Source of the DNA: Brachionus manjavacas
Taxonomy: Eukaryota; Rotifera; Eurotatoria; Ploima; Brachionidae
DNA: 64,000 nucleotides
Direction: 5' to 3'
Assembly: GCA_019054805.1 (NCBI GenBank)
Contig: JAHQIY010000028.1
Coordinates: 806,001 to 870,000 of the forward strand
Part shown: positions 1 through 64,000 of the stretch, one piece after another
How the letters are laid out: each line of letters starts with the position of its first letter
Position numbering within the stretch: the first letter of the stretch is position 1
Program-made: the position numbers and the translations under genes
Notes under the pieces: generated by a model
Database searches by the model: none
Seen by the model: only the letters and a program-made list of their open reading frames with translations
What the model was told of the DNA's origin: nothing

Positions 1-208
1 TTTGAGGAGAAATTTCCAACAGAAGAAATGCAAGATCGCTCTTGATCAGAAAGGCATGTTGTCAATAAGGTCAGTATTTCACGATGAAATAGGGTTCGAT
101 TGAGGCTTTTCAAACTTAATTTGATAGCGTTGTTAAAGTTCCATTTTGTAGAACTACCATAGTTAGTTCCCATGGTTTTTTGAATAGCAATATACAGGAT
201 ATTCAAAG
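1..208 (-). CDS. possible partial exon at window edge, product unknown
   Basis: Read on the minus strand, this segment is open for about 68 codons to the window edge. It is preceded by an acceptor-like pyrimidine-AG at 209-210. Its GC content is visibly higher than the following 3 kb, which is typical of exons here. The plus strand also has a short acidic open stretch ending near position 45, so the coding strand is not certain. No domain is recognised. Treat it as a possible internal exon of a gene lying mostly outside the window. Confidence 0.25.
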
Positions 209-3200
209 CTGAAGATCACTTGATGACGCTTTGATGGGTGTGTTAATCTTGTATAGATTATTTTAAAGCAAAAGTTTCGATAAGCTTAGCTCAGTTTTTC
301 TCTTTTTATACTATGTTAAAAGATTTTTTTTGTTAAATTTTCAATTCATTATATCACAAATTTTATATCACATATTATTTAATATATCAGATTGTGTCAA
401 TTATATATCAATTTTATTTTTTAGCTTATATCATTTCCGTTAATTTTTATATCATTTTATTTTTTTTTATTATAGCAAAGAATTAAAATATTATAGCACG
501 AAAAAATTTAAGTCGAATAAAATTAGCTACTACCAAAAAATATATATTCTTAATAATAAAACTATTTTTTTTTTTAAATATTGCTATTATTAAAAATTAG
601 TTTCTAAATTTTAAATAAATACGGTGCAGTCATGGCCATTCACACAGTTTTTTCCTTAGCGTTCATGAACGATATTTTTTTCACAAGTTTTTATTTTCTT
701 TTATAAATTTCACGACCCTTCAGTGATAAATTAGAAATTTATAAAAAAAATATTTTATTTGAATTACATAAGAGATAGTTAAAGAAAAAAAAACTCTTAA
801 GTTTGCTTTTAAGGCTGCAAAAAAAATTAGGAAAAATTATTAATCATTTTTAAAATTTTTTCTAAAATGTAAAGGACATTTAAATTCTAAAAAAATTAAT
901 TTATTTTATCATTTTATATAATAACTGATATGACTCAAGACGAATTTATTAAGATTTATATGATTAACATTTTTGAATTTCATCATCAGTTAGTGTCTTA
1001 AAGAGTCTAAAAGTTTTCCATTGTACAAAAGTTGCATACCTTTCAAGTCTCAACTAACGACTGAAAAATATATTGTAATAGCTGACTCTTCTTTTGAAAT
1101 CTAAAACCTTTAGCTACAAAACTTAGGTGCTTATTCAATAGATTGCTTATTTTTAAACCCTAACCCATCTTCTTTTGAATCGTTTACAGTGTTGCTAAGC
1201 TAAAAGGATTTTAAGAATAATTTACGTTTATTTCCAAAATGTGCAAAAATTTTGAAAAATTCATTCAAATTAGCGTTAAATATTAAAAGTAAAAATTCAC
1301 AAATTTTCGGAATTTATGATGAAAAAAATTAGATTTATCTGCTCTTTTTTTTTTAAGTTTCTGTGTTTGTCAGTAGTAAAAAAAATAGTTTAATTTAACC
1401 TTTTTTTAAAAAATTTTTCCAAATTCTCCAAAAAAAATCCAATATTTCAAATAATTAAGAAATAAAACAAAATTTGAAAAATTTAATTTTTCCGAAAAAT
1501 TTTGTCACTTTTTTTCACGTTATTTCCTATAATTTGACAAAAATTTACGATATTTAATCTAAATTATCGGCAACTTGTGAGTTTTTGCTTTTGGTATTTT
1601 ATGGTAATTTACGTAAACAACATTTAGTTTCAACTAATTTTAATAAACAATTTATTTTTTAGATGTCGTTTAGATAAAAAAATTATTGATTATTAAAAAT
1701 TTTAATTCTTAGATAAATTGAATATTTTTTTAAATTTTAAAAAGTCTTAAAATCATAAAATAAAATAAAATCAAAGAATTAATTTATTGCTTTAATAAAT
1801 ATTAATCGATTTTGTTGAATTGCTCCGTTATTTCATTTCGGTGATTTGTTTCTCTTTTCTACACGTACAAGTTACATCGCTATCTTTGAAATATTTTAAA
1901 TCATGAATTATTAAATTAGTTTAGTTAAATACTTAATTTCTTGAAATATTCTTTGAAAAAATTACAATTTATTTCAAAATCAAAACTTGCTTAATTTGAT
2001 CATTTTGAGAGTCAAAAATCGATCTTAAACTTAAAAGTGTCGATTTTGGTAGCCTTTAGAAAATGGTAACTCTTGAAGATCGGAACAGGTATCTTTATTT
2101 TTACATCAATCTCAAATGCAAAACTAAAACGATTTGTATAAAAGATTCTTAAAGTATTTTTTTTTTAAATTAGCCATAATATAATATAATTTTCTCTATA
2201 TATCGTTATAATTTTCTCCAAAAAAATATTTTCATTTTATAATATTATTGTATAAACTTTAATTCTAAAAATTCTCAAAACTTTATTGATTATGGGTTTG
2301 AATTTTTTTCTAATCTTTAATAATATAATTTTAAAAAACTTCTTTTAGAGCCATTATAAATCTTGCTTAAAATCAAATTCGATTGAAAACTGCAGGATTT
2401 TTTCCCACTTTCTTAATTAGCACTGATTCTGAAATTTATATCAAGGGATCTTTTTTTATGTCGTGAATTAAAATAAAAATTTTGATTTGAATTGCCAATT
2501 TAATCTAGACCAAAAAAATATAAAAGTGGTTAGTCCAGATTCAATGGTCTCAAAATAATTTGTTGATATCAAGAATTTTGTGCTAAGTAGTCTAACAATC
2601 TTTTATTCTTATATTTTAGTTTTGGTTTCTAGACACTTATCGTGATCGAATCAAAAAGAATAAATTATGAATTTTGCCTTTTTTTATGGATTTAAATTTT
2701 AGGATATTTTGTGTCAAAATTTACCTTTTTGTTGATATTATTTTAATCTCAATACAAAAAATTTAAATTTCTTTATTTAATTAGTTTTTAATATTTGGAA
2801 AATTTGATAAAAAAAGAATAATTTTATTTGATGAATAAAAAAATTGAGTTAATCCCATTCCCAGTCTATATTTTAATTTTTCAAATAAAAGTAATTTAGA
2901 ATAAAAAAAGGAATCCAAATTAAATAACTATTTATAAAATAAGCAATTATTGCACAATTAAAGAAAATAAACAAACAAAAAAATTGGCTTAAAGCACTTT
3001 TATTTAATAAAACAAAAAAAAATTCAATAGATGGAACTTGTTATTTGCCATGAAATTTCAGAGCTTCAAATCTTAGCCATTTTATCTATGTAAACAAAAA
3101 TAAATTAGAACGAACGGTTAGTTTAACTTTCTAGGCTTCTTGGACTAAGCTTGGTAATAAAAGTGAATAAAAATAATAGATAGAGTGCACTAATTTAAAG

Positions 3201-3459
3201 TAATGTTAGTCTGGTGAAGATTAAACTTTATTAAAGATAAAAAAATAAAAAAAAGTTTCACAAACTTTTACAAGAAGACATTTTAATAGAAAAAAAAAAA
3301 AATAAAACAAGAGTTATTTAATAGCGGTAAAAAATGTGTTAGATAATGTAAGCTTTAAAGTTGGGGTTAAGTTGTATAAGTTGTAAAAGTTAGGCTTTGT
3401 GCCGAAGCCTATTAAGTTTAACAAGTCTCCGGGTGAAAGGAGTTTTACAGAAGGTATAT
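209..3459. other. AT-rich intergenic DNA
   Basis: About 3.2 kb of strongly AT-biased sequence full of A and T homopolymers, with stops in all frames. No gene, RNA gene or structured repeat was recognised. The last few hundred bases probably include the 3' UTR of the claudin-like gene on the minus strand. Confidence 0.6.
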
Positions 3460-4137
3460 TTAAAATCTTTGCAAATACTCTCTTGATTCGTTGTAAGTGG
3501 TCCTTCGTCCGCCAAAGAAAGCGCCCAAGTCTATTCTGTGAATAGCAAACAAGACCAAAGCGATCAAATAGCCCCCGGTTGTCGAAACAGCCAGCCACAG
3601 CGACCATCCAATTTGATTTGTGGTTATGACATTATTTTGGTCCAAATTCTTGGCCAACATCACCACCCAAACCACAATGGTTAAACAATCTTTTTTTAAA
3701 AGTTAAACTCTTTTTTCTTAAACAAAAAAATAAAAATAAACCAAAAGCTTATTACCAATGAGCAAAGTTCCAGCGATCAAAATCTCGGCCAATCTGAGCC
3801 GCAGCGATCTGTTCGAGTCGACTTTGTGCTTGAGACACATGTGAAGGCCAGCTACAACTAGAAGAATGATGCTGAGCGATGAGGCCGCTATGGACAAAGA
3901 AGCGCATGCCACCGCATAATCATACCGGTTCACTTTGATAAACTCCTCGTCTGAATATGTCAATATATAGCTGCATTGGCGCTTGTGTGCGTTGCCATCT
4001 ATTTTATCGCACACTTCGAATATTCCGCGATAGTCCGGCTTGGCTTTTATGATCCAAAATGGTGTGAGTATGGCCACTATGAAAGCAATAGTGCTCGCTA
4101 CAAAAAAAAAGTAACCCACAAAAAACACTCTACTCAT
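3460..4137 (-). CDS. claudin/PMP22-family tetraspan membrane protein (2 exons)
   Basis: The coding sequence is join(3460..3689, 3756..4137) on the minus strand, 203 aa, with a 66-bp intron (donor GTAAT at 3755-3751, AG at 3691-3690) that preserves the frame. Four hydrophobic segments are visible: residues about 8-28, 75-100 and 115-140, then one near residue 165-190 encoded by exon 2. The first extracellular loop has the claudin-type pattern: Trp28, a G-I-F in place of G-L-W at 38-40, then Cys43 and Cys55. Claudin and PMP22 relatives are about 200 aa and act in cell junctions or as membrane adaptors. The C-terminal tail is short and basic. The exact subfamily (claudin, EMP or clarin-like) cannot be decided. 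The ATG at 4137 directly precedes the first membrane segment. Confidence 0.75.
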
Positions 4138-5116
4138 TGTCTTGATTCTAGAATTGAGAATAAATGAATTTTTTCTTTTTGGTGAGTAAATTTTATTTTT
4201 ATTAAAAAATTTGTATTTGCGAGCAGGTTACTCTGTTACTCTGGCGACTTGTTCAAAGGTAATTGTTTCAAGAGAGAATTTTCTAAAGCTAGAAATTTAT
4301 TTATTCGCTTTCAAGAAAAAAAGAAAAAAAAAACTATTTTTGTAATCATAAATTAGAAGACACTTGAGATCTTAAGTCTATTTAACCTAAAAATAGACTA
4401 AAAAATAAGAATGAAAATAAAAAACCGCAAGAGGGGGCAGTTTTCTTTAGTTTAAATTAGAAATTTAAATTTTTTTCTTTTCGAATCGATTTCTAAGAAT
4501 AGTCTAAGAACAAGAATAGCCCTTCTATGAATGTAGTCGTCCCATTAGTGTTGTCTTGATAAATAGAAGAAAAAAATGAAATTTGAAAAAAAAAAAAAAA
4601 CAATCTAGTTTTTGTAATCTGGATAGAGGAGGAAAGTTTTGAATTTCGATTGTAAATCTTGACAAGATTCGGAAATATTCAGAGTGTAATAAACAACATA
4701 TGAATCTATTTGGCTCGCTTGACCTAAATGATAAAGTGCGTGTACATTAAAATATCGGATTACGCCGAACCAACTTGATTCTGGATTTTTTTTGCTCTAT
4801 GCAATAGCACTGAAATTTAAACCATTTTAGACAGAATGTTTATAAGTGGCTTTAAGCTTGTGTTTCATTCACGTTGCCTCTCGTAAATATTTTCACTTCA
4901 GAGCAAATTACTTTTCGACAACAACAGCGACAAATGAAACTAAAAAGATAATTAGAATTTGTTGTTCAAGGTGAACATTGTGTGTGTGTGATCCCGTTGT
5001 TTAGAAAATATTGATTTTTTGTTCTATCGTGACTCATTTTTAGCAAAAAATTATCATAAATTCTCACCTGGCCGAATAAGGCATCTTTTTCAAATAAAAA
5101 AAAATTCCAAAAAAAA
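4138..5116. other. intergenic, no gene seen
   Basis: AT-rich spacer between the claudin-like gene and the possible exons at 5117-5397. It contains A-tracts and a short CA/GT run near 4978-4990. The stretch 4720-4960 is slightly less AT-rich and could hold untranslated exon or promoter sequence, but no open frame or splice pair was convincing. Confidence 0.5.
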
Positions 5117-5397
5117 TCAAAATTTCTTTTTAGATTTCTTTTTATGTTCGCTTTGAATTAGAATTAGAATTAGAATTAGAAACAACGCCAACAACAACGA
5201 AAATAACAACAAAAAAGCGCTGATCGCTGTGAAGCGCTCTAAATCAGGTAAATTTAATTCAGAATATTCTTGTACGACAACCAAAAAAAAAGAAAAAACA
5301 AAAAAAAAAAAAAAAGAGAAAAAATCTATTTGTGTAGTTGTATTACCTAGCATAATTTTGAATAAATATTTAGAAACGACTTTGCGTTTAGTCGTCG
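5117..5397 (-). CDS. possible 3' exons of a small membrane-anchored protein
   Basis: Two candidate exons fit together in phase. Exon a is 5347-5397, with AG at 5399-5398 and donor GTAATA. Exon b is 5117-5268, with its acceptor after a long pyrimidine tract and a stop at 5117. Joined, they read a short basic stretch, an acidic linker, about 22 strongly hydrophobic residues (Leu/Ile-rich, partly encoded by an AATTAG-type hexamer repeat at 5157-5180), and a very basic tail of Lys and Ser. That resembles a single-pass membrane anchor. No start codon or upstream exon was identified, and low complexity could produce this pattern by chance. Confidence 0.3.
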
Positions 5398-5577
5398 CTG
5401 TCAAAATTAAAAAATTAAATTCAACCAAATAATTTATTTACTTTAATTTTAGAAATATATTTTATCTAAAAAAAATTATTCAACAAAAAAAAAAAGCTCG
5501 ATCTTAATATAAACCAGTATCTAGGCAACGAGTTTAAATTAATCGATTAAGGAAATTATTTGGTTCGTTTTTTATTT

Positions 5578-8500
5578 CTATAACATGCTCTGTACTTCTT
5601 CTGGCGTAGAGCTACAATTCGCTTTCACTTCAGGCTCCAGCAACTAATTTCAAACAAAAAAAAGATTAAGTTAAATTTTTTTTTTTTTTTGCTAGCTAAA
5701 GCAACAAAGTCATAAATATTAGCGTTATGAAATAAAAGTGTTTATTTGTTTGTTCGTTTTTTTTTTTTTCAAATTATTATTTGTCACTTTTGTATTAATT
5801 TTTGTTGACATTTTGAAAAAAATTTTGAAAAAAATTTTGAAAAAAATTTAGAAAAAAATTTTGAATAAAAAATGCATTAATCAAACGATTTACACCTTTT
5901 AAAAGAATATTAAATCCCCGTAAACATTTAAATCATATTATTGACACATTATGGTCTATAGTCAAAATGTGACTTTACATAAAATGAAAATCATTTTATC
6001 AAGTGATTCAAAGATCAAAGATACTGATCATCATCGAAAATATTTACACAATAATTTTCGAAAGCTACTTGAACTTATTACGTATCAAAAAAAAAAAAAA
6101 AAAATTTTGAAAATTTTTTTAAAAGTTCTTTTAAAATTTAAGTTCTTAAAATTGTTGAGCTTATTTATTTTTTGTTTGGTTTTTTTCCTAGAAAAATACT
6201 TTCAACTTTCAAACAATTCAAATAGATTTAAAAATTTAATAAAATAAAAATATAAAGGTAGAATAAATGTTTTTTTAAGCTGTTAAGGCGTGTGATCATT
6301 AATAATACTAATGAGCTGAATTGTAACTTTTTTTTTCCTAATGCAATTTTAATTAGCAAGAAATAGAAAATGTTAACTTTGTTAGAAAACTTAAATTTAA
6401 AAAAATCGATCGAATGCCATTTGTTTTTAAAAAGTCAACAAATTGAGTCAGTATCTAGTGTCGGTTCGAGTTACATCAAAATAACTAGTAAATATTGCCT
6501 ATGTTCAAAAAATATGCTTTTCTCTATTTATTTCAAATTTGTTTAAAATAGTTCAATTTGAACAATATGTTCATAAATCTAATATCTAATACTATTACGA
6601 CAATGCATTGCTACAACATGGCCTTATTCAAAATAAAATTCTTTGTAAATAAAAACTTGATTAGTTTTTTTTTTTCTTTTTTTTCTTTCTTTTTTTTTTG
6701 TTTTATTTAAGTAGTACAATGAATATTTTAAATGGATTTAAATAAAATTTATTAAACTTAGAAAAATTTGACACTTAGATTAACTCTTTTATTTGTGATG
6801 CAATCTGAAATTTATGACTTTGTTAGCTTAGTACATATTAAGACAAAAAGCGCTACACTTTTACAACTAATATTTGTTTGAGTTTAAAAAATAAAAATGA
6901 GAAAATGAGCTTTCAGAAAATAATTTGATTTTTTTTTTCGAAATAATTCGTAGAGTATTTTTTAACAAGACAGTGTGAGTATTTGTGTACAAGTGAACAA
7001 TTCGAAAAAAAAAATCAAAATTTGTTTTTGCAACAAATACAATTATATAAATTAGGTTACAAAATAAAATTTAAAAAAATTTTTTTTTTCTGACATTATT
7101 TTAAAATTTAAATTGAAATCAAAATCAGATATTGTGAATGCTTTGGTCATTTTTTTTTCTGAAATTGAAATGTTGAAAAAAAGAAAAAAACCTACTTGTT
7201 TGAATGACTTTTTGGTTGCTAGTGGTTTGTAAATGATGTAAAGCGGAATGACGAACATTGACGAAAGTGCCATCAACCAGCCGACTAATTCTCCCCACCA
7301 CGGATACACATATTCCTTAAGAGTAAATCTCTCATAGCTCACCAGAGTGTACACGGCAACCGACACGCACAAAAACGGTGTCAAATAGAGCCAACAAATT
7401 TTCCAAAATTTGTTCGGATAATAACCGATCATTGAGTGTATGTCATCGTAAAATTTGTCAATTCCGTAGAACCATGACACTGAAATGCACTCGAAAAACA
7501 TCAAAGTCAACAAAGCCCATCCGCTGCACGCGTATGTATTGAATATGTTAAATATATAGATGCCACCTTGGGTCACATTCGACAAACCAAGCAAGTAGCT
7601 AACAAAGCAAACAACTGCAATGAATAGCTCTTTTCGTTTTCTTAGATATTGAGGCCACTCGTCCATGCACGCAGTCACAAAGCCTTCGACTGTACAAAAC
7701 TGTTTTTTTTTTAATTTTTGAAAAAAATTTTTTTTTTTAGTTATAAAAATTAGTGAATTTAATAATTAATTATTTTTTACTTGACTATCAAGACCAATAA
7801 ATAATAGCATTAGGAAAAATAGTATAGACCAAAATGAAGAGAACGGAAGTTGATTAATGGCATTGGGATAGGCAACAAACGCTAGACCTGGTCCTGAATC
7901 AGCCACTGCATCTATGGTTGTATGCGATTGTTTGGCCATGAAACCAAGAACTGAAAAAATCACAAAACCCGATAGCAAACAAGTTCCTTCGTTGAAAGCG
8001 GTCAAAATAAGAGTGTCTCTAAAACAACGACAAAAAATAAATAAAAATCATGCAATCATTTAATATTAGAAAAATATAAGATGTGTGTTTGGCTTTTTAC
8101 CGATAACAATTGTTGTCACGTTTGTTGTAGCTGCCCAGAGCCACAATAGCACCCACACCCAGTCCATAGGAAAAAAATATCTGAGTGGCTGCATCAATCC
8201 AAACCTTGAATTTGAAGTAGCAGTCAATTACAACATTTTTAGATAATTTTTTGATTTTTATAATTTTTTTATTAAATGTATGATAAACAACTGGCGACTC
8301 GCTTTAATTCGCATTCACTTTTATCTGATCATTTGACATTTACTTTAAAAAAAAATGCGAGACCAAAGTTCTTTTTCATGTTTTTATTGTTTCGATTTGT
8401 TTTTATTTTTTAAAAAAAACAGATTTGTTCAGTTTGTTTTGACTTTGATACTCAATAGAAAAAAAATTGAGGATTTGAACAACCTGAACTTGTATTTTCA

Positions 8501-11054
8501 AGTAATGTGCTACTATAATCAAGCTTTCTTTAAATTCTAACCCTGAATTTCAAAGAAAGAATTGTTTCTGGCATACAACAATGATTATATTATGCCAATG
8601 GAAGAATGTCACTCCTTGGGAGAGATCAACAAGCCCTTTTTATGAGCAACAATCAAATCTTACTAAATAATATTAAATTTCTTAATAAAATTAGATCTTT
8701 ATCTTTTTGATAACTACACTTTGGTTAGCCAAAATGTGGTTAAAATGTGATTAGCCTTTTTTATTTTCAAAATAAGATCAAGTCATTTTAAATTACTTAA
8801 GCAGTTACTAACCAACATCACCAATAATGTCACAATCAAGCTTTGACTTCATTCATCTTGTTCTCTCTAATTCTTCATTGTAAACAAATTAACAAACAAT
8901 ATTTTTATCTAAAATACAATTTTAATACTAGCAGCACCAGACATTTTTTCTTTTTTTTTTTAAATTAAAATATTTTTAAACAATCAAATTAATTTTACTG
9001 AGTAATAACTTTTTTTTTCTGCATATTTCAAAAACACATAATTTATTTGAAAAATCCTAAGAAATTTTTAAAAACAATTAATTTTGACTCGTTCGGTGCT
9101 TCTAGTGATAAACTAGTGGTTCTATTCAAACTTCTTAATTCTTTTTATTAAATCACTTAACTACAACCAAAATGTGGAATTTAAGTTATTTTAATTTCAC
9201 TTCAAATCTATATGATCAAAAAAAATTGATTTTTAGATCATTAACTTTACTTAAAAATAAAAATTTTGAATTTTATCAATCAATTGAGGCGGACTGCTAA
9301 CACTACTAAATAAACAATTAAAAAAAATATTTTCTAGATTATAGAATAGACATAATTTTTTGATTTATTTTTATTTAATGAACGTTTCCCAGAATAAAAA
9401 AAAATATATATATTTCATTTTCTAGTGCGCATAATATTTTTAAATATCTAAAATGCTGAATTTGTAACAGAACAAAAATACTTAATGCTTTATTTATACT
9501 TAAAGTAAACTAAAATAGAACTTATCTCTATATCTATATCTTAATAATAACTAATATATAATTGATTGAAATCGAACTATTTCGATTTACAAATAAAAAA
9601 AAAAAGCTAATGATAATAAATCTTAGGGGTAAGTTGTGTTGCTAAGTTCGTATCAATTTGATCTTTTCAATTCAGAAAAACTTTAATAACTTTTTTACAA
9701 AAAAAAAATAATTTCTTTTATTTATTTTACTTGGTACTTAGTATTATATAGTAATAGAATTTAATTAATTAAAAAAATAAACCAAATTCTTTTCTGTTAT
9801 AAATTCATTTTGGTTTTTTGTCTTGTTTTTTGAAATAAAGAATTTTCTTTTGCTAAAAAAATCACAAAAAAATCAAAAAAATTTAGTTTCAATTTCAGCG
9901 TGAGTTGGTATTTTTTTTACCTAAAATAAACACAATTGCTTATAATGAATACTAATTACTTATAATTACATAGCATTTTGATCAGGGCGATTTTTATTTA
10001 AGCGTATTAAAGCGACTTGAGTGTACTAAATTTCAGAAATCAGTATTTTAACTAAAAATTTTTCTTCAAATCAAAAAAACTATCTAAATGTTTGAATAAG
10101 GTAAATTACTTCGGAGTTGGCAAGTTTGTCAAGTCTTGGTATGAACAAATATTTGATGCCGTCCCATGCTCCATCGAGCGTAAGTCCTTTGACCAAGAGG
10201 ATTGCAAGTAACAGATAGGGAAAAAGTGAAGTAAAATACACAACTTTGCCAGTCCATTTTACGCCCTTCCATATACAAAAATAGCACAAAACCCATGCAA
10301 CAAACAATGCAATAGCTAGTTCTAGCCGTAAACTACCTTGATCTTCAATACGATCCGTTTTTTGAAGAGCTTTGCGTCTTAAAATAAAACATTTTATCAA
10401 TTAAAAATCTAATCTAATCTAATCTCTATCTCTCTAACATACTCCCAAAATTCTTGAGCCGACGAAACAGATTCATTGCTAATGTTCATCAAATGAGTAA
10501 GATTGTATGATGACACACATTTGTCTGTATTCCAATGATTGTTGCACGTTGCCCAAGGCAAGTCTAGCGAAAAAGAATGCCAAAAGTAATAAATACCCCA
10601 CGCTAAAACAACTATGTAATATATGTTGAGCCAAAAAGCCATTATGACTGCTGCATAGCCGATTCCTTTGAATAATGGACATATTCTCCAAACTCCCAAT
10701 ACGCCAACATTTTGAGACTGGCCTAAAGCCACTTCTAAAAAGAACATTGGAACTCCACCAAATATCAAAGTGAGAGTGTATGGTACCAAGAAAGCACCGC
10801 CACCATTTTTATAACACAAATAGGGAAACCTTTATTTTGTTTAATTTATTTTTGAATTTATGAATAAAATTAAAAAATTTCGATTTCTTCTACCTCCACA
10901 CATTTCCTAGACCTTGTCAGAATAAAATGTCAACATATACAAATAAATGAACAAAAAAATATGTACCTATTGCGTATCCAACACACGAGAGAATAAAATC
11001 CATTTTTGAACTCCACTGTTCTCGCTTTGGTATCTCATTTTTTTCATGCACCAT
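5578..11054 (-). CDS. SLC6 Na+/Cl- dependent neurotransmitter transporter, GABA-transporter (GAT) type, 8 exons
   Basis: Exons on the minus strand: 10967-11054, 10894-10912 (19-nt micro-exon), 10443-10829, 10110-10377, 8101-8204, 7781-8018, 7196-7699, 5578-5643. All junctions are GT/AG and in phase, giving about 557 aa. An in-frame stop lies just upstream of the ATG at 11054. Hallmarks: R-E-Q-W at residues 11-14; TM1 G-Y-A-I-G-L-G-N at 26-33 across the micro-exon, followed by W-R-F-P-Y; the N-I-Y-Y motif of TM3; the L-P-W-x-x-C and N-T-D-x-C disulfide pair of loop 2, with N-glycosylation sites; Y-F-C-I-W-K-G-V in TM5; F-F-S-Y-G-L-G in TM6; G-I-Y-I-F and W-F-Y-G-I later. Detailed matches in TM1, TM3, loop 2 and TM6 point to GABA uptake at the plasma membrane, but a taurine, betaine or creatine relative is not excluded. 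The last exon (21 codons) is the least certain part. Confidence 0.85.
5644..7195 (-). other. last intron of the SLC6 gene (inferred)
   Basis: A 1.55-kb AT-rich stretch between the donor after F-K-Q (GTAGG at 7195-7191) and the acceptor at 5645-5644. It contains long A/T runs and a short 12-bp tandem repeat at 5812-5868. A 98-codon plus-strand open frame at 5951-6247 is Lys/Leu/Phe-rich and looks like chance. If the 5578-5643 exon is wrong, the true C-terminal exon lies elsewhere in this stretch. Confidence 0.45.
5812..5868. repeat. 12-bp tandem repeat, about 5 copies
   Basis: Five imperfect copies of the unit ATTTTGAAAAAA, one carrying T-to-A changes. It is a simple AT-rich minisatellite inside the inferred SLC6 intron. 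Confidence 0.7.
8205..10109 (-). other. large intron of the SLC6 gene
   Basis: A 1.9-kb intron between the exon ending after A-N-S-E (donor GTAATT at 10109) and the exon starting V-W-I-D-A-A-T-Q (acceptor at 8206-8205). The sequence is AT-rich throughout, with no open frame of note and no recognised mobile element. It lies at a conserved point before TM6, so both flanking exons are secure. Confidence 0.75.
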
Positions 11055-12990
11055 TATTGCATTCAATCAACACAAAACCAATTCTCTTAAACTAATTTAC
11101 TTATAAAACCAAACTGAGAAATTAACTGATAGCAAACAAATAGCATATTGTTTAAAGTTTTAGTATCCAAATCTAGGCACAAAGGTATGAAAACTATCCT
11201 AATCAGCTTTAATTTAGTCTGAAAAATAGATAAATAGCTTCTTTTAAAACCGAGTTAAAAAAGAATGCAGACTTCAAATTTTGAGAATAAATTAGACTAA
11301 AGAATAATATTGCTGAAAATGTTCAAATCAAATTTTCAATTCACAAAATTGGTTCATGTTTTTTTAGATTTTTTAGAAGACAGTGATTGTTAAAAAAATA
11401 TTTATTAAAAAAAAAAACTACAACAATACTTATTATAATGGTGAATATATTTTTTTAGCAACGCTTGAATGCCATTTGATTACTTAACAATTTAAAAAAA
11501 AAAAAAAACTAATCAACAGACTATTTAATTTTGAATTTGATACTTCAATTCAAACTTTATAATAACTAGAAACGCTTTTAAATTAAATATGACTGCTTTT
11601 TACCTTTTGTTTGTGTTCGAGTGAAAATGAATTAATTATTTTCAAGAAAACTACAAATAGGCAAAAGATTGAACCCTTTTTTTTTTTGAATATATTGAGC
11701 TTAAGATATGTTCAGACTTTTATACAAAATCAAGATCTAACTGTATTGAATAAAATATTATAAAAATATGCTTATTTTTTTATGTAATTCAAAGATAAAA
11801 AAAAAACTTGATTGTTTAAAGTCTGAAACTAATAATTTCATGTAATTTTTTTTATCTTTGTAATAAAATTTAGCTAAAAAAATTAATTTTTTTTACTTAA
11901 TAATTTTTATCTAAGAAAAAATTTTCAACAATTAAAAATATATAACTAGAAAGGTCCACCTTGAACAACTTTCTGTTTTCTCTAACACCATTAACCATTT
12001 TATTTCGTTTCATTTCATTTCATTTCATATCATACACCTGATCTGTTAAGTTGCGCGCAAAATTCCAGTTCCACAATTTTATCTTATCAAAAAAAATGGA
12101 GAGAAAAAATTTTATATTTATTCAAATAAAAAAAAAAGGGTAAAAGAGTAAAGCTAAAGTGATTTAACCCTATATTAGTGATTAAAAAGTAGTGGTGATT
12201 AGTTAAGATCAGTGAAATTGTTTTTCAATTTTTTCTCCATTGTCAATCTGCGCAATCATCCTTATTAACTTTTCCTTGCCTGTACTAGCGTTATGTCATA
12301 TTGAGACATCGCCGCCGATAATTCGTGCTACTAGTGTGTCAAAAAAATCGATTTGATTAGTCAAAGGAGTTGAAAGTGACCAACTAAACCTTTAAGTATC
12401 AATTTAACATAAACAACAACATCAGCTTTAATAATCTAAAACTTAAGCTCGAAATTATCCAATTTCTGCTTTATTCGCAGCAATTTGGATACTGAAGACG
12501 AATTAAGCAAGCTAGGATGTTAAGTCAATATCTCTTTGAAAGTTTAGTCATTTGAGTTCATGACTTTTGAATTTTGACTTGTTTGTTTAAAACATAAACA
12601 CTAAAACTTAGATTTTTCAAAGAGAGTAAGTTTATTTTGAATTTATTATGATCCAAAACTTTAATTAAAGATTCATTAAATCATAGGTTAAAAATCTTCA
12701 TTTTTAATCAAATAAGCTTCTGAATATTATTTGGTTTTTATCTTTTTGCTAGCAAAAATGATATTTATTTTTTTCCACAGGTCCATTATATTAAATATTT
12801 TAAATTTATTCCCATTTTATTTTCTTTAATTTGTTTATGTGACTAATGATTAAAGTAAAAAATTAATTTTAAATAAGTTTGTTCAAATCATTTATTATTA
12901 AATTATTATTAAAGAATATTTAAATTTGATTTAAAGTAAAAAAAATCAATTTAAAACAAAGTTGTTAATTAATAAATAATAAATAAACTT
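11055..12990. other. intergenic region upstream of the SLC6 gene
   Basis: About 1.9 kb, AT-rich. Holds the presumed promoter and 5' UTR of the SLC6 gene and the 3' flank of the secreted-protein gene. A short CATTT-type tandem run lies at 12005-12030. The stretch 12240-12345 is less AT-rich than its surroundings, but no open frame or RNA gene was recognised. Confidence 0.5.
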
Positions 12991-13565
12991 TTAAGGGATA
13001 ATGCCACTATCACAGATGCTCTGCGGATAGCAAAAACCATAACAGCAATTGGTACTTTCTTGATTGTTTGATACACTTTGACACTCACCTTTATTCAAAC
13101 AGGACTTGTATAACGTAATGGTAGTGGTCATTAAAATAGTCTCAGTAATTTTACTAGTCTGTTCCGATGCTTGATGATTAATTTTTATGATAGTTTCCTT
13201 ACTAAAGCTTTCTGTTACAGTTGTTTTAATTGTTTCTTTGCTATAATTATGTGCAATTACTGTTGTTTCTAAATCTGGTGATATTGGACCTAGAGAAACT
13301 GTTGTGATGGATGTAAAATTCGTTTTATCAAAATGGGTGGTTTCTCCGGTCTTTATTTTGGTATTACTTGTTGATAACTGAGATTGGGTTGAAAAATTAA
13401 AAAAATTTTTTGTTGAAAAGCAAATAGATTTGGTTTGATTAACATGATAAAAGAAAGTGAGATTAATATAACCTTCAAAAAGAATGTTTAAAATTTTAAA
13501 AAAAATTAACTTATTTCAATACTACCTAATAGCAAAAGAATGAGCACTGTAAAATCAATTTTCAT
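12991..13565 (-). CDS. small secreted Thr/Ser-rich protein with six-Cys C-terminal module (2 exons)
   Basis: The coding sequence is join(12991..13472, 13526..13565) on the minus strand, 173 aa. Exon 1 encodes only a hydrophobic signal peptide core (M-K-I-D-F-T-V-L-I-L-L-L-L). The 53-bp intron has donor GTAGT (13525-13521) and an AG at 13474-13473, with a phase-1 split Gly. The mature part is a Thr/Ser/Asn-rich stalk of about 120 residues with several N-glycosylation sequons. It ends in a cysteine module spaced C-x5-C-x11-CC-x3-C-x5-C, then the stop. The spacing resembles small disulfide knots of the knottin type, a fold used for many unrelated roles. No family is recognised and no function is assigned. 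A Helentron fragment begins within about 30 bp upstream of the ATG. Confidence 0.6.
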
Positions 13566-13592
13566 TGTATATAAATACGAATACACTGCATC

Positions 13593-14064
13593 ATTACAAT
13601 ACGAATACACTGGTATGACACAAAATAAATGCGTTGAATTGAGTCTATTTGAATTTGTTTGTCGTAAACATGACTTGAACGTCAAAAAAATCTATTTGCT
13701 TAACTTGTACAAACATCCCAAGTACGAAAACGAAATGTTTCTAGTCGATTTAGACAAATTCATTTCAAAATATTACACAAATAGCACTAATTGTTCACTA
13801 ATTGTAATGGGCGATTTTAACATTGATTTCAATCAAGCGTCAAACAAAAAGTATTTGCACTTTTTTAAACAACAATTCAATTTGGAACCGTATTTTGACA
13901 AGTGCAAAACACACAAAAACATATCACAATTGGACTGGTGTTTCTACAATAAACACAATCATATTTTTGCCACCGCCGCCAATCCAAATGCCGGTTTTCA
14001 CTCACAGCCTTACACGACTTGGTTCAGCGATCATTCGGCAATATTTAGTGAAATTACTTTTTAG
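13593..14064 (+). pseudogene. EEP endonuclease fragment, Helentron C-terminal domain
   Basis: The open frame runs from 13540, but homology to the array endonuclease begins near 13593. It retains G-D-F-N-I-D-F, the Q-L-D-W-C segment and the terminal W-F-S-D-H with I-T-F at the stop. These are the second half of the endonuclease/exonuclease/phosphatase fold. The N-terminal half with the catalytic Asn and Glu is missing, as are the Rep and helicase domains, so this is a dead 5'-truncated copy. It diverges from the array copies at many residues, indicating a separate lineage. Confidence 0.75.
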
Positions 14065-14123
14065 AAAATTGATCAATTAACCTACTTTTATTTATTAGTG
14101 ATTATATGTTTGTGTTTTTTTTT
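13990..14123 (+). repeat. left arm of a 134-bp perfect inverted repeat
   Basis: The last ~25 codons of the plus-strand endonuclease fragment and the downstream flank are present again, reverse-complemented, at 14921-15054 with no mismatch seen by eye apart from A/T run length at the outer end. The inverted pair is separated by about 0.8 kb. Confidence 0.85.
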
Positions 14124-14426
14124 TAATTTGATTTCTATTTTAATTTAATTCAATAATTTAATTCAGTTGTTTTCTATTTGATTGACAACAAAAAAAATAA
14201 AATTTATTATTTATGCTAAACCCTTTTTATCTACTCTTTGGGGTACTTAATCAATTAATTCATTTCATTTATACTTTTAAAATTTTTTTTGCCAATTATA
14301 TTAATATCTTGATTGATATTTGATTTAGAAAAGCACATACAAAACTTTGTGAACATTGTTTTTGCTCAATTTCACACTCAATTAAACTAGAACTAAACAC
14401 GAGTTTAAATTTTAAAAAAATTTATT

Positions 14427-14684
14427 TTGCCTAGATTTTACTTACACAGATATTTTTGACTTTTAGTTTTTTTTCATATTTTTGAAATATTTGAAAAGGG
14501 AGTGGTGTATCAGTTTGAAATTTGGCCAGCACTCTACTTATCATTAAAAGATTTTGGTCACAAATTTTCAGCTCTTTAGCTTGTTTCATTCGTCCATTTT
14601 GGCCTGTCAACGGACGGACGGACGGACACGACAAACGTAATACCTAGATTTTTTTTTACTAGCATAGTAAAATCTAGGCAACCC
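14427..14684 (+). repeat. 3' terminal module of the second Helentron family
   Basis: Bounded by TTGCCTAGATTTTAC (14427-14441) and its exact reverse complement (14667-14681). Inside are (GGAC)4 near 14610-14628 and the hairpin CCTAGATTTT/AAAATCTAGG (14643-14680). The same architecture with different internal sequence ends every array unit, so it is likely the conserved cis-acting 3' end. Confidence 0.7.
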
Positions 14685-14920
14685 TAACCATTTTTGTTGT
14701 TTCTAACTGTTTTTAAATCAAAATAGATTTCTTTTCTTCTTCAGAATTCAAAAATTTTTGTATCTTCATAAAAATCCTAAAATAAAAAATTTTTTAGACC
14801 AACTTAAGTTTTTAGAAAATTTTTAAACCTGTTAAAAGTCTTGTTCATGATTTAAAATAGATATTTGTAAAAATGAATAAAATCCTGGTATTATATCTTT
14901 GATCAAAATTGGGTTAGGTA
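14685..14920. other. AT-rich spacer, nothing recognised
   Basis: About 235 bp between the end of the plus-strand Helentron fragment and the inverted copy that abuts the array. No open frame or repeat was seen. Confidence 0.5.
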
Positions 14921-15054
14921 AAAAAAAAACACAAACATATAATCACTAATAAATAAAAGTAGGTTAATTGATCAATTTTCTAAAAAGTAATTTCACTAAA
15001 TATTGCCGAATGATCGCTGAACCAAGTCGTGTAAGGCTGTGAGTGAAAACCGGC
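14921..15054 (-). repeat. right arm of the inverted repeat; endonuclease tail fragment fused to the array edge
   Basis: Minus-strand copy of the last ~25 codons of the second-family endonuclease plus its 3' flank. It stops at 15054 and is followed directly by the terminal GGGTTGCC of array unit 1, so it forms the left boundary of the array. Confidence 0.8.
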
Positions 15055-15057
15055 GGG

Positions 15058-16646
15058 GGGTTGCCTAGATTTTTCGCTGATATATGAATATCAAGAAAAA
15101 AAAAATCTAGGTATTACGTTTGTCGTGTCCGTCCGTCCGTCCGTCCGTCCGTCCGTCCGTCCGTCCGTCCGTCCGTCCGTCCGTCTGTGGACACATTTAA
15201 CCCTAGTTTTTAGATAATAACCCTAGTTTTAAAAATGACAAAAAATATGTCGATCGATAGCATTGAATACATAAAAGGCGCGAAAAATCTAGGCAATCTA
15301 ATTTTTTAAAAATTAAACTTTAAATCGATCAATCACTAAAACAAAAATATTAATCAAAAAGATTAAAGTAATAAAAAATTTATTGACAACAAAAGTATGA
15401 ACTAAAAAAGAAAAAAAGAGAATTAAAATGTGATCTCGGTGAAAATAGCCTGATGATCACTGAACCATGTTGAATATGGCTGTGATTTAAATTGACCAAA
15501 AGAATGTGACTTGCTCGTTAGACACCAATCCAATTGAGACATATCCTTGAAAGTTAAACATTTGCTAAACACGGGTGTCATGTTCAAATTGTCTCTTAGC
15601 GTATCAAGATATTTAGAATTGTTTTCTCTATTAAAGTCAATATTGAAATCACCAAAGATTACCAAAGAGTCTTGGCTGTGCAAATTTAAATTCAAAAAGG
15701 CAATCAACTCTTGAATAAACTTGTCATTGTCCATCTTTGGATGCTTGTAAAGATTTAAAAAATAAACAACTGTTGAATTTAGAAAAGATTCAGCCTTTTA
15801 AATTGGTTTTTCTAATATATATTATATAATTTTATTTTTACTTTTAAAAAAAACTATTTCAAATAACCAAAATTGTTAATTATGGAATGGTTATTAATGA
15901 CATTGTATGGTGATGCAAATACAATCATTATTTAAAAATTCGTCAACATAATTTTTTTATCGATTTTTTTCCTAGCAACTAAAATTAATTTTTAGAAATT
16001 ATTATAAATTATTTTGTTGCAATATTTTTAGTTAAAAATCGGGTTTTTTTTCAAATTAAATAAAGAAAAAACAATTTGAAAAACATATTGTGTGCTTCAT
16101 AGAATTTCATTTATATATTTCGAAAAAATGGGGCGCAAAAAATAAGAAAGATTTAACATAAATATTCTCATAAATAAATTCTTAAATCATAATCCAAAAA
16201 ATAATTAATTGTTTGAGTTAAACCACTTATTGGTACAGGGTTCCGGTTAGGGAATTGCTCTAATTGATAGAAAAAAATTAGTGAGAACGGGGTCCGGGGC
16301 GGAGCCCTGGTTTAGGGTTCCGGGTATGCAGTAAGCTAGAGAACCATTAGTAAAAATTACTATTATTTTTGAATGTTAAATAATCTAATAATTATTAGTT
16401 ATTATTTTAGCATAAATATTCTCATAAATAAATTCTTAAATCTTAATCCAAAAAAATAATTAATTGTTTGCGTTAAACCACTTATTGGTACAGGGTTCCG
16501 GTTAGGGAATTGCTCTAATTGATAGAAAAAAATAATTAGTGAGAACGGGGTCCGGGGCGGAGCCCTGGTTTAGGGTTCCGGGTATGCAGTAAGCTAGAGA
16601 ACCATTAGTAAAAATTACTATTATTTTTGAATGTTAAATAATCTAG
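15058..16646 (-). mobile_element. array unit 1, non-autonomous (1.59 kb)
   Basis: Endonuclease tail at 15423-15734 and two ~257-bp subrepeats. 3' block of subtype A (TAGATAATAACCC, CAATCTA). One of the longer (GTCC)n tracts, about 14 copies. Subterminal repeats TTGCCTAGATTTTTCGC at 15061-15077 and its complement at 15280-15296. First unit of the array; its left edge joins a fragment of another Helentron family. Confidence 0.85.
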
Positions 16647-18226
16647 GGGTTGCCTAGATTTTTCGCTGATATATGAATATCAAGAAAAAAAAAATCTAGG
16701 TATTACGTTTGTCGTGTCCGTCCGTCCGTCCGTCCGTCCGTCCGTCCGTCCGTCCGTCCGTCTGTGGACACATTTAACCCTAGTTTTTAGATAATAACCC
16801 TAGTTTTAAAAATGACAAAAAATATGTCGATCGATAGCATTGAATACATAAAAGGCGCGAAAAATCTAGGCAATCTAATTTTTTAAAAATTAAACTTTAA
16901 ATCGATCAATCACTAAAACAAAAATATTAATCAAAAAGATTAAAGTAATAAAAAATTTATTGACAACAAAAGTATGAACTAAAAAAGAAAAAAAAGAGAA
17001 TTAAAATGTGATCTCGGTGAAAATAGCCTGATGATCACTGAACCATGTTGAATATGGCTGTGATTTAAATTGACCAAAAGAATGTGACTTGCTCGTTAGA
17101 CACCAATCCAATTGAGACATATCCTTGAAAGTTAAACATTTGCTAAACACGGGTGTCATGTTCAAATTGTCTCTTAGCGTATCAAGATATTTAGAATTGT
17201 TTTCTCTATTAAAGTCAATATTGAAATCACCAAAGATTACCAAAGAGTCTTGGCTGTGCAAATTTAAATTCAAAAAGGCAATCAACTCTTGAATAAACTT
17301 GTCATTGTCCATCTTTGGATGCTTGTAAAGATTTAAAAAATAAACAACTGTTGAATTTAGAAAAGATTCAGCCTTTTAAATTGGTTTTTCTAATATATAT
17401 TATATAATTTTATTTTTACTTTTAAAAAAAACTATTTCAAATAACCAAAATTGTTAATTATGGAATGGTTATTAATGACATTGTATGGTGATGCAAATAC
17501 AATCATTATTTAAAAATTCGTCAACATAATTTTTTTATCGATTTTTTTCCTAGCAACTAAAATTAATTTTTAGAAATTATTATAAATTATTTTGTTGCAA
17601 TATTTTTAGTTAAAAATCGGGTTTTTTTCAAATTAAATAAAGAAAAAACAATTTGAAAAACATATTGTGTGCTTCATAGAATTTCATTTATATATTTCGA
17701 AAAAAATGGGGCGCAAAAAATAAGAAAGATTTAACATAAATATTCTCATAAATAAATTCTTAAATCATAATCCAAAAAAATAATTAATTGTTTGAGTTAA
17801 ACCACTTATTGGTACAGGGTTCCGGTTAGGGAATTGCTCTAATTGATAGAAAAAAAAATTAGTGAGAACGGGGTCCGGGGCGGAGCCCTGGTTTAGGGTT
17901 CCGGGTATGCAGTAAGCTAGAGAACCATTAGTAAAAATTACTATTATTTTTGAATGTTAAATAATCTAAAAAATTATTAGTAATTATTTTAGCATAAATA
18001 TTCTCATAAATAAATTCTTAAATCTTAATCCAAAAAATAATTAATTGTTTGCGTTAAACCACTTATTGGTACAGGGTTCCGGTTAGGGAATTGCTCTAAT
18101 TGATAGAAAAAAAAATTAGTGAGAACGGGGTCCGGGGCGGAGCCCTGGTTTAGGGTTCCGGGTATGCAGTAAGCTAGAGAACCATTAGTAAAAATTACTA
18201 TTATTTTTGAATGTTAAATAATCTAG
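16647..18226 (-). mobile_element. array unit 2, non-autonomous (1.58 kb)
   Basis: Endonuclease tail at 17001-17312, two subrepeats, subtype A. The left junction reads AATAATCTAG|GGGTTGCC, retaining four more bases of the neighbouring subrepeat than most junctions do. Confidence 0.85.
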
Positions 18227-19540
18227 GGGTTGCCTAGATTTTTCGCTGATATATGAATATCAAGAAAAAAAAAATCTAGGTATTACGTTTGTCGTGTCCG
18301 TCCGTCCGTCCGTCCGTCCGTCCGTCCGTCCGTCCGTCTGTGGACACATTTAACCCTAGTTTTTAGATAATAACCCTAGTTTTAAAAATGACAAAAAATA
18401 TGTCGATCGATAGCATTGAATACATAAAAGGCGCGAAAAATCTAGGCAATCTAATTTTTTAAAAATTAAACTTTAAATCGATCAATCACTAAAACAAAAA
18501 TATTAATCAAAAAGATTAAAGTAATAAAAAATTTATTGACAACAAAAGTATGAACTAAAAAAGAAAAAAAAGAGAATTAAAATGTGATCTCGGTGAAAAT
18601 AGCCTGATGATCACTGAACCATGTTGAATATGGCTGTGATTTAAATTGACCAAAAGAATGTGACTTGCTCGTTAGACACCAATCCAATTGAGACATATCC
18701 TTGAAAGTTAAACATTTGCTAAACACGGGTGTCATGTTCAAATTGTCTCTTAGCGTATCAAGATATTTAGAATTGTTTTCTCTATTAAAGTCAATATTGA
18801 AATCACCAAAGATTACCAAAGAGTCTTGGCTGTGCAAATTTAAATTCAAAAAGGCAATCAACTCTTGAATAAACTTGTCATTGTCCATCTTTGGATGCTT
18901 GTAAAGATTTAAAAAATAAACAACTGTTGAATTTAGAAAAGATTCAGCCTTTTAAATTGGTTTTTCTAATATATATTATATAATTTTATTTTTACTTTTA
19001 AAAAAAACTATTTCAAATAACCAAAATTGTTAATTATGGAATGGTTATTAATGACATTGTATGGTGATGCAAATACAATCATTATTTAAAAATTCGTCAA
19101 CATAATTTTTTTATCGATTTTTTCCTAGCAACTAAAATTAATTTTTAGAAATTATTATAAATTATTTTGTTGCAATATTTTTAGTTAAAAATCGGGTTTT
19201 TTTCAAATTAAATAAAGAAAAAACAATTTGAAAAACATATTGTGTGCTTCATAGAATTTCATTTATATATTTCGAAAAAAATGGGGCGCAAAAAATAAGA
19301 AAGATTTAACATAAATATTCTCATAAATAAATTCTTAAATCATAATCCAAAAAAATAATTAATTGTTTGCGTTAAACCACTTATTGGTACAGGGTTCCGG
19401 TTAGGGAATTGCTCTAATTGATAGAAAAAAAAATTAGTGAGAACGGGGTCCGGGGCGGAGCCCTGGTTTAGGGTTACGGGTATGCAGTAAGCTAGAGAAC
19501 CATTAGTAAAAATTACTATTATTTTTGAATGTTAAATAAT
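18227..19540 (-). mobile_element. array unit 3, non-autonomous, shortest full unit (1.31 kb)
   Basis: Endonuclease tail at 18577-18888 and a single subrepeat, subtype A. It shares the CTAG-extended left junction of unit 2, so units 2 and 3 probably arose by duplication. It directly precedes the autonomous copy. Confidence 0.85.
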
Positions 19541-19887
19541 GGGTTGCCTAGATTTTTCGCTGATATATGAATATCAAGAAAAAAATCTAGGTATTACGTT
19601 TGTCGTGTCCGTCCGTCCGTCCGTCCGTCCGTCCGTCCGTCCGTCCGTCTGTGGACACATTTAACCCTAGTTTTTAGATGTTAACCCTAGTTTTAAAAAT
19701 GACAAAAAATATGTCGATCGATAGCATTGAATACATAAAAGGCGCGAAAAATCTAGGCAATCTAATTTTTTAAAAATTAAACTTTAAATCGATCAATCAC
19801 TAAAACAAAAATATTAATCAAAAAGATTAAAGTAATAAAAAATTTATTGACAACAAAAGTTGAACTAAATAAGAAAAAAAAAGAGAA
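19541..19887 (-). promoter_or_regulatory. 3' terminal region of the autonomous Helentron: hairpin, (GTCC)n, subterminal inverted repeats
   Basis: Contains the hairpin CCTAGATTTTT/AAAAATCTAGG with inner TGATAT/ATATCA complementarity, the GTGTCC/GGACAC pair flanking the (GTCC)n tract, and TTGCCTAGATTTTTCGC with its inverted partner about 200 bp inside. In Helitron-type transposition a 3' hairpin marks the end of strand transfer. That role is inferred here from family knowledge. Confidence 0.65.
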
Positions 19888-20628
19888 TTAAAATGTGATC
19901 TCGGTGAAAATAGCCTGATGATCACTGAACCATGTTGAATATGGCTGTGATTTAAATTGACCAAAAGAATGTGACTTGCTCGTTAGACACCAATCCAATT
20001 GAGAAATATCCTTGAAAGTTAAACATTTGCTAAACACGGGTGTCATGTTCAAATTGTCTCTTAGCGTATCAAGATATTTAGAATTGTTTTCTCTATTAAA
20101 GTCAATATTGAAATCACCAAAGATTACCAAAGAGTCTTGGCTGTGCAAATTTAAATTCAAAAAGGCAATCAACTCTTGAATAAACTTGTCATTGTCCATC
20201 TTTGGATGCTTGTAAAGATTTAAAAAATAAACAACTGTTGAATTTCCCTTTTTAAATTTGAATAAACTCAATTCAACACATTTCGATTGATTAATGCCCG
20301 AATACTCAAACCCTGTGGATGCATTGTGTGCAACTAATTCAAAATTGTCAACAAGTGATTTTTCCTTGCGTATTAAACATATTTGTCCATTTGAACAATT
20401 TAAATTGATTCCACTTGAATAATAAACAAGGTGATAATTGTCAAATAATAATTTTGCTTCATTTTGTCTAAAATTTTTTCTATTGTGACATTCACTTAGA
20501 AAAATAACATCAGCTTGCTTATATCCATAATCATATTTGACATTTTCTTTGTTTGAATTAAACGATTGAATATTTTGAAACATTATTGTCAAATCACTTG
20601 TTCTCTTCAACTCAAAACCATAGTCCAA
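19888..20628 (-). CDS. EEP endonuclease domain of the Helentron replicase (C-terminal part)
   Basis: 246 codons. The first codon of the open frame is TTG and overlaps the end of the helicase frame by 17 bp in another frame, so this is the C-terminal domain of one polyprotein separated by a one-base frame break near 20,626 (a T4 run), not an independent gene. Catalytic features of the endonuclease/exonuclease/phosphatase fold: Q-N-I-Q-S with Asn19, S-E-C with Glu46, G-D-F-N at 171-174, and W-F-S-D-H with Asp236-His237. This is an apurinic-like endonuclease domain, the diagnostic extra domain of Helentrons. The last 103 codons (from the internal Met144) are the part kept in the short array units; this copy has Ile where most have Met in K-D-x-S-Q. 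Confidence 0.85.
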   Translation of the reverse strand: MDYGFELKRTSDLTIMFQNIQSFNSNKENVKYDYGYKQADVIFLSECHNRKNFRQNEAKLLFDNYHLVYYSSGINLNCSNGQICLIRKEKSLVDNFELVAHNASTGFEYSGINQSKCVELSLFKFKKGNSTVVYFLNLYKHPKMDNDKFIQELIAFLNLNLHSQDSLVIFGDFNIDFNRENNSKYLDTLRDNLNMTPVFSKCLTFKDISQLDWCLTSKSHSFGQFKSQPYSTWFSDHQAIFTEITF

Positions 20629-23600
20629 AAGAGTAATGGTTTCTCATGTTAGCATTCGATCTTAGTCTATTCATTTCAATGCGAACCGGATCATTTTGTT
20701 CAAACAATTGCAATTCTTTTTCTCGTTGTTCTTTGGACAATCGTTGAACACGTGCACTCTCAATCGAAAGACTGCCATACAAATACAAACCAGTCAGCTT
20801 AGTTGCTCTACTCAATGCTACATACAACAACGATCGTTTCAAACTGTCTCCAATGAACACAGCAACACATGTATACGATTGTCCCTGTGATTTGTGTATG
20901 GTCATTGATTCACATTCAATCAAAGTAAATTGTCTCCTATCCACGCGATAATTGCCACCCGCTTTTGGTCTTTTAATTGTCTGTTGTTCGTAAACCAACG
21001 CAGTCAAATGTGGATCTATTGTTTCTTTTAGAATCAATGCATCATCTCTCATCCATTTAAGTTGATCGTTTTCATTTCGTGACAAATGACCAACATCTTT
21101 ATCTGCAAATTCCAAGTACACTCGTTTAACCAATGGCTTTACGTCTGTTTTTTTCTTTGTAAAAACAATATGTTTCAAACACCCAACTGCACCATTCACT
21201 AGACCATCTTCTGTTCGCACATTTGTTGTCATCATGTATTTGCAGTTGACTTTAAATCTCAACAATGTAGGCATTCCACATGTTTTATTCATGTCCATTT
21301 CATTTCTAAGACTTGCCACTAGGTTTTTTGCTTTATTTGAATTTTTCTCTTTGCCTTGAGCCAAATCAATTGCTCGATTTTCAATTAAATCACCAGGCAT
21401 TGATCTCAACTTGTAATCGTTGTATTCATTCACTCCTTTATTTGAATGAATAACACAAATAGCTTCTCTTGGTATTTGATCAATGAGAACAATGCGTGAA
21501 TTAAACATTCTCACTTGTTCTTCACTCAAACCTATAACACCTTTGTTTCCAAGTGTATTAAGAGCTTCAGCAAACACTGCATCGTCACGTTGTCTCATTA
21601 TTTCCTTGAGTTCAACAAATTCAAACTTGTGCCACAACAAATCACCTGCCAAAATCGAATAGCCACTCTCTCCTCTAGATCTTTCAAATATCCAACTGTC
21701 TTGCACTGGACATATTTGATTTAAATCACCAACAACAACAATAGATATATTGCCAAATGGCTTTGAATTGTCCATTATTTGCATTAAACGCTTATTTAAT
21801 TTCGAAAATAAATTGCTTCCGACCATCGATATTTCATCAATTATTAATAATTTTACTTTTTTAAATAGCTTTCGCACTTTTGTCAATAAATTTTCTGACA
21901 ATCTGTCCATATTGTTTGTATGAATTGGAAAATGGAACAATGAGTGCAAAGTTGATCCTTTAATGTTAAAAGCTGCTTTGCCAGTAAATGCTGACAAGAG
22001 AACAGTAATAGAAGTTGGATCATCGATATTGTCACTATTTATTCTTATAAACGTTTGATATAACGACTTGATTAGATGAGACTTACCAGTGCCCGCACCA
22101 CCACTAACAAAATGATAAAATGGCTCTGTTGATCGTACACAATCGATAAAATTTGACAAATACTTGTGTTGAATACGATTAAGAGACTTCATCAATGTTG
22201 CATATTCATCATTTGTTGTTCGCTTTGGCAAAATTATCGAATCACAATCGGCATTAATCATACTTTGCAAATTACTAATTTCATCTTGAATAACAGCATG
22301 ATATCCAAATTCATCTTCAATTTCTTCATTTCTCGCTTCATTTGCATTCGTCACAAGGTTTTCATTTGCTTCATTCACTCGTTCCACATAATCTTCGACC
22401 ATACGTTCATAATGCTCTTGTATTTCTGTTTCCAAATCATTTATAGCTTTATCAAACTCTTCTGCCACAACAGATTCAAAGCGTGCACGATTATTACCTA
22501 TAATTGTCTTGTTGAGCTCAAATATTTCAAATGTATCTTTTACTTCAACTTCTTTTTTTTCATTTCTCCACGGGTGAAACAACATTATTTCAACACGATA
22601 GTAATTTTCCGGATCTTTTATTCGATTATATCTTTTGTAACGCAATATTTTACACTTGTTTCTTTTTTTTACATATCCATCGTTATTTTTCAATTTAATC
22701 AATTTTGAATTACTTGCTATTTCAACAGTGTCAGAAACATCATCGTCTTCACCAGTGTTCGTTTCAACTCTTGCCAATTGTTCATTTTCAAAATAATAAT
22801 TGTTGTCATCTTCGTCCAAATTTTCGTCTTCTTCTTCTTGAAATCGTCCAACTCGAGTCAAATCGTTTGGATCTTTTGCTCTTTCTCTTGAAAAATAGTC
22901 AAAGTAAGTGGCAAATTCGGCCAAACACATTCTTTCCATTTCAATAGGTCTATTAACATAATGCTGAAGTATGCCAGCTCGAAATATGTTTTTGGATTCA
23001 GGATTCATTATTTCCAAATAGCGATCCTCCTTAAGTATAACATTTCTTTCTTTGGAAGGAAATGTATTTACGTAAATGGTTTCACGAGATGTTCGCGACA
23101 CTGGCATACTCAACAATGTATATGTACACTCTTGAGCTGATATTTCACAACAATTGTTAAACTTGTTGGCTACCTTTAACAAACGTTGTTTAACACTCAA
23201 ATTTCCACGCACCACTTCCTCAACAGTATTTTTAAGTAGTCGTGACATTGAAGCATTTGATTTGAGCATGTACGCTGACACATAAGCTGCAGCACCATAC
23301 GGATCAGTAATAAATTGAATGTCCATATTTGCTCTGTGACGAACATAAATGGGTTTATTGTATGGATTAACCATTATGTCATTAGATGATCTTTTTAAAA
23401 AGACTGTAGATCTTTTAATAGAACGTGAAAGTGCCCTCAAATAATCAATTTCATTTAATCCTATCATTTCTAAAAATTGTTCAAAATTAATTGAATATGA
23501 TGAGTTACTTTTGAATTTTGTATTTATTTCATTCAATTTCTCTCTTATCATTAGAAAATTTTCGTAAGCCTTGTGAAAATCGTTATCATCTTTTTTCAAA

Positions 23601-24706
23601 GGCTCTAATATTGTTGTTTTGTCCAGAATGGGCCATGGAAATCCATACTTGCACAAAATGTTACCATGATCATCGGTAATTTTACAGTTACTTTTGTGCA
23701 CATGAACTTGATACTTCAAAGGTACCTCTTGCAAAATACAACTACGATTCTCATAATCGTCTTCCTCAATCATATTGTTTGCTGGACACTTTGACGTTAT
23801 GTATTTATCAATAAATTCGGCACAATTTTTGACCAATTCACTTTTGTCTTGCAAATCTTCATCATATTTTAGAGCATCTATATTCCATGTTATCATATGA
23901 ATGTGAGGACTTCCACGATTTTGAAATTCCACACGCCAAAAGTAATCAAACACAGGATTTTCTTTAAAGGGTCCATTCAAATTGAAAATGTATTTGAGCA
24001 ATTCGCCCATTCTATTTTCAAAATATCTTGCCACAGTGATTGGATCACGACTTACCATTTCAATACGCTTGTCTCTTGTTATGTTAGTCAATTCATCATC
24101 TGAAAGATATTTATTGTCGAGCGTTTTCGACAATACTTGAATCAATTCATTCCAATCTATTTCTGCCGGACTCAATGTAATAAAAAACGACGGACAGCCC
24201 AATTGACGAATCATTGCATTTATTTCCATTTTTTTCCACTCCCAATACTGTGGACTTGATCTTATTGTACGCAAAAACATTTGTGCTTCATTTCGAACTA
24301 TTAAATCATTTATTTTTTGTTTATTTAGAGCATCACGTGCGGTCAGCGATTCAATTTCTTGGGTTTTTCTCAAGCATGTGTCTATGGCTGCATTTAGTTT
24401 TTTGCTCACCAATTTCTTGTACGAATAAAACAATTTATTTATGTCATTGGCACAACGTCTGTCAAATCGACGAAATTCCGACTTGCATCTCATTCCGTAT
24501 TTGATTTGTAATTTTGGTTGAAACTTTTCACCACCATATATTTTAATAAATGTCAACTCTTCAGCATCTTTATCTGAAAGAATTGATCTTGGCTGAATAC
24601 CTTCGCCTGGCGCTATTGTCTTTACCAAATCGTTGTTGTCAAACAAAAGAGTAGGTTGTGCATTTTGAAATTGTTCAACATAATCAGCGTCTTCATTTCT
24701 TTTTTC
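20612..24706 (-). CDS. Helitron Rep nuclease plus PIF1-family helicase (central part of replicase)
   Basis: About 1,360 codons open on the minus strand. The stretch conventionally started at the TTG at 24646 gives 1,344 aa. The frame continues upstream to about 24706, where it meets the preceding segment. Residues 50-170 match the Helitron_like_N region, including P-S-F-F-I-T-L-S-P. The HUH motif is P-H-I-H-M at 247-251. A putative Zn-binding stretch (H-V-H-K-S-N-C, then C-K-Y-G-F-P-W-P) lies at 314-339. The two catalytic Tyr are Y455 and Y459 (Y-V-S-A-Y-M-L-K). Acidic and coiled linkers occupy 600-800. Helicase motifs: Walker A G-G-A-G-T-G-K-S at 849-856, I-I-D-E-I-S-M at 935-941, V-V-G-D-L-N-Q at 971-977, M-T-I-H-K-S-Q-G near 1250 and V-A-L-S-R-A near 1277. 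All key residues are present. The protein nicks and unwinds DNA for rolling-circle transposition in the nucleus. Confidence 0.93.
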   Translation of the reverse strand, partial: EKRNEDADYVEQFQNAQPTLLFDNNDLVKTIAPGEGIQPRSILSDKDAEELTFIKIYGGEKFQPKLQIKYGMRCKSEFRRFDRRCANDINKLFYSYKKLVSKKLNAAIDTCLRKTQEIESLTARDALNKQKINDLIVRNEAQMFLRTIRSSPQYWEWKKMEINAMIRQLGCPSFFITLSPAEIDWNELIQVLSKTLDNKYLSDDELTNITRDKRIEMVSRDPITVARYFENRMGELLKYIFNLNGPFKENPVFDYFWRVEFQNRGSPHIHMITWNIDALKYDEDLQDKSELVKNCAEFIDKYITSKCPANNMIEEDDYENRSCILQEVPLKYQVHVHKSNCKITDDHGNILCKYGFPWPILDKTTILEPLKKDDNDFHKAYENFLMIREKLNEINTKFKSNSSYSINFEQFLEMIGLNEIDYLRALSRSIKRSTVFLKRSSNDIMVNPYNKPIYVRHRANMDIQFITDPYGAAAYVSAYMLKSNASMSRLLKNTVEEVVRGNLSVKQRLLKVANKFNNCCEISAQECTYTLLSMPVSRTSRETIYVNTFPSKERNVILKEDRYLEIMNPESKNIFRAGILQHYVNRPIEMERMCLAEFATYFDYFSRERAKDPNDLTRVGRFQEEEDENLDEDDNNYYFENEQLARVETNTGEDDDVSDTVEIASNSKLIKLKNNDGYVKKRNKCKILRYKRYNRIKDPENYYRVEIMLFHPWRNEKKEVEVKDTFEIFELNKTIIGNNRARFESVVAEEFDKAINDLETEIQEHYERMVEDYVERVNEANENLVTNANEARNEEIEDEFGYHAVIQDEISNLQSMINADCDSIILPKRTTNDEYATLMKSLNRIQHKYLSNFIDCVRSTEPFYHFVSGGAGTGKSHLIKSLYQTFIRINSDNIDDPTSITVLLSAFTGKAAFNIKGSTLHSLFHFPIHTNNMDRLSENLLTKVRKLFKKVKLLIIDEISMVGSNLFSKLNKRLMQIMDNSKPFGNISIVVVGDLNQICPVQDSWIFERSRGESGYSILAGDLLWHKFEFVELKEIMRQRDDAVFAEALNTLGNKGVIGLSEEQVRMFNSRIVLIDQIPREAICVIHSNKGVNEYNDYKLRSMPGDLIENRAIDLAQGKEKNSNKAKNLVASLRNEMDMNKTCGMPTLLRFKVNCKYMMTTNVRTEDGLVNGAVGCLKHIVFTKKKTDVKPLVKRVYLEFADKDVGHLSRNENDQLKWMRDDALILKETIDPHLTALVYEQQTIKRPKAGGNYRVDRRQFTLIECESMTIHKSQGQSYTCVAVFIGDSLKRSLLYVALSRATKLTGLYLYGSLSIESARVQRLSKEQREKELQLFEQNDPVRIEMNRLRSNANMRNHYSFGLWF

Positions 24707-25407
24707 TAACCCTTGTAAATTTGGATAAAGTCTTTTAAATTACCCGAAGCCAATAATCTATCTTCATTATTTACAATGAAATCTTCAGTCAAATCCACAT
24801 TGTCAAAATCTTTATGTTTCTCGAACCATTCCGTTGATAATTTTATGTTATTCTCTTTGAAAAGGGGCCTATTAAGCAAATATCTAATTGCTTTTAAAAT
24901 TAAATATGGTCGTATTGAATCGAACATATAAGGTTTTGTATAGTCCATTCTCCTTTTTAATACCAACTGAATTGTTTCGGATTGTTCAAATGAACGCGGA
25001 AGAATTTCCAATGTTTTTTCTGTATCAATTGGTACATTTACTACATTACCAGATATTTTTTGTTGATGATCCCAATTAACCAATTCTTTGATACGCATAA
25101 ATGGAAGTCTTGGCGAACACAAGCGTTCTTCAACTTCATTTAAATGTTTTAATTCGTCTGGAACAACTGGGAATTGTAATCCATTTGACAATGCGAGATT
25201 TGGTATTTTGTTTTCTCTCACATATTTAGAACAAGTAACACAAATCCAATTAAAACCACATTCCGATTTTATATCTACATTAAATATTTGATTGAACAAA
25301 CTGTTATTTCTACTAAGTGTGAACTTATTTACTGTTCTCTTAAAAAAGACCACCACAACAAACACAAGCAAACGACGGACCATTTTGAATTCCTTCTTCA
25401 TAAACAT
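24706..25407 (-). CDS. Helitron N-terminal Cys region (DUF6570-like), middle segment of replicase
   Basis: Probable coding use is about 24,707-25,347. The open frame overlaps the previous one at its upstream end (25340-25407) and the Rep frame at its downstream end. It contains a C-x2-C pair (I-C-V-T-C-S-K), then P-N-L-A-L-S-N-G-L with P-D-E-L and the L-P-F-M-R-I stretch. These are hallmarks of the DUF6570 region that precedes Helitron_like_N in many animal Helitrons. Together with the C-V-C-C just upstream it may bind zinc. It is one base out of frame with both neighbours, and the two shifts compensate (+1 at the T6 run near 25,345, then -1 near 24,706). It has a complete open frame, so the domain is not decaying. 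Sequencing error, a fresh indel pair and frameshifting all remain possible. Confidence 0.75.
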   Translation of the reverse strand: MFMKKEFKMVRRLLVFVVVVFFKRTVNKFTLSRNNSLFNQIFNVDIKSECGFNWICVTCSKYVRENKIPNLALSNGLQFPVVPDELKHLNEVEERLCSPRLPFMRIKELVNWDHQQKISGNVVNVPIDTEKTLEILPRSFEQSETIQLVLKRRMDYTKPYMFDSIRPYLILKAIRYLLNRPLFKENNIKLSTEWFEKHKDFDNVDLTEDFIVNNEDRLLASGNLKDFIQIYKG

Positions 25408-27972
25408 CTATCAAAAATTTAATATTTGATCTTTGATTTCGTTTACTAATTGAATTTCTAGCTTGTTCTTCAATCCTAAAAGTTTCATTTGATCTTCTAT
25501 TTCTGTGTTGTTCGGTATTTGACAATTGTTCTTGCATTCTGTATTCAATATTTTTTCTTCTTAATGCATGCTCGATTGTGTTTGTTATTTGTTCATCGTT
25601 TCGATATATGGAATTACTTCTTCTTAATTGATGTTCTTCAGTGTTTCTTAGCTGTTCTTCTTCTCTGTATTGTGGATCGAGTCTTCTTAGTTGATGTTCT
25701 TCAGTGTTTCTTAGCTGTTCTTCTTCTCTGTATTGTGGATCGAGTCTTCTTAGTTGATGTTCTTCAGTGTTTCTTAGCTGTTCTTCTTCTCTGTATTGTG
25801 GATCGAGTCTTCTTAGTTGATGTTCTTCAGTGTTTCTTAGCTGTTCTTCTTCTCTGTATTGTGGATCTGTTCTTCTCATTTGATGTTCTTGAGTGTTTCT
25901 TGATTTCTCAAAATTTCTATATGCTTGATCTTGTCTTCGTAATCTATGCTCTTGACTATTTCTGATTTGTTCATTGATCCTATATTCGACATCGTTAATT
26001 CTTTTATTTTTTTTAAGAAAAGTGTTTTTTAATTGTTCGTATTGTTTTTCGTACAAATCTTCACGTTTAACTTGTTTACTTATTTTTTGTATTGATTTTT
26101 CGACATTTCTATAATTTTCATCTTCTCTTTTCTTTCTCATCCATTCTCTCTTGTATTCTTTTCGTTTATCATGCTGTGATATATTTTCTGGAGTTTGACT
26201 AATTTCTTGCAATCCAAACTCCCTATCAGATTCTATGATTTTCATTTCAACACTTGTTTTTTGGATAGAAAATGACATTTTTTCATCCTCTAATGATTGA
26301 AAACTCATATGAGAATCATGTCTTTGTTTTCTATTTGCTTGCGCACTAGCTGAATTATCCGGAATAACCGGCCTTACAACATTGACACGTCGAATTTGAT
26401 TTTGGGATCTTCTATTCAATTTGTAAAATAAAAGGTAACATTGATTTGTACTCATATCAATTGTTTGTTTAAATTGATTTAGGCTCGGAAAAACTTTAAT
26501 ATTTTCGTCGTCAAAATAATGCCAATTATTAGATTTTGAACGAACCAATGCTTTGAAAAATAATAATTAATTAAGTTTTTAAAATATTTAAATTAAAAAT
26601 AGGTCAAAATAAAAGATCCAATTAAAAGAATTTTATTTAATTTGACTAATTACAAAAAAATATGAATTAAAATTAATAAGCTAACCCTATACTTCTATTA
26701 AGCCGAAATCCCTAAACCGGGGCTTCGCCCCAGACCCCATTAAGACTTCAATTTTGTTAAAATAAAATCAAGCCTAAAATAAACCCTAATTTGTCAAAGC
26801 TCAAGACGTCTGGCGACGTCTCTCGCTTAGCCAAACTATGGTTTATTTTAGGCTTGATCTAATTAAACAGGAGTTATTTTTTTTTTAAATTGTTTTAATT
26901 GGAATATTTTCTTTTACTGATATTGTTAAAAGCTTACTTACAAGTATAATGTCCCGAGTTTGATGCGTCTCCAAGATGAAAACAAATTGATGTTAGCTCA
27001 TAAATTCTGTCATTTAAATTTGAAACTTTATATTTGCTCAAGTTTAATTCTTCTTGAAAATCAATAGAATTTGACAATTTTCTAACAGTCCCAAAATTAT
27101 CTATCTTTTTTTTAAATAGAAATTTGATAAAAATTTGGAAAAAAATTTGTATAAAATTAAATTACTCTAAATCTTTTGAGCATTATAATCAAATTGTCCT
27201 TCATTGCATTTAATTTTGAACTTGAAGTAAAGGTTTGATTTGAATTGCACTGATTGCAAAACGTATCCTCAATCAATTCATCACGAATAAATATTTCCAA
27301 ACAATCGTTTATTGATTTACAATTCGAATCCATTGGCAATTGTAAGCAAAGATTTGTAGAAGTGATTTGTTTTTGATGCATTGAATTTTTGCCACATTTC
27401 ATTTTCTGCATTGTTTCGAATATAAAGCTTTGACTCATTAGATTATGAGTAAACTTGAAATTTTCAAAGACATCTTCTAAACGATCGGTTGATCTAAGTC
27501 CTCGTTTTCCAATCTCAATCTCAATTACACATTCATCTATGTAACCCATGAATTGTATGAGAAATTCATGAGCATCGTGCTGATTAAATTGTGTAAAAGT
27601 CTCACTTAATTTCGACTCGTACAATTGATCGAAAAAATTTTGATACAAATTTTTAAATTCTTTTTGTTTCAGTCTTTTTGTTAAATTCAAACCTTCGTAC
27701 ACAAAATTAACATATGTATCAACCAAATTGTACTCGTCTTGATCATAGGCAAATTGATGTTGGTATTTGTGTTCAATAACATTTTTTAATACCATGTCGA
27801 ATGAATTAATGCATTGAACTATTGAACCGACAAAACAAGTGTTAATTAAATTTGGAATTCCTTTGCCAACAAAGGAAGAATTTCGATCGTAGTCAAAGTT
27901 TGTCAATAGTAAATTGTTTCTAAACAATTGATTGATCGAATTAATTTTGCTTCTTGTTAATTGTCTGCTCAT
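25340..27972 (-). CDS. USP-type deubiquitinase domain spliced to Helentron replicase N-terminus
   Basis: Exons: 27166-27972, 26942-27104, and 25340-26550 (continuing into the replicase). Introns of 61 and 391 bp have GT/AG ends (GTAAT, GTAAGT) and preserve phase. Exon 1 has the USP Cys box with Cys46 in G-I-P-N-L-I-N-T-C-F, two Cys pairs of the finger region (including C-N-Q-C), and ends at I-M-L-K-R-F-R. Exon 2 carries the His box (C-F-H-L-G-D-A-S-N-S-G-H-Y-T). Exon 3 opens with L-V-R-S, then W-H-Y-F-D-D (third triad residue) and Y-L-L-F-Y-K, the normal end of a USP fold. It then runs without a stop into a basic coiled region and 21-residue repeats typical of Helitron N-termini. All catalytic residues are present at about 385 aa, which is compact but complete. 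It likely cleaves ubiquitin from the transposase or from host factors; the substrate is unknown. Frame ends at a T6 run. Confidence 0.85.
25560..25930 (-). repeat. 63-bp coding minisatellite (21-residue repeats) in replicase N-terminus
   Basis: Three near-identical 63-bp copies (about 25,680-25,868), plus one slightly changed and several degenerate copies on each side. Each encodes R-N-T-E-E-H-Q-L-R-R, then L-D-P-Q-Y-R-E-E-E-Q-L. The charged, regularly spaced pattern suggests an extended helix or coiled coil. Comparable Arg/Glu-rich repeats precede the Rep region in many animal Helitrons. The open plus-strand frame across it is an antisense shadow. Confidence 0.8.
26705..26745 (-). repeat. 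GC-rich motif related to the subrepeat core
   Basis: On the minus strand it reads GGGGTCTGGGGCGAAGCCCC followed by GGTTTAGGG. Array subrepeats carry GGGGTCCGGGGCGGAGCCC then TGGTTTAGGG on the plus strand. The two match at most positions over about 38 bp in opposite orientation, in otherwise AT-rich DNA. Confidence 0.6.
26767..26858. mobile_element. 92-bp foldback (MITE-like) element inside the intron
   Basis: Perfect 19-bp terminal inverted repeats, ATCAAGCCTAAAATAAACC (26767-26785) and its complement (26840-26858). They flank a centre with a second palindrome, AGACGTC-TGGC-GACGTCT. It is too short to code. It could be a tiny MITE or a structured intronic element. No clear target-site duplication was seen. 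Confidence 0.6.
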
Positions 27973-28116
27973 TTTCGTTGGTTAAAATAATTTTTCAATA
28001 GGATTTTTTGATTTCTAAATATCTAAAATGAAAAAAAATTTATTTAAAAATTAAAATATAAAAAATTAAAACAAAACTAAAAGAAAAAAGACATATTCAA
28101 GGGCTAAGGTTTAATA
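27973..28116 (-). promoter_or_regulatory. 144-bp spacer between the two Helentron genes
   Basis: AT-rich gap between the stop of the envelope-like gene (28117) and the ATG of the USP-replicase gene (27972). It must contain the 3' end of one transcript and the promoter or 5' UTR of the next, unless the two genes are co-transcribed. A-tracts and AATAAA-like strings are present but not diagnostic. Confidence 0.35.
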
Positions 28117-30050
28117 TTAGGCATATTCAACATTGCCTTTTGAATAATTGCCATATTTTACTTTGCTAAAATAAAAGTAAATCAAATAAATGGTAATAGT
28201 TACAAGAAATAAAATTCCAAAAAATATTAAAATTGTTGAAAAAAATTTCTTATCAGATCATTAATATTTCCAATTTTGTTTGCAAACCATTGCACAATTT
28301 TTCCCATTGAATTGGTTTCGATCAAATTTCCATTTACGTCCAATTTTGAAAGCTCTTTTGGCGAGTCCATTACAATAAATGGCGAATTAAAAAATAACGA
28401 TTCATCTTCCAAAATATGTATGTTCTCAATAAAGTCCGTTCCGTTCAACAAGTACGCGTGATGATCGTATAAATTTTTTAAATCGCCTGTTTTCAATTTA
28501 AAATCAGTAGAATGGTGAGTTAAATTTGAAATGCGAATAGTATTCTGTGACAATCTTTCCACTAGAACTGCTTTTTTATTTGACATTCTTAACATTATTG
28601 ATTGATCACATTCGACAGTTTTTTTTGAATATTGGGTTATTATGTTATTTGGCCGTATGTAACCTGGTCTGAAGTTTTTGAATTTTGAATACGATATTCA
28701 ATTGGCAAATGTTTGGTGCATTCTTTTGAATTAACTTTATTTTTGATTCGAATTTTGTCGATTTTCGAACAAAGTGGTATAAATACTTGGCCATTGTTTA
28801 TGTAAAAAAGGAAATTTTTATTATCTTTTAAAACAAAATAAAAAATTCAAATTATTAAATAAAAAAGTAATTTAATATTTATTACCTATATGCGTTAGAT
28901 TCAAGAACGTATCTTCTAGATGAAGATTTTGTTTAATTGAATTGATAAAAATGCTACAATGCAATTGTTTAATCATTTCCAACATAACAAATGTTTTATA
29001 GTCTTGTTCAGAAACTAAAAGCCTATTTTTGTCTTTCTCTGTAAAATGACTTAATGAGTACTTTGATGTGGGAAGGTTTTCAAGCTTATCCTTAATGACT
29101 TGGCTATTAGCGTGTAAGATTTGATACATCCCATCATGCGCCTGGTGGAAAACCCCAGGGTAGAAAGAAAGGTAGAGTCCCTCTGATGTTTTCCAAAAAT
29201 CAAATCCACAATCTTTAACATAACCAGTCACCATAAAAAGATAATTTACTTTTGACGAATAAAGAACTAATCTTTTAATCCCATTATTCACTTTATCCAT
29301 TTTAATCATATCATCAAAATGTAATAATCTTTCATATTGACAATTGTGAATATCCTTTCTATCCCATATTATTGTACTTTGAGGCATTTTACAAAATTCA
29401 TCTTCGGCATAGCATGGTTCAATTGAGTTGTGAAAAATATTTTGATTTTTATTTTGAGCGAATACAATCTTTTCATTGAAATGACATTCGTAAAAAGTTT
29501 TTTCAATTGTTCCAAAATAAAATGGATATTTTTCGACAACATCTTGTGAAAACGAGCAAGTGTTATTGTTAGTACATAGCATATTGAATTTTTTATTCGA
29601 AAAGCCACACTGTTTTTCCTTAAACATTTGAACACAATCATGTTTAGATAAATAAATTTTTTCTAAATCATTTTGAACATATTTATTGAAGAAAATATCT
29701 CTACTAAATTTATATTTTCGCACTAACATTCTACATTCGATTCCTTTTGTCTCTAAAATAAAATTATGCTTGGAAAAAACGTATCCATGTGAACCTATGG
29801 AATGAATGTCACCTTCTAACCCACCTGAATTCTGCTCTTCTTTACCTTTCAAAGCTTTTATTGAAAACTCATGCACAGATTTACTAAAAGACTCCATAAA
29901 ACAATCATTCTCTAAATTTAGCATATTCAAATGGTTGTTAACGATACACATTTTGAAATCGCCCAAGATTTGTTCATAAAGTTGACTTTTGTTTTTTACA
30001 ACAATTATTGCCATTAAAATCAAAGCTTGGGTAAAATAAAGTCTAACCAT
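28117..30050 (-). CDS. envelope-like type I membrane glycoprotein carried by the Helentron (interrupted)
   Basis: The first open segment is 28872-30050 (392 codons) from an ATG followed by a hydrophobic signal-peptide-like N-terminus (residues about 4-18). The ectodomain is rich in Cys (about 15) and has a few N-glycosylation sequons. Its stop lies just past a GT donor-like site near 28,884 with an AG acceptor-like site near 28,830, so a short intron is plausible. A second open segment is 28227-28595. A third short frame then encodes about 24 hydrophobic residues and a short tail ending at 28117. At least one frame interruption lies in an A/T run near 28,240 and another is likely near 28,620-28,660. 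The order signal peptide, Cys-rich ectodomain, membrane-proximal amphipathic stretch, single anchor, short tail is that of a viral-type fusion or attachment glycoprotein. No specific virus family could be assigned by eye, so a captured host receptor-like gene is the alternative. Confidence 0.5.
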
Positions 30051-30937
30051 TTTGAAGAAAATTTAAAATGAAACTTTCTCTTAGGAAAAATTCAGCCTTT
30101 TAAATTGGTTTTTCTAATATATATTATATAATATTATTTTTACTTATAAAAAAACTATTTCAAATAACCAAAATTATGGAATGGTTATTAATGGAATTGT
30201 ATGGTAAAGCAAATACAATCATTTTTTAAAAATTCATCAACACAATTTTTTTTATCGATTTTTTTCCTAGCAACTAAAATTAATTTTTAGAAATTATTAA
30301 TAATTATTTTGCTGAAATATTTTAAGTTAAAAATTGGGTTTTTTTCAAATTAAATAAAGAAAAAACAATTTGAAAAGCAATTTGTGTGCTTCATAGAATT
30401 TCATTTATAAATTTCGAAAAAAATGGGTCGCAAAAATAAAAAAGATTTTAGCATAAATATTCTCATAAATTAATTCTAAAATCTTAATCCAAAAAAATAA
30501 TTAATTGTTTGCGTTAAACCACTTATTGGTACAAGGTTCCGGTTAGGGAATTGCTCTAATTGATAGAAAAAAAATTAGTGAGAACGGGGTCCGGGGCGGA
30601 GCCCTGGTTTAGGGTTCCGGGTATGCAGTAAGCTAGAGAACCATTAGTAAAAATTACTATTATTTTTGAATGTTAAATAATCTAAAAAATTATTAGTAAT
30701 TATTTTAGCATAAATATTCTCATAAATTAATTCTAAAATCTTAATCCAAAAAAATAATTAATTGTTTGCGTTAAACCACTTATTGGTACAAGGTTCCGGT
30801 TAGGGAATTGCTCTAATTGATAGAAAAAAATTAGTGAGAACGGGGTCCGGGGCGGAGCCCTGGTTTAGGGTTCCGGGTATGCAGTAAGCTAGAGAACCAT
30901 TAGTAAAAATTACTATTATTTTTGAATGTTAAATAAT
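30051..30937 (-). promoter_or_regulatory. 5' noncoding region of the autonomous Helentron with two subrepeats
   Basis: Subrepeats at 30451-30707 and 30708-30937, followed in minus-strand order by about 360 bp homologous to the 5' block of every short unit. Compared with the short units it carries many substitutions and small deletions (for example AAGCAAAT in place of ATGCAAAT near 30,208), whereas the 3' end of the same element matches the array closely. Both subrepeats are the AAGGTTCC / TTAATTCTAAAATC variant that dominates the expansions in units 18 and 20. A TATA-rich stretch at about 30,117-30,135 could serve the envelope-like gene. Confidence 0.6.
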
Positions 30938-32784
30938 GGGTTGCCTAGATTTTTCGCTGATATATGAATATCAAGAAAAAATCTAGGTATTACGTTTGTC
31001 GTGTCCGTCCGTCCGTCCGTCCGTCCGTCCGTCCGTCTGTGGACACATTTAAGCCTAGTTTTTAGATAATAACCCTAGTTTTAAAAATGACAAAAAATAT
31101 GTCGATCGATAGCATTGAATACATAAAAGGCGCGAAAAATCTAGGCAATCTAATTTTTTAAAAATTAAACTTTAAATCGATCAATCACTAAAACAAAAAT
31201 ATTAATCAAAAAGATTAAAGTAATAAAAAATTTATTGACAACAAAAGTATGAACTAAAAAAGAAAAAAAAGAGAATTAAAATGTGATCTCGGTGAAAATA
31301 GCCTGATGATCACTGAACCATGTTGAATATGGCTGTGATTTAAATTGACCAAAAGAATGTGACTTGCTCGTTAGACACCAATCCAATTGAGACATATCCT
31401 TGAAAGTTAAACATTTGCTAAACACGGGTGTCATGTTCAAATTGTCTCTTAGCGTATCAAGATATTTAGAATTGTTTTCTCTATTAAAGTCAATATTGAA
31501 ATCACCAAAGATTACCAAAGAGTCTTGGCTGTGCAAATTTAAATTCAAAAAGGCAATCAACTCTTGAATAAACTTGTCATTGTCCATCTTTGGATGCTTG
31601 TAAAGATTTAAAAAATAAACAACTGTTGAATTTAGAAAAGATTCAGCCTTTTAAATTGGTTTTTCTAATATATATTATATAATTTTATTTTTACTTTTAA
31701 AAAAAACTATTTCAAATAACCAAAATTGTTAATTATGGAATGGTTATTAATGACATTGTATGGTGATGCAAATACAATCATTATTTAAAAATTCGTCAAC
31801 ATAATTTTTTTATCGATTTTTTCCTAGCAACTAAAATTAATTTTTAGAAATTATTATAAATTATTTTGTTGCAATATTTTTAGTTAAAAATCGGGTTTTT
31901 TCAAATTAAATAAAGAAAAAACAATTTGAAAAACATATTGTGTGCTTCATAGAATTTCATTTATATATTTCGAAAAAAATGGGGCGCAAAAAATAAGAAA
32001 GATTTAACATAAATATTCTCATAAATAAATTCTTAAATCATAATCCAAAAAAATAATTAATTGTTTGCGTTAAACCACTTATTGGTACAGGGTTCCGGTT
32101 AGGGAATTGCTCTAATTGATAGAAAAAAAAAATTAGTGAGAACGGGGTCCGGGGCGGAGCCCTGGTTTAGGGTTCCGGGTATGCAGTAAGCTAGAGAACC
32201 ATTAGTAAAAATTACTATTATTTTTGAATGTTAAATAATCTAAAAAATTATTAGTAATTATTTTAGCATAAATATTCTCATAAATAAATTCTTAAATCTT
32301 AATCCAAAAAATAATTAATTGTTTGCGTTAAACCACTTATTGGTACAGGGTTCCGGTTAGGGAATTGCTCTAATTGATAGAAAAAAAAATTAGTGAGAAC
32401 GGGGTCCGGGGCGGAGCCCTGGTTTAGGGTTCCGGGTATGCAGTAAGCTAGAGAACCATTAGTAAAAATTACTATTATTTTTGAATGTTAAATAATCTAA
32501 AAAATTATTAGTAATTATTTTAGCATAAATATTCTCATAAATAAATTCTTAAATCTTAATCCAAAAAAATAATTAATTGTTTGCGTTAAACCACTTATTG
32601 GTACAGGGTTCCGGTTAGGGAATTGCTCTAATTGATAGAAAAAAAAAATTAGTGAGAACGGGGTCCGGGGCGGAGCCCTGGTTTAGGGTTCCGGGTATGC
32701 AGTAAGCTAGAGAACCATTAGTAAAAATTACTATTATTTTTGAATGTTAAATAATCTAAAAAATTATTAGTAATTATTTTAGCG
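30938..32784 (-). mobile_element. array unit 5, non-autonomous (1.85 kb)
   Basis: Endonuclease tail at 31276-31587, three subrepeats, subtype A with a private change (TTTAAGCCTAG). Its hairpin end abuts the 5' end of the autonomous unit. Confidence 0.85.
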
Positions 32785-34626
32785 GGGTTGCCTAGATTTT
32801 TCGCTGATATATGAATATCAAGAAAAAAATCTAGGTATTACGTTTGTCGTGTCCGTCCGTCCGTCCGTCCGTCCGTCCGTCCGTCCGTCCGTCCGTCCGT
32901 CCGTCTGTGGACACATCTTACCCTAGTTTTTAGATGTTAACCCTAGTTTTAAAAATGACAAAAAATATGTCGATCGATAGCATTGAATACATAAAAGGCG
33001 CGAAAAATCTAGGCCATCTAATTTTTTAAAAATTAAACTTTAAATCGATCAATCACTAAAACAAAAATATTAATCAAAAAGATTAAAGTAATAAAAAATT
33101 TATTGACAACAAAAGTATGAACTAAAAAAGAAAAAAAAGAGAATTAAAATGTGATCTCGGTGAAAATAGCCTGATGATCACTGAACCATGTTGAATATGG
33201 CTGTGATTTAAATTGACCAAAAGAATGTGACTTGCTCGTTAGACACCAATCCAATTGAGACATATCCTTGAAAGTTAAACATTTGCTAAACACGGGTGTC
33301 ATGTTCAAATTGTCTCTTAGCGTATCAAGATATTTAGAATTGTTTTCTCTATTAAAGTCAATATTGAAATCACCAAAGATTACCAAAGAGTCTTGGCTGT
33401 GCAAATTTAAATTCAAAAAGGCAATCAACTCTTGAATAAACTTGTCATTGTCCATCTTTGGATGCTTGTAAAGATTTAAAAAATAAACAACTGTTGAATT
33501 TAGAAAAGATTCAGCCTTTTAAATTGGTTTTTCTAATATATATTATATAATTTTATTTTTACTTTTAAAAAAACTATTTCAAATAACCAAAATTGTTAAT
33601 TATGGAATGGTTATTAATGACATTGTATGGTGATGCAAATACAATCATTATTTAAAAATTCGTCAACATAATTTTTTTATCGATTTTTTTCCTAGCAACT
33701 AAAATTAATTTTTAGAAATTATTATAAATTATTTTGTTGCAATATTTTTAGTTAAAAATCGGGTTTTTTTTTCAAATTAAATAAAGAAAAAACAATTTGA
33801 AAAACATATTGTGTGCTTCATAGAATTTCATTTATATATTTCGAAAAAAATGGGGCGCAAAAAATAAGAAAGATTTAACATAAATATTCTCATAAATAAA
33901 TTCTTAAATCATAATCCAAAAAAATAATTAATTGTTTGAGTTAAACCACTTATTGGTACAGGGTTCCGGTTAGGGAATTGCTCTAATTGATAGAAAAATA
34001 AAATTAGTGAGAACGGGGTCCGGGGCGGAGCCCTGGTTTAGGGTTCCGGGTATGCAGTAAGCTAGAGAACCATTAGTAAAAATTACTATTATTTTTGAAT
34101 GTTAAATAATCTAAAAAATTATTAGTAATTATTTTAGCATAAATATTCTCATAAATAAATTCTTAAATCTTAATCCAAAAAAATAATTAATTGTTTGCGT
34201 TAAACCACTTATTGGTACAGGGTTCCGGTTAGGGAATTGCTCTAATTGATAGAAAAAAAAATTAGTGAGAACGGGGTCCGGGGCGGAGCCCTGGTTTAGG
34301 GTTCCGGGTATGCAGTAAGCTAGAGAACCATTAGTAAAAATTACTATTATTTTTGAATGTTAAATAATCTAAAAAATTATTAGTAATTATTTTAGCATAA
34401 ATATTCTCATAAATAAATTCTTAAATCTTAATCCAAAAAAATAATTAATTGTTTGCGTTAAACCACTTATTGGTACAGGGTTCCGGTTAGGGAATTGCTC
34501 TAATTGATAGAAAAAAAAATTAGTGAGAACGGGGTCCGGGGCGGAGCCCTGGTTTAGGGTTCCGGGTATGCAGTAAGCTAGAGAACCATTAGTAAAAATT
34601 ACTATTATTTTTGAATGTTAAATAAT
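32785..34626 (-). mobile_element. array unit 6, non-autonomous (1.84 kb)
   Basis: Endonuclease tail at 33144-33455, three subrepeats. Subtype B (CTTACCC, TAGATGTTAACCC, GGCCATC), where the inner subterminal repeat has one mismatch. Unusual left junction ATTTTAGC|GGGGTTGCC, which falls at a subrepeat boundary and not inside the subrepeat. Confidence 0.85.
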
Positions 34627-36462
34627 GGGTTGCCTAGATTTTTCGCTGATATATGAATATCAAGAAAAAAATCTAGGTATTACGTTTGTCGTGTCCGTCC
34701 GTCCGTCCGTCCGTCCGTCCGTCCGTCCGTCCGTCCGTCCGTCTGTGGACACATCTAACCCTAGTTTTTAGATGTTAACCCTAGTTTTAAAAATGACAAA
34801 AAATATGTCGATCGATAGCATTGAATACATAAAAGGCGCGAAAAATCTAGGCCATCTAATTTTTTAAAAATTAAACTTTAAATCGATCAATCACTAAAAC
34901 AAAAATATTAATCAAAAAGATTAAAGTAATAAAAAATTTATTGACAACAAAAGTATGAACTAAAAAAGAAAAAAAGAGAATTAAAATGTGATCTCGGTGA
35001 AAATAGCCTGATGATCACTGAACCATGTTGAATATGGCTGTGATTTAAATTGACCAAAAGAATGTGACTTGCTCGTTAGACACCAATCCAATTGAGACAT
35101 ATCCTTGAAAGTTAAACATTTGCTAAACACGGGTGTCATGTTCAAATTGTCTCTTAGCGTATCAAGATATTTAGAATTGTTTTCTCTATTAAAGTCAATA
35201 TTGAAATCACCAAAGATTACCAAAGAGTCTTGGCTGTGCAAATTTAAATTCAAAAAGGCAATCAACTCTTGAATAAACTTGTCATTGTCCATCTTTGGAT
35301 GCTTGTAAAGATTTAAAAAATAAACAACTGTTGAATTTAGAAAAGATTCAGCCTTTTAAATTGGTTTTTCTAATATATATTATATAATTTTATTTTTACT
35401 TTTAAAAAAAACTATTTCAAATAACCAAAATTGTTAATTATGGAATGGTTATTAATGACATTGTATGGTGATGCAAATACAATCATTATTTAAAAATTCG
35501 TCAACATAATTTTTTTTTATCGATTTTTTTCCTAGCAACTAAAATTAATTTTTAGAAATTATTATAAATTATTTTGTTGCAATATTTTTAGTTAAAAATC
35601 GGGTTTTTTTCAAATTAAATAAAGAAAAAACAATTTGAAAAACATATTGTGTGCTTCATAGAATTTCATTTATATATTTCGAAAAAAATGGGGCGCAAAA
35701 AATAAGAAAGATTTAACATAAATATTCTCATAAATAAATTCTTAAATCATAATCCAAAAAATAATTAATTGTTTGAGTTAAACCACTTATTGGTACAGGG
35801 TTCCGGTTAGGGAATTGCTCTAATTGATAGAAAAATAAAATTAGTGAGAACGGGGTCCGGGGCGGAGCCCTGGTTTAGGGTTCCGGGTATGCAGTAAGCT
35901 AGAGAACCATTAGTAAAAATTACTATTATTTTTGAATGTTAAATAATCTAAAAAATTATTAGTAATTATTTTAGCATAAATATTCTCATAAATAAATTCT
36001 TAAATCTTAATCCAAAAAAATAATTAATTGTTTGCGTTAAACCACTTATTGGTACAGGGTTCCGGTTAGGGAATTGCTCTAATTGATAGAAAAAAAATTA
36101 GTGAGAACGGGGTCCGGGGCGGAGCCCTGGTTTAGGGTTCCGGGTATGCAGTAAGCTAGAGAACCATTAGTAAAAATTACTATTATTTTTGAATGTTAAA
36201 TAATCTAAAAAATTATTAGTAATTATTTTAGCATAAATATTCTCATAAATAAATTCTTAAATCTTAATCCAAAAAATAATTAATTGTTTGCGTTAAACCA
36301 CTTATTGGTACAGGGTTCCGGTTAGGGAATTGCTCTAATTGATAGAAAAAAAAAATTAGTGAGAACGGGGTCCGGGGCGGAGCCCTGGTTTAGGGTTCCG
36401 GGTATGCAGTAAGCTAGAGAACCATTAGTAAAAATTACTATTATTTTTGAATGTTAAATAAT
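34627..36462 (-). mobile_element. array unit 7, non-autonomous (1.84 kb)
   Basis: Endonuclease tail at 34981-35292, three subrepeats, subtype B with CTAACCC. First unit of the ~10.08-kb higher-order repeat; it corresponds to unit 14. Confidence 0.85.
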
Positions 36463-36877
36463 GGGTTGCCTAGATTTTTCGCTGATATATGAATATCAAG
36501 AAAAAAATCTAGGTATTACGTTTGTCGTGTCCGTCCGTCCGTCCGTCCGTCCGTCCGTCCGTCCGTCTGTGGACACATCTAACCCTAGTTTTTAGATGTT
36601 AACCCTAGTTTTAAAAATGACAAAAAATATGTCGATCGATAGCATTGAATACATAAAAGGCGCGAAAAATCTAGGCCATCTAATTTTTTAAAAATTAAAC
36701 TTTAAATCGATCAATCACTAAAACAAAAATATTAATCAAAAAGATTAAAGTAATAAAAAATTTATTGACAACAAAAGTATGAACTAAAAAAGAAAAAAAA
36801 GAGAATTAAAATGTGATCTCGGTGAAAATAGCCTGATGATCACTGAACCATGTTGAATATGGCTGTGATTTAAATTA
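36463..36877 (-). mobile_element. array unit 8, severely truncated (415 bp)
   Basis: Contains only the 3' terminal region, subtype B, and the last ~23 codons of the endonuclease. It then joins directly to the 3' terminus of unit 9 at TTTAAATT|AGGGTTGCC. It lacks the 5' block and subrepeats, and corresponds exactly to unit 15. Confidence 0.85.
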
Positions 36878-38434
36878 GGGTTGCCTAGATTTTACGCAGA
36901 TATATAAATACTAAGAAAAAAAATCTAGGTATTACGTTTGTCGTGTCCGTCCGTCCGTCCGTCCGTCCGTCCGTCCGTCTGTGGACACATTTAACCCTAG
37001 TTTTTAGATAATAACCCTAGTTTTAAAAATGACAAAAAATATGTCGATCGATAGCATTGAATACATAAAAGGCGCGAAAAATCTAGGCAATCTAATTTTT
37101 AAAAATTAAACTTTAAATCGATCAATCACTAAAACAAAAATATTAATCAAAAAGATTAAAGTAATAAAAAATTTATTGACAACAAAAGTATGAACTAAAA
37201 AAGAAAAAAAGAGAATTAAAATGTGATCTCGGTGAAAATAGCCTGATGATCACTGAACCATGTTGAATATGGCTGTGATTTAAATTGACCAAAAGAATGT
37301 GACTTGCTCGTTAGACACCAATCCAATTGAGACATATCCTTGAAAGTTAAACATTTGCTAAACACGGGTGTCATGTTCAAATTGTCTCTTAGCGTATCAA
37401 GATATTTAGAATTGTTTTCTCTATTAAAGTCAATATTGAAATCACCAAAGATTACCAAAGAGTCTTGGCTGTGCAAATTTAAATTCAAAAAGGCAATCAA
37501 CTCTTGAATAAACTTGTCATTGTCCATCTTTGGATGCTTGTAAAGATTTAAAAAATAAACAACTGTTGAATTTAGAAAAGATTCAGCCTTTTAAATTGGT
37601 TTTTCTAATATATATTATATAATTTTATTTTTACTTTTAAAAAAACTATTTCAAATAACCAAAATTGTTAATTATGGAATGGTTATTAATGACATTGTAT
37701 GGTGATGCAAATACAATCATTATTTAAAAATTCGTCAACATAATTTTTTTATCGATTTTTTCCTAGCAACTAAAATTAATTTTTAGAAATTATTATAAAT
37801 TATTTTGTTGCAATATTTTTAGTTAAAAATCGGGTTTTTTTTCAAATTAAATAAAGAAAAAACAATTTGAAAAACATATTGTGTGCTTCATAGAATTTCA
37901 TTTATATATTTCGAAAAAAATGGGGCGCAAAAAATAAGAAAGATTTAACATAAATATTCTCATAAATAAATTCTTAAATCATAATCCAAAAAAATAATTA
38001 ATTGTTTGCGTTAAACCACTTATTGGTACAGGGTTCCGGTTAGGGAATTGCTCTAATTGATAGAAAAAAATTAGTGAGAACGGGGTCCGGGGCGGAGCCC
38101 TGGTTTAGGGTTCCGGGTATGCAGTAAGCTAGAGAACCATTAGTAAAAATTACTATTATTTTTGAATGTTAAATAATCTAAAAATTATTAGTAATTATTT
38201 TAGCATAAATATTCTCATAAATAAATTCTTAAATCTTAATCCAAAAAAATAATTAATTGTTTGCGTTAAACCACTTATTGGTACAGGGTTCCGGTTAGGG
38301 AATTGCTCTAATTGATAGAAAAAAAAATTAGTGAGAACGGGGTCCGGGGCGGAGCCCTGGTTTAGGGTTCCGGGTATGCAGTAAGCTAGAGAACCATTAG
38401 TAAAAATTACTATTATTTTTGAATGTTAAATAAT
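36878..38434 (-). mobile_element. array unit 9, non-autonomous (1.56 kb)
   Basis: Endonuclease tail at 37216-37527, two subrepeats, subtype A. The terminal hairpin has private changes (TTTTACGCAGATATATAAATACTAAG in short pieces) not seen in unit 16, its partner in the higher-order repeat. Confidence 0.85.
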
Positions 38435-39990
38435 GGGTTGCCTAGATTTTTCGCTGATATATGAATATCAAGAAAAAAATCTAGGTATTACGTTTGTCGT
38501 GTCCGTCCGTCCGTCCGTCCGTCCGTCCGTCTGTGGACACATCTAACCCTAGTTTTTAGATGTTAACCCTAGTTTTAAAAATGACAAAAAATATGTCGAT
38601 CGATAGCATTGAATACATAAAAGGCGCGAAAAATCTAGGCAATCTAATTTTTTAAAAATTAAACTTTAAATCGATCAATCACTAAAACAAAAATATTAAT
38701 CAAAAAGATTAAAGTAATAAAAAATTTATTGACAACAAAAGTTGAACTAAATAAGAAAAAAAAAGAGAATTAAAATGTGATCTCGGTGAAAATAGCCTGA
38801 TGATCACTGAACCATGTTGAATATGGCTGTGATTTAAATTGACCAAAAGAATGTGACTTGCTCGTTAGACACCAATCCAATTGAGAAATATCCTTGAAAG
38901 TTAAACATTTGCTAAACACGGGTGTCATGTTCAAATTGTCTCTTAGCGTATCAAGATATTTAGAATTGTTTTCTCTATTAAAGTCAATATTGAAATCACC
39001 AAAGATTACCAAAGAGTCTTGGCTGTGCAAATTTAAATTCAAAAAGGCAATCAACTCTTGAATAAACTTGTCATTGTCCATCTTTGGATGCTTGTAAAGA
39101 TTTAAAAAATAAACAACTGTTGAATTTAGAAAAGATTCAGCCTTTTAAATTGGTTTTTCTAATATATATTATATAATTTTATTTTTACTTTTAAAAAAAA
39201 CTATTTCAAATAACCAAAATTGTTAATTATGGAATGGTTATTAATGACATTGTATGGTGATGCAAATACAATCATTATTTAAAAATTCGTCAACATAATT
39301 TTTTTATCGATTTTTTTCCTAGCAACTAAAATTAATTTTTAGAAATTATTATAAATTATTTTGTTGCAATATTTTTAGTTAAAAATCGGGTTTTTTTTTC
39401 AAATTAAATAAAGAAAAAACAATTTGAAAAACATATTGTGTGCTTCATAGAATTTCATTTATATATTTCGAAAAAAATGGGGCGCAAAAAATAAGAAAGA
39501 TTTAACATAAATATTCTCATAAATAAATTCTTAAATCATAATCCAAAAAAATAATTAATTGTTTGAGTTAAACCACTTATTGGTACAGGGTTCCGGTTAG
39601 GGAATTGCTCTAATTGATAAAAAAAAAAATAGTGAGAACGGGGTCCGGGGCGGAGCCCTGGTTTAGGGTTCCGGGTATGCAGTAAGCTAGAGAACCATTA
39701 GTAAAAATTACTATTATTTTTGAATGTTAAATAATCTAAAAAATTATTAGTAATTATTTTAGCATAAATATTCTCATAAATAAATTCTTAAATCTTAATC
39801 CAAAAAATAATTAATTGTTTGCGTTAAACCACTTATTGGTACAGGGTTCCGGTTAGGGAATTGCTCTAATTGATAGAAAAAAATTAGTGAGAACGGGGTC
39901 CGGGGCGGAGCCCTGGTTTAGGGTTCCGGGTATGCAGTAAGCTAGAGAACCATTAGTAAAAATTACTATTATTTTTGAATGTTAAATAAT
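38435..39990 (-). mobile_element. array unit 10, non-autonomous, Ile variant (1.56 kb)
   Basis: Endonuclease tail at 38770-39081 with Ile in K-D-I-S-Q and the upstream GTTGAACTAAATAAG variant, both shared with the autonomous unit and unit 17. Two subrepeats. Subtype C: TAGATGTTAACCC with CAATCTA. Confidence 0.85.
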
Positions 39991-41565
39991 GGGTTGCCTA
40001 GATTTTTCGCTGATATATGAATATCAAGAAAAAAAAAATCTAGGTATTACGTTTGTCGTGTCCGTCCGTCCGTCCGTCCGTCCGTCCGTCCGTCCGTCCG
40101 TCTGTGGACACATTTAACCCTAGTTTTTAGATAATAACCCTAGTTTTAAAAATGACAAAAAATATGTCGATCGATAGCATTGAATACATAAAAGGCGCGA
40201 AAAATCTAGGCAATCTAATTTTTTAAAAATTAAACTTTAAATCGATCAATCACTAAAACAAAAATATTAATCAAAAAGATTAAAGTAATAAAAAATTTAT
40301 TGACAACAAAAGTATGAACTAAAAAAGAAAAAAAGAGAATTAAAATGTGATCTCGGTGAAAATAGCCTGATGATCACTGAACCATGTTGAATATGGCTGT
40401 GATTTAAATTGACCAAAAGAATGTGACTTGCTCGTTAGACACCAATCCAATTGAGACATATCCTTGAAAGTTAAACATTTGCTAAACACGGGTGTCATGT
40501 TCAAATTGTCTCTTAGCGTATCAAGATATTTAGAATTGTTTTCTCTATTAAAGTCAATATTGAAATCACCAAAGATTACCAAAGAGTCTTGGCTGTGCAA
40601 ATTTAAATTCAAAAAGGCAATCAACTCTTGAATAAACTTGTCATTGTCCATCTTTGGATGCTTGTAAAGATTTAAAAAATAAACAACTGTTGAATTTAGA
40701 AAAGATTCAGCCTTTTAAATTGGTTTTTCTAATATATATTATATAATTTTATTTTTACTTTTAAAAAAAACTATTTCAAATAACCAAAATTGTTAATTAT
40801 GGAATGGTTATTAATGACATTGTATGGTGATGCAAATACAATCATTATTTAAAAATTCGTCAACATAATTTTTTTATATCGATTTTTTTCCTAGAAACTA
40901 AAATTAATTTTTAGAAATTATTATAAATTATTTTGTTGCAATATTTTTAGTTAAAAATCGGGTTTTTATTTAAAATTAAATAAAGAAAAACAATTTGAAA
41001 AACATATTGTGTGCTTCATAGAATTTCATTTATATATTTCGAAAAAAATGGGGCGCAAAAAATAAGAAAGATTTAACATAAATATTCTCATAAATAAATT
41101 CTTAAATCATAATCCAAAAAAATAATTAATTGTTTGAGTTAAACCACTTATTGGTACAGGGTTCCGGTTAGGGAATTGCTCTAATTGATAAAAAAAAAAA
41201 AATAGTGAGAACGGGGTCCGGGGCGGAGCCCTGGTTTAGGGTTCCGGGTATGCAGTAAGCTAGAGAACCATTAGTAAAAATTACTATTATTTTTGAATGT
41301 TAAATAATCTAAAAATTATTAGTAATTATTTTAGCATAAATATTCTCATAAATAAATTCTTAAATCTTAATCCAAAAAAATAATTAATTGTTTGCGTTAA
41401 ACCACTTATTGGTACAGGGTTCCGGTTAGGGAATTGCTCTAATTGATAGAAAAAAAAATTAGTGAGAACGGGGTCCGGGGCGGAGCCCTGGTTTAGGGTT
41501 CCGGGTATGCAGTAAGCTAGAGAACCATTAGTAAAAATTACTATTATTTTTGAATGTTAAATAAT
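39991..41565 (-). mobile_element. array unit 11, non-autonomous (1.58 kb)
   Basis: Endonuclease tail at 40340-40651, two subrepeats, subtype A. Carries private changes in the 5' block (TTTATATCGATT, CTAGAAACT and TTTTTATTTAAAATT). Its higher-order partner, unit 18, has five more subrepeats. Confidence 0.85.
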
Positions 41566-43117
41566 GGGTTGCCTAGATTTTTCGCTGATATATGAATATC
41601 AAGAAAAAAAAAATCTAGGTATTACGTTTGTCGTGTCCGTCCGTCCGTCCGTCCGTCTGTGGACACATTTAACCCTAGTTTTTAGATAATAACCCTAGTT
41701 TTAAAAATGACAAAAAATATGTCGATCGATAGCATTGAATACATAAAAGGCGCGAAAAATCTAGGCAATCTAATTTTTTAAAAATTAAACTTTAAATCGA
41801 TCAATCACTAAAACAAAAATATTAATCAAAAAGATTAAAGTAATAAAAAATTTATTGACAACAAAAGTATGAACTAAAAAAGAAAAAAAAGAGAATTAAA
41901 ATGTGATCTCGGTGAAAATAGCCTGATGATCACTGAACCATGTTGAATATGGCTGTGATTTAAATTGACCAAAAGAATGTGACTTGCTCGTTAGACACCA
42001 ATCCAATTGAGACATATCCTTGAAAGTTAAACATTTGCTAAACACGGGTGTCATGTTCAAATTGTCTCTTAGCGTATCAAGATATTTAGAATTGTTTTCT
42101 CTATTAAAGTCAATATTGAAATCACCAAAGATTACCAAAGAGTCTTGGCTGTGCAAATTTAAATTCAAAAAGGCAATCAACTCTTGAATAAACTTGTCAT
42201 TGTCCATCTTTGGATGCTTGTAAAGATTTAAAAAATAAACAACTGTTGAATTTAGAAAAGATTCAGCCTTTTAAATTGGTTTTTCTAATATATATTATAT
42301 AATTTTATTTTTACTTTTAAAAAAACTATTTCAAATAACCAAAATTGTTAATTATGGAATGGTTATTAATGACATTGTATGGTGATGCAAATACAATCAT
42401 TATTTAAAAATTCGTCAACATAATTTTTTTATATATTTTTTTCCTAGCAACTAAAATTAATTTTTAGAAATTATTATAAATTATTTTGTTGCAATATTTT
42501 TAGTTAAAAATCGGGTTTTTTTTTCAAATTAAATAAAGAAAAAACAATTTGAAAAACATATTGTGTGCTTCATAGAATTTCATTTATATATTTCGAAAAA
42601 AATGGGGCGCAAAAAATAAGAAAGATTTAACATAAATATTCTCATAAATAAATTCTTAAATCATAATCCAAAAAAATAATTAATTGTTTGCGTTAAACCA
42701 CTTATTGGTACAGGGTTCCGGTTAGGGAATTGCTCTAATTGATAGAAAAAAAAATTAGTGAGAACGGGGTCCGGGGCGGAGCCCTGGTTTAGGGTTCCGG
42801 GTATGCAGTAAGCTAGAGAACCATTAGTAAAAATTACTATTATTTTTGAATGTTAAATAATCTAAAAAATTATTAGTAATTATTTTAGCATAAATATTCT
42901 CATAAATAAATTCTTAAATCTTAATCCAAAAAAATAATTAATTGTTTGCGTTAAACCACTTATTGGTACAGGGTTCCGGTTAGGGAATTGCTCTAATTGA
43001 TAGAAAAAAATTAGTGAGAACGGGGTCCGGGGCGGAGCCCTGGTTTAGGGTTCCGGGTATGCAGTAAGCTAGAGAACCATTAGTAAAAATTACTATTATT
43101 TTTGAATGTTAAATAAT
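41566..43117 (-). mobile_element. array unit 12, non-autonomous (1.55 kb)
   Basis: Endonuclease tail at 41896-42207, two subrepeats, subtype A. Has the shortest (GTCC)n tract of the array, about five copies, and a disrupted ATCGATT in the 5' block (TTTATATATTT). Confidence 0.85.
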
Positions 43118-44702
43118 GGGTTGCCTAGATTTTTCGCTGATATATGAATATCAAGAAAAAAATCTAGGTATTACGTTTGTCGTGTCCGTCCGTCCGTCCG
43201 TCCGTCCGTCCGTCCGTCCGTCCGTCCGTCCGTCCGTCCGTCCGTCTGTGGACACATTTAACCCTAGTTTTTAGATAATAACCCTAGTTTTAAAAATGAC
43301 AAAAAATATGTCGATCGATAGCATTGAATACATAAAAGGCGCGAAAAATCTAGGCAATCTAATTTTTTAAAAATTAAACTTTAAATCGATCAATCACTAA
43401 AACAAAAATATTAATCAAAAAGATTAAAGTAATAAAAAATTTATTGACAACAAAAGTATGAACTAAAAAAGAAAAAAAGGAATTAAAATGTGATCTCGGT
43501 GAAAATAGCCTGATGATCACTGAACCATGTTGAATATGGCTGTGATTTAAATTGACCAAAAGAATGTGACTTGCTCGTTAGACACCAATCCAATTGAGAC
43601 ATATCCTTGAAAGTTAAACATTTGCTAAACACGGGTGTCATGTTCAAATTGTCTCTTAGCGTATCAAGATATTTAGAATTGTTTTCTCTATTAAAGTCAA
43701 TATTGAAATCACCAAAGATTACCAAAGAGTCTTGGCTGTGCAAATTTAAATTCAAAAAGGCAATCAACTCTTGAATAAACTTGTCATTGTCCATCTTTGG
43801 ATGCTTGTAAAGATTTAAAAAATAAACAACTGTTGAATTTAGAAAAGATTCAGCCTTTTAAATTGGTTTTTCTAATATATATTATATAATTTTATTTTTA
43901 CTTTTAAAAAAAACTATTTCAAATAACCAAAATTGTTAATTATGGAATGGTTATTAATGACATTGTATGGTGATGCAAATACAATCATTATTTAAAAATT
44001 CGTCAACATAATTTTTTTTATCGATTTTTTTCCTAGCAACTAAAATTAATTTTTAGAAATTATTATAAATTATTTTGTTGCAATATTTTTAGTTAAAAAT
44101 CGGGTTTTTTTCAAATTAAATAAAGAAAAAACAATTTGAAAAACATATTGTGTGCTTCATAGAATTTCATTTATATATTTCGAAAAAAATGGGGCGCAAA
44201 AAATAAGAAAGATTTAACATAAATATTCTCATAAATAAATTCTTAAATCATAATCCAAAAAAATAATTAATTGTTTGAGTTAAACCACTTATTGGTACAG
44301 GGTTCCGGTTAGGGAATTGCTCTAATTGATAAAAAAAAATAGTGAGAACGGGGTCCGGGGCGGAGCCCTGGTTTAGGGTTCCGGGTATGCAGTAAGCTAG
44401 AGAACCATTAGTAAAAATTACTATTATTTTTGAATGTTAAATAATCTAAAAAATTATTAGTAATTATTTTAGCATAAATATTCTCATAAATAAATTCTTA
44501 AATCTTAATCCAAAAAATAATTAATTGTTTGCGTTAAACCACTTATTGGTACAGGGTTCCGGTTAGGGAATTGCTCTAATTGATAGAAAAAAAAATTAGT
44601 GAGAACGGGGTCCGGGGCGGAGCCCTGGTTTAGGGTTCCGGGTATGCAGTAAGCTAGAGAACCATTAGTAAAAATTACTATTATTTTTGAATGTTAAATA
44701 AT
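43118..44702 (-). mobile_element. array unit 13, non-autonomous (1.59 kb)
   Basis: Endonuclease tail at 43483-43794, two subrepeats, subtype A. Has the longest (GTCC)n tract seen, about 16 copies. The A-run after the endonuclease stop is followed by GGAATT where other units have GAGAATT. Confidence 0.85.
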
Positions 44703-46528
44703 GGGTTGCCTAGATTTTTCGCTGATATATGAATATCAAGAAAAAAAATCTAGGTATTACGTTTGTCGTGTCCGTCCGTCCGTCCGTCCGTCCGTCCGTC
44801 CGTCCGTCTGTGGACACATCTAACCCTAGTTTTTAGATGTTAACCCTAGTTTTAAAAATGACAAAAAATATGTCGATCGATAGCATTGAATACATAAAAG
44901 GCGCGAAAAATCTAGGCCATCTAATTTTTTAAAAATTAAACTTTAAATCGATCAATCACTAAAACAAAAATATTAATCAAAAAGATTAAAGTAATAAAAA
45001 ATTTATTGACAACAAAAGTATGAACTAAAAAAGAAAAAAAGAGAATTAAAATGTGATCTCGGTGAAAATAGCCTGATGATCACTGAACCATGTTGAATAT
45101 GGCTGTGATTTAAATTGACCAAAAGAATGTGACTTGCTCGTTAGACACCAATCCAATTGAGACATATCCTTGAAAGTTAAACATTTGCTAAACACGGGTG
45201 TCATGTTCAAATTGTCTCTTAGCGTATCAAGATATTTAGAATTGTTTTCTCTATTAAAGTCAATATTGAAATCACCAAAGATTACCAAAGAGTCTTGGCT
45301 GTGCAAATTTAAATTCAAAAAGGCAATCAACTCTTGAATAAACTTGTCATTGTCCATCTTTGGATGCTTGTAAAGATTTAAAAAATAAACAACTGTTGAA
45401 TTTAGAAAAGATTCAGCCTTTTAAATTGGTTTTTCTAATATATATTATATAATTTTATTTTTACTTTTAAAAAAAACTATTTCAAATAACCAAAATTGTT
45501 AATTATGGAATGGTTATTAATGACATTGTATGGTGATGCAAATACAATCATTATTTAAAAATTCGTCAACATAATTTTTTTTTATCGATTTTTTTCCTAG
45601 CAACTAAAATTAATTTTTAGAAATTATTATAAATTATTTTGTTGCAATATTTTTAGTTAAAAATCGGGTTTTTTTTTCAAATTAAATAAAGAAAAAACAA
45701 TTTGAAAAACATATTGTGTGCTTCATAGAATTTCATTTATATATTTCGAAAAAAATGGGGCGCAAAAAATAAGAAAGATTTAACATAAATATTCTCATAA
45801 ATAAATTCTTAAATCATAATCCAAAAAATAATTAATTGTTTGAGTTAAACCACTTATTGGTACAGGGTTCCGGTTAGGGAATTGCTCTAATTGATAGAAA
45901 AATAAAATTAGTGAGAACGGGGTCCGGGGCGGAGCCCTGGTTTAGGGTTCCGGGTATGCAGTAAGCTAGAGAACCATTAGTAAAAATTACTATTATTTTT
46001 GAATGTTAAATAATCTAAAAAATTATTAGTAATTATTTTAGCATAAATATTCTCATAAATAAATTCTTAAATCTTAATCCAAAAAATAATTAATTGTTTG
46101 CGTTAAACCACTTATTGGTACAGGGTTCCGGTTAGGGAATTGCTCTAATTGATAGAAAAAATATTAGTGAGAACGGGGTCCGGGGCGGAGCCCTGGTTTA
46201 GGGTTCCGGGTATGCAGTAAGCTAGAGAACCATTAGTAAAAATTACTATTATTTTTGAATGTTAAATAATCTAAAAAATTATTAGTAATTATTTTAGCAT
46301 AAATATTCTCATAAATAAATTCTTAAATCTTAATCCAAAAAAATAATTAATTGTTTGCGTTAAACCACTTATTGGTACAGGGTTCCGGTTAGGGAATTGC
46401 TCTAATTGATAGAAAAAAAAATTAGTGAGAACGGGGTCCGGGGCGGAGCCCTGGTTTAGGGTTCCGGGTATGCAGTAAGCTAGAGAACCATTAGTAAAAA
46501 TTACTATTATTTTTGTATGTTAAATAAT
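44703..46528 (-). mobile_element. array unit 14, non-autonomous (1.83 kb)
   Basis: Endonuclease tail at 45046-45357, three subrepeats, subtype B. Starts the second copy of the ~10.08-kb higher-order repeat, matching unit 7 in subtype, subrepeat number and the AAAATAAAATTAG variant in the first subrepeat. Confidence 0.85.
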
Positions 46529-46954
46529 GGGTTGACTAGATTTTTCGCTGATATATGAATATCAAGAAAAAAATCTAGGTATTACGTTTGTCGTGTCCGT
46601 CCGTCCGTCCGTCCGTCCGTCCGTCCGTCCGTCCGTCCGTCCGTCTGTGGACACATCTAACCCTAGTTTTTAGATGTTAACCCTAGTTTTAAAAATGACA
46701 AAAAATATGTCGATCGATAGCATTGAATACATAAAAGGCGCGAAAAATCTAGGCCATCTAATTTTTTAAAAATTAAACTTTAAATCGATCAATCACTAAA
46801 ACAAAAATATTAATCAAAAAGATTAAAGTAATAAAAAATTTATTGACAACAAAAGTATGAACTAAAAAAGAAAAAAAGAGAATTAAAATGTGATCTCGGT
46901 GAAAATAGCCTGATGATCACTGAACCATGTTGAATATGGCTGTGATTTAAATTA
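46529..46954 (-). mobile_element. array unit 15, severely truncated (426 bp)
   Basis: 3' terminal region plus ~23 endonuclease codons, ending at the same TTTAAATT|AGGGTTGCC junction as unit 8. It has a private change in the terminal motif (GGGTTGACTAG). Confidence 0.85.
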
Positions 46955-48518
46955 GGGTTGCCTAGATTTTTCGCTGATATATGAATATCAAGAAAAAAAA
47001 AATCTAGGTATTACGTTTGTCGTGTCCGTCCGTCCGTCCGTCCGTCCGTCCGTCCGTCTGTGGACACATTTAACCCTAGTTTTTAGATAATAACCCTAGT
47101 TTTAAAAATGACAAAAAATATGTCGATCGATAGCATTGAATACATAAAAGGCGCGAAAAATCTAGGCAATCTAATTTTTAAAAATTAAACTTTAAATCGA
47201 TCAATCACTAAAACAAAAATATTAATCAAAAAGATTAAAGTAATAAAAAATTAATTTAAAACAAAAGTAAGAACTAAAAAAGAAAAAAAGAGAATTAAAA
47301 TGTGATCTCGGTGAAAATAGCCTGATGATCACTGAACCATGTTGAATATGGCTGTGATTTAAATTGACCAAAAGAATGTGACTTGCTCGTTAGACACCAA
47401 TCCAATTGAGACATATCCTTGAAAGTTAAACATTTGCTAAACACGGGTGTCATGTTCAAATTGTCTCTTAGCGTATCAAGATATTTAGAATTGTTTTCTC
47501 TATTAAAGTCAATATTGAAATCACCAAAGATTACCAAAGAGTCTTGGCTGTGCAAATTTAAATTCAAAAAGGCAATCAACTCTTGAATAAACTTGTCATT
47601 GTCCATCTTTGGATGCTTGTAAAGATTTAAAAAATAAACAACTGTTGAATTTAGAAAAGATTCAGCCTTTTAAATTGGTTTTTCTAATATATATTATATA
47701 ATTTTATTTTTACTTTTAAAAAAAAACTATTTCAAATAACCAAAATTGTTAATTATGGAATGGTTATTAATGACATTGTATGGTGATGCAAATACAATCA
47801 TTATTTAAAAATTCGTCAACATAATTTTTTTTATCGATTTTTTCCTAGCAACTAAAATTAATTTTTAGAAATTATTATAAATTATTTTGTTGCAATATTT
47901 TTAGTTAAAAATCGGGTTTTTTTTTCAAATTAAATAAAGAAAAAACAATTTGAAAAACATATTGTGTGCTTCATAGAATTTCATTTATATATTTCGAAAA
48001 AATGGGGCGCAAAAAATAAGAAAGATTTAACATAAATATTCTCATAAATAAATTCTTAAATCATAATCCAAAAAAATAATTAATTGTTTGCGTTAAACCA
48101 CTTATTGGTACAGGGTTCCGGTTAGGGAATTGCTCTAATTGATAGAAAAAAATTAGTGAGAACGGGGTCCGGGGCGGAGCCCTGGTTTAGGGTTCCGGGT
48201 ATGCAGTAAGCTAGAGAACCATTAGTAAAAATTACTATTATTTTTGAATGTTAAATAATCTAAAAAATTATTAGTAATTATTTTAGCATAAATATTCTCA
48301 TAAATAAATTCTTAAATCTTAATCCAAAAAAATAATTAATTGTTTGCGTTAAACCACTTATTGGTACAGGGTTCCGGTTAGGGAATTGCTCTAATTGATA
48401 GAAAAAAAAATTTAGTGAGAACGGGGTCCGGGGCGGAGCCCTGGTTTAGGGTTCCGGGTATGCAGTAAGCTAGAGAACCATTAGTAAAAATTACTATTAT
48501 TTTTGAATGTTAAATAAT
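46955..48518 (-). mobile_element. array unit 16, non-autonomous (1.56 kb)
   Basis: Endonuclease tail at 47295-47606, two subrepeats, subtype A. Private substitutions after the endonuclease stop (AATTAATTTAAAACAAAAGTAAG where others have TTTATTGACAAC, read in short pieces). Partner of unit 9. Confidence 0.85.
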
Positions 48519-50080
48519 GGGTTGCCTAGATTTTTCGCTGATATATGAATATCAAGAAAAAAAAAATCTAGGTATTACGTTTGTCGTGTCCGTCCGTCCG
48601 TCCGTCCGTCCGTCCGTCTGTGGACACATCTAACCCTAGTTTTTAGATGTTAACCCTAGTTTTAAAAATGACAAAAAATATGTCGATCGATAGCATTGAA
48701 TACATAAAAGGCGCGAAAAATCTAGGCAATCTAATTTTTTAAAAATTAAACTTTAAATCGATCAATCACTAAAACAAAAATATTAATCAAAAAGATTAAA
48801 GTAATAAAAAATTTATTGACAACAAAAGTTGAACTAAATAAGAAAAAAAAAGAGAATTAAAATGTGATCTCGGTGAAAATAGCCTGATGATCACTGAACC
48901 ATGTTGAATATGGCTGTGATTTAAATTGACCAAAAGAATGTGACTTGCTCGTTAGACACCAATCCAATTGAGAAATATCCTTGAAAGTTAAACATTTGCT
49001 AAACACGGGTGTCATGTTCAAATTGTCTCTTAGCGTATCAAGATATTTAGAATTGTTTTCTCTATTAAAGTCAATATTGAAATCACCAAAGATTACCAAA
49101 GAGTCTTGGCTGTGCAAATTTAAATTCAAAAAGGCAATCAACTCTTGAATAAACTTGTCATTGTCCATCTTTGGATGCTTGTAAAGATTTAAAAAATAAA
49201 CAACTGTTGAATTTAGAAAAGATTCAGCCTTTTAAATTGGTTTTTCTAATATATATTATATAATTTTATTTTTACTTTTAAAAAAACTATTTCAAATAAC
49301 CAAAATTGTTAATTATGGAATGGTTATTAATGACATTGTATGGTGATGCAAATACAATCATTATTTAAAAATTCGTCAACATAATTTTTTTATCGATTTT
49401 TTTCCTAGCAACTAAAATTAATTTTTAGAAATTATTATAAATTATTTTGTTGCAATATTTTTAGTTAAAAATCGGGTTTTTTTTTCAAATTAAATAAAGA
49501 AAAAACAATTTGAAAAACATATTGTGTGCTTCATAGAATTTCATTTATATATTTCGAAAAAAATGGGGCGCAAAAAATAAGAAAGATTTAACATAAATAT
49601 TCTCATAAATAAATTCTTAAATCATAATCCAAAAAAATAATTAATTGTTTGAGTTAAACCACTTATTGGTACAGGGTTCCGGTTAGGGAATTGCTCTAAT
49701 TGATAAAAAAAAAAATAGTGAGAACGGGGTCCGGGGCGGAGCCCTATTTTAGGGTTCCGGGTATGCAGTAAGCTAGAGAACCATTAGTAAAAATTACTAT
49801 TATTTTTGAATGTTAAATAATCTAAAAAATTATTAGTAATTATTTTAGCATAAATATTCTCATAAATAAATTCTTAAATCTTAATCCAAAAAAATAATTA
49901 ATTGTTTGCGTTAAACCACTTATTGGTACAGGGTTCCGGTTAGGGAATTGCTCTAATTGATAGAAAAAAAAATTTAGTGAGAACGGGGTCCGGGGCGGAG
50001 CCCTGGTTTAGGGTTCCGGGTATGCAGTAAGCTAGAGAACCATTAGTAAAAATTACTATTATTTTTGAATGTTAAATAAT
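48519..50080 (-). mobile_element. array unit 17, non-autonomous, Ile variant (1.56 kb)
   Basis: Endonuclease tail at 48857-49168 with the Ile variant, two subrepeats, subtype C. Partner of unit 10. The first subrepeat has a changed core (GAGCCCTATTTTAGGG). Confidence 0.85.
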
Positions 50081-52938
50081 GGGTTGCCTAGATTTTTCGC
50101 TGATATATGAATATCAAGAAAAAAAAAATCTAGGTATTACGTTTGTCGTGTCCGTCCGTCCGTCCGTCCGTCCGTCCGTCCGTCCGTCCGTCCGTCTGTG
50201 GACACATTTAACCCTAGTTTTTAGATAATAACCCTAGTTTTAAAAATGACAAAAAATATGTCGATCGATAGCATTGAATACATAAAAGGCGCGAAAAATC
50301 TAGGCAATCTAATTTTTTAAAAATTAAACTTTAAATCGATCAATCACTAAAACAAAAATATTAATCAAAAAGATTAAAGTAATAAAAAATTTATTGACAA
50401 CAAAAGTATGAACTAAAAAAGAAAAAAAGAGAATTAAAATGTGATCTCGGTGAAAATAGCCTGATGATCACTGAACCATGTTGAATATGGCTGTGATTTA
50501 AATTGACCAAAAGAATGTGACTTGCTCGTTAGACACCAATCCAATTGAGACATATCCTTGAAAGTTAAACATTTGCTAAACACGGGTGTCATGTTCAAAT
50601 TGTCTCTTAGCGTATCAAGATATTTAGAATTGTTTTCTCTATTAAAGTCAATATTGAAATCACCAAAGATTACCAAAGAGTCTTGGCTGTGCAAATTTAA
50701 ATTCAAAAAGGCAATCAACTCTTGAATAAACTTGTCATTGTCCATCTTTGGATGCTTGTAAAGATTTAAAAAATAAACAACTGTTGAATTTAGAAAAGAT
50801 TCAGCCTTTTAAATTGGTTTTTCTAATATATATTATATAATTTTATTTTTACTTTTAAAAAAACTATTTCAAATAACCAAAATTGTTAATTATGGAATGG
50901 TTATTAATGACATTGTATGGTGATGCAAATACAATCATTATTTAAAAATTCGTCAACATAATTTTTTTTATCGATTTTTTTCCTAGCAACTAAAATTAAT
51001 TTTTAGAAATTATTATAAATTATTTTGTTGCAATATTTTTAGTTAAAAATCGGGTTTTTTTTTCAAATTAAATAAAGAAAAAACAATTTGAAAAACATAT
51101 TGTGTGCTTCATAGAATTTCATTTATATATTTCGAAAAAAATGGGGCGCAAAAAATAAGAAAGATTTAACATAAATATTCTCATAAATAAATTCTTAAAT
51201 CATAATCCTCAAAAATAATTAATTGTTTGCGTTAAACCACTTATTGGTACAGGGTTCCGGTTAGGGAATTGCTCTAATTGATAGAAAAAAAAAATTAGTG
51301 AGAACGGGGTCCGGGGCGGAGCCCTGGTTTAGGGTTCCGGGTATGCAGTAAGCTAGAGAACCATTAGTAAAAATTACTATTATTTTTGAATGTTAAATAA
51401 TCTAAAAAATTATTAGTAATTATTTTAGCATAAATATTCTCATAAATAAATTCTTAAATCTTAATCCAAAAAAATAATTAATTGTTTGCGTTAAACCACT
51501 TATTGGTACAGGGTTCCGGTTAGGGAATTGCTCTAATTGATAGAAAAAAATATTAGTGAGAACGGGGTCCGGGGCGGAGCCCTGGTTTAGGGTTCCGGGT
51601 ATGCAGTAAGCTAGAGAACCATTAGTAAAAATTACTATTATTTTTGAATGTTAAATAATCTAAAAAATTATTAGTAATTATTTTAGCATAAATATTCTCA
51701 TAAATTAATTCTAAAATCTTAATCCAAAAAAATAATTAATTGTTTGCGTTAAACCACTTATTGGTACAAGGTTCCGGTTAGGGAATTGCTCTAATTGATA
51801 GAAAAAAATTAGTGAGAACGGGGTCCGGGGCGGAGCCCTGGTTTAGGGTTCCGGGTATGCAGTAAGCTAGAGAACCATTAGTAAAAATTACTATTATTTT
51901 TGAATGTTAAATAATCTAAAAAATTATTAGTAATTATTTTAGCATAAATATTCTCATAAATTAATTCTAAAATCTTAATCCAAAAAAATAATTAATTGTT
52001 TGCGTTAAACCACTTATTGGTACAAGGTTCCGGTTAGGGAATTGCTCTAATTGATAGAAAAAAATTAGTGAGAACGGGGTCCGGGGCGGAGCCCTGGTTT
52101 AGGGTTCCGGGTATGCAGTAAGCTAGAGAACCATTAGTAAAAATTACTATTATTTTTGAATGTTAAATAATCTAAAAAATTATTAGTAATTATTTTAGCA
52201 TAAATATTCTCATAAATTAATTCTAAAATCTTAATCCAAAAAAATAATTAATTGTTTGCGTTAAACCACTTATTGGTACAAGGTTCCGGTTAGGGAATTG
52301 CTCTAATTGATAGAAAAAAATTAGTGAGAACGGGGTCCGGGGCGGAGCCCTGGTTTAGGGTTCCGGGTATGCAGTAAGCTAGAGAACCATTAGTAAAAAT
52401 TACTATTATTTTTGAATGTTAAATAATCTAAAAATTATTAGTAATTATTTTAGCATAAATATTCTCATAAATTAATTCTAAAATCTTAATCCAAAAAAAT
52501 AATTAATTGTTTGCGTTAAACCACTTATTGGTACAAGGTTCCGGTTAGGGAATTGCTCTAATTGATAGAAAAAAATTAGTGAGAACGGGGTCCGGGGCGG
52601 AGCCCTGGTTTAGGGTTCCGGGTATGCAGTAAGCTAGAGAACCATTAGTAAAAATTACTATTATTTTTGAATGTTAAATAATCTAAAAAATTATTAGTAA
52701 TTATTTTAGCATAAATATTCTCATAAATAAATTCTTAAATCTTAATCCAAAAAAATAATTAATTGTTTGCGTTAAACCACTTATTGGTACAGGGTTCCGG
52801 TTAGGGAATTGCTCTAATTGATAGAAAAAAATTAGTGAGAACGGGGTCCGGGGCGGAGCCCTGGTTTAGGGTTCCGGGTATGCAGTAAGCTAGAGAACCA
52901 TTAGTAAAAATTACTATTATTTTTGAATGTTAAATAAT
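50081..52938 (-). mobile_element. array unit 18, non-autonomous with expanded subrepeats (2.86 kb)
   Basis: Endonuclease tail at 50434-50745, subtype A, seven subrepeats from 51170. The inner four are the AAGGTTCC / TTAATTCTAAAATC variant seen in the autonomous unit. Those flanking them are the common AGGGTTCC variant, so the expansion is internal. Confidence 0.85.
51170..52938. repeat. seven tandem ~257-bp subrepeats (unit 18)
   Basis: Each copy starts at CATAAATATTCTCAT and includes an AT-rich half, a GC-rich core with GGGGTCCGGGGCGGAGCCC, and a tail ending TGTTAAATAATCTA. No coding frame persists. Confidence 0.9.
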
Positions 52939-54679
52939 GGGTTGCCTAGATTTTTCGCTGATATATGAATATCAAGAAAAAAATCTAGGTATTACGTATG
53001 TCGTGTCCGTCCGTCCGTCCGTCCGTCCGTCCGTCCGTCAGTGGACACATCTTACCCTAGTTTTTAGATGTTAACCCTAGTTTTAAAAATGACAAAAAAT
53101 ATGTCGATCGATAGCATTGAATACATAAAAAGGCGCGAAAAATCTAGGCCATCTAATTTTTTAAAAATTAAACTTTAAATCGATCAATCACTAAAACAAA
53201 AATATTAATCAAAAAGATTAAAGTAATAAAAAATTTATTGACAACAAAAGTATGAACTAAAAAAGAAAAAAAAGAGAATTAAAATGTGATCTCGGTGAAA
53301 ATAGCCTGATGATCACTGAACCATGTTGAATATGGCTGTGATTTAAATTGACCAAAAGAATGTGACTTGCTCGTTAGACACCAATCCAATTGAGACATAT
53401 CCTTGAAAGTTAAACATTTGCTAAACACGGGTGTCATGTTCAAATTGTCTCTTAGCGTATCAAGATATTTAGAATTGTTTTCTCTATTAAAGTCAATATT
53501 GAAATCACCAAAGATTACCAAAGAGTCTTGGCTGTGCAAATTTAAATTCAAAAAGGCAATCAACTCTTGAATAAACTTGTCATTGTCCATCTTTGGATGC
53601 TTGTAAAGATTTAAAAAATAAACAACTGTTGAATTTAGAAAAGATTCAGCCTTTTAAATTGGTTTTTCTAATATATATTATATAATTTTATTTTTACTTT
53701 TAAAAAAACTATTTCAAATAACCAAAATTGTTAATTATGGAATGGTTATTAATGACATTGTATGGTGATGCAAATACAATCATTATTTAAAAATTCGTCA
53801 ACATAATTTTTTTTTATCGATTTTTTTCCTAGCAACTAAAATTAATTTTTAGAAATTATTATAAATTATTTTGTTGCAATATTTTTAGTTAAAAATCGGG
53901 TTTTTTTTTTCAAATTAAATAAAGAAAAAACAATTTGAAAAACATATTGTGTGCTTCATAGAATTTCATTTATATATTTCGAAAAAAATGGGGCGCAAAA
54001 AATAAGAAAGATTTAACATAAATATTCTCATAAATAAATTCTTAAATCTTAATCCAAAAAAATAATTAATTGTTTGCGTTAAACCACTTATTGGTACAGG
54101 GTTCCGGTTAGGGAATTGCTCTAATTGATAGAAAAAAATTAGTGAGAACGGGGTCCGGGGCGGAGCCCTGGTTTAGGGTTCCGGGTATGCAGTAAGCTAG
54201 AGAACCATTAGTAAAAATTACTATTATTTTTGAATGTTAAATAATCTAAAAAATTATTAGTAATTATTTTAGCATAAATATTCTCATAAATAAATTCTTA
54301 AATCTTAATCCAAAAAAATAATTAATTGTTTGCGTTAAACCACTTATTGGTACAGGGTTCCGGTTAGGGAATTGCTCTAATTGATAGAAAAAAAAATTAG
54401 TGAGAACGGGGTCCGGGGCGGAGCCCTGGTTTAGGGTTCCGGGTATGCAGTAAGCTAGAGAACCATTAGTAAAAATTACTATTATTTTTGAATGTTAAAT
54501 AATCTAAAAAATTATTAGTAATTATTTTAGCATAAATATTCTCATAAATAAATTCTTAAATCTTAATCCAAAAAAATAATTAATTGTTTGCGTTAAACCA
54601 CTTATTGGTACAGGGTTCCGGTTAGGGAATTGCTCTAATTGATAGAAAAAAAAAATTAGTGAGAACGGGGTCCGGTTTA
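52939..54679 (-). mobile_element. array unit 19, non-autonomous (1.74 kb)
   Basis: Endonuclease tail at 53279-53590, subtype B (CTTACCC). Three subrepeats, the last cut inside its GC-rich core at GGGGTCCGG|TTTAGGG where unit 20 begins. Same junction as units 22/23. The (GTCC)n tract ends GTCAGTGG instead of GTCTGTGG. Confidence 0.85.
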
Positions 54680-57600
54680 GGGTTGCCTAGATTTTTCGCT
54701 GATATATGAATATCAAGAAAAAAATCTAGGTATTACGTTTGTCGTGTCCGTCCGTCCGTCCGTCCGTCCGTCCGTCCGTCTGTGGACACATTTAACCCTA
54801 GTTTTTAGATAATAACCCTAGTTTTAAAAATGACAAAAAATATGTCGATCGATAGCATTGAATACATAAAAGGCGCGAAAAATCTAGGCAATCTAATTTT
54901 TTAAAAATTAAACTTTAAATCGATCAATCACTAAAACAAAAATATTAATCAAAAAGATTAAAGTAATAAAAAATTTATTGACAACAAAAGTATGAACTAA
55001 AAAAGAAAAAAGAGAATTAAAATGTGATCTCGGTGAAAATAGCCTGATGATCACTGAACCATGTTGAATATGGCTGTGATTTAAATTGACCAAAAGAATG
55101 TGACTTGCTCGTTAGACACCAATCCAATTGAGACATATCCTTGAAAGTTAAACATTTGCTAAACACGGGTGTCATGTTCAAATTGTCTCTTAGCGTATCA
55201 AGATATTTAGAATTGTTTTCTCTATTAAAGTCAATATTGAAATCACCAAAGATTACCAAAGAGTCTTGGCTGTGCAAATTTAAATTCAAAAAGGCAATCA
55301 ACTCTTGAATAAACTTGTCATTGTCCATCTTTGGATGCTTGTAAAGATTTAAAAAATAAACAACTGTTGAATTTAGAAAAGATTCAGCCTTTTAAATTGG
55401 TTTTTCTAATATATATTATATAATTTTATTTTTACTTTTAAAAAAAAACTATTTCAAATAACCAAAATTGTTAATTATGGAATGGTTATTAATGACATTG
55501 TATGGTGATGCAAATACAATCATTATTTAAAAATTCGTCAACATAATTTTTTTTTATCGATTTTTTCCTAGCAACTAAAATTAATTTTTTAGAAATTATT
55601 ATAAATTATTTTGTTGCAATATTTTTAGTTAAAAATCGGGTTTTTTTTTCAAATTAAATAAAGAAAAAACAATTTGAAAAACAAATTGTTTGCTTCATAG
55701 TATTTCATTTATATATTTCGAAAAAAATGGGACGCAAAAATAAATAAGTTTTAACATAAATATTCTCATAAATAAATTCTAAAATCTTAATACAAAAAAA
55801 TAATTAATTGTTTGCGTTAAACCACTTATTGGTACAGGGTTCCGGTTAGGGAATTGCTCTAATTGATAGAAAAATAAAATTAGTGAGAACGGGGTCCGGG
55901 CGGAGCCCTGGTTTAGGGTTCCGGGTATGCAGTAAGCTAGAGAACCATTAGTAAAAATTACTATTATTTTTGAATGTTAAATAATCTAAAAAATTATTAG
56001 TAATTATTTTAGCATAAATATTCTCATAAATAAATTCTTAAATCTTAATCCAAAAAAATAATTAATTGTTTGCGTTAAACCACTTATTGGTACAGGGTTC
56101 CGGTTAGGGAATTGCTCTAATTGATAGAAAAAAAAATTAGTGAGAACGGGGTCCGGGCGGAGCCCTGGTTTAGGGTTCCGGGTATGCAGTAAGCTAGAGA
56201 ACCATTAGTAAAAATTACTATTATTTTTGAATGTTAAATAATCTAAAAAATTATTAGTAATTATTTTAGCATAAATATTCTCATAAATTAATTCTAAAAT
56301 CTTAATCCAAAAAATAATTAATTGTTTGCGTTAAACCACTTATTGGTACAAGGTTCCGGTTAGGGAATTGCTCTAATTGATAGAAAAAAATTAGTGAGAA
56401 CGGGGTCCGGGGCGGAGCCCTGGTTTAGGGTTCCGGGTATGCAGTAAGCTAGAGAACCATTAGTAAAAATTACTATTATTTTTGAATGTTAAATAATCTA
56501 AAATTATCAGTACTTATTTTATCATAAATATTCTCATAAATTAATTCTAAAATCTTAATCCAAAAAAATAATTAATTGTTTGCGTTAAACCACTTATTGG
56601 TACAAGGTTCCGGTTAGGGAATTGCTCTAATTGATAGAAAAAAATTAGTGAGAACGGGGTCCGGGGCGGAGCCCTGGTTTAGGGTTCCGGGTATGCAGTA
56701 AGCTAGAGAACCATTAGTAAAAATTACTATTATTTTTGAATGTTAAATAATCTAAAAAATTATTAGTAATTATTTTAGCATAAATATTCTCATAAATTAA
56801 TTCTAAAATCTTAATCCAAAAAAATAATTAATTGTTTGCGTTAAACCACTTATTGGTACAAGGTTCCGGTTAGGGAATTGCTCTAATTGATAGAAAAAAA
56901 TTAGTGAGAACGGGGTCCGGGGCGGAGCCCTGGTTTAGGGTTCCGGGTATGCAGTAAGCTAGAGAACCATTAGTAAAAATTACTATTATTTTTGAATGTT
57001 AAATAATCTAAAAAATTATTAGTAATTATTTTAGCATAAATATTCTCATAAATTAATTCTAAAATCTTAATCCAAAAAATAATTAATTGTTTGCGTTAAA
57101 CCACTTATTGGTACAAGGTTCCGGTTAGGGAATTGCTCTAATTGATAGAAAAAAAAATTAGTGAGAACGGGGTCCGGGCGGAGCCCTGGTTTAGGGTTCC
57201 GGGTATGCAGTAAGCTAGAGAACCATTAGTAAAAATTACTATTATTTTTGAATGTTAAATAATCTAAAAATTATTAGTAATTATTTTAGCATAAATATTC
57301 TCATAAATTAATTCTAAAATCTTAATCCAAAAAAATAATTAATTGTTTGCGTTAAACCACTTATTGGTACAAGGTTCCGGTTAGGGAATTGCTCTAATTG
57401 ATAGAAAAAAAAAATTAGTGAGAACGGGGTCCGGGGCGGAGCCCTGGTTTAGGGTTCCGGGTATGCAGTAAGCTAGAGAACCATTAGTAAAAATTACTAT
57501 TATTTTTGAATGTTAAATAATCTAAAAAATTATTAGTAATTATTTTAGCATAAATATTCTCATAAATTAATTCTAAAATCTTAATCCAAAAAAATAATTA

Positions 57601-60343
57601 ATTGTTTGCGTTAAACCACTTATTGGTACAAGGTTCCGGTTAGGGAATTGCTCTAATTGATAGAAAAAAAAAATTAGTGAGAACGGGGTCCGGGGCGGAG
57701 CCCTGGTTTAGGGTTCCGGGTATGCAGTAAGCTAGAGAACCATTAGTAAAAATTACTATTATTTTTGAATGTTAAATAATCTAAAAAATTATTAGTAATT
57801 ATTTTAGCATAAATATTCTCATAAATTAATTCTAAAATCTTAATCCAAAAAAATAATTAATTGTTTGCGTTAAACCACTTATTGGTACAAGGTTCCGGTT
57901 AGGGAATTGCTCTAATTGATAGAAAAAAAAATTAGTGAGAACGGGGTCCGGGCGGAGCCCTGGTTTAGGGTTCCGGGTATGCAGTAAGCTAGAGAACCAT
58001 TAGTAAAAATTACTATTATTTTTGAATGTTAAATAATCTAAAAAATTATTAGTAATTATTTTAGCATAAATATTCTCATAAATTAATTCTAAAATCTTAA
58101 TCCAAAAAAATAATTAATTGTTTGCGTTAAACCACTTATTGGTACAAGGTTCCGGTTAGGGAATTGCTCTAATTGATAGAAAAAAATTAGTGAGAACGGG
58201 GTCCGGGGCGGAGCCCTGGTTTAGGGTTCCGGGTATGCAGTAAGCTAGAGAACCATTAGTAAAAATTACTATTATTTTTGAATGTTAAATAATCTAAAAA
58301 TTATTAGTAATTATTTTAGCATAAATATTCTCAAAAATTAATTCTAAAATCTTAATCCAAAAAAATAATTAATTGTTTGCGTTAAACCACTTATTGGTAC
58401 AAGGTTCCGGTTAGGGAATTGCTCTAATTGAGAGAAAAAATTAGTGAGAACGGGGTCCGGGGCGGAGCCCTGGTTTAGGGTTCCGGGTATGCAGTAAGCT
58501 AGAGAACCATTAGTAAAAATTACTATTATTTTTGAATGTTAAATAATCTAAAAAATTATTAGTAATTATTTTAGCATAAATATTCTCATAAATAAATTCT
58601 TAAATCTTAATCCAAAAAAATAATTAATTGTTTGCGTTAAACCACTTATTGGTACAAGGTTCCGGTTAGGGAATTGCTCTAATTGATAGAAAAAAATTAG
58701 TGAGAACGGGGTCCGGGGCGGAGCCCTGGTTTAGGGTTCCGGGTATGCAGTAAGCTAGAGAACCATTAGTAAAAATTACTATTATTTTTGAATGTTAAAT
58801 AATCTAAAAAATTATTAGTAATTATTTTAGCATAAATATTCTCATAAATTAATTCTAAAATCTTAATCCAAAAAAATAATTAATTGTTTGCGTTAAACCA
58901 CTTATTGGTACAAGGTTCCGGTTAGGGAATTGCTCTAATTGATAGAAAAAAATTAGTGAGAACGGGGTCCGGGGCGGAGCCCTGGTTTAGGGTTCCGGTA
59001 TGCAGTAAGCTAGAGAACCATTAGTAAAAATTACTATTATTTTTGAATGTTAAATAATCTAAAAAATTATTAGTAATTATTTTAGCATAAATATTCTCAT
59101 AAATTAATTCTAAAAATCTTAATCCAAAAAAATAATTAATTGTTTGCGTTAAACCACTTATTGGTACAAGGTTCCGGTTAGGGAATTGCTCTAATTGATA
59201 GAAAAAAAAAATTAGTGAGAACGGGGTCCGGGGCGGAGCCCTGGTTTAGGGTTCCGGGTATGCAGTAAGCTAGAGAACCATTAGTAAAAATTACTATTAT
59301 TTTTGAATGTTAAATAATCTAAAAAATTATTAGTAATTATTTTAGCATAAATATTCTCATAAATAAATTCTTAAATCTTAATCCAAAAAAATAATTAATT
59401 GTTTGCGTTAAACCACTTATTGGTACAAGGTTCCGGTTAGGGAATTGCTCTAATTGATAGAAAAAAATTAGTGAGAACGGGGTCCGGGGCGGAGCCCTGG
59501 TTTAGGGTTCCGGGTATGCAGTAAGCTAGAGAACCATTAGTAAAAATTACTATTATTTTTGAATGTTAAATAATCTAAAAAATTATTAGTAATTATTTTA
59601 GCATAAATATTCTCATAAATTAATTCTAAAATCTTAATCCAAAAAAATAATTAATTGTTTGCGTTAAACCACTTATTGGTACAAGGTTCCGGTTAGGGAA
59701 TTGCTCTAATTGATAGAAAAAAAAATTAGTGAGAACGGGGTCCGGGGCGGAGCCCTGGTTTAGGGTTCCGGGTATGCAGTAAGCTAGAGAACCATTAGTA
59801 AAAATTACTATTATTTTTGAATGTTAAATAATCTAAAAAATTATTAGTAATTATTTTAGCATAAATATTCTCATAAATTAATTCTAAAATCTTAATCCAA
59901 AAAATAATTAATTGTTTGCGTTAAACCACTTATTGGTACAAGGTTCCGGTTAGGGAATTGCTCTAATTGATAGAAAAAAATTAGTGAGAACGGGGTCCGG
60001 GGCGGAGCCCTGGTTTAGGGTTCCGGGTATGCAGTAAGCTAGAGAACCATTAGTAAAAATTACTATTATTTTTGAATGTTAAATAATCTAAAAAATTATT
60101 AGTAATTATTTTAGCATAAATATTCTCATAAATAAATTCTTAAATCTTAATCCAAAAAAATAATTAATTGTTTGCGTTAAACCACTTATTGGTACAGGGT
60201 TCCGGTTAGGGAATTGCTCTAATTGATAGAAAAAAATTAGTGAGAACGGGGTCCGGGGCGGAGCCCTGGTTTAGGGTTCCGGGTATGCAGTAAGCTAGAG
60301 AACCATTAGTAAAAATTACTATTATTTTTGAATGTTAAATAAT
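54680..60343 (-). mobile_element. array unit 20, non-autonomous with 18 subrepeats (5.66 kb)
   Basis: Endonuclease tail at 55017-55328, subtype A. Its 5' block is more divergent than in other units between about 55,680 and 55,800. Then follow 18 tandem subrepeats from 55755, the largest expansion in the window. Confidence 0.85.
55755..60343. repeat. eighteen tandem ~257-bp subrepeats (unit 20)
   Basis: Starts spaced 253-260 bp apart. Most are the AAGGTTCC / TTAATTCTAAAATC variant; the first two and the last are the common variant. Several share a one-base-shorter core (GTCCGGGCGG), marking sub-lineages that spread by unequal exchange. Confidence 0.9.
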
Positions 60344-62165
60344 GGGTTGCCTAGATTTTTCGCTGATATATGAATATCAAGAAAAAAAAATCTAGGTATT
60401 ACGTTTGTCGTGTCCGTCCGTCCGTCCGTCCGTCCGTCCGTCCGCCCGTCTGTGGACACATCTTACCCTAGTTTTTAGATGTTAACCCTAGTTTTAAAAA
60501 ATGACAAAAAATATGTCGATCGATAGCATTGAATACATAAAAGGCGCGAAAAATCTAGGCCATCTAATTTTTTAAAAATTAAACTTTAAATCGATCAATC
60601 ACTAAAACAAAAATATTAATCAAAAAGATTAAAGTAATAAAAAATTTATTGACAACAAAAGTATGAACTAAAAAAGAAAAAAGAGAATTAAAATGTGATC
60701 TCGGTGAAAATAGCCTGATGATCACTGAACCATGTTGAATATGGCTGTGATTTAAATTGACCAAAAGAATGTGACTTGCTCGTTAGACACCAATCCAATT
60801 GAGACATATCCTTGAAAGTTAAACATTTGCTAAACACGGGTGTCATGTTCAAATTGTCTCTTAGCGTATCAAGATATTTAGAATTGTTTTCTCTATTAAA
60901 GTCAATATTGAAATCACCAAAGATTACCAAAGAGTCTTGGCTGTGCAAATTTAAATTCAAAAAGGCAATCAACTCTTGAATAAACTTGTCATTGTCCATC
61001 TTTGGATGCTTGTAAAGATTTAAAAAATAAACAACTGTTGAATTTAGAAAAGATTCAGCCTTTTAAATTGGTTTTTCTAATATATATTATATAATTTTAT
61101 TTTTACTTTTAAAAAACTATTTCAAATAACCAAAATTGTTAATTATGGAATGGTTATTAATGACATTGTATGGTGATGCAAATACAATCATTATTTAAAA
61201 ATTCGTCAACATAATTTTTTTTATCGATTTTTTTCCTAGCAACTAAAATTAATTTTTAGAAATTATTATAAATTATTTTGTTGCAATATTTTTAGTTAAA
61301 AATCGGGTTTTTTTTTCAAATTAAATAAAGAAAAACAATTTGAAAACATATTGTGTGCTTCATAGAATTTCATTTATATATTTCGAAAAAATGGGGCGCA
61401 AAAAATAAGAAAGATTTATCATAAATATTCTCATAAATAAATTCTTAAATCTTAATCCAAAAAAATAATTAATTGTTTGCGTTAAACCACTTATTGGTAC
61501 AGGGTTCCGGTTAGGGAATTGCTCTAATTGATATAAAAAAAAATTAGTGAGAACGGGGTCCGGGGCGGAGCCCTGGTTTAGGGTTCCGGGTATGCAGTAA
61601 GCTAGAGAACCATTAGTAAAAATTACTATTATTTTTGAATGTTAAATAATCTAAAATTATTAGTAATTATTTTAGCATAAATATTCTCATAAATAAATTC
61701 TTAAATCTTAATCCAAAAAAATAATTAATTGTTTGCGTTAAACCACTTATTGGTACAGGGTTCCGGTTAGGGAATTGCTCTAATTGATAGAGAAAAAACG
61801 TTAGTGAGAACGGGGTCCGGGGCGGAGCCCTGGTTTAGGGTTCCGGGTATGCAGTAAGCTAGAGAACCATTAGTAAAAATTACTATTATTTTTGAATGTT
61901 AAATAATCTAAAAATTTATTAGTAATTATTTTAGCATAAATATTCTCATAAATAAATTCTTAAATCTTAATCCAAAAAAATAATTAATTGTTTGCGTTAA
62001 ACCACTTATTGGTACAGGGTTCCGGTTAGGGAATTGCTCTAATTGATAGAAAAAAAAATTAGTGAGAACGGGGTCCGGGGCGGAGCCCTGGTTTAGGGTT
62101 CCGGGTATGCAGTAAGCTAGAGAACCATTAGTAAAAATTACTATTATTTTTGAATGTTAAATAAT
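60344..62165 (-). mobile_element. array unit 21, non-autonomous (1.82 kb)
   Basis: Endonuclease tail at 60688-60999, subtype B (CTTACCC), three subrepeats. The (GTCC)n tract contains one CGCC interruption. Confidence 0.85.
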
Positions 62166-63904
62166 GGGTTGCCTAGATTTTTCGCTGATATATGAATATC
62201 AAGAAAAAAATCTAGGTATTACGTTTGTCGTGTCCGTCCGTCCGTCCGTCCGTCCGTCCGTCCGTCTGTGGACACATCTTACCCTAGTTTTTAGATGTTA
62301 ACCCTAGTTTTAAAAATGACAAAAAATATGTCGATCGATAGCATTGAATACATAAAAGGCGCGAAAAATCTAGGCCATCTAATTTTTTAAAAATTAAACT
62401 TTAAATCGATCAATCACTAAAACAAAAATATTAATCAAAAAGATTAAAGTAATAAAAAATTTATTGACAACAAAAGTATGAACTAAAAAAGAAAAAAAGA
62501 GAATTAAAATGTGATCTCGGTGAAAATAGCCTGATGATCACTGAACCATGTTGAATATGGCTGTGATTTAAATTGACCAAAAGAATGTGACTTGCTCGTT
62601 AGACACCAATCCAATTGAGACATATCCTTGAAAGTTAAACATTTGCTAAACACGGGTGTCATGTTCAAATTGTCTCTTAGCGTATCAAGATATTTAGAAT
62701 TGTTTTCTCTATTAAAGTCAATATTGAAATCACCAAAGATTACCAAAGAGTCTTGGCTGTGCAAATTTAAATTCAAAAAGGCAATCAACTCTTGAATAAA
62801 CTTGTCATTGTCCATCTTTGGATGCTTGTAAAGATTTAAAAAATAAACAACTGTTGAATTTAGAAAAGATTCAGCCTTTTAAATTGGTTTTTCTAATATA
62901 TATTATATAATTTTATTTTTACTTTTAAAAAAAACTATTTCAAATAACCAAAATTGTTAATTATGGAATGGTTATTAATGACATTGTATGGTGATGCAAA
63001 TACAATCATTATTTAAAAATTCGTCAACATAATTTTTTTTTATCGATTTTTTCCTAGCAACTAAAATTAATTTTTAGAAATTATTATAAATTATTTTGTT
63101 GCAATATTTTTAGTTAAAAATCGGGTTTTTTTTTCAAATTAAATAAAGAAAAAACAATTTGAAAAACATATTGTGTGCTTCATAGAATTTCATTTATATA
63201 TTTCGAAAAAAATGGGGCGCAAAAAATAAGAAAGATTTAACATAAATATTCTCATAAATAAATTCTTAAATCTTAATCCAAAAAAATAATTAATTGTTTG
63301 CGTTAAACCACTTATTGGTACAGGGTTCCGGTTAGGGAATTGCTCTAATTGATAGAAAAAAAAAATTAGTGAGAACGGGGTCCGGGGCGGAGCCCTATTT
63401 TAGGAGTTCCGGGTATGCAGTAAGCTAGAGAACCATTAGTAAAAATTACTATTATTTTTGAATGTTAAATAATCTTAAAAATTATTAGTAATTATTTTAG
63501 CATAAATATTCTCATAAATAAATTCTTAAATCTTAATCCAAAAAAATAATTAATTGTTTGCGTTAAACCACTTATTGGTACAGGGTTCCGGTTAGGGAAT
63601 TGCTCTAATTGATAGAAAAAAAAATTAGTGAGAACGGGGTCCGGGGCGGAGCCCTGGTTTAGGGTTCCGGGTATGCAGTAAGCTAGAGAACCATTAGTAA
63701 AAATTACTATTATTTTTGAATGTTAAATAATCTAAAATTATTAGTAATTATTTTAGCATAAATATTCTCATAAATAAATTCTTAAATCTTAATCCAAAAT
63801 ATAATTAATTGTTTGCGTTAAACCACTTATTGGTACAGGGTTCCGGTTAGGGAATTGCTCTAATTGATAGAAAAAAAAAATTAGTGAGAACGGGGTCCGG
63901 TTTA
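62166..63904 (-). mobile_element. array unit 22, non-autonomous (1.74 kb)
   Basis: Endonuclease tail at 62504-62815, subtype B (CTTACCC). Three subrepeats, the last truncated at the same GGGGTCCGG|TTTAGGG junction as unit 19. One subrepeat core is GAGCCCTATTTTAGGAG. Confidence 0.85.
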
Positions 63905-64000
63905 GGGTTGCCTAGATTTTTCGCTGATATATGAATATCAAGAAAAAAAAAATCTAGGTATTACGTTTGTCGTGTCCGTCCGTCCGTCCGTCCGTCCGTC
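63905..64000 (-). mobile_element. array unit 23, start only (runs off the window)
   Basis: Terminal hairpin and the beginning of the (GTCC)n tract; the window ends inside the microsatellite. By position in the ~9.23-kb higher-order repeat it should correspond to unit 20. Confidence 0.8.

What the first reader, a model, noticed from the sequence alone, without database searches (positions are those of the whole stretch)
25340..27972. A Helentron replicase that begins with a complete, spliced USP deubiquitinase domain
Seen: the USP Cys box (Cys46), His box (G-H-Y-T) and F-D-D triad residue are spread over three exons whose GT/AG junctions keep frame. The third exon runs from the USP end (Y-L-L-F-Y-K) straight into the Helitron N-terminal repeats. 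Known: animal Helentrons often carry an OTU-type cysteine protease, also a deubiquitinase. Inference: an unrelated deubiquitinase fold has taken the same position, suggesting that removing ubiquitin is a recurring need of these elements, perhaps to stabilise the transposase.
Basis: partly seen in the sequence, partly recalled or inferred. Interest (0 to 1): 0.88.

Follow-up and report, generated by a model that had tools for sequence, protein, structure and literature searches.

The report
Transposon with deubiquitinase and fusion-protein gene
A rolling-circle transposon, probably in a rotifer genome, encodes its replication enzyme joined to a ubiquitin-removing enzyme and carries beside it a gene resembling a viral membrane-fusion protein, which hints at how such elements may protect themselves and perhaps travel.

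Summary
The window copy is frame-broken downstream, but another copy has one 2,143-aa frame from the USP end through Rep and helicase. Of 22 USP exon-1 copies in this genome, 19 have Rep downstream. A Brachionus calyciflorus protein holds UCH, DUF6570, Rep, PIF1 and endonuclease in one chain, and a metagenomic Helentron carries a USP at its C-terminus instead. Helentrons with OTU or tegument-type deubiquitinases are published; my searches found none with a USP. Best reading: a Helentron lineage whose replicase carries its own deubiquitinase, probably protecting itself or its partners from degradation, plus a captured fusogen of unknown use. Transcription and activity are untested.

The parts
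30081..31275 (-). 5' leader with GTCC microsatellite, shared with the internally deleted tandem units
   Evidence: 31275-30081 aligns with the truncated unit (94.8% over 1223 columns); microsatellite
28872..30062 (-). Glycoprotein ORF, N-terminal part (396 aa from stop to stop; first Met at the 5th codon)
   Evidence: model pLDDT 67.1, pTM 0.52; class III fusogen fold matches; Rhabdo_glycop_FD E 0.019 in the window's own row, below the curated cut-off, matched by 9 of 10 relatives at E<=1, best 5.7e-5
28227..28697 (-). Second ORF, counterpart of the C-terminal part of the glycoprotein (156 aa here, 226 aa in the C52 copy); pieces kept apart
   Evidence: no Pfam match; counterpart of P0088 beyond the first ORF by reading
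27166..27972 (-). USP exon 1: Cys box, QHDAHEF, CNQC, LKRF
27105..27165 (-). Intron 1 (61 nt, GT-AG)
26942..27104 (-). USP exon 2: His box GHYT
   Evidence: collinear with P0001
26551..26941 (-). Intron 2 (391 nt, GT-AG; retention gives an immediate stop)
25340..26550 (-). Exon 3: USP end (WHYFDD, YLLFYK), charged 21-aa repeats (63-bp tandem repeat 25619-25901) and start of a CxCC motif; ends in a stop in this copy
24706..25407 (-). Next segment in another frame: DUF6570
   Evidence: Pfam PF20209 E 6e-19
20612..24739 (-). Rep (Helitron_like_N, 23891-24367) and PIF1 helicase (about 21578-22183), 1375 aa
   Evidence: Pfam E 4.3e-27 and 8.6e-33; place C28:829891-830367
19888..20643 (-). Exonuclease-endonuclease-phosphatase (AP-type) endonuclease, the Helentron mark
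   Evidence: Pfam PF03372 E 3.9e-7
18577..19887 (-). 3' tail and start of the next, internally deleted unit
   Evidence: 97.3% and 99.7% to the truncated unit

Best explanation
This is a Helentron (rolling-circle transposon) of a lineage with two genes in one orientation. The first encodes a class III viral-type fusion glycoprotein. The second encodes one long protein: an N-terminal USP deubiquitinase assembled by splicing of three exons, charged 21-residue repeats, DUF6570, the Rep nuclease, a PIF1 helicase and an AP-type endonuclease. SHOWN by sequence: the USP domain with its triad, its frame continuity with Rep (in other copies), the linkage across copies and across species, and the glycoprotein lying inside the element. 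INFERRED: the USP is an active cysteine isopeptidase that, because it is covalently attached to the replicase, works where the replicase works. It most likely strips ubiquitin from the replicase itself or from partners at the replicating DNA, so keeping a large, rare protein from the proteasome long enough to nick, unwind and copy. INFERRED: the window copy no longer makes the whole protein, while other copies carry unbroken stretches of it.
For: UCH over the full profile in the spliced protein; splice model first of 3,850 combinations; triad residues. C18 copy: one 2,143-aa frame from the USP tail through DUF6570, Rep, PIF1 and into the endonuclease start (Pfam, the endonuclease by reading since its Pfam match there is weak, E 0.22). 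C52 copy: one 1,571-aa frame from the USP tail into the helicase. 19 of 22 USP exon-1 places have Rep downstream within 6 kb, 18 of them at 1.8-2.9 kb. P0001, a B. calyciflorus protein: UCH 14-311, DUF6570 675-800, Helitron_like_N 950-1115, PIF1 1713-1882, Exo_endo_phos_2 2382-2500, collinear with the window protein across both window splice junctions. Constraint: window against C18 pN/pS 0.357 in USP exon 1, 0.245 in Rep-helicase. P0097: a USP at the other end of a metagenomic Helentron. Published precedent: zebrafish Helitron VTD domains cleave ubiquitin chains (PMC9741609, passages).
Against: No transcript or enzyme assay. The window copy is frame-broken, and in the C18 copy I found by reading no in-frame GT-AG junction between USP exons 1 and 2. 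P0002 lacks the His box, so at least one relative, or its gene model, looks inactive. The USP part of exon 3 shows little constraint (pN/pS 0.895, only 42 codons), and synonymous sites are saturated for exon 1. C18 reads GHIT instead of GHYT. Nothing tests what is deubiquitinated.
Confidence: 0.6

Rival explanations
1. The USP is real and fused, but its main task is on host proteins at the DNA (histones, PCNA, repair or silencing factors), so that it opens chromatin or blocks a silencing or damage response instead of stabilising the replicase.
For: Fusion to a DNA-bound replicase would deliver the USP to chromatin (inference). Several deubiquitinase folds recur in Helentrons, which fits any shared ubiquitin obstacle. 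For OTU in Helentrons a chromatin role has been suggested (PMC4067079, passages).
Confidence: 0.22
2. A captured host gene fragment: the USP is passenger sequence picked up by Helitron-style gene capture, with no role for the element.
For: Helitrons often capture gene fragments; P0002 has lost the His box; weak constraint in the exon 3 part of the USP.
Against: In-frame fusion to Rep in a named second species; one supported clade of rotifer Helentron USPs apart from the six host USPs tested (96/98); pN/pS 0.357 in exon 1 over a comparison with saturated synonymous sites; triad kept in the window, P0001 and P0097.
Confidence: 0.1
3. Two separate genes: the USP and the Rep are neighbours, and the fused model is an annotation accident; each has its own transcript.
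For: Frame breaks in the window between exon 3 and Rep; introns needed to assemble the USP; no RNA data.
Against: The USP tail and Rep share one open frame in two copies; the USP needs exon 3 for its Asp, and exon 3 has no stop before Rep in those copies; P0001 and P0002 are annotated as single chains.
Confidence: 0.06

Closest known systems
Helentrons with OTU and/or VTD (herpesvirus tegument-like) deubiquitinases (PMC9741609, PMC4067079; passages read)
   Different: Here the added domain is a USP (Pfam UCH), built by splicing, at the N-terminus; no OTU or Herpes_teg_N match in the window proteins scanned. A viral-type glycoprotein gene lies in the same element.
B. calyciflorus proteins P0001 (2506 aa) and P0002 (2529 aa), named only 'unnamed protein product / ATP-dependent DNA helicase'
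   Same: UCH, DUF6570, Helitron_like_N and PIF1 in one chain; P0001 is 52% identical over the queried Rep stretch.
   Different: P0002 lacks the His box; their records carry no USP or Helentron description that I saw.
Mavericks/Polintons of nematodes with a putative fusogen (PMC10680173, passage read)
   Same: A DNA transposon that carries a gene resembling a viral fusogen.
   Different: Mavericks also encode capsid proteins, DNA polymerase and integrase; none was seen among the six window ORFs scanned.
Rhabdovirus, nyavirus and chuvirus glycoproteins, and herpesvirus gB (class III fusogens)
   Same: Predicted fold of ORF 28872-30062 and weak Rhabdo_glycop_FD similarity.
   Different: Sequence identity is about 7-15% in the rows shown, and it sits in a transposon with no nucleoprotein or polymerase among the ORFs scanned.

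Membership tests
Helentron | Rep domain (Helitron_like_N) | tested here: met
   E 4.3e-27
Helentron | PIF1-type helicase | tested here: met
   E 8.6e-33
Helentron | C-terminal AP-type endonuclease fused to Rep-helicase | tested here: met
   PF03372 E 3.9e-7 in the next ORF of the window (other frame); in one chain in P0001 (Exo_endo_phos_2)
Helentron | Subterminal inverted repeats and palindrome near the 3' end | tested here: inconclusive
   Inverted repeats present in the leader and tail, e.g. 27-nt arms 85% complementary around the GTCC microsatellite; true element ends not mapped
Helentron | Rolling-circle transposition | not testable with these tools
   Head-to-tail units fit it but do not prove it
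USP (peptidase C19) deubiquitinase | Full UCH domain | tested here: met
   profile 2-254 of 254, E 2.7e-30
USP (peptidase C19) deubiquitinase | Cys-His-Asp/Asn triad | tested here: met
   Cys46, His321, Asp337/338
USP (peptidase C19) deubiquitinase | Two CxxC zinc ligand pairs (lost in some USPs, recalled) | tested here: inconclusive
   one pair whole, the other reduced to one Cys
USP (peptidase C19) deubiquitinase | Cleaves ubiquitin | not testable with these tools
   needs an assay
OTU- or VTD-type Helentron | OTU (PF02338) or Herpes_teg_N (PF04843) domain in the element | tested here: not met
   no match in the six window proteins scanned; of 12 OTU places in the genome none lies within 10 kb of a Rep place, by comparing
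Class III viral fusion glycoprotein | Fold | tested here: met
Class III viral fusion glycoprotein | C-terminal membrane anchor | tested here: inconclusive
   hydrophobic stretch near the C-terminus of the C18 ORF and of P0087/P0088, by eye only
Class III viral fusion glycoprotein | Fuses membranes | not testable with these tools
   -

The most novel reading that the evidence does not exclude
This lineage is a partly virus-like Helentron: it keeps a class III fusogen under at least weak constraint and a deubiquitinase fused to its replicase, and uses the fusogen to pass its circular DNA between cells or individuals in membrane vesicles, with no capsid of its own.
Probability: 0.15. Interest if true: 0.95.

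Novelty: new variant of a known kind. Interest (0 to 1): 0.74.

Why it matters
A third unrelated deubiquitinase class (USP) in Helentrons, attached at either end of the replicase in different lineages, turns the published guess that these elements need ubiquitin removal into a comparative pattern that can be tested with one mutant residue. A fusogen gene inside a Helentron would give a concrete route for the frequent horizontal transfer of these elements, which so far has no carrier of its own.

Tried and rejected
Own-genome search with the whole Rep-helicase protein was asked seven times and never answered, machine busy; copy counts therefore rest, which the tool calls lower bounds.

Viral contigs: 53 stretches matched a glycoprotein pattern, none encoded a relative, so no close free virus was found there. 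PDB by sequence: no match to the glycoprotein ORF at E<=1.

Herpes_teg_N search of the genome rang nowhere, controls included, so it shows nothing.

Is the glycoprotein just a flanking gene? Rejected: internally deleted units join the leader (to 30081) directly to the endonuclease end (from 20245), so the glycoprotein, USP and Rep all lie inside the element.

One origin of all Helentron USPs: not resolved. The three rotifer rows form a supported clade (96/98), but the five Helentron rows form one group in only 40% of bootstrap trees, and P0040 and P0097 are long branches.

A telomeric position: the last 600 bases of contig C28 that I printed are the same satellite. TTAGGG occurs 23 times in the last 4.2 kb; in the printed stretch it lies within the satellite unit, not in a run. 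Not shown.

Rows dropped: 26 of 34 glycoprotein rows (second pieces left out), 22 of 82 USP rows (one exon-1 piece per copy; exon 2 and 3 pieces, second pieces and host-like USPs left out) and 53 of 83 Rep rows were typed in. Three USP places without Rep all lie in the first 5 kb of contig C4; one of the 19 has Rep 5.0 kb away.

Full report
WHERE. The window is G000:C28:806001-870000 of a 114.2 Mb genome in 61 contigs.

THE OBSERVATION. Splicing 27972-27166, 27104-26942 and 26550-25340 gives a 726-aa frame with a full UCH domain, E 2.7e-30, aa 38-366. Cys46, His321 and Asp337/338 fall in the three different exons. The B. calyciflorus protein P0001 is collinear with the window across both junctions. 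Retaining intron 2 puts a stop directly after the His box.

THE FUSION. In the window the frame stops at 25340, and DUF6570, Rep-PIF1 and endonuclease continue in other frames. These breaks belong to this copy. On contig C18 one 2,143-aa frame runs from the USP tail (WHYFDD, ILFYK) through repeats, DUF6570, Helitron_like_N and PIF1 into the beginning of the endonuclease (the endonuclease start is by reading, its Pfam E there is 0.22). On contig C52 a 1,571-aa frame runs from the USP tail into the helicase, where that copy has a break of its own. Across the genome I listed 22 USP exon-1 places; 19 have a Rep place downstream on the same strand within 6 kb, 18 of them at 1.8-2.9 kb and one at 5.0 kb. 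Outside the genome, 3 of the 80 homologues carry UCH (P0001, P0002, P0040), and of the 13 two do (P0002 again, and P0097). P0006 and P0008 begin with what reads like a USP tail (by eye).

RECURRENCE. P0097, an unnamed metagenomic Helentron of 2,252 aa, has its UCH domain at 1986-2246, behind the helicase and endonuclease (the endonuclease of P0097 is by reading). The USP has therefore been attached at either end. Among the 80 proteins, precomputed Pfam lists OTU in 4, Herpes_teg_N in 5, C48 in 1 and none of these or UCH in 67; P0098 has OTU and Herpes_teg_N together. Whether the N- and C-terminal USPs are separate captures is not settled by the tree; the different position argues for it.

SELECTION. 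Window against C18: pN/pS is 0.357 in USP exon 1 (269 codons, synonymous sites saturated), 0.262 in DUF6570, 0.245 in Rep-helicase, 0.895 in the exon 3 part of the USP (42 codons) and 0.645 in the C-terminal glycoprotein ORF. The replicase is clearly constrained, USP exon 1 moderately; the last two are weak evidence.

MECHANISM. Fusing a deubiquitinase to the replicase places the activity where the replicase acts. Self-protection from the proteasome is the simplest reading and matches what the authors of PMC9741609 proposed for VTD Helitrons, whose zebrafish domains cleave K48 and K63 chains (passages). Protection of host partners or chromatin effects cannot be told apart here. The glycoprotein needs another explanation: capture from a negative-strand RNA virus, as other transposons have done, with possible use in cell-to-cell transfer. 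The Maverick precedent is from a meeting report (PMC10680173, passage).

NOVELTY. Literature: 'Helitron' with 'deubiquitin' (10 papers), 'ubiquitin-specific protease' (6) and 'ubiquitin carboxyl-terminal hydrolase' (3): I read passages of PMC9741609 only and saw the others as listings. 'Helitron' with 'fusogen' (11), 'Helentron' with 'glycoprotein' (3), 'Helitron' with 'glycoprotein' and 'rotifer' (4), and a five-term query (0): passages of PMC6431247, PMC10175614 and PMC10680173 read, the rest as listings. None describes a USP or a fusogen in a Helentron in what I saw; subscription papers and preprints are mostly outside this library.

Noticed in passing
window 15423-18951 and 31276-62878, minus strand: 19 head-to-tail, internally deleted units of the same element, each with a 124-aa endonuclease remnant, many with inserted arrays of a 255-260 bp satellite and a GTCC microsatellite: a transposon turning into satellite DNA.
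   Followed up: partly
genome-wide, e.g. C4:1-26000, C14 start, C16 end, C28 end, C52: 21 of the 22 USP exon-1 places lie within about 50 kb of a contig end or on contigs under 150 kb; only the C1 copy is internal. This may be a subtelomeric preference or only assembly breakage at repeats.
   Followed up: partly
G000:C4:75-22764: Three head-to-head inverted pairs of USP exon 1 (75/2244, 3696/5893, 20275/21940) without a glycoprotein match listed on this contig.
   Followed up: no
window 13510-14064, plus strand: Endonuclease remnant that reads nearly the same as that of the C18 copy, a second and older Helentron subfamily, in the opposite orientation.
   Followed up: no
G000: C26:578601, C32:176803, C6:1302305, C3:1259940, C37:363857, C10:2205675, C11:583196: Distant glycoprotein relatives (23-30% identity) with no USP of this family nearby: other integrated viral-type glycoprotein genes.
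   Followed up: no
P0037, P0025: Helentron proteins with a Ulp1-type C48 domain (P0037, precomputed Pfam) and an OTU-like motif at the C-terminus of an Adineta ricciae protein (P0025, by eye, motif recalled).
   Followed up: no
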